Virus record (IMG/VR): IMGVR_UViG_3300018426_000192
Span: 1-21,551 of that record
DNA: 21,551 bases
Reading direction: 5' to 3' (one strand)
From: a virus
Below the pieces are notes generated by a model. That model saw nothing but the letters and a program-made list of their open reading frames with translations. It had not been told where the DNA came from and did not search any database. The number at the start of each line of letters is the position of its first letter. Within the stretch, counting starts at the first letter, position 1. Of this stretch, positions 1 to 21,551 are shown piece after piece. Both the position numbers and the translations under genes were made by a program.

Positions 1-920
1 ATGAACTAAAATTGTTACAAGATGGTGTAGATAATATTTACATCAACCGCGATGAATTACGTGCGTTAGAAAAAAAATATCTACAACAAGAGCCTATAAC
101 AAACGCCGATGCTACAGATAAAAAATTAAATGCTAGTATAAACATGGAAGAATTTCTTCAAGGCATATTTGAAGTAATAAAAAAATCAACTGCAGGATTA
201 ATTGAGTTAGCACTAATAAACAATCCGAATCCGGGCGGACTTATCGGCAATCAGCTGCTACCACGTAATGCTATGATTATAGTTGATAAAAATGCTAAAC
301 CGAAGACAAAACCAGAACCCGTAGTATTTGATCCTGCTAATGGCGATGGAGTAACTAGACAATTGTTGTTATCAGGCAAGGTACCAAAGTCTGTTGCCGC
401 CGAAGCATTTACTAAAGCAACAAATACAGCAGATCCGCTAGCATCTGCTGGTACTGGCGAAATTACAGGATATGCACGTAGTACAAATGGTTCAACAACT
501 ACAACTAGTACGCCCGCACCAGCTACGGGCCAGGCTAATCCTAATTTCAATTTTGCCGGCCAGGCAGCGTCAAATTCTGTATTTGATGATGCATTAAATT
601 CTATGGTAGCTAGCGGTTGTAGTTCCGAAGGTGTTTCAGCACTAATAGAATTTTTTCGCGAACGAATACAAGCTGAAGTAGATAAAGGCGCTGTTACTAC
701 TATAGCTGCACCACAATATCCATTAGAATTAGATTTAACATTGAATGGTATTGAAGGATTTAAATTTGGTGATCTAGTAACATCTAAACTATTACCTAAC
801 GTATATCGTAACGAAACTAATGAGAGTAAAATAGGATTTACCATCACACGTATATCACATAAAATAGAAAATAACGATTGGACCACGTCTTTGACAGGTA
901 CATGTAGACTATTACCGTAA
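1..920 (+). CDS. Probable virion structural protein (tail/baseplate-like), 5' end outside window
   Basis: The reading frame is open from the first complete codon (base 3) with no clear start, so the gene begins upstream of the window. About 305 residues are visible. The middle (codons about 130-190) is a low-complexity Ala/Gly/Ser/Thr/Pro/Asn stretch, typical of a linker in virion proteins. The last ~75 residues resemble C-termini of contractile-tail baseplate or hub proteins: alternating hydrophobic strands (LELDLTLNGIEGFKFGDL), then a segment ending ISHKIENNDWTTSLTG. That match is from memory of marine T4-like phage proteins, not a search. The next gene starts one base after the stop, so the two are probably cotranscribed. 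A TTG at 12 is in frame but has no ribosome-binding site and is unlikely to be the start. Structural role is likely; the exact part is uncertain. Confidence 0.6.
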   Translation, partial: ELKLLQDGVDNIYINRDELRALEKKYLQQEPITNADATDKKLNASINMEEFLQGIFEVIKKSTAGLIELALINNPNPGGLIGNQLLPRNAMIIVDKNAKPKTKPEPVVFDPANGDGVTRQLLLSGKVPKSVAAEAFTKATNTADPLASAGTGEITGYARSTNGSTTTTSTPAPATGQANPNFNFAGQAASNSVFDDALNSMVASGCSSEGVSALIEFFRERIQAEVDKGAVTTIAAPQYPLELDLTLNGIEGFKFGDLVTSKLLPNVYRNETNESKIGFTITRISHKIENNDWTTSLTGTCRLLP

Positions 921-921
921 C

Positions 922-1482
922 ATGAATAAGCCGATATACACACCGCCGGGTAAAATAATTCAACGTATTACGTATGGAAATGAATACGTTGGTGCTATTA
1001 CTAAAGAAGAATATACAGGTCCATATCATATATACCCTAATGGGAGTATATTTTCGGGATTGAAATTCACACGTAACTCAGAACGTTTAGAACCATTAAC
1101 GACGCCGTATAATGAACCTAATACTAGTCAATATGCTAAACAAACGGGTATACAATTCAATAATCATATATCACCTAAATTTTATTATCCTGCACCAACC
1201 CCCAATGATTATGAATCTGGATATATAGATCGTTATTTTGTACAAAAAATTAATGAGCCGACTGAGATAGATGAAGTTACACAAGAAATGTACCAGAATG
1301 CAAATAAACAAAACCGTAAGGGCGTGAACAAAACATTATATCGTGTTCTTAGACTACGTTGGCTGATATCCGGCATACCAGAAGAGGTTGTAAAAACGCA
1401 TGATCGTATATTACAGCTTAATGAAACATTAATGCCTGGTATTTCAAAATATCTATCGGATAGAATTGAATTCTTGAGATAA
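922..1482 (+). CDS. Probable virion-associated protein (186 aa)
   Basis: The ATG lies one base after the previous TAA, so translation is probably coupled. The protein has no signal peptide or membrane segment. Residues ~19-58 contain YGNEYVGAITKEEYTGPYHI followed by PNGSIFSGLKF and SERLEP. A YxGxYHxxxxGxxxxGxxF arrangement of this kind recurs in structural proteins of large marine tailed phages, as I remember the family. The C-terminal third (residues ~120-186) is basic and looks helical. Its position beside a baseplate-like gene supports a virion role. No enzymatic motif is visible and the specific function is not recognised. Confidence 0.55.
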   Translation: MNKPIYTPPGKIIQRITYGNEYVGAITKEEYTGPYHIYPNGSIFSGLKFTRNSERLEPLTTPYNEPNTSQYAKQTGIQFNNHISPKFYYPAPTPNDYESGYIDRYFVQKINEPTEIDEVTQEMYQNANKQNRKGVNKTLYRVLRLRWLISGIPEEVVKTHDRILQLNETLMPGISKYLSDRIEFLR

Positions 1483-1497
1483 TTCTCTTATATTTAA
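1474..1497 (+). promoter_or_regulatory. Promoter-like motif TTGAGA-N7-CTTATATTTAA
   Basis: TTGAGA (1474-1479), seven bases, then CTTATATTTAA (1487-1497), ending three bases before the ATG at 1501, which has no Shine-Dalgarno sequence. Near-identical arrangements precede the genes at 7848, 13813 and 19815. This suggests a phage-specific promoter that makes leaderless or very short-leader mRNAs. It is inferred from recurrence only. Confidence 0.4.
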
Positions 1498-1500
1498 GAG
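1485..1500 (+). repeat. Inverted repeat CTCTTA-TATT-TAAGAG abutting a start codon
   Basis: A perfect 6-bp stem with a 4-nt loop ends directly against the ATG at 1501. The outer arms CTCTT/AAGAG, with a 6-nt interval, recur in the leader of the ssDNA-binding protein gene (4781-4796). It could be an operator or an RNA hairpin hiding the start codon. It overlaps the promoter-like motif, so the two readings compete. Confidence 0.35.
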
Positions 1501-2844
1501 ATGTATGTAGAGACTGAGCATGACTTTCAGAATCTAAAACGTGTGATAGCTGATGGCGAAAGCTTTTGGATTCCTATGTATTCGGATCCATATCGACATT
1601 ACATGCAAAATGATATAAGTTTTATTTACATATATTCGATATCACATGATCAAGACTATATCATTTCTTTCCGTCATACGGATTGCTTAAGCCTGGAAAT
1701 AGAACGTTTAACGGAATTGCAAAGTTCATATGATATCTTTGTTTTAGCAAAAAAACGATTTTGTAGATTCTATTCTAATAAATGCATTGACGCCGATTTA
1801 GTAGCTTGGTGGATGACACATAAAGCATTGCCGTTGGATGATACAAATACCATGGCTCATGAGTCATGGAATCGTTGGTGGTACAATGAAACCAATACAC
1901 ATGATTGGCTACCAATTACGTGTCATATAGAGCGATGCATATCCATGAGGCAACAGTTTATGAAAATGTATAAAACATTTGAACGAACTGACTCATTTAA
2001 TAGATATGAACGATTACTAATTGATAACATGTTTGCAATTGAAAATGCCGGCATAAGTGTACAGCCAGATATATTTAACGAAAAGTTAAAGGCAGATGTG
2101 TTACTAGGCAATACAGCGTATACAGAATATAATCCATATACGATTACCGGCCGGCCTAGTAACAAACACGGCGGTGTTAATTATGCTGCATTAAATAAAG
2201 ATGATAAAAGTCGAAGTGCATTTGTAAGCAGACACAACCGCGGAATGTTACTTGAAATGGACTTTGATGCATTTCATGTACGGCTAATTGCTGATATGAT
2301 TAATTATAAGTTACCAATTGGCTCTATACACGAATACTTTGGTAAACAGTATTTTAATGTATCCGAATTGACATCAGAACAATATGAAGAAAGTAAGCAA
2401 ATTACGTTTAGATTGTTATACGGTGGTATAGACGATGACTTTGCAAAAATACCGTTTTTTGGACAAGTGCGTAATTTTATTCGTAAAACATGGAGTGAAT
2501 ATAAATCTAACGGTGTAGTACATACACCTATAATGAATCGGCCAATGTACCAAAAGCATTTGCCAGATATGAATCCAAATAAATTATTTAACTATATATT
2601 ACAGGCTAGTGAAACAGAGCATAATCTACATGTTATAGATAATGTGTTAGCAATATTACAAGAATATAAAAGTCAATTAGTATTGTATACATATGATTCA
2701 TTATTGTTTGATTTTGATTTATCCGATGGCGGTGATCTTGTACATACGTTAGTTGATACGATATCAAGTCAAAACAAATTTCCTGTAAAAATTAAAGTTG
2801 GTAGTGATTATCATAGTATGATGACTATGAATTATCGTAAGTGA
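1501..2844 (+). CDS. DNA polymerase family A (Pol I-like) domain protein with degenerate exonuclease region
   Basis: This 447-residue protein carries the Pol I polymerase motifs in order. TGRPS at 216-220 corresponds to the TGRLSS motif, with R218 for R668 of E. coli Pol I. Motif A is DFDAFHVR at 254-261, with D254 as the metal ligand. Motif B is KQITFRLLYGG at 299-309 (KxxxFxxxYG). Motif C is TYDSLLFD at 397-404, with D399 as the second metal ligand. Several signature residues differ: Pol I E710 aligns with H259, R754 with Y295, and HDE of motif C with YDS. Residues ~1-130 look like a remnant 3'-5' exonuclease fold without the DxE carboxylates. A full family B polymerase lies at 17311, so this is a second polymerase, perhaps for repair, lesion bypass or priming. 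It starts at ATG 1501 behind a promoter-like motif without a ribosome-binding site. Confidence 0.75.
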   Translation: MYVETEHDFQNLKRVIADGESFWIPMYSDPYRHYMQNDISFIYIYSISHDQDYIISFRHTDCLSLEIERLTELQSSYDIFVLAKKRFCRFYSNKCIDADLVAWWMTHKALPLDDTNTMAHESWNRWWYNETNTHDWLPITCHIERCISMRQQFMKMYKTFERTDSFNRYERLLIDNMFAIENAGISVQPDIFNEKLKADVLLGNTAYTEYNPYTITGRPSNKHGGVNYAALNKDDKSRSAFVSRHNRGMLLEMDFDAFHVRLIADMINYKLPIGSIHEYFGKQYFNVSELTSEQYEESKQITFRLLYGGIDDDFAKIPFFGQVRNFIRKTWSEYKSNGVVHTPIMNRPMYQKHLPDMNPNKLFNYILQASETEHNLHVIDNVLAILQEYKSQLVLYTYDSLLFDFDLSDGGDLVHTLVDTISSQNKFPVKIKVGSDYHSMMTMNYRK

Positions 2845-2863
2845 TATTTATATAAAATTGATT

Positions 2864-4039
2864 ATGACTACGGACAAGATAATAAGAGAATGGTTCTATA
2901 GGCTACCCAAAGGATATGCCGAACAACCTTACACGGAAGAAGAACTTGCAGTGTTAGATGAAGTGATGGCTAAATACCAAACGCCAGATCACAAAATAAT
3001 TACCGAAGAGGCTGAAAGTATTAATATAACCGATGTTAAAAAATTAATCGATGAAGCAGATTTAGATGCCGACGAACTAGCAGAAGTACAGCAACTAATA
3101 GTTTCATTAGGATTCCGTAGGACTATACTACCGTACTTAGCTAGTAAAGGTATTGTATCAGATGCATACCAGCTCGGCGCTCGTGCAGTGCGTGTAGTAT
3201 TTGATCGTATTGCGCATTTACCGAACGTAACAGATGTGATTGAATATTTCAAATCACCCCCTGATTTAGTATATGATCGTACAACCGGCCGCGGCAATAT
3301 TGTAGATGCCTCCGGCCTGCCAAGCGAAACGATATTCGAACTAATGGAAATACAGCCTGGAGCAGATGCCGGCGGCAATTCTACCGGACCAGCCGAAATA
3401 GCATTAGCTTTATTATTTGGAAATGTAGATAATATGCAAGGCGGCGGTGACCTAAAAATGGAAGGTCGTATATTGGAAGTAAAAGGTAAAGAAGCACGAT
3501 TAGGGTCTCAGGCTCGTGGAAAAAAATTACTTGAATCGTCATTTATAGGTTACATGTTCGATAGTGCAATTAATTTAGGATTAATTACCGGTGAAGAATA
3601 TGATCAATTTATGAATGATACAGATCATAGAAATATTGCTATTGCTATACGAGATGCACATGACATGTTAGTAACAGATAATGACTATGATAAAAATGAA
3701 TTTATAGCTGCAGTACAAAAAGGTATTGGTAGTATCTTTTTTGAAGATAGTGCAACTACTAAAAAATATTTAACAACTTCGACTAACTATAACGATGTTA
3801 ATGAAATTATGAAACAGATGGTTAAAATTAACATTGATGCATATATGTCTAAGATCAAGGCTGATATGATATTACTTCATAAATTTAGGCCAAAAAAGCC
3901 CGACTTTGATTTCGTTGTAGTAAACAGAGAAGAGATTGAAAGTGTAGTCGAATCGGGTACAATTCGGTTAGGTTCAAAGAAAAAGGAAGGCAGCTTCTTT
4001 TGGCACGATACAAATCCAGGCGTTGTGTTGTCGGTATGA
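2864..4039 (+). CDS. PD-(D/E)XK nuclease-like protein (391 aa)
   Basis: The core has GPAEIALALLFGN (E178), then GGGDLKMEG (D196), then ILEVKGKEAR (E205, K207). An acid, a D in GDL and an ExK pair on consecutive strands is the layout of the PD-(D/E)XK (restriction-endonuclease-like) fold. The N-terminal ~110 residues are acidic and helical; the C-terminal ~150 have no recognised motif. ATG 2864 is preferred to the in-frame TTG at 2858, although neither has a strong ribosome-binding site. It follows the family A polymerase gene by 19 nt and precedes small unknown genes. A role in DNA repair, recombination or end processing is inferred from the fold and neighbours; substrate and specificity cannot be told. 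I did not find a methyltransferase beside it, so a classic restriction-modification pair is unlikely. Confidence 0.6.
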   Translation: MTTDKIIREWFYRLPKGYAEQPYTEEELAVLDEVMAKYQTPDHKIITEEAESINITDVKKLIDEADLDADELAEVQQLIVSLGFRRTILPYLASKGIVSDAYQLGARAVRVVFDRIAHLPNVTDVIEYFKSPPDLVYDRTTGRGNIVDASGLPSETIFELMEIQPGADAGGNSTGPAEIALALLFGNVDNMQGGGDLKMEGRILEVKGKEARLGSQARGKKLLESSFIGYMFDSAINLGLITGEEYDQFMNDTDHRNIAIAIRDAHDMLVTDNDYDKNEFIAAVQKGIGSIFFEDSATTKKYLTTSTNYNDVNEIMKQMVKINIDAYMSKIKADMILLHKFRPKKPDFDFVVVNREEIESVVESGTIRLGSKKKEGSFFWHDTNPGVVLSV

Positions 4040-4052
4040 TAGGAGAGAGAAA

Positions 4053-4439
4053 TTGAAAACGCAATTATTATGTACATTTGCACATAAAAAGGATTTAGAT
4101 TTGATTGTAGATTATATATCAAATTCATACTCAGTAACTGAACGTCGTATGTTTGTATTTAGTAATCATGACGATTCGAATGAACTTTACGTGACATACA
4201 ATGTAGAACCAGATGATTATCGTAAAACACCAAATACAATAATGATACATCGTAAAAAAGAAACAAATACATTGTATTCGGTTAATGCATTAAATGCTGT
4301 TATTAAAGAATGTAACAACGGAATTCTTGATAAAACTTTTGTCATTCCATGGCATAATTATCAAAATTCACTTATATTAGCAGATGGGGAAGAGGTGCGC
4401 CATATTAGGCTTAAAATGGTAAAACGGATAAATTTATGA
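4053..4439 (+). CDS. Conserved-type T4-like phage protein of unknown function (128 aa)
   Basis: The start is taken as TTG 4053, because AGGAG at 4041-4045 sits seven bases upstream; the frame is open further 5' but there it overlaps the preceding gene. The sequence begins MKTQLLCTFAHKKDLDLIVD. Its C-terminal half holds HRKKETNTLYSVNALN and LDKTFVIPWHNYQNSLILA. These blocks match, from memory, a small protein common beside replication genes in marine T4-like phages, with no known activity. It is cytoplasmic, mixed alpha/beta, without membrane segments. Its stop overlaps the next ATG as ATGA, so the two are probably translated together. Confidence 0.65.
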   Translation: MKTQLLCTFAHKKDLDLIVDYISNSYSVTERRMFVFSNHDDSNELYVTYNVEPDDYRKTPNTIMIHRKKETNTLYSVNALNAVIKECNNGILDKTFVIPWHNYQNSLILADGEEVRHIRLKMVKRINL

Positions 4440-4756
4440 AACGATCAGATCTAAGACGTATGATAAAAGAAGAGTTACTTACGCTTATTAATGAAGCGGA
4501 CGAACGCAATAGATATCTAGTAGATATAGCGAATTCGGTATGGCGCGAAACGCAAGACTTAGAATTTTTAATGCGCCCCGGTATGGTTCCATTTCCAGAG
4601 TATGTATCAGATGAGAATCGTAGACAGGTGATAGAATTGTTAATGGCATATAAAGCGCAGAATGCAAATCGCGTACCCAATATGGTAAATATCGATGCAC
4701 TAGGCCGTACGGATCGTGCCTTATATAACACATTAATTGACTTACTTACAAAATAA
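4436..4756 (+). CDS. Small helical protein of unknown function (106 aa)
   Basis: It starts at the ATG of an ATGA overlap with the preceding gene. The N-terminus, MKRSDLRRMIKEELLTLINEA, is an amphipathic charged helix of a type often found at the start of short proteins in large aquatic phages. The rest is helical and charged, with no cysteine and no membrane segment. No catalytic motif is visible. It is the last gene before the 96-nt gap carrying the promoter of the ssDNA-binding protein gene, so it probably ends its transcription unit. Function not recognised. Confidence 0.55.
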   Translation: MKRSDLRRMIKEELLTLINEADERNRYLVDIANSVWRETQDLEFLMRPGMVPFPEYVSDENRRQVIELLMAYKAQNANRVPNMVNIDALGRTDRALYNTLIDLLTK

Positions 4757-4779
4757 CAATTGACAACTTTTTTAACATT

Positions 4780-4797
4780 TCTCTTTGACGTAAGAGA
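4780..4797 (+). repeat. Inverted repeat TCTCTT-N6-AAGAGA in ssb leader region
   Basis: A 6-bp dyad (TCTCTT 4780-4785, AAGAGA 4792-4797) overlaps the -35-like TTGACG. The arms match the hairpin at 1485-1500 upstream of the family A polymerase gene. It could be a shared operator. It is not followed by a T-run, so it is not a typical terminator. Confidence 0.35.
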
Positions 4798-4812
4798 GAT
4801 AACCTTTATATT
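4785..4812 (+). promoter_or_regulatory. Sigma70-like promoter upstream of the ssDNA-binding protein gene
   Basis: TTGACG (4785-4790), 16 bases, then TATATT (4807-4812) lie in the 96-nt gap before the gp32-like gene. A ~35-nt leader follows, with AGGAG (4842-4846) six bases before the ATG at 4853. The spacing and hexamers fit a bacterial housekeeping promoter, which suits an early or strongly expressed gene. TTTATATTTAA in the same place also resembles the motif found before other genes in the window. Confidence 0.5.
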
Positions 4813-4852
4813 TAACTAATAATTATTAAACCATTAAAAATAGGAGTAACAA

Positions 4853-5620
4853 ATGGCAATTGATTTAGACGCTATCAAAGCAAAACTTAACAAGTTAACT
4901 ACGACGACTACTCGTCAAAATAATCTGTGGAAGCCTGAACCAGGTAAACAGGTAATTAGAATCGTCCCTTATCAGTTCGATCGTAATAATCCATTTCAGG
5001 AACTTTATTTCCATTATGACCTGGGCAAGAAGAATTATCTATCGCCGGTAACATATGGCAATGCTGACCCGGTTGCGGAGTTTGCAGAAAAGCTTAAGTC
5101 TTCTGGTAATTCCGATGAATGGAAGCTCGGTAAGAAGCTTGAGCCGAAAATGCGTACATATGTCCCTATTATCGTACGTGGTAAAGAGTCCGAAGGTGTA
5201 AAGTTTTGGGGCTTCGGTAAGACAGTTTATACAGAGCTATTAGGATTCGTAGCAGATCCAGATTATGGTGATATTACCGACCCAGTAACAGGTCGCGATA
5301 TTGTTGTAGAATTTACGCCTGCCGATGGACAATCTTATCCGAAAACGTCTATACGCGTTAAGCCGAATACCTCGGCCGTTACGGAAGATAAGAATATTGC
5401 CGAGCGTATTGCTAACAACCAGCCAGATCTCAAAGTTATCTTCAAAGAACCTACCTATGATGATCTTAAGCAAGCTTTGCAGTCTTGGCTAAATCCTGAA
5501 GAAGGAGAAGAGACTACTACTGAAGCTAGTAATGAAACAACGTCACCGCCGGCGCAAGAACCTATCGCTAATAAGGTAGATGACGTAAGTGCAGCTTTTG
5601 ATGAGCTGTTTAACGAATAA
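4853..5620 (+). CDS. 32: Single-stranded DNA-binding protein, gp32-like
   Basis: The 255-residue protein has a basic N-terminus, then LWKPEPGKQVIRIVPY (residues ~26-41), the characteristic opening of the gp32 OB-fold, followed by HYDLGKKNYLSP and KFWGFGKTVY. The C-terminus is an acidic, low-complexity tail rich in Glu, Thr, Ser and Pro ending AAFDELFNE, the usual landing site for partner replication proteins. It should coat ssDNA at the replication fork and in recombination. It contains no cysteine at all, so the zinc-binding module of T4 gp32 is absent. It has its own promoter and a good ribosome-binding site (AGGAG), and its codon use (more CTT, AAG and GCC) suggests high expression. The uvsX-like gene follows 11 nt downstream. 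Confidence 0.85.
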   Translation: MAIDLDAIKAKLNKLTTTTTRQNNLWKPEPGKQVIRIVPYQFDRNNPFQELYFHYDLGKKNYLSPVTYGNADPVAEFAEKLKSSGNSDEWKLGKKLEPKMRTYVPIIVRGKESEGVKFWGFGKTVYTELLGFVADPDYGDITDPVTGRDIVVEFTPADGQSYPKTSIRVKPNTSAVTEDKNIAERIANNQPDLKVIFKEPTYDDLKQALQSWLNPEEGEETTTEASNETTSPPAQEPIANKVDDVSAAFDELFNE

Positions 5621-5631
5621 AGGAGTTATAA

Positions 5632-6771
5632 ATGTCGAAGTCGAAAAGCGACCTTGCGGATGATCTAGCCGCATCCCTAGCTAGTGACCTTAATAAAAAA
5701 TTTAAAGGCACTGGATTCCAAACAGCATATTTCTTAGATAGAGATACTGCATCACCTTCAGAAGTCCGTGGCTGGGTTGAAACTGGATCATCTATGCTTG
5801 ATCTAGCTATTTCGAACCGACCCGGCGGAGGGTTTCCAGTCGGACGTATTACAGAAATTACGGGTCTAGAAGCATCTGGAAAATCTTTGTTAGCAGCACA
5901 TGCATTAGCTAATACGCAACAACAAGGTGGATTAGCAGTATATATTGATACTGAAAATGCAGTTAGCAGAGAGTTCTTAGAAGCAATAGGCTTGGATCTT
6001 TCCAAAATGTTATACGTACCACTCGAAACGGTCGAAGATATTTTCGAGGCAATTGAAAGTATCACCGAATCGGTACGTAAATCTAACAAAGATAAACTCG
6101 TTACTATTGTTGTAGATTCTATTATGGGTGCATCTACAAAAATTGAAATGGCTAAGGAGTTTGATAAAGACGGATATGCAACTGCAAAAGCAATCATCCT
6201 TTCCAAAGGTATGCGTAAGCTTACTAATATGATTGGACGAGAACGTATTTGTGTAATATTTACAAATCAACTACGTACACGCTTAGGAGTTGCATTTGGT
6301 GATCCATATACTACATCGGGTGGAAAGGCAATACCATTCCATGCTTCGGTACGGTTACGTTTAAAATCAATTGGGCAAATTAAAGTTAAGAAAGATGGCG
6401 TAGATCAGGTCATCGGTATTAAGACTAGAGCCCAAGTGGTTAAGAATAGAATGGGACCACCGCTTAAATCAATTGATTATGATATCTATTTTGAATCAGG
6501 TATTGATGATTATGGCGGCTGGCTCAATGTTATGAAAGATTATAAACTTATTTCTCAAGCCGGCGCTTGGTATACCTATACTAAGCAAGATGGAAAGGAT
6601 GTGAAGTTTCAAAGTAAAGATTTTGAAAAGAAACTAGCTGAAGACCCGGAATTGAAGCAAGAGATATATAATGTAATCTGCGAATCATATATTCTAAAAT
6701 ATAAACCAGGCGAGGATATAGGTATTGATGATGTCGAGATTGATGAAGAGTTTGTAAGCGAAGAAGGATGA
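5632..6771 (+). CDS. uvsX: UvsX/RecA-like strand-exchange recombinase
   Basis: Walker A is GLEASGKS at residues 78-85 and a Walker B-type strand is LVTIVVDSIMG near residue 160. The segment FTNQLRTRLGVAFGD with TTSGGKAIPFHASVRLRL corresponds to the RecA L2-adjacent region (NQ, TTGG and FYASVR blocks). At 379 residues it is the usual UvsX length. It forms filaments on ssDNA and drives homologous pairing, working with the gp32-like protein encoded just upstream. The acidic C-terminus (DDVEIDEEFVSEEG) is typical of the family. AAAGGAG lies seven bases before the ATG. Its stop overlaps the next start as ATGA, so the 5' nuclease is translationally coupled. Confidence 0.9.
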   Translation: MSKSKSDLADDLAASLASDLNKKFKGTGFQTAYFLDRDTASPSEVRGWVETGSSMLDLAISNRPGGGFPVGRITEITGLEASGKSLLAAHALANTQQQGGLAVYIDTENAVSREFLEAIGLDLSKMLYVPLETVEDIFEAIESITESVRKSNKDKLVTIVVDSIMGASTKIEMAKEFDKDGYATAKAIILSKGMRKLTNMIGRERICVIFTNQLRTRLGVAFGDPYTTSGGKAIPFHASVRLRLKSIGQIKVKKDGVDQVIGIKTRAQVVKNRMGPPLKSIDYDIYFESGIDDYGGWLNVMKDYKLISQAGAWYTYTKQDGKDVKFQSKDFEKKLAEDPELKQEIYNVICESYILKYKPGEDIGIDDVEIDEEFVSEEG

Positions 6772-7817
6772 GATCTAGATATCAAGAACTATTGGATGAA
6801 GTAGATCGCGAGCATCGCGAGGGCAAGTCGTTAAGTAAGAACAGCCATCTTCTTATCATAGACGGATTAAACACATTCATACGAGTTTTTTCTGCAGTAC
6901 CTGCTCTTAACGATGACGGGGATCATATAGGCGGAGTGACGGGCTTTTTACGGTCCGTCGCTTCCGTCATCCGTTTACATAAACCAACACGATGTATTAT
7001 TGTCTTCGATGGTAAGGGTGGCTCTCGACGTCGTAAAGAAATGTATCCCGACTATAAAGCTAATAGAGCAAATAAAACGGCATTTAATAGATACAAAGAA
7101 TTTGCTAGCTTAGAAGATGAACAAGCTTCAATGCGTAGGCAATACGGCCGGCTAATTGAATACCTACATTGTTTGCCTATAACAATGTTAGCAGCCGATC
7201 AAGTTGAAGCAGACGATGTAATTGCATATATTGCAAATGAAATATACACTGATCAGGATGAACGTGTAACTATATGTTCGACTGATAGAGATTTTTTGCA
7301 GTTAGTAGATAATCGTATTAATGTATGGTCGCCAATTAAGAAAAAAATGTATACGCCAGCACTCATGCATGAGGAGTTCGGTTTTAGTCCTAAAAACTAT
7401 CTATTATATAGAGCATTCATAGGCGATAAATCAGACAACATACCAGGCATCAATGGCGTAGGTGGAAAGAGTTTATTGAAATACTTTCCGATGTTTGTAG
7501 AAGATAGAGAACTTAGTATAAACGAAATTGTCGAACATGCTGCGATTGCAGAAAAACGATATAAAGTGTATGATCGGGTTAATGAATCTAAGGCACAAAT
7601 AGAGTTGAATTATAATCTAATGCAACTCAAACAAGTAAATATGGACGGGCGTACAAAATCTATAGTACGAGAGACTGTACATAACGATATTGATCGTTTG
7701 AATGTACTAGAATTCAAGAAGATGTTTATGGCAGATAAAATGTATACGGTGATAAAGGATCTAGATAATTGGCTAGCTAAATCATTCAATACATTAAATG
7801 CTTTTGCATCTCTTTGA
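6768..7817 (+). CDS. rnh: 5'-3' exonuclease / RNase H (FEN family)
   Basis: The motifs of the FEN/T4 RNase H family occur in order: LLIIDGLNTFIR with D32, IVFDGKGGSRRRKEMYPDYK, EADDVIAYIA, STDRDFLQL, and the helix-three-turn-helix GDKSDNIPGINGVGGKSL. These supply the acidic two-metal site and the DNA-binding H3TH. The protein should remove RNA primers and 5' flaps from lagging-strand fragments. At 349 residues it is slightly longer than T4 RNase H, mostly through an N-terminal charged extension of ~25 residues. Its ATG lies inside the ATGA overlap with the recombinase gene. A promoter-like motif follows, before the helicase gene. Confidence 0.85.
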   Translation: MRSRYQELLDEVDREHREGKSLSKNSHLLIIDGLNTFIRVFSAVPALNDDGDHIGGVTGFLRSVASVIRLHKPTRCIIVFDGKGGSRRRKEMYPDYKANRANKTAFNRYKEFASLEDEQASMRRQYGRLIEYLHCLPITMLAADQVEADDVIAYIANEIYTDQDERVTICSTDRDFLQLVDNRINVWSPIKKKMYTPALMHEEFGFSPKNYLLYRAFIGDKSDNIPGINGVGGKSLLKYFPMFVEDRELSINEIVEHAAIAEKRYKVYDRVNESKAQIELNYNLMQLKQVNMDGRTKSIVRETVHNDIDRLNVLEFKKMFMADKMYTVIKDLDNWLAKSFNTLNAFASL

Positions 7818-7822
7818 TCATA

Positions 7823-7844
7823 TCGAAAATTTTCTTATAATTAA
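7823..7844 (+). promoter_or_regulatory. Promoter-like motif TCGAAA-N5-CTTATAATTAA
   Basis: TCGAAA (7823-7828) and CTTATAATTAA (7834-7844) sit directly upstream of the helicase ATG at 7848, which lacks a ribosome-binding site. It is the same arrangement as at 1474, 13787 and 19788, but with a spacer of five rather than seven. Confidence 0.4.
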
Positions 7845-7847
7845 TGT

Positions 7848-9203
7848 ATGACCGATAGATTAAGTTCGTACGGATATAACTTTCAGATTAAAGTTATAAC
7901 GGCGTTATTGACAGATAAAACATTCTTACAACAAATATCAGATATTCTATCACCGAAATACTTTGAGAGTGAAGCAAATAATTGGTTGATAGATGAAATA
8001 TTGCAATATAATACTGAATATAAAAGTCCGCCGACATTAGAAGTACTTAAAGTACGATTGGAGGAAGTTAATCATGATGTGTTAAAAACGCAAATTGTAC
8101 AACACCTTAAAGATGCCTGGAAATATACCGAATCCACAGATTTAGAATTTATTAAGCAACAGGCTCTAGATTTTTGCAAAAATCAAGAAATTAAAAAAGC
8201 AATTCTTAATTCTGTCGAATTGCTTAAGACTGGGCAGTATGATGAAATTAAACATCAAGTTGATACTGCTATGAAGTCTGGTGCCGATAAGGATATTGGG
8301 CATGAATATATGACTAATATCGAAGAGCGATATTCAGACGCCGTTAGGTTTGTACAGGCAACGCCATGGGAAGTTATCAATGAATTGACAGATGGCGGCT
8401 TAGGTAAAGGTGAATTAGGTGTTATGGTCGCACCTGCCGGCATCGGTAAATCATGGGCATTAATGAATATTGGCGCGCATGCGGTTAAAGTAGGTAAAAC
8501 GGTATTACATTACACATTAGAATTGAATCAAGCATATGTTGGACTACGATATGATTCGGTTATAACTGGAATTGCAAATCAAAATCTTAAACATTATCAG
8601 GACGAAGTAAAAGAACAGTTATCTAAACTAGAAGGTGATTTGATTATTAAACATTATCCGACTAAAACAGTATCCGTAATGGGATTGCGTGCACATGTCG
8701 AAAAATGTATAATGCAAGGTAAAAAGCCAGATGTTATAATCGTTGATTATGCAGATTTGTTACGAGGCCATGGACAAGAAAAGCGTCATGAATTAGAAGG
8801 TATTTATGAAGACCTGCGTGGATTGGCCGGCGATTATGAAATACCAGTTTGGACTGCATCACAAGCAAATAGATCAGCTTTAGAAGAAGATGTTATCGAT
8901 GCTAGTAAAGTTGCTGAATCATATGGCAAGGTAATGGTTGCAGATTTTATTATTTCTTTATCTCGTAAAGTACAAGATAAGTTAGCCGGCACCGGACGTT
9001 GGCATATTATTAAAAATAGATTTGGTCCCGATGGCATAACATTACCGAGTAAAATGAACACAAGTAACGGACAGTTTAACATATATACAGATACGTCGGT
9101 GGATGGTAAGGATACGAAAAAGCAAATGGAAAATGGAAATGAATTGGCTCGAAAAATGCTCGCTGCAAAATTTGCAGAAATTAACAATGATGGTTTTGAA
9201 TAA
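7848..9203 (+). CDS. 41: Replicative DNA helicase, DnaB/gp41-like
   Basis: The protein has an N-terminal helical domain (residues ~1-150) like that of DnaB-family helicases, then a RecA-like ATPase core. Walker A is APAGIGKSW at 195-203. Then come a segment with LHYTLELNQAYVGLRYD, the Walker B-like strand DVIIVDYADLLRG and the sensor segment WTASQANRSA. At 451 residues it is close to T4 gp41 (475). It should form the hexameric replicative helicase that unwinds DNA 5'-3' ahead of the family B polymerase encoded at 17311. No primase gene and no gp59-type loader were recognised in the window. The gene has no ribosome-binding site and is preceded by the recurrent promoter-like motif. It is followed by the 123-nt gap with two dyads. 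Confidence 0.85.
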   Translation: MTDRLSSYGYNFQIKVITALLTDKTFLQQISDILSPKYFESEANNWLIDEILQYNTEYKSPPTLEVLKVRLEEVNHDVLKTQIVQHLKDAWKYTESTDLEFIKQQALDFCKNQEIKKAILNSVELLKTGQYDEIKHQVDTAMKSGADKDIGHEYMTNIEERYSDAVRFVQATPWEVINELTDGGLGKGELGVMVAPAGIGKSWALMNIGAHAVKVGKTVLHYTLELNQAYVGLRYDSVITGIANQNLKHYQDEVKEQLSKLEGDLIIKHYPTKTVSVMGLRAHVEKCIMQGKKPDVIIVDYADLLRGHGQEKRHELEGIYEDLRGLAGDYEIPVWTASQANRSALEEDVIDASKVAESYGKVMVADFIISLSRKVQDKLAGTGRWHIIKNRFGPDGITLPSKMNTSNGQFNIYTDTSVDGKDTKKQMENGNELARKMLAAKFAEINNDGFE

Positions 9204-9243
9204 AAACGTTGTATTTTTTAAACAAAATTAAACTTGCTCTGAG

Positions 9244-9278
9244 ATTCAAGTAATATTTATTTGTAAAATTACTTGAAT
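9244..9278 (+). repeat. Perfect 11-bp inverted repeat with 13-nt loop
   Basis: ATTCAAGTAAT (9244-9254) pairs perfectly with ATTACTTGAAT (9268-9278). The stem is AT-rich and not followed by a T-run, so a regulatory element or protein-binding site is more likely than a terminator. It lies 49 bases before the start of the ribonucleotide reductase gene. Confidence 0.6.
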
Positions 9279-9280
9279 TT

Positions 9281-9298
9281 GTAACTCATATGAGTTAC
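9281..9298 (+). promoter_or_regulatory. Perfect 18-bp palindrome GTAACTCATATGAGTTAC
   Basis: A perfectly symmetric 18-bp palindrome with no loop lies two bases after the larger inverted repeat and 28 bases before the ribonucleotide reductase start. This form is typical of a dimeric transcription-factor operator. The regulator is unknown, and the site does not look like an NrdR box. Confidence 0.5.
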
Positions 9299-9326
9299 TA
9301 ACATACTCTTTAAAGGACAGAAAATA

Positions 9327-11183
9327 ATGGACGTTTCAAATAGAATTTTATCAGACATTACCGTACATATGAAGTACGCAAAATATAACGAAGACCTACA
9401 ACGTAGGGAAACGTGGGAAGAACTAGTTACTAGAAACAAAGAGATGCATCTAAAAAAATATCCACAGCTTGCTGATGAAATTGAAGATGTTTATAAACTC
9501 GTATATAATAAAAAGGTATTGCCTTCTATGAGGTCATTGCAATTTGGCGGCCGGCCGATTGAAATATCACCTAATAGAGTTTATAATTGTGCATATCTGC
9601 CGATTGATGATTGGCGCGCCTTTGGCGAAACAATGTTTTTATTATTAGGCGGTACAGGTGTTGGATATTCAGTACAAAGACACCATGTAGAAGACTTACC
9701 TGAAATACGTAAACCAAATCCAGAACGTCATCGAAGATTTTTAATTGCAGACTCAATTGAAGGTTGGGCTGATGCGGTTAAAGCGCTTATGAAGTCATAT
9801 TTTTATGGTGGGTCAAAACTAAAATTCGACTTTTCAGATATTAGACCAAAGGGCGCTCGATTAGTAACGTCCGGAGGTAAAGCGCCAGGACCGCAACCAC
9901 TAAAAGAATGTCTTGTAAAGATAGAAGGCATGCTATCCGAAAAAAATGACGGTGATAAGCTATCGCCAATTGAGGTTCATGATATAGTATGTCATATTGC
10001 CGATGCAGTATTAGCCGGCGGTATTCGTAGAGCAGCTCTCATATCTTTATTTTCAGCGGATGATGATGAAATGATTTCTTGCAAATCTGGAAATTGGTGG
10101 GAAACATCACCGCAACGGGGACGTGCAAATAACTCGGCAGTACTATTACGCCATCGTATTACAAAAAACTTCTTCAATGATTTATGGAAGCGAGTAGAGT
10201 TATCCGGAGCAGGTGAGCCTGGTATTTACTTTTCGAATGATAAAGATTGGGGAACAAATCCATGTTGTGAAATTGCTTTAAGACCATTCCAATTTTGTAA
10301 TCTATGTGAAGTTAATGTATCGAATATCGAATCTCAAGAGGATTATGATAATAGGGTAAAGGCAGCTGCATTCATAGGAACATTACAAGCTGGTTATACA
10401 GATTTCCACTATTTACGGCCGGTATGGCAACGTACGACGGAAAAGGATGCATTAATAGGCGTATCGATGACCGGAATAGGGTCTGGTACAGTATTAGGCT
10501 ATGATATGAAGCGAGCAGGTAAGTTAGTTAAAGAAGAAAATGCTCGTATAGCTAATATTATTAATATTAACAAATCTTCTAGATGCACAACGGTTAAGCC
10601 AGCTGGCACAACGTCTCTTACATTAGGAACGTCATCTGGTATACATGCCTGGCATAATGACTACTACATAAGACGAATTAGAGTAGGTAAAAATGAATCA
10701 ATATATCATTATCTAAGAGAATATCACCCAGATTTGATTGAGGATGAATATTTTAGACCCCATGATACAGCCGTAATAAGTATACCGCAGAAAGCACCGG
10801 ATGGCGCTATAATGAGGACAGAGTCGCCATTCCAGTTACTAGAGCGAGTTAAGCGAGTTACTCAAGAATGGATCCGTCCAGGACATAGAACCGGTGCTAA
10901 TACACATAATGTATCTGCCACGATTTCTCTAAGAGAACATGAATGGGAAGCTGCCGGAGAATGGATGTGGGATAATAGAGAATTTTATAATGGATTATCT
11001 GTATTACCATATAATGGAGGTACATACACACAAGCACCATTTGAAGATATAGATAAAGAGACATTCGACCGGATGATGAAATCTCTTAAAGATGTGGATT
11101 TAACAAAAGTCGTTGAAATGGAAGATGAGACAGATTTGTCAGGTGAATTAGCATGTGCCGGCGGCTCATGCGAAATTGTATAA
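9327..11183 (+). CDS. Adenosylcobalamin-dependent ribonucleotide reductase (class II, monomeric type)
   Basis: The 618-residue protein reduces ribonucleotides (probably triphosphates) to deoxyribonucleotides using coenzyme B12, giving the phage dNTPs without oxygen or a small subunit. Visible features are VYNCAYLPI with C88 (first active-site cysteine), FLLLGGTGVGYSVQRH, TNPCCEIALRPFQFCNLCEV with C313/C314 near the radical cysteine, the nucleotide-phosphate loop KPAGTTSLTLGTSSGIH, and the C-terminal shuttle pair CAGGSC (C610 and C615). The order and motifs match monomeric RTPR of the Lactobacillus leichmannii type rather than dimeric NrdJ. It is shorter than that enzyme (739), mostly through smaller insertions. 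The start is supported by AAAGGA. The dyads upstream suggest it is regulated separately from the replication genes. Confidence 0.85.
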   Translation: MDVSNRILSDITVHMKYAKYNEDLQRRETWEELVTRNKEMHLKKYPQLADEIEDVYKLVYNKKVLPSMRSLQFGGRPIEISPNRVYNCAYLPIDDWRAFGETMFLLLGGTGVGYSVQRHHVEDLPEIRKPNPERHRRFLIADSIEGWADAVKALMKSYFYGGSKLKFDFSDIRPKGARLVTSGGKAPGPQPLKECLVKIEGMLSEKNDGDKLSPIEVHDIVCHIADAVLAGGIRRAALISLFSADDDEMISCKSGNWWETSPQRGRANNSAVLLRHRITKNFFNDLWKRVELSGAGEPGIYFSNDKDWGTNPCCEIALRPFQFCNLCEVNVSNIESQEDYDNRVKAAAFIGTLQAGYTDFHYLRPVWQRTTEKDALIGVSMTGIGSGTVLGYDMKRAGKLVKEENARIANIININKSSRCTTVKPAGTTSLTLGTSSGIHAWHNDYYIRRIRVGKNESIYHYLREYHPDLIEDEYFRPHDTAVISIPQKAPDGAIMRTESPFQLLERVKRVTQEWIRPGHRTGANTHNVSATISLREHEWEAAGEWMWDNREFYNGLSVLPYNGGTYTQAPFEDIDKETFDRMMKSLKDVDLTKVVEMEDETDLSGELACAGGSCEIV

Positions 11184-11186
11184 AAC

Positions 11187-11630
11187 ATGAAACATTTATT
11201 TATATTATTTAATTTAGTTCTTATAATAGCAAGTGTTTGCCATTCCCAAAAAATAGGGTATGAGTTAAGAACAAACGGTAAATCATACCTTACTATAAGT
11301 CATAAAATACACAATAAAGGTGGACTTGAATTAAGACATAAAACTGATTTAGGTGAAAATCGATTTACTTATAGACACAATTTTAAAGTAACGGATAAAG
11401 TAGTATTTAGTGTTCCACTTCACTACAAAAGAGAAAAAAACGAACCTACTTGGGAACCACGTTTAATTTACAAGTTTGAAAAATTTAAACTTTGGGTACA
11501 ACAAGAATTTTGGTTCGACGAATTATACAACCTTGCAATAGCAACAGATATCCCATATAAAAATTATGTTTATAGAGTAGGATGGGATACTTCAAACACA
11601 ATCAGATTTAGAATTTCAATTAAAATTTAA
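11187..11630 (+). CDS. Secreted, beta-strand-rich protein (possible outer-membrane protein)
   Basis: The N-terminus MKHLFILFNLVLIIASVCHSQ is a clear signal peptide: Lys-His, a hydrophobic core, then a likely cleavage after CHS before Q21. The mature ~127 residues are rich in alternating hydrophobic and aromatic strands (for example LTISHKIHN, FRISIKI at the end), resembling a small outer-membrane beta structure or periplasmic protein. No catalytic motif is visible. Seven of its nine Arg codons are AGA, unlike the replication genes, and it starts only three bases after the reductase stop without a ribosome-binding site. With the phosphate permease it appears to form an acquired cassette, so it might help substrate reach that permease; this is a guess from position. 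Confidence 0.55.
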   Translation: MKHLFILFNLVLIIASVCHSQKIGYELRTNGKSYLTISHKIHNKGGLELRHKTDLGENRFTYRHNFKVTDKVVFSVPLHYKREKNEPTWEPRLIYKFEKFKLWVQQEFWFDELYNLAIATDIPYKNYVYRVGWDTSNTIRFRISIKI

Positions 11631-11639
11631 CACAACAAA

Positions 11640-12578
11640 ATGAGTTTATTAGCAGTAATAGGGTTTTGCCTCGCCGGTTATTCAGTTATAGCCAACGATA
11701 GTGTTCAGACATTAGGCACATGGATCGCATCTAACAGAGAAAAATTTAAATGGTACGTTATGTGGGCCGCAGCTTCCGCAGTAATGATAGGTACCATGGT
11801 TTATGGATGGTATGTTTATGATGGAGACATATCATACGGAAGATTAACTAAAATACCTTTCCAAGAAGTACAATGGTATCATGCATTAGCGCCATTGGCA
11901 CTAGTTGCACTTACTAGAAAAGGTATCCCTGTATCTACTTCATTCCTTGTACTTTCTGCATTTGCATCTACATTTGTTTTGGAAAAGATGCTACTAAAGA
12001 GTGTAGTAGGATATGGATTAGCAGCGATAGTAGCATATACACTTTGGTTTGTTATTTCCAATTTCTTTGATGAAAATAAAGATATTAAAGAAGAAAATAA
12101 AAAATATTGGAGAATAGGACAATGGTTCACTACAGGATTCCTGTGGTTTACTTGGTTGTCTCATGATGTAGCTAACATTGCCGTATTCTTACCACGTCAG
12201 CTTTCAGTTGTTGAATTGATAGGAGTAATTACTTTCTTTACAATAGGGTTGGGATGGATCTTCTATCAACAAGGTGGAAAGATTCAACAAATCGTACTAG
12301 ATAAACAAAACACTAAATATGTCAGATCAGCAACGTTGATTGATTTGGTGTATGCCTTTTTGCTACTTTATTTTAAGCAGATAAATAATATACCGATGTC
12401 TACCACTTGGGTATTCGTTGGTCTACTTTGTGGACGTGAGCTTGCTCTCAATACGTATTTAACAAAGAAAGGTAATTTAAAGCAAGTGTTCCCTATTGTA
12501 GCTAAAGACTTTTTGAAGCTATTGGTAGGATTGTTAGTCTCTGTAGCGATAGTGTTACTAATACATTATGTACTTTAA
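11640..12578 (+). CDS. PiT-family inorganic phosphate transporter
   Basis: The 312-residue protein has about ten hydrophobic segments and the duplicated signature of the PiT/PHO4 family. The first repeat has VIANDSVQTLGT (N19-D20) and later IPVSTSFLV. The second has LSHDVANIAVFLPR (H175-D176) and IPMSTTWVFVG. The family normally reads GANDVANA and PVSTTH, so the acidic residue and the STS/STT loops are kept while the second Asn is His. PiT proteins import phosphate with a cation across the inner membrane. A phage could use one to sustain phosphate supply for DNA synthesis in starved cells. Five of seven Arg codons are AGA and there is no ribosome-binding site, unlike most neighbours. This suggests recent transfer, together with the gene upstream and the peptide overlapping its end. 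Confidence 0.75.
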   Translation: MSLLAVIGFCLAGYSVIANDSVQTLGTWIASNREKFKWYVMWAAASAVMIGTMVYGWYVYDGDISYGRLTKIPFQEVQWYHALAPLALVALTRKGIPVSTSFLVLSAFASTFVLEKMLLKSVVGYGLAAIVAYTLWFVISNFFDENKDIKEENKKYWRIGQWFTTGFLWFTWLSHDVANIAVFLPRQLSVVELIGVITFFTIGLGWIFYQQGGKIQQIVLDKQNTKYVRSATLIDLVYAFLLLYFKQINNIPMSTTWVFVGLLCGRELALNTYLTKKGNLKQVFPIVAKDFLKLLVGLLVSVAIVLLIHYVL

Positions 12579-12669
12579 TATACCAATAATAGATATAGCA
12601 TTTATAGTTATGGCCATTACGGTCATAACTATATCTGTTATATCCATTTATACAAAAGGTAAAAAATGA
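12568..12669 (+). CDS. 33-residue single-pass membrane peptide
   Basis: ATG 12568 overlaps the end of the permease gene by 11 nt, and the stop forms an ATGA overlap with the next small frame. The peptide begins MYFNIPIIDIAFIVMAI; residues ~5-27 form one uninterrupted hydrophobic helix, and it ends in basic residues (YTKGKK), an N-out or anchor-type pattern. Overlaps on both sides and the membrane character support a real small gene, perhaps an accessory subunit of the permease. There is no independent evidence of expression. Confidence 0.45.
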   Translation: MYFNIPIIDIAFIVMAITVITISVISIYTKGKK

Positions 12670-12839
12670 TAAAAGACTGGATTCAAGAGTTATACATTAA
12701 TGAATATTTATTAATGAATGATAAGACTAAAGCAAATTGTAGAGCAGACGTACGAACCGATAAAGGTCGGTGCGAGTCGATTAGCAGATACACAACATCC
12801 AGATACGGAGATAATACCGCAAGACAAGATAACATCTGA
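12666..12839 (+). CDS. Possible small ORF (57 aa) overlapping the start of the pterin dehydratase gene
   Basis: ATG 12666 lies in an ATGA overlap and has AAAAGG six to twelve bases upstream, so ribosomes are likely to start here. The first ~17 residues (MIKDWIQELYINEYLLM) look protein-like. From 12718 on, the frame runs across the pterin dehydratase gene in another frame and reads as random sequence rich in Arg, Asp and Thr. It may be a translational-coupling leader for the dehydratase, a truncated gene or a chance frame. Confidence 0.25.
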   Translation: MIKDWIQELYINEYLLMNDKTKANCRADVRTDKGRCESISRYTTSRYGDNTARQDNI

Positions 12840-13101
12840 ATTATCAAAAGTAGGTGCCAAAGAATGGACTGCAGAAGTTAATGAAAAAGGCATTGTACAG
12901 ATAAAGTTAGATCGTAAATTTGAAAATTATAAGAAGACTGTTAAGTTTATTAATGATGTTGTAAAAATTAGCGAAAAAATGGATCACCATGCTGATATTG
13001 CATTTACATATGATACAGCTACAGTAACTATTTTTTCTCACTCACATAACGCAATTACAAATAAAGATATTGAGTTCGCAGATGCTGTTTCAAAGAAATA
13101 A
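12718..13101 (+). CDS. Pterin-4a-carbinolamine dehydratase (PCD/DCoH family)
   Basis: Residues ~48-127 carry the PCD fold. WTAEV opens the first strand, then a helix, then SEKMDHHADIAFTY with the HH pair at 90-91, FSHSHNAIT with H108/H110, and NKDIEFADAV with the conserved Asp. The family dehydrates 4a-hydroxytetrahydropterin. At 127 residues it carries an N-terminal extension of ~40 residues (MIRLKQIVEQ...). A TGA at 12715 closes the frame just upstream, fixing the start at or after 12718, where there is no ribosome-binding site; translation probably depends on the small overlapping frame at 12666. It may act on the pterin pool shared with FolE and QueD encoded downstream, but that link is inferred. 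PCD is not part of the standard preQ0 route. Confidence 0.75.
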   Translation: MIRLKQIVEQTYEPIKVGASRLADTQHPDTEIIPQDKITSELSKVGAKEWTAEVNEKGIVQIKLDRKFENYKKTVKFINDVVKISEKMDHHADIAFTYDTATVTIFSHSHNAITNKDIEFADAVSKK

Positions 13102-13777
13102 TATTAACATAGTCGAAAATTTATACTTGGATAAGCCGGTAGAAGACTTAAATTTCAATTGGGAATTGGATTTTTTCGATCGCGAAGGGTACCAACTAAA
13201 TTCAATTGAAAAGGAATATCACGCCGTCAACGAAGTTAAGATCCATACAGAAGACCGTATGGCTCGAAGAGTTTCAGATGACGCATTGAATGTAGTATTA
13301 CAACATTGGTATGAACAAACAAAACCACATCCGAATATTTTTATTGATCACGCGCATATTTTGCATCGGTTTGGCTTTACTGGGCCTGCACGTATGCAAC
13401 TAATTGAAAAAGCTAAAATACATCCTAAGTTATATAAAATGGTACGTACTAAACCGAAATACGGCTTAGATTTTGCAATCGATTGGATCGATGAGCGTCA
13501 GGTTGTTGAGCTATTTCATATTGAGTTAGATTGTCATGATCATTATACATTTGTAGGTATAGTTAATAAATTGCAGACATTTATTGAAACAACTAATTGG
13601 GAGAAATTAGGTCCAGATTTTGTCGCACGTAAAAACAAATGGCAAGAGATGGATGAATATGAACAAGCTAAATATAAAGCTAAGTTCTTCGGCTTAGATA
13701 AAATTGGAATAGATTATTTTAGTGATCATTATTTGAATAAGCCATATCTATTTACTTATTTAAAAGTTATAGATTAA
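13082..13777 (+). CDS. Conserved-type phage protein of unknown function (231 aa)
   Basis: ATG 13082 overlaps the pterin dehydratase gene by 20 nt; an in-frame TTG lies 12 bases earlier with no better ribosome-binding site. The protein is soluble, charged and rich in aromatic residues. Distinct blocks are WELDFFDREGY, EDRMARRVSDDALNVVLQHW, a His-rich segment IDHAHILHRFGFTGPARM, and KPKYGLDFAIDWID. The His/Asp density could bind metal, but no known catalytic pattern is matched. I recall similar proteins in marine T4-like phages without assigned function. It is the last gene before a promoter-like motif at 13787, so it probably ends this transcription unit. Confidence 0.6.
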   Translation: MLFQRNNINIVENLYLDKPVEDLNFNWELDFFDREGYQLNSIEKEYHAVNEVKIHTEDRMARRVSDDALNVVLQHWYEQTKPHPNIFIDHAHILHRFGFTGPARMQLIEKAKIHPKLYKMVRTKPKYGLDFAIDWIDERQVVELFHIELDCHDHYTFVGIVNKLQTFIETTNWEKLGPDFVARKNKWQEMDEYEQAKYKAKFFGLDKIGIDYFSDHYLNKPYLFTYLKVID

Positions 13778-13786
13778 TTAGGATAA

Positions 13787-13810
13787 TTGAAAAATATTTC
13801 TTATCTTTAA
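13787..13810 (+). promoter_or_regulatory. Promoter-like motif TTGAAA-N7-CTTATCTTTAA
   Basis: TTGAAA (13787-13792) and CTTATCTTTAA (13800-13810) end two bases before the ATG at 13813. It has the same spacing as the copies at 1474 and 19788, and no ribosome-binding site follows, which fits a leaderless transcript. Confidence 0.4.
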
Positions 13811-13812
13811 TT

Positions 13813-13965
13813 ATGAGTAAGACAAAAGCCCAAATGTTGCGCGATGATATCAAAGCTGAATATGGCTATGATGGCATTGATGATGTTTATTTTTATAGCC
13901 AACACGTAGAAAAGCTACAAGAACCGGCTAAACAAAAAGTTGGCAAAAAACTTGTAAAAAGTTAA
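13813..13965 (+). CDS. Small basic protein of unknown function (50 aa)
   Basis: A complete 50-residue frame starts at the ATG just after a promoter-like motif and ends in TAA at 13963-13965. It begins MSKTKAQMLRDDIKAEYGY, has an acidic/aromatic middle (DGIDDVYFYSQ) and a Lys-rich tail (KVGKKLVKS). Without it, the interval 13778-14001 would be an unusually long gap in a packed genome. There is no membrane segment and no recognised domain. Confidence 0.5.
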   Translation: MSKTKAQMLRDDIKAEYGYDGIDDVYFYSQHVEKLQEPAKQKVGKKLVKS

Positions 13966-14001
13966 TTTACTTCATATATTAATTACAAATAATAAAGTTA
14001 C

Positions 14002-14289
14002 ATGTTTAAGTTTAAAGACGTCGACGTCACGTTTAATTTCAACAAGCTTCCGAAATACGATCAAGAATATCTTCGGACCATGGCATATGAAACCGTACAG
14101 ACCAATTCTGTACAGAATACCGGCATTTCATTTAATCAAACGTATCCAAATGCTAGTAACTTCATGATGTTCAATGACGAAGCTAAGATGCATGCAGCAA
14201 TGTCTGAATTTGCACATAAGATGGAATGTACGGCATCGCATTTGTTGCATGGTAAGAAGTACTGGATGGCGTGGACATATGAAGGTTAA
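14002..14289 (+). CDS. Small protein of unknown function (95 aa)
   Basis: A complete frame from ATG 14002, preceded by an AT-rich stretch (TCATATATTAA at 13972-13982) resembling the promoter-like motif of other genes but with a ~20-nt leader. The protein is soluble and rich in Asn, Met and aromatics, with YDQEYLRTMAYETVQ in the middle and HGKKYWMAWTYEG at the end. No motif is recognised. It precedes queD by eight bases, and AAGGAG spans its stop codon, so it is probably cotranscribed with the deazaguanine genes. Its function may be linked to them or not. Confidence 0.55.
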   Translation: MFKFKDVDVTFNFNKLPKYDQEYLRTMAYETVQTNSVQNTGISFNQTYPNASNFMMFNDEAKMHAAMSEFAHKMECTASHLLHGKKYWMAWTYEG

Positions 14290-14297
14290 GGAGTATT

Positions 14298-14735
14298 ATG
14301 TATAGAAGTTATAAAGAATTTAATGGATATAGTACGGCATTTAGACAATGGCGTGCAGATTCGCATTGTAGATATATCCATGGTTATGGGATTCATTTTA
14401 AAGTATGGTTCGAAGGTGATCTAGACGAACGTAACTGGGTATGTGATTTCGGTTGTTTTAAACGAAATGGCATTAAAGATGAATTATCACATATGTTTGA
14501 TCATACAACAATTGTAGCAATTGATGATCCATATCTAGATGAATTTAAAAAATTACATGATTCGGATTTGCTACAACTTCGTATCATGAATGATGTCGGC
14601 TGCGAAAAGTTTGCAGAATGGGTTTACAATGTTGTCAATCGTATGATCAAAGAAGAAACTAAAGGCCGAGTTAATGTATATAAAGTACAGTGCTGGGAGC
14701 ATTCTGAAAATATGGCGGAGTATTATGGCGACTAA
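14298..14735 (+). CDS. queD: 6-carboxy-5,6,7,8-tetrahydropterin synthase, QueD-like (phage form)
   Basis: QueD converts 7,8-dihydroneopterin triphosphate, the FolE product, to 6-carboxytetrahydropterin, the substrate of QueE. The 145-residue protein has the family layout: SHCRYIHGYGIHFKVWFEGD (C24 as the catalytic cysteine, H28 and H33 as likely metal ligands), NWVCDFGCFK, MFDHTTIV (D68-H69), the PYLDEFKKL segment and a C-terminal WEHSEN with E134. It departs from the standard pattern. The first zinc His (AAHR) is replaced by Phe in STAFR, and HGH becomes HGYGIH. From memory this variant is shared by QueD-like proteins of marine T4-like phages. AAGGAG lies four bases before the ATG. It overlaps queE by 11 nt. 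Confidence 0.75.
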   Translation: MYRSYKEFNGYSTAFRQWRADSHCRYIHGYGIHFKVWFEGDLDERNWVCDFGCFKRNGIKDELSHMFDHTTIVAIDDPYLDEFKKLHDSDLLQLRIMNDVGCEKFAEWVYNVVNRMIKEETKGRVNVYKVQCWEHSENMAEYYGD

Positions 14736-15501
14736 GAGAATTGAAGATTATGATAAAGTGCTACCAATTAATGAATTGTATAGATGTGTACAATCAGAAG
14801 GTAGTAGATTTGGCAGACCGACAATTGCAATTCGAGTAACAGGCTGTACTCATAGATGTTGGTTCGGCGAAGGCGGTTGGTGTGATAGTTGGTATTCATC
14901 TATACACCCAGAGAAAGGTAAGTATACTTTCAATGATATTATCGATATTTATGATAGGAATCCGCATGTAAAAGAAATGATGTTGACGGGCGGGTCACCG
15001 ACTATGCAGCCTGCTCTGGTAAATGAATTAATGCATCTTGCTCAGAGTAAAGGCATAACAGTAACTATTGAAACTGAGGGGTCGCATTTTGTTGAAACTG
15101 ATTACCCGATTGATCTCATTTCTCTTAGTCCTAAGTTTTCTAACTCTGTCCCTGAGTTGGGTATTAGTACGCCCGGCGGTAAGATTGTTGATGAAAGGTT
15201 TATCCGTCAGCATGAGAAGTATAGACTTAATACTCAGGCAATTCGAGAAATGATTGACTTTCATAAGGATTATCACTACAAACCGGTTTGGGATGGTACC
15301 GAACAATGTTTAAAAGAACTAGAACAATATCGTATAGAATTAGGAATTCCCAAAGATAAAACATATATTATGCCTGCAGGAGATACTAGAGAACAGTTAA
15401 TTAAAATGTATCCGTTAGTATTTGAGCTCTGTGCAGAACATGGTTATAACATGACCGGCAGAGACCATATCATAGCATTTGATACAGATCGAGCAGTATA
15501 A
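14725..15501 (+). CDS. queE: 7-carboxy-7-deazaguanine synthase, QueE-like radical SAM enzyme
   Basis: QueE rearranges 6-carboxytetrahydropterin to 7-carboxy-7-deazaguanine by radical SAM chemistry. The 258-residue protein shows RCVQSEGSRFGRPTIAIRV (the QGEG/GxPt opening), a cysteine motif C41-X3-C45-X7-C53 in place of the usual CX3CX2C, LTGGSPTMQP (the GGEP site that binds SAM), ETEGS and ISLSPKF (the SPK motif). ATG 14725 is chosen because GGAG lies four bases upstream and the protein then starts at the conserved region. An in-frame ATG at 14674 would extend it into queD and is less likely. The overlap with queD indicates translational coupling. Activity is likely, but the wider loop between the second and third Cys is unusual. 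Confidence 0.85.
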   Translation: MATKRIEDYDKVLPINELYRCVQSEGSRFGRPTIAIRVTGCTHRCWFGEGGWCDSWYSSIHPEKGKYTFNDIIDIYDRNPHVKEMMLTGGSPTMQPALVNELMHLAQSKGITVTIETEGSHFVETDYPIDLISLSPKFSNSVPELGISTPGGKIVDERFIRQHEKYRLNTQAIREMIDFHKDYHYKPVWDGTEQCLKELEQYRIELGIPKDKTYIMPAGDTREQLIKMYPLVFELCAEHGYNMTGRDHIIAFDTDRAV

Positions 15502-15512
15502 AGTAGATACAA

Positions 15513-15698
15513 ATGAAAAAGTTATTTTTTATGTTAATTGCTGCATGTTTCGTATCTTGTACGATTCCTGCAGAGAACAAAATTATTATAGTGCAACCTG
15601 GTAAAAATGCACATAAAACAGATGTAATATTCTTACCAGATAGTATTGTATTACATAACTACGTCATGTCACATAGAGCAGAGGAAGAACTAAAATGA
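15513..15698 (+). CDS. Small lipoprotein (61 aa)
   Basis: MKKLFFMLIAACFVSC is a lipoprotein signal peptide with a lipobox ending at C16 (FVSC). The mature part is ~45 residues, with a short beta-like stretch (KIIIVQPG) and a charged end (RAEEELK). It should be attached to the inner or outer membrane on the periplasmic side. Possible roles are an Rz1-like outer-membrane spanin, superinfection exclusion or envelope modification; its distance from recognised lysis genes makes spanin only a guess. Its stop overlaps the GroES-like gene as ATGA. Confidence 0.55.
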   Translation: MKKLFFMLIAACFVSCTIPAENKIIIVQPGKNAHKTDVIFLPDSIVLHNYVMSHRAEEELK

Positions 15699-16006
15699 AA
15701 ATGAAGCCAACAGGTGACCAGGTATTGTTGAAAAAACAACAAGGTCAAGAAAAAACTAAATCAGGTATCATTCTTACAGCGAATGATGATAATTATCAAT
15801 ATGCCGATGTCATTGCATGCGGTCCTGGATTATTTACACAAACTGGAGACCGTATCCCGATGACAGTTTCCCCTGGTGATGTTGCATTACTACACGGCCG
15901 TTTATTGAGAGGTGATAATGAAGTTATATTAGATAACGAGACATATTTGTTAGTTAGAGAGTCTGATATATCAATGATTTCAACAGGAAATGGCAATGAC
16001 AAATAA
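15695..16006 (+). CDS. GroES-like co-chaperonin
   Basis: The 103-residue protein matches GroES along its length: KPTGDQVLLKK at the start, KTKSGIILT as the mobile loop and its flank, YADVIACGPG, SPGDVALLHG, and NETYLLVRESDI at the end. Phage co-chaperonins such as T4 gp31 cap host GroEL to fold large phage proteins, usually the capsid protein. This one looks closer to cellular GroES in sequence and length than gp31 does. It begins in the ATGA overlap with the lipoprotein gene (a second in-frame ATG lies at 15701). It overlaps folE by 11 nt. No GroEL gene is in the window, so it probably pairs with the host chaperonin. Confidence 0.85.
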   Translation: MKMKPTGDQVLLKKQQGQEKTKSGIILTANDDNYQYADVIACGPGLFTQTGDRIPMTVSPGDVALLHGRLLRGDNEVILDNETYLLVRESDISMISTGNGNDK

Positions 16007-16670
16007 AGTGAATTTAGAACTCGTTCGCCAAGGTTTTGCTAACGGCGTTGCTGCAGGCCGGCCATTAACGGATGACGAAAAAGATGAAATGATAACTAAT
16101 GCAGCGGCCGCCTTCGGTGAATTTCTAGATGCGTTGAAATGTGATTGGCGCGACGATCCTAACTCAAACGATACACCTAGGCGTGTTGCGAAAGCATATG
16201 TTAATGATTTATGGGCTGGTCGATATGAAGCACCACCATCAATCACTGCATTCCCATCCGATGGATATGATGGTATGGTGTTCGAAGGCGGTATACCGCT
16301 GACATCAATGTGTTCACATCACCATCAAACTATTATGGGTAAAGTGCATGTAGCATATATACCAGGTGAGGATAGTAAAGTTATAGGTCTTAGTAAACTT
16401 AATCGCTTGGTAGAACATTTTGCTCGACGCGGAGCTATACAAGAACAACTAACCGTAGCGATACATAATGCAATTGATTCAATTATTGACAATAATAATG
16501 GAGTTGCGGTTATGATTGAAGCTACTCATAATTGTGTACAATGCCGCGGTGTAAAACATGGAGGTGCTAGTATGAAGACAAGTAAGTTGACAGGTGCATT
16601 CAAGAATGACCCAGCAACTAGGAATGAATATTATGAATTCGTGAGAGGTTATGGAAATTTTAATACCTGA
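15996..16670 (+). CDS. folE: GTP cyclohydrolase I, FolE
   Basis: FolE converts GTP to 7,8-dihydroneopterin triphosphate, the first step of preQ0/queuosine (and folate) synthesis. Key sites are present: MCSHHHQTIMGKVHVAYIP with C106 and H109/H110 at the zinc and active site, VIGLSKLNRLVEHFARR, the QEQLT segment (QVQERL block), and HNCVQCRGVKHGG with C180 as the third zinc ligand. From ATG 15996 it is 224 residues, close to E. coli FolE (222). This start is preferred to ATG 15990 because AGGA (15985-15988) is then seven bases away. With queD and queE encoded just upstream, it most likely feeds 7-deazaguanine synthesis. It overlaps the phosphoribosyltransferase gene by 20 nt. Confidence 0.9.
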   Translation: MTNKVNLELVRQGFANGVAAGRPLTDDEKDEMITNAAAAFGEFLDALKCDWRDDPNSNDTPRRVAKAYVNDLWAGRYEAPPSITAFPSDGYDGMVFEGGIPLTSMCSHHHQTIMGKVHVAYIPGEDSKVIGLSKLNRLVEHFARRGAIQEQLTVAIHNAIDSIIDNNNGVAVMIEATHNCVQCRGVKHGGASMKTSKLTGAFKNDPATRNEYYEFVRGYGNFNT

Positions 16671-17154
16671 GTATAAAATAGAGCGTCGTGTACGTGCTAT
16701 GGCACATACAATATCAGAGGAACATAAGAATAGCGGCAATGCATATCCACCTGTAATGGTATGTGTATTGAACGGCGGCTTTATGTTTTTTACTGATATA
16801 GTACGAGATATGGGTATCGATATTGAAATTGATTTTATACGGCCTAAGTCATATCATGGCCGAGATAATTCGCAGGGCGTACAATTTACAAAAGGAATAG
16901 AAACTGACCTACGAAATAAACACGTATATATCATTGAAGATATTGTGGATACGGGCGCAACTATGAAAGAAATATTGGACCGGTTAGCACAACACGAGCC
17001 AGCTAGTGTCAAGATTGTAACTTTAGTAGAGCGTAACGGAACTGCATTTCCAGCCGACCATACGTGCTTTACTATTGGCGATGAATGGGTTGTCGGTTAT
17101 GGTTTTGATGACGACGGTCTAAAACGTAACTATAGAAACATATACAAGATATAA
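16651..17154 (+). CDS. Hypoxanthine/guanine-type phosphoribosyltransferase
   Basis: The 167-residue protein follows the HPRT family throughout: VMVCVLNGGFMFFTDIVRDM, DFIRPKSYHG, the PRPP-binding motif VYIIEDIVDTGAT (E96-D97, D100), and EWVVGYGFDDD near the end. The family joins a purine base to PRPP, giving a nucleotide. The position equivalent to human HPRT K165, which contacts the purine O6, reads E127 in TLVERNG, so base preference may be altered. The gene overlaps folE by 20 nt and belongs to the same transcription unit. It could therefore handle guanine, hypoxanthine or a deazaguanine base. Purine salvage is the default reading; a deazaguanine role is speculation. Confidence 0.8.
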   Translation: MEILIPEYKIERRVRAMAHTISEEHKNSGNAYPPVMVCVLNGGFMFFTDIVRDMGIDIEIDFIRPKSYHGRDNSQGVQFTKGIETDLRNKHVYIIEDIVDTGATMKEILDRLAQHEPASVKIVTLVERNGTAFPADHTCFTIGDEWVVGYGFDDDGLKRNYRNIYKI

Positions 17155-17155
17155 C

Positions 17156-17311
17156 ATGAATCATCCAGATCCACTTAAACATCAATACGTGAGTTTCGCT
17201 AAATCTGCTATACGTATTATTGGCTATATTTGTTTACCATTTCATTTGCCTTTAGCCGTAGGAGTACTTATATTAAGCGAAGCAGTTGGAATTATTGAAG
17301 AGCTCGTTTAA
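17156..17311 (+). CDS. Small membrane protein (51 aa)
   Basis: ATG 17156 lies one base after the phosphoribosyltransferase stop, and the TAA overlaps the polymerase ATG as TAATG. The frame exactly fills a gap that would otherwise be 156 nt. The sequence opens MNHPDPLKHQYVSFAKSAIR, then residues ~19-46 form a hydrophobic stretch with a central Pro, and it ends in the acidic IIEELV. From memory, similar tiny proteins lie next to polymerase genes in other marine T4-like phages. Function unknown; it might anchor something to the membrane. Confidence 0.6.
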   Translation: MNHPDPLKHQYVSFAKSAIRIIGYICLPFHLPLAVGVLILSEAVGIIEELV

Positions 17312-19791
17312 TGTATCAAGCAATAGCATATCGTAAAGCTGATAACTCAGTACATATATGGGATGATAGAAAAGGATATCATTCATTTAAATATAAATCA
17401 TATGCATATCGCAAGTCTGATTGGGGCGATTGTGTTGCATTAGATGGCAATCGCGTTTCAAAAATATATGACTTCGATCGTGATGAGCAAGGATTATATG
17501 AGTCTGATATCAACCCAGAAACTCGTACATTGATAGACTTATACACAGATTCCGATGAAGCATCTATCGGTCATCGTACGTTGTACATTGATATCGAGGT
17601 TGATGTGGAAGATGGGTTTCCTACGCCAGAGACTGCTGAAAATGAAATAACATCGATTGCAATATATGATGCTGCGGGTGATGAAAAGTTTGTATGGATC
17701 CTAGATAAAAATGGCGATGTGCCATCGATGAAGCGTGATAACTTATCTACGATATCATGTGCAACCGAATATGAGTTGTTACAAAAATTTATGGGTAAGT
17801 ATCATGAAATTCAGCCTACAATTATTACGGGCTGGAATATCGACTTTTTTGATATCCCATACTTATTCAATCGTATGGTCAATGTAATGGGACAGCAGTT
17901 TGCTCGTTCATTATCGCCTATTAAAGATGTTATATGGCTTAAACACCGCAATCGTTATCGTATTTCAGGTGTATCGTGTTTGGATTATATGGCGTTATAT
18001 AAAAACTTTACATATTCTCAAGAATCTAGTTATTCGTTAGAAGCTATTTCGCAGAAAGAATTAGGTAAAGGTAAGATTAAATATGACGGCACATTAAACG
18101 ATCTATTAAAAGATGATATACAGAAATATGTCGATTATAATATGAATGACGTAGATCTTGTCGTTGAATTAGATGATAAGATGAAATTGATTGACCTTGC
18201 AAGAGGTATTTGTCATAAAGGTCATGTGCCATATGAAGATTTCTTATTTGCAACTAGATATCTTGATGGAGCTGCATTAACATACCTTAAACGTAATGGT
18301 ATAGTAGCACCAAGTAGAGCACCGAGAAATTCAGATGAGCCATTAGACTTATTAGGAGCATATGTAAAGGCACCGAATCCAGGTAGATATAAATGGGTAT
18401 ATGACCTTGACTTAACATCTTTGTATCCTAGTATTATCATGACACTTAACGTTTCACCAGAAACTAAAGTAACTAAGTTAGATAATTTTGATGGCAAAGG
18501 TTATGTTAAAGGCACTGGTACTCATTATACAGATGGATGGAATGGATGGGAGTCTGCAGCTGATCTTAAAGCATATTTAGAATCAAATGACTATTCTATT
18601 GCAGCGAACGGCGTTGTATATGATCGTAAATTAAACGGCTTTTTGCCGTCCATACTTGATAAATGGTTTAATGAACGCGTAGAGTACAAAAATTTACGTA
18701 AGAAGTTTGAAAAGGAAGGTGATACTGCTAAAGCAGTTTATTACGATCAAATGCAACTTGTTACTAAAATTCTTTTGAATTCATTTTACGGCGTATTAGG
18801 CAATCCTGGATTTAGATTCTTTGATCCAGATAATGCGGTTGCTATTACGAGTACCGGACAACAACTTATCAAGTTTACTGCAGATATAGGCAATCAATAT
18901 TATCGTAAAGAACTTGGTATTGATAAAGATTATTGCATTTATACGGATACAGACTCTACATTCTTTTCATCTTTGCCATTGATAGAGAAACGATATCCGG
19001 AGTATGATATAACTGATGAAAAGTGGATGGCGGATAAGACAATTGAAATTGCATCCGAAGTACAGAATTTCATAAACAATGCATATGACTTATATGGTAA
19101 GCGGTTTCATAATGTTGACACGCATAGATTTGATATTAAACAAGAGTTTGTAGCAAAAGCCGGCCTTTGGATTGCAAAGAAACGATATGCTCAATGGCTA
19201 ATTAATCAAGAGGGGCATACAATTTCTCGACTTGATGTAAAAGGGTTAGACGTCGTACGGTCATCATTCCCGCCGGCATTTAGATCATTTATGGCAGAGG
19301 TCTTAGAAGACATACTCAATGATATTGATAAGACAGACTTAGATGAAAAGATATTGTCATTTAAAGAGTCTATCAAGTCTCGCGATTTGTTAGAAATAAT
19401 GTTTCCGGTAGGTGTTAAAAACGTTACCAAGTATTTGACAAAAGGCGCATCACCATTCGCGCCTGCAGCAAAAGGTACGCCTGTACATGTTAAATCTGCT
19501 ATTAATTATAATGATATGTTACGATATCATAAAATTAAATCAGTACGTAGTATAATTAATGGTGAGAAGATTAAATGGACATATCTAAAAAAGAATCCAA
19601 TGAATCTTAATTCAATTGCAATGAAAGGTTATGAAGACCCGCAGCCGATTGTAGATTTTGTTAATCAATATATAGATCATGATAAGATCTTTAAATCTTC
19701 TTTTGAAAATAAACTAAACGATTTTTATGATGCCCTTGATTGGGGCAGAATACCCGAAAACAATAATTTGGGTAAATTCTTTGCTTTCTGA
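17311..19791 (+). CDS. 43: DNA polymerase family B, gp43-like replicative polymerase
   Basis: All exonuclease and polymerase motifs are present. Exo I is TLYIDIEVD (D94, E96), Exo II is ITGWNIDFFDIPYLFNR and Exo III is DYNMNDVDL. Motif A is DLDLTSLYPS (D367), motif B is KILLNSFYG (486-494) and motif C is YTDTDS (544-549). The enzyme should copy the phage genome with proofreading, together with the gp32-, UvsX- and gp41-like proteins encoded upstream. It has 826 residues against 898 for T4 gp43. The C-terminal end, LDWGRIPENNNLGKFFAF, resembles the sliding-clamp-binding tail of the family. The start at 17311 overlaps the preceding stop by one base. Intact catalytic residues mark it as the main replicative polymerase. 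Confidence 0.93.
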   Translation: MYQAIAYRKADNSVHIWDDRKGYHSFKYKSYAYRKSDWGDCVALDGNRVSKIYDFDRDEQGLYESDINPETRTLIDLYTDSDEASIGHRTLYIDIEVDVEDGFPTPETAENEITSIAIYDAAGDEKFVWILDKNGDVPSMKRDNLSTISCATEYELLQKFMGKYHEIQPTIITGWNIDFFDIPYLFNRMVNVMGQQFARSLSPIKDVIWLKHRNRYRISGVSCLDYMALYKNFTYSQESSYSLEAISQKELGKGKIKYDGTLNDLLKDDIQKYVDYNMNDVDLVVELDDKMKLIDLARGICHKGHVPYEDFLFATRYLDGAALTYLKRNGIVAPSRAPRNSDEPLDLLGAYVKAPNPGRYKWVYDLDLTSLYPSIIMTLNVSPETKVTKLDNFDGKGYVKGTGTHYTDGWNGWESAADLKAYLESNDYSIAANGVVYDRKLNGFLPSILDKWFNERVEYKNLRKKFEKEGDTAKAVYYDQMQLVTKILLNSFYGVLGNPGFRFFDPDNAVAITSTGQQLIKFTADIGNQYYRKELGIDKDYCIYTDTDSTFFSSLPLIEKRYPEYDITDEKWMADKTIEIASEVQNFINNAYDLYGKRFHNVDTHRFDIKQEFVAKAGLWIAKKRYAQWLINQEGHTISRLDVKGLDVVRSSFPPAFRSFMAEVLEDILNDIDKTDLDEKILSFKESIKSRDLLEIMFPVGVKNVTKYLTKGASPFAPAAKGTPVHVKSAINYNDMLRYHKIKSVRSIINGEKIKWTYLKKNPMNLNSIAMKGYEDPQPIVDFVNQYIDHDKIFKSSFENKLNDFYDALDWGRIPENNNLGKFFAF

Positions 19792-19810
19792 AAAAAACAA
19801 CTTATATTAA
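19788..19810 (+). promoter_or_regulatory. Promoter-like motif CTGAAA-N7-CTTATATTAA
   Basis: CTGAAA (19788-19793) overlaps the end of the polymerase gene; CTTATATTAA (19801-19810) ends four bases before the ATG at 19815, which has no ribosome-binding site. The spacing is identical to the copies at 1474 and 13787. Confidence 0.4.
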
Positions 19811-19814
19811 CATT

Positions 19815-20255
19815 ATGATAGGATATAAAGAACATTGGCTTGGTATCGAATGTGAGGGTCGATACTCAGGCATGAAGACAGTATTTATTGGCGATATTAG
19901 TACTAATATGCTTGATACATTTGTACCAAAATACCCACATATATACTTTTGCTCCACGGCTACTACACAATTGATTAATAACGACGTCGCCGGCCGTACA
20001 TGGGAATGGTTTTTGAATTGGATTTTAGATCATAACATATTAGTAACATTAGAAGTTAACTTCGCAGATCTACGTAATGTGCCCGCGGCGATACGTAATA
20101 AAGTACATATCATGTACATGTATCATGATAGTGATTTTGATTTGCTAAAATCTACAGATTCTATTAAAGTAGTGCATGATTCGTATAGTCTGCATTGCAT
20201 TACAAAATATAATATGCAAAAGGTTACATCAGATGGATATACAAACGACAAATAA
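19815..20255 (+). CDS. QueE-like protein lacking the radical-SAM cysteines, or unknown (146 aa)
   Basis: I do not recognise this gene with certainty. The opening HWLGIECEGRYSGMKTVFIG resembles the QueE N-terminus (SIQGEGRxxGxPTVFxR). Later NILVTLEVNF resembles the strand holding the ETNG motif, and LKSTDSIKVVHD resembles the DxxKFV segment. No CX3CX2C or related cysteine cluster is present; the three Cys are dispersed. If related, it would be a shortened paralogue without iron-sulfur chemistry, perhaps a substrate-binding or partner protein. It has a promoter-like motif just upstream and overlaps the glycosyltransferase gene by 23 nt, in a block that continues into the TGT-like gene. The alternative is a phage protein of unknown fold. 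Confidence 0.4.
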   Translation: MIGYKEHWLGIECEGRYSGMKTVFIGDISTNMLDTFVPKYPHIYFCSTATTQLINNDVAGRTWEWFLNWILDHNILVTLEVNFADLRNVPAAIRNKVHIMYMYHDSDFDLLKSTDSIKVVHDSYSLHCITKYNMQKVTSDGYTNDK

Positions 20256-20793
20256 TACATTATTTATTGTAGACCTTGAACCCGTAGAAACTAGATATAC
20301 TGGAGAATGGAAGACACATATACCGAAGCTGTTGCGAGAGTCCTTAGATATTGGCGCGGTGGAAATTATCGAAGGACCAGACGATATTCCGGCGGCCACG
20401 ACCCCCGGAGCTTTTCTGAATTTTGGAGGAACGAACATCTACAAGAGCGCGCAGATGATGCAAATTGGCCGCCTATTCTGTGAAGGAAAGGTTAAGCCCG
20501 GTGATCAATTTCTTTATACAGATGCATGGAATCCAACTATATTGCAATTAAAATATATGAGTCAATTATTGGACATTCCAATTAAGATACATGCTCTCTG
20601 GCATGCAGGTAACTACGACGAAAATGATTTCTTAGGACGTCTTATAAAAGATAAATGGGTTAATCATTGTGAGCATGCTATGGCCGAAGCAATTGACTAT
20701 AATTGGTTTGCCAGCGATTATCATATTCGATTATTTCAAAGTAAATTTGGATTCGATTGTTCGAAGCTACGGACAGATAGGCCTATGGAGTAG
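20233..20793 (+). CDS. GT-B glycosyltransferase, N-terminal part, ends at in-frame TAG
   Basis: ATG 20233 is chosen over the in-frame ATG at 20176 because AAAAGG lies about nine bases upstream and because it shortens the overlap with the previous gene to 23 nt. The 186 residues look like the acceptor-side domain of a GT-B glycosyltransferase: TLFIVDLEPVETRYTGEWK, PGAFLNFGGTN, FLYTDAWNPT, ALWHAGNYDEND and FASDYHIRLFQSKFG. The frame stops at TAG 20791 after RTDRPME. The same frame continues without a gap into the sugar-nucleotide-binding half, so this is probably one gene of ~355 residues with a nonsense codon. Bases ~20341-20460 are about 52% G+C, well above their surroundings (about 30% at 20521-20580). 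Confidence 0.6.
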   Translation: MDIQTTNNTLFIVDLEPVETRYTGEWKTHIPKLLRESLDIGAVEIIEGPDDIPAATTPGAFLNFGGTNIYKSAQMMQIGRLFCEGKVKPGDQFLYTDAWNPTILQLKYMSQLLDIPIKIHALWHAGNYDENDFLGRLIKDKWVNHCEHAMAEAIDYNWFASDYHIRLFQSKFGFDCSKLRTDRPME

Positions 20794-21303
20794 TTTGAAA
20801 GTACAATTACGCCGACAACACATAAAAGAGATTTAATTTTATTTCCGCATAGGATTGCTCCAGAGAAACAGCTTGATATCTTTAAAGATTTGCAAAAACA
20901 TATACCTGAATATGAATTTGTTGTATGCCAAGAAGACAAGTTAACGAAAGAACAATACCATAAACTACTTAGAGAAGCACGTATGGTTTTTTCAGCTAAT
21001 CTGCAAGAGACATTAGGTATTTCGTGTTATGAAGGATGCTTGGCAAACGCAATCCCATGTGTTCCAGATCGCTTAAGTTACTGCGAGATGTATGATGATA
21101 CATTTAAATATCCTAGCGAATGGACAGAGTCATATGAGTCATATGAAGCAAATCGGCATAAACTTATAAAATATATTCGCACAATGATGAGTCAACCGGA
21201 ATCGCAAATATTCCCTAAGTTGTCTGTACAATCAAAATTTTTGCATGATCATTATTTTTCATGTAATGATCTAATCAAGGAAATTAATGAACTCGCTCGA
21301 TAA
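20794..21303 (+). CDS. GT-B glycosyltransferase, C-terminal part, same frame after the TAG
   Basis: The frame continues from the TAG for 169 residues. It reads RDLILFPHRIAPEKQLDIF, then PEYEFVVCQ, MVFSANLQETLGISCYEG and PCVPDRLSYCEMY. These are the donor-binding domain motifs of GT-B (GT4-like) enzymes: the opening FxxRxxxxKQ strand-loop and the ExxG-type motif (ETLGISCYEG) that holds the nucleotide sugar. There is no ATG near the beginning (the first usable codons are TTG 20890 or ATT), so independent translation of a working protein is unlikely. The donor sugar and the target are unknown; a modified DNA base is possible given the TGT-like gene that overlaps its end by 17 nt. Confidence 0.55.
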   Translation, partial: FESTITPTTHKRDLILFPHRIAPEKQLDIFKDLQKHIPEYEFVVCQEDKLTKEQYHKLLREARMVFSANLQETLGISCYEGCLANAIPCVPDRLSYCEMYDDTFKYPSEWTESYESYEANRHKLIKYIRTMMSQPESQIFPKLSVQSKFLHDHYFSCNDLIKEINELAR

Positions 21304-21551
21304 AGAATTTATATATTATCCGTCATTATCTGCTGGCGGCTTTGCATCATCATTGATCAAAGATCAGAAACTATCATCAGGTACTACGTGTAGATTTTAC
21401 TCTGATGAATATCCTGAAAAATTTCGGCATAAGTATTTTTTGATCACAGCTGGGCATTACTATAAGAAGATGGATATTCGCCAGCAATTTGGCTTAGGCG
21501 ATGATACATTGGTATTTGGTGATAGTGGAGGATACCAAATTGCAACAGGTG
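21287..21551 (+). CDS. dpdA: tRNA-guanine transglycosylase-like protein, DpdA candidate (3' end outside window)
   Basis: ATG 21287 overlaps the glycosyltransferase end by 17 nt and has AAGGAAA a few bases upstream. The 88 visible residues open EFIYYPSLSAGGFASSLIKD and reach TLVFGDSGGYQIATG. This matches the TGT motif TDSGGFQVFS, whose Asp takes part in base exchange. TGT-fold proteins swap guanine for a 7-deazaguanine. In phages the DpdA branch does this in DNA, inserting preQ0-type bases that protect against restriction. FolE, QueD and QueE in the same window make DpdA the best reading. A phage-borne tRNA enzyme is the alternative, because the part that tells the two apart lies beyond the window. 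Confidence 0.65.
   Translation, partial: MNSLDKEFIYYPSLSAGGFASSLIKDQKLSSGTTCRFYSDEYPEKFRHKYFLITAGHYYKKMDIRQQFGLGDDTLVFGDSGGYQIATG

Follow-up and report, generated by a model that had tools for sequence, protein, structure and literature searches.

A phage 7-deazaguanine locus without QueC and with its own glycosyltransferase: a candidate DNA-hypermodification system

The best-known sugar-bearing bases of phage DNA are pyrimidines, among them hydroxymethylcytosine, which is modified by the alpha- and beta-glucosyltransferases of T4. For Cellulophaga phages, Cui et al. reportedly described dCDG and dDG in 2023. Phages 9g and CAjan carry a 7-deazaguanine DNA modification made via FolE, QueD, QueE and QueC or Gat-QueC, together with the transglycosylase DpdA (Hutinet et al. 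2019, PMC6884629). In the jumbo phage PA5oct only a system for deazaguanine synthesis and incorporation has been presented, and the glycosyltransferase (GT), the c3 and c4 proteins and the phosphoribosyltransferase (PRT) considered below are not described in the text of that paper (PMC7824862). The combination of deazaguanine and sugar genes was not found in the literature we searched.

We analysed a window of 21,551 nucleotides from an uncultured phage (IMG/VR record IMGVR_UViG_3300018426_000192, positions 1 to 21,551) in which these genes occur together. Its locus is probably best explained as a phage 7-deazaguanine DNA-hypermodification system with a glycosyltransferase of its own and without QueC. 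A preliminary description had proposed a 7-deazaguanine locus with a transglycosylase, and both gene identities and conserved linkage support this. FolE, QueD, QueE and a TGT-like gene are indeed present, but the three pathway genes do not directly follow one another as had been stated: the order is QueD-QueE-small ORF-GroES-FolE-HPRT, with a small ORF and the GroES gene intervening. The longer order 95-aa ORF-QueD-QueE-GroES-FolE-HPRT-PolB-146-aa ORF-GT-TGT is kept in at least 11 long contigs, and because the whole order recurs in this way it is beyond chance. PolB, lying between HPRT and the downstream genes, is context and outside the pathway. The 95-aa ORF gave no match in family searches, and the pterin dehydratase reported earlier is confirmed and is present in some relatives only. 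In QueE, for which the start at 14725 is preferred over 14674, the radical-SAM cluster cysteines C40, C44 and C52 are invariant, with the spacing C-x3-C-x7-C in the window clade. The zinc motif of QueD is altered, HGY replacing HGH in an alignment with phiST, immuto, ACP17, ZZ01, Paride and 9g.

Table 1 Features of the locus, with positions in the window
Feature	Position	Strand	Evidence and remarks
Pterin dehydratase	12718-13101		1.6e-17; outside the range 14298-21551
Conserved ORF, 95 aa	14002..14289	+	Directly 5' of QueD; 53-69% identity, position kept, 11 long relatives
QueD-like 6-carboxytetrahydropterin synthase	14298..14735	+	PTPS 4.7e-18; phrog_2389 6.7e-36
QueE, 7-carboxy-7-deazaguanine synthase, radical SAM	14725..15501	+	phrog_2076 4.6e-48; Radical_SAM 6e-8
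GroES-like co-chaperonin, within operon	15695..16006	+	Cpn10 7e-18; position conserved
FolE, GTP cyclohydrolase I	15990..16670	+	PF01227 4.5e-48; phrog_2197 3.3e-63; 81-87% identity in relatives
HPRT, hypoxanthine-guanine phosphoribosyltransferase	16651..17154	+	TIGR01203 149.4 bits vs cut-off 150; adjoins FolE, conserved
Family B DNA polymerase (PolB)	17311..19791	+	ORF; 74-86% identity, position kept in relatives
c3-family protein, 146 aa	19815..20255	+	5' of GT; matched by c3 profile, E 7e-4
GT4-type glycosyltransferase (GT), one gene	20233..21303	+	In-frame reading; TAG at 20791-20793 in window
TGT/DpdA-like transglycosylase, 5' part	21287..21551	+	Cut at contig end; full length in L001:845-2053

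The lack of QueC is not peculiar to the window, where it had already been noted. Neither QueC nor Gat-QueC was found in the 21 records of the window group (0/21), many of which are fragments, and Paride, Phosso and phiST, whose genomes are complete, also lack QueC. Among 20 other long records a single one (1/20) gave a short PF06508 match over the cut-off. Since QueC is absent, the phage-encoded pathway is expected to end at 7-carboxy-7-deazaguanine (CDG). The preQ0-type base proposed in the preliminary description is thus disfavoured, QueC being absent from complete genomes and nearly all long contigs tested; with QueC and QueF possibly provided by the host, a preQ0 or preQ1 product may still arise. 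In X1 an N-type pyrophosphatase-like gene adjoins FolE.

The GT had been listed as separate ORFs and proved to be a single gene that an in-frame TAG interrupts in the window. It is uninterrupted in contig L001 (99.3% identity over 1,109 bases) and in 15 relatives that have no stop there, and recoding was accordingly rejected as an explanation. The differences between the window and L001 cluster around the TAG, which suggests, from the aligned sequences, that it is a local sequence error. The GT profile gave no match to solved structures at E 0.01 or better. Its AlphaFold model (pLDDT 86) returned 105 PDB matches at E <=1e-3 with BshA and MshA on top (Foldseek: BshA 2.4e-8, also MshA and SenB). 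The E-x7-E motif is formed by E255-x7-E263, and the donor-binding Arg and Lys (R203, K208) are invariant. As modelled, the protein is clearly a GT4/GT-B retaining-type enzyme with the GT-B fold. The glycosyltransferase said to be mixed with the pathway genes is this GT4-type gene beside the TGT.

Searching viral stretches of IMG/VR with the GT only yielded at least 591 confirmed relatives, and a reversed-protein control gave 0 matches. All of the best 80 of these at least 591 relatives (80/80) have TGT, FolE or QueE within 10 kb. Within the best 80, 23 loci are flanked by 8 kb on both sides; these contain TGT (23/23), QueE (23/23), FolE (22/23), c3 (21/23), c4 (21/23) and a PRT (18/23). Five cultured lineages show the linkage as well: PA5oct/Paride, Phosso, ACP17, X1 and BUCT-ZZ01. 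Because the GT is found paired with two distinct TGT types, a single phage lineage does not account for the link. We consider it very likely that the GT belongs to the same pathway as the deazaguanine genes. This linkage gives strong comparative-genomic backing to the earlier guess of a glycosylated deazaguanine, in which the sugar step itself is a prediction. The best 80 loci also contain UDP-glucose dehydrogenase (24/80), ADH (16/80) and GFO/IDH/MocA (15/80) genes; no sugar-nucleotide dehydrogenases were found in the window group, where the GT donor would then be a host sugar, and this counts against the explanation.

The same data bear on a simpler reading, in which the phages make a QueC-less 7-deazaguanine modification only (dCDG or dDG) and the GT is a mere neighbour with another target, such as host surface glycans. 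Phage phiST fits such a reading, as it has QueD, QueE, FolE and c4, lacks QueC, and yielded no detectable member of the GT family. The other GT4-type genes of the window's phage group, which lie well outside the operon, can also be counted in its favour. A mere neighbour is nevertheless hard to reconcile with a GT that sits beside TGT, QueE or FolE in every one of the best 80 loci, across the five cultured lineages and both TGT types, and we regard this reading as unlikely.

The transglycosylase gene at the window edge is truncated. Its 88 aa there gave no match in family searches, and a PF01702 search of the window's own record gave no match, as the contig end truncates the gene. The remainder, sought beyond 21551, was found in the 99%-identical contig L001, where the complete gene encodes a TGT-like protein of 402 aa. 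This single full-length protein scores 19.4 bits against PF01702, under the Pfam cut-off of 26.3, and a single-sequence search of solved structures returned noise only. With the family profile, archaeal, bacterial and human TGTs of solved structure are matched at 1.2e-6, and in 14 diverse members D79SGGYQ84, D115 and D243 are invariant, corresponding to the DSGG-Q motif (D79, S80, G81, G82, Q84), the second Asp and the nucleophile Asp. Judged by profile and motifs, the edge gene is a member of the TGT superfamily. Membership of a DpdA group, the other half of its original TGT/DpdA-like label, did not hold among the types sampled (9g, immuto and X1/ZZ01/ACP17, with DpdA3 and DpdA4 outside the comparison). 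The profile-profile probability is 0.3% against 9g DpdA, 2.8% against immuto DpdA and 94% against the X1/ZZ01/ACP17 group, and as the protein is close to no sampled DpdA type, 'DpdA' denotes a functional analogy rather than membership. Nor is it closely similar to E. coli Tgt (probability 14%).

These features could also suit an enzyme that acts on tRNA, the genes raising queuosine-type modification during infection. By sequence, the family profile picks out tRNA TGTs and not DpdA, and the window orthologue has a zinc site resembling that of archaeosine TGT (C-x3-C-x2-C plus His, vs C-x-C-x2-C...H of the TGT superfamily). Against this, zinc cysteines are missing in many orthologues, including those of Paride and Phosso, with 2/3 lost in many close ones; QueC is absent; the protein is not close to E. 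coli Tgt; and the GT and replication-gene context suits DNA. The sole Foldseek match of the model below 1e-3, and hence its best fold match, is DpdA (7ui4, 5.5e-5), for a low-confidence model (pLDDT 66, TM 0.37). We hold a tRNA target to be highly improbable, and consider it very likely that the deazaguanine pathway acts on DNA.

The HPRT had been described as carrying an altered base-contact residue. By visual alignment the residue corresponds to human Lys165, and orthologues have K, Q or E there; with such variation a specificity switch was rejected. That the PRT turns the base into a nucleotide, to be incorporated as modified dGTP by the phage polymerase, is a shade less probable even than a tRNA target: the HPRT in the operon adjoins PolB, PRTs recur beside the GT in other lineages and pre-modified dGTP has been proposed for Campylobacter phages (PMC6884629), but the HPRT comes close to equivalog level for guanine salvage enzymes, its putative base-contact residue shows no conserved alteration, and with a transglycosylase in each fully sampled locus (23/23) the route is unnecessary.

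Two further families accompany the GT. The c3 profile, built from 66 other GT loci, matches the 146-aa protein, with a weak profile-profile match of 45%. This protein had been called a cluster-less QueE-like protein, an assignment that was rejected, with QueE probabilities of 0.5% for the profile of the 19815 ORF and 0.2-0.4% for the c3 profile. The c4 family (phrog_17812) is a small protein with a QueD-like zinc motif that keeps H18 and H44-x-H46; it is encoded elsewhere in the genome in the window's phage group and directly adjoins the GT in most others. A plain QueD homology of c4 was discarded, with a profile match of only 2-5% and PDB 2dj6, which we take to be a PTPS-like protein, at E 0.57; since the profile match is too weak, we claim a likeness to QueD at motif level only. 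Neither the c3 nor the c4 profile significantly matched solved structures.

In the glycosylated-deazaguanine system that we favour, FolE, QueD and QueE would produce CDG, which c4 may process. The TGT-like enzyme would then replace guanine of the phage DNA by the deazaguanine, and the PRT (here HPRT) may recycle the guanine released in the exchange. On our best reading CDG or a derivative, not preQ0, is put into the DNA and subsequently glycosylated, the retaining GT4-type enzyme moving a sugar from a nucleotide-sugar to the inserted base; the acceptor atom and the sugar are conjectural. A glycosylated base is probably present in virion DNA, where it may shield the phage from nucleases. On CDG the carboxylate is the sole obvious acceptor and would be unusual for a retaining GT, which counts against the sugar step; the interrupted window copy of the GT and the low confidence of the TGT model count against the overall explanation. 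We give roughly even chances to a broader proposal, that the at least 591 GT relatives in IMG/VR, together with PA5oct/Paride, Phosso, ACP17, X1 and BUCT-ZZ01, form a large undescribed phage class with glycosylated 7-deazaguanine made from CDG without QueC, the sugar being attached to the 7-carboxyl or, if c4 first removes the carboxylate, to C7 itself.

If true, this would make glycosylated deazaguanine a new class of hypermodified DNA base, in which the two best-known strategies against restriction are combined. Restriction, type IV restriction of phage DNA, CRISPR and DNA sequencing would all be likely to be affected. It would also give a functional context to three unexplained families, the GT family, c3 and c4. 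Direct testing is possible because cultured representatives exist.

As in the 9g/CAjan system, genes for FolE, QueD and QueE lie together with one for a transglycosylase of the TGT superfamily, but the locus lacks QueC or Gat-QueC, adds the GT, c3, c4 and a PRT, and its transglycosylase is no close relative of 9g DpdA. Cellulophaga phage phiST resembles it in its QueE (62% identity), HGY-type QueD, c4 and absence of QueC, and differs in that a GT of the window family was not detected by tblastn. PA5oct, of the same lineage as Paride, has the TGT-like enzyme, GT, QueE, FolE and QueD. The T4 glucosyltransferases are alike in function, as a post-replicative transfer of sugar to a phage base is envisaged in both, whereas base and pathway differ and the GT described here matches GT4 BshA/MshA best by fold.

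The operon runs on the + strand from 14002 to the right edge of the window, a 21,551-base IMG/VR fragment. In order, its genes are a 95-aa ORF, QueD, QueE, GroES, FolE, HPRT, a family B DNA polymerase, an ORF of 146 aa, a glycosyltransferase (GT) and a TGT-like gene, of which 88 codons fall inside the window. When viral contigs were searched with the GT as the sole query, at least 591 relatives were confirmed, and in 80/80 of the best 80, which were analysed, TGT, FolE or QueE lies within 10 kb. Twenty-three of these best 80 of at least 591 have 8 kb or more of sequence to either side of the GT; here TGT and QueE are neighbours in 23/23, FolE in 22/23, the families c3 and c4 in 21/23 each and a phosphoribosyltransferase (PRT) in 18/23. 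A reversed-protein control for neighbour detection in GT loci gave no matches. Among cultured phages, all 16 records with a match covering at least 79% of the query fall in five lineages (the PA5oct/Paride group, Phosso, ACP17, X1 and BUCT-ZZ01). One genome was inspected per lineage: QueE is near the GT in 5/5, and each genome also encodes FolE and a TGT, either close by or at another place (~170 kb from the GT for the Phosso TGT). The TGTs of X1, ZZ01 and ACP17 differ in type from that of the window group, the relatives sharing the window's operon, and this second pairing argues that the GT accompanies the pathway and not one particular transglycosylase. No que genes are annotated in the surroundings of a more distant match in Xanthomonas PhiXhv-15 (24% identity).

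A single reading frame joins the ORFs at 20176-20793 and 20890-21303 into one GT gene. The frame is broken by a TAG at 20791-20793 in the window only, with no stop at that position in the near-identical locus L001 or in 15 relatives. The premature TAG looks like a local sequence error; it may be a real mutation. Several differences between the window and L001 cluster nearby. The protein carries the E-x7-E motif of GT4, and its confident AlphaFold model (86) matches BshA, MshA, SenB and other GT4 enzymes in Foldseek. Two more GT4-type genes lie downstream of the operon in relative L008 (16601-18055 and 18052-19383), likewise in L031, and about 25-30 of the other GT loci (L102-L181) have a second tandem GT of the same component.

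The preliminary description had proposed looking for the rest of the TGT-like gene beyond 21551; a search for relatives (35 loci) recovered a complete 402-aa version in L001, which shares 99.3% identity with the window across 1,109 bases. In 14 diverse aligned members D79-SGG-Q84, D115 and D243 are invariant; we take these to be the TGT base-binding Asp, second Asp and nucleophile. The family profile matches archaeosine TGT (1.2e-6) and human and bacterial TGTs (~1e-4), and DpdA is the only significant Foldseek match (5.5e-5) of a low-confidence AlphaFold model (66). By profile comparison, the TGT-like protein resembles 9g DpdA, immuto DpdA and E. coli Tgt only weakly; it is clearly related to proteins of Phosso, Paride and Vibrio 2.275.O, and distantly to the X1/ZZ01/ACP17 group. 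Because of this pattern the protein is best placed as a deep branch of the TGT superfamily, outside the sampled DpdA groups, and its gene context suggests that it works like DpdA. Of the earlier label 'TGT/DpdA-like', superfamily membership holds and close kinship to 9g or immuto DpdA does not. Two of three putative zinc cysteines are gone in the close orthologues L002 (10001-11236), L008, L014, L018 and L034 (PDSLGDPAC instead of PCSLDCPAC). A divergent branch, 40% identical, occurs at 1022-2224 of the 6.9-kb contig L035, where no further operon gene was detected. In L031 a GroEL gene (13757-15373) lies downstream of the TGT.

The best start for QueE is 14725, and its three radical-SAM cysteines are kept. 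Window-type phage QueD-like enzymes align HGY with the HGH of 9g QueD, a form common to phiST, immuto, ACP17, ZZ01, Paride and the window. The first zinc His of 9g QueD is missing from enzymes of this kind (window 14298-14735), Paride excepted, and a QueD-like His triad is found in c4 instead. QueC, already noted as not visible in the window, is likewise absent from 21/21 window-group records (many of them fragments), from the complete Paride, Phosso and phiST genomes, and from 19/20 other records, counting one short above-cut-off match as present. Because QueC is absent, the phage-encoded pathway would stop at 7-carboxy-7-deazaguanine (CDG), unless the host provides QueC. Cui et al. in 2023 reportedly describe dCDG and dDG in phage DNA and predict a decarboxylase, DpdL.

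A candidate for a DpdL-like decarboxylation step is c4 (~125 aa, phrog_17812), which adjoins the GT in most lineages, lies ~46 kb from the operon in the window group's 129-kb contig and also occurs in phiST. Its conserved residues (G16, H18, P21, A23, H44-x-H46, S87-C-E89 and E114-D115) are reminiscent of QueD's zinc His triad, though the catalytic Cys is missing; the likeness is confined to the motif and does not prove homology. The c3 family (~175 aa) lies between TGT and GT, and its profile matches the window protein at 19815-20255 (7e-4). The PRT is ~1-8 kb from the GT in 14/20 long records and also occurs in Paride, ZZ01 and immuto. Sugar-nucleotide oxidoreductases occur in about a quarter of other GT loci and are absent from the window group; recurrent neighbours in L102-L181 are UDP-glucose dehydrogenase, GFO/IDH/MocA, ADH and a cysteine-dioxygenase-type cupin. 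The window combines a family A polymerase-like protein with a family B DNA polymerase.

Coordinates of further genes in the window
Feature	Position	Strand	Match value	Remark
Family A polymerase-like protein	1501-2844
Ribonucleotide reductase, class II, B12-dependent	9327-11183
PHO4/PiT-type phosphate transporter, phage-encoded	11640-12578		6.4e-11
95-aa ORF	14002-14289	+		directly 5' of QueD in all cases within the window's phage group
GroES	15695-16006	+		inside deazaguanine operon
Family B DNA polymerase	17311-19791	+

The analysis establishes the gene identities, the GT fold, membership of the TGT-like protein in the TGT superfamily, the conserved linkage and the lack of QueC. In the mechanism we propose on this basis, the PRT would salvage guanine, the TGT-like enzyme would exchange the base in DNA, and the GT would move a sugar onto the inserted base, so that the modified DNA might be shielded from host nucleases. 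The sugar could be attached as an ester on the carboxylate, as a C-glycoside at C7 once decarboxylated, or on host-made preQ1.

Full-text searches of a limited set of papers found no report of glycosylated deazaguanine or of this GT; the novelty of both is provisional. Systems of FolE, QueD, QueE, QueC and DpdA are already known (PMC6884629), and a deazaguanine system was noted previously in PA5oct (PMC7824862).
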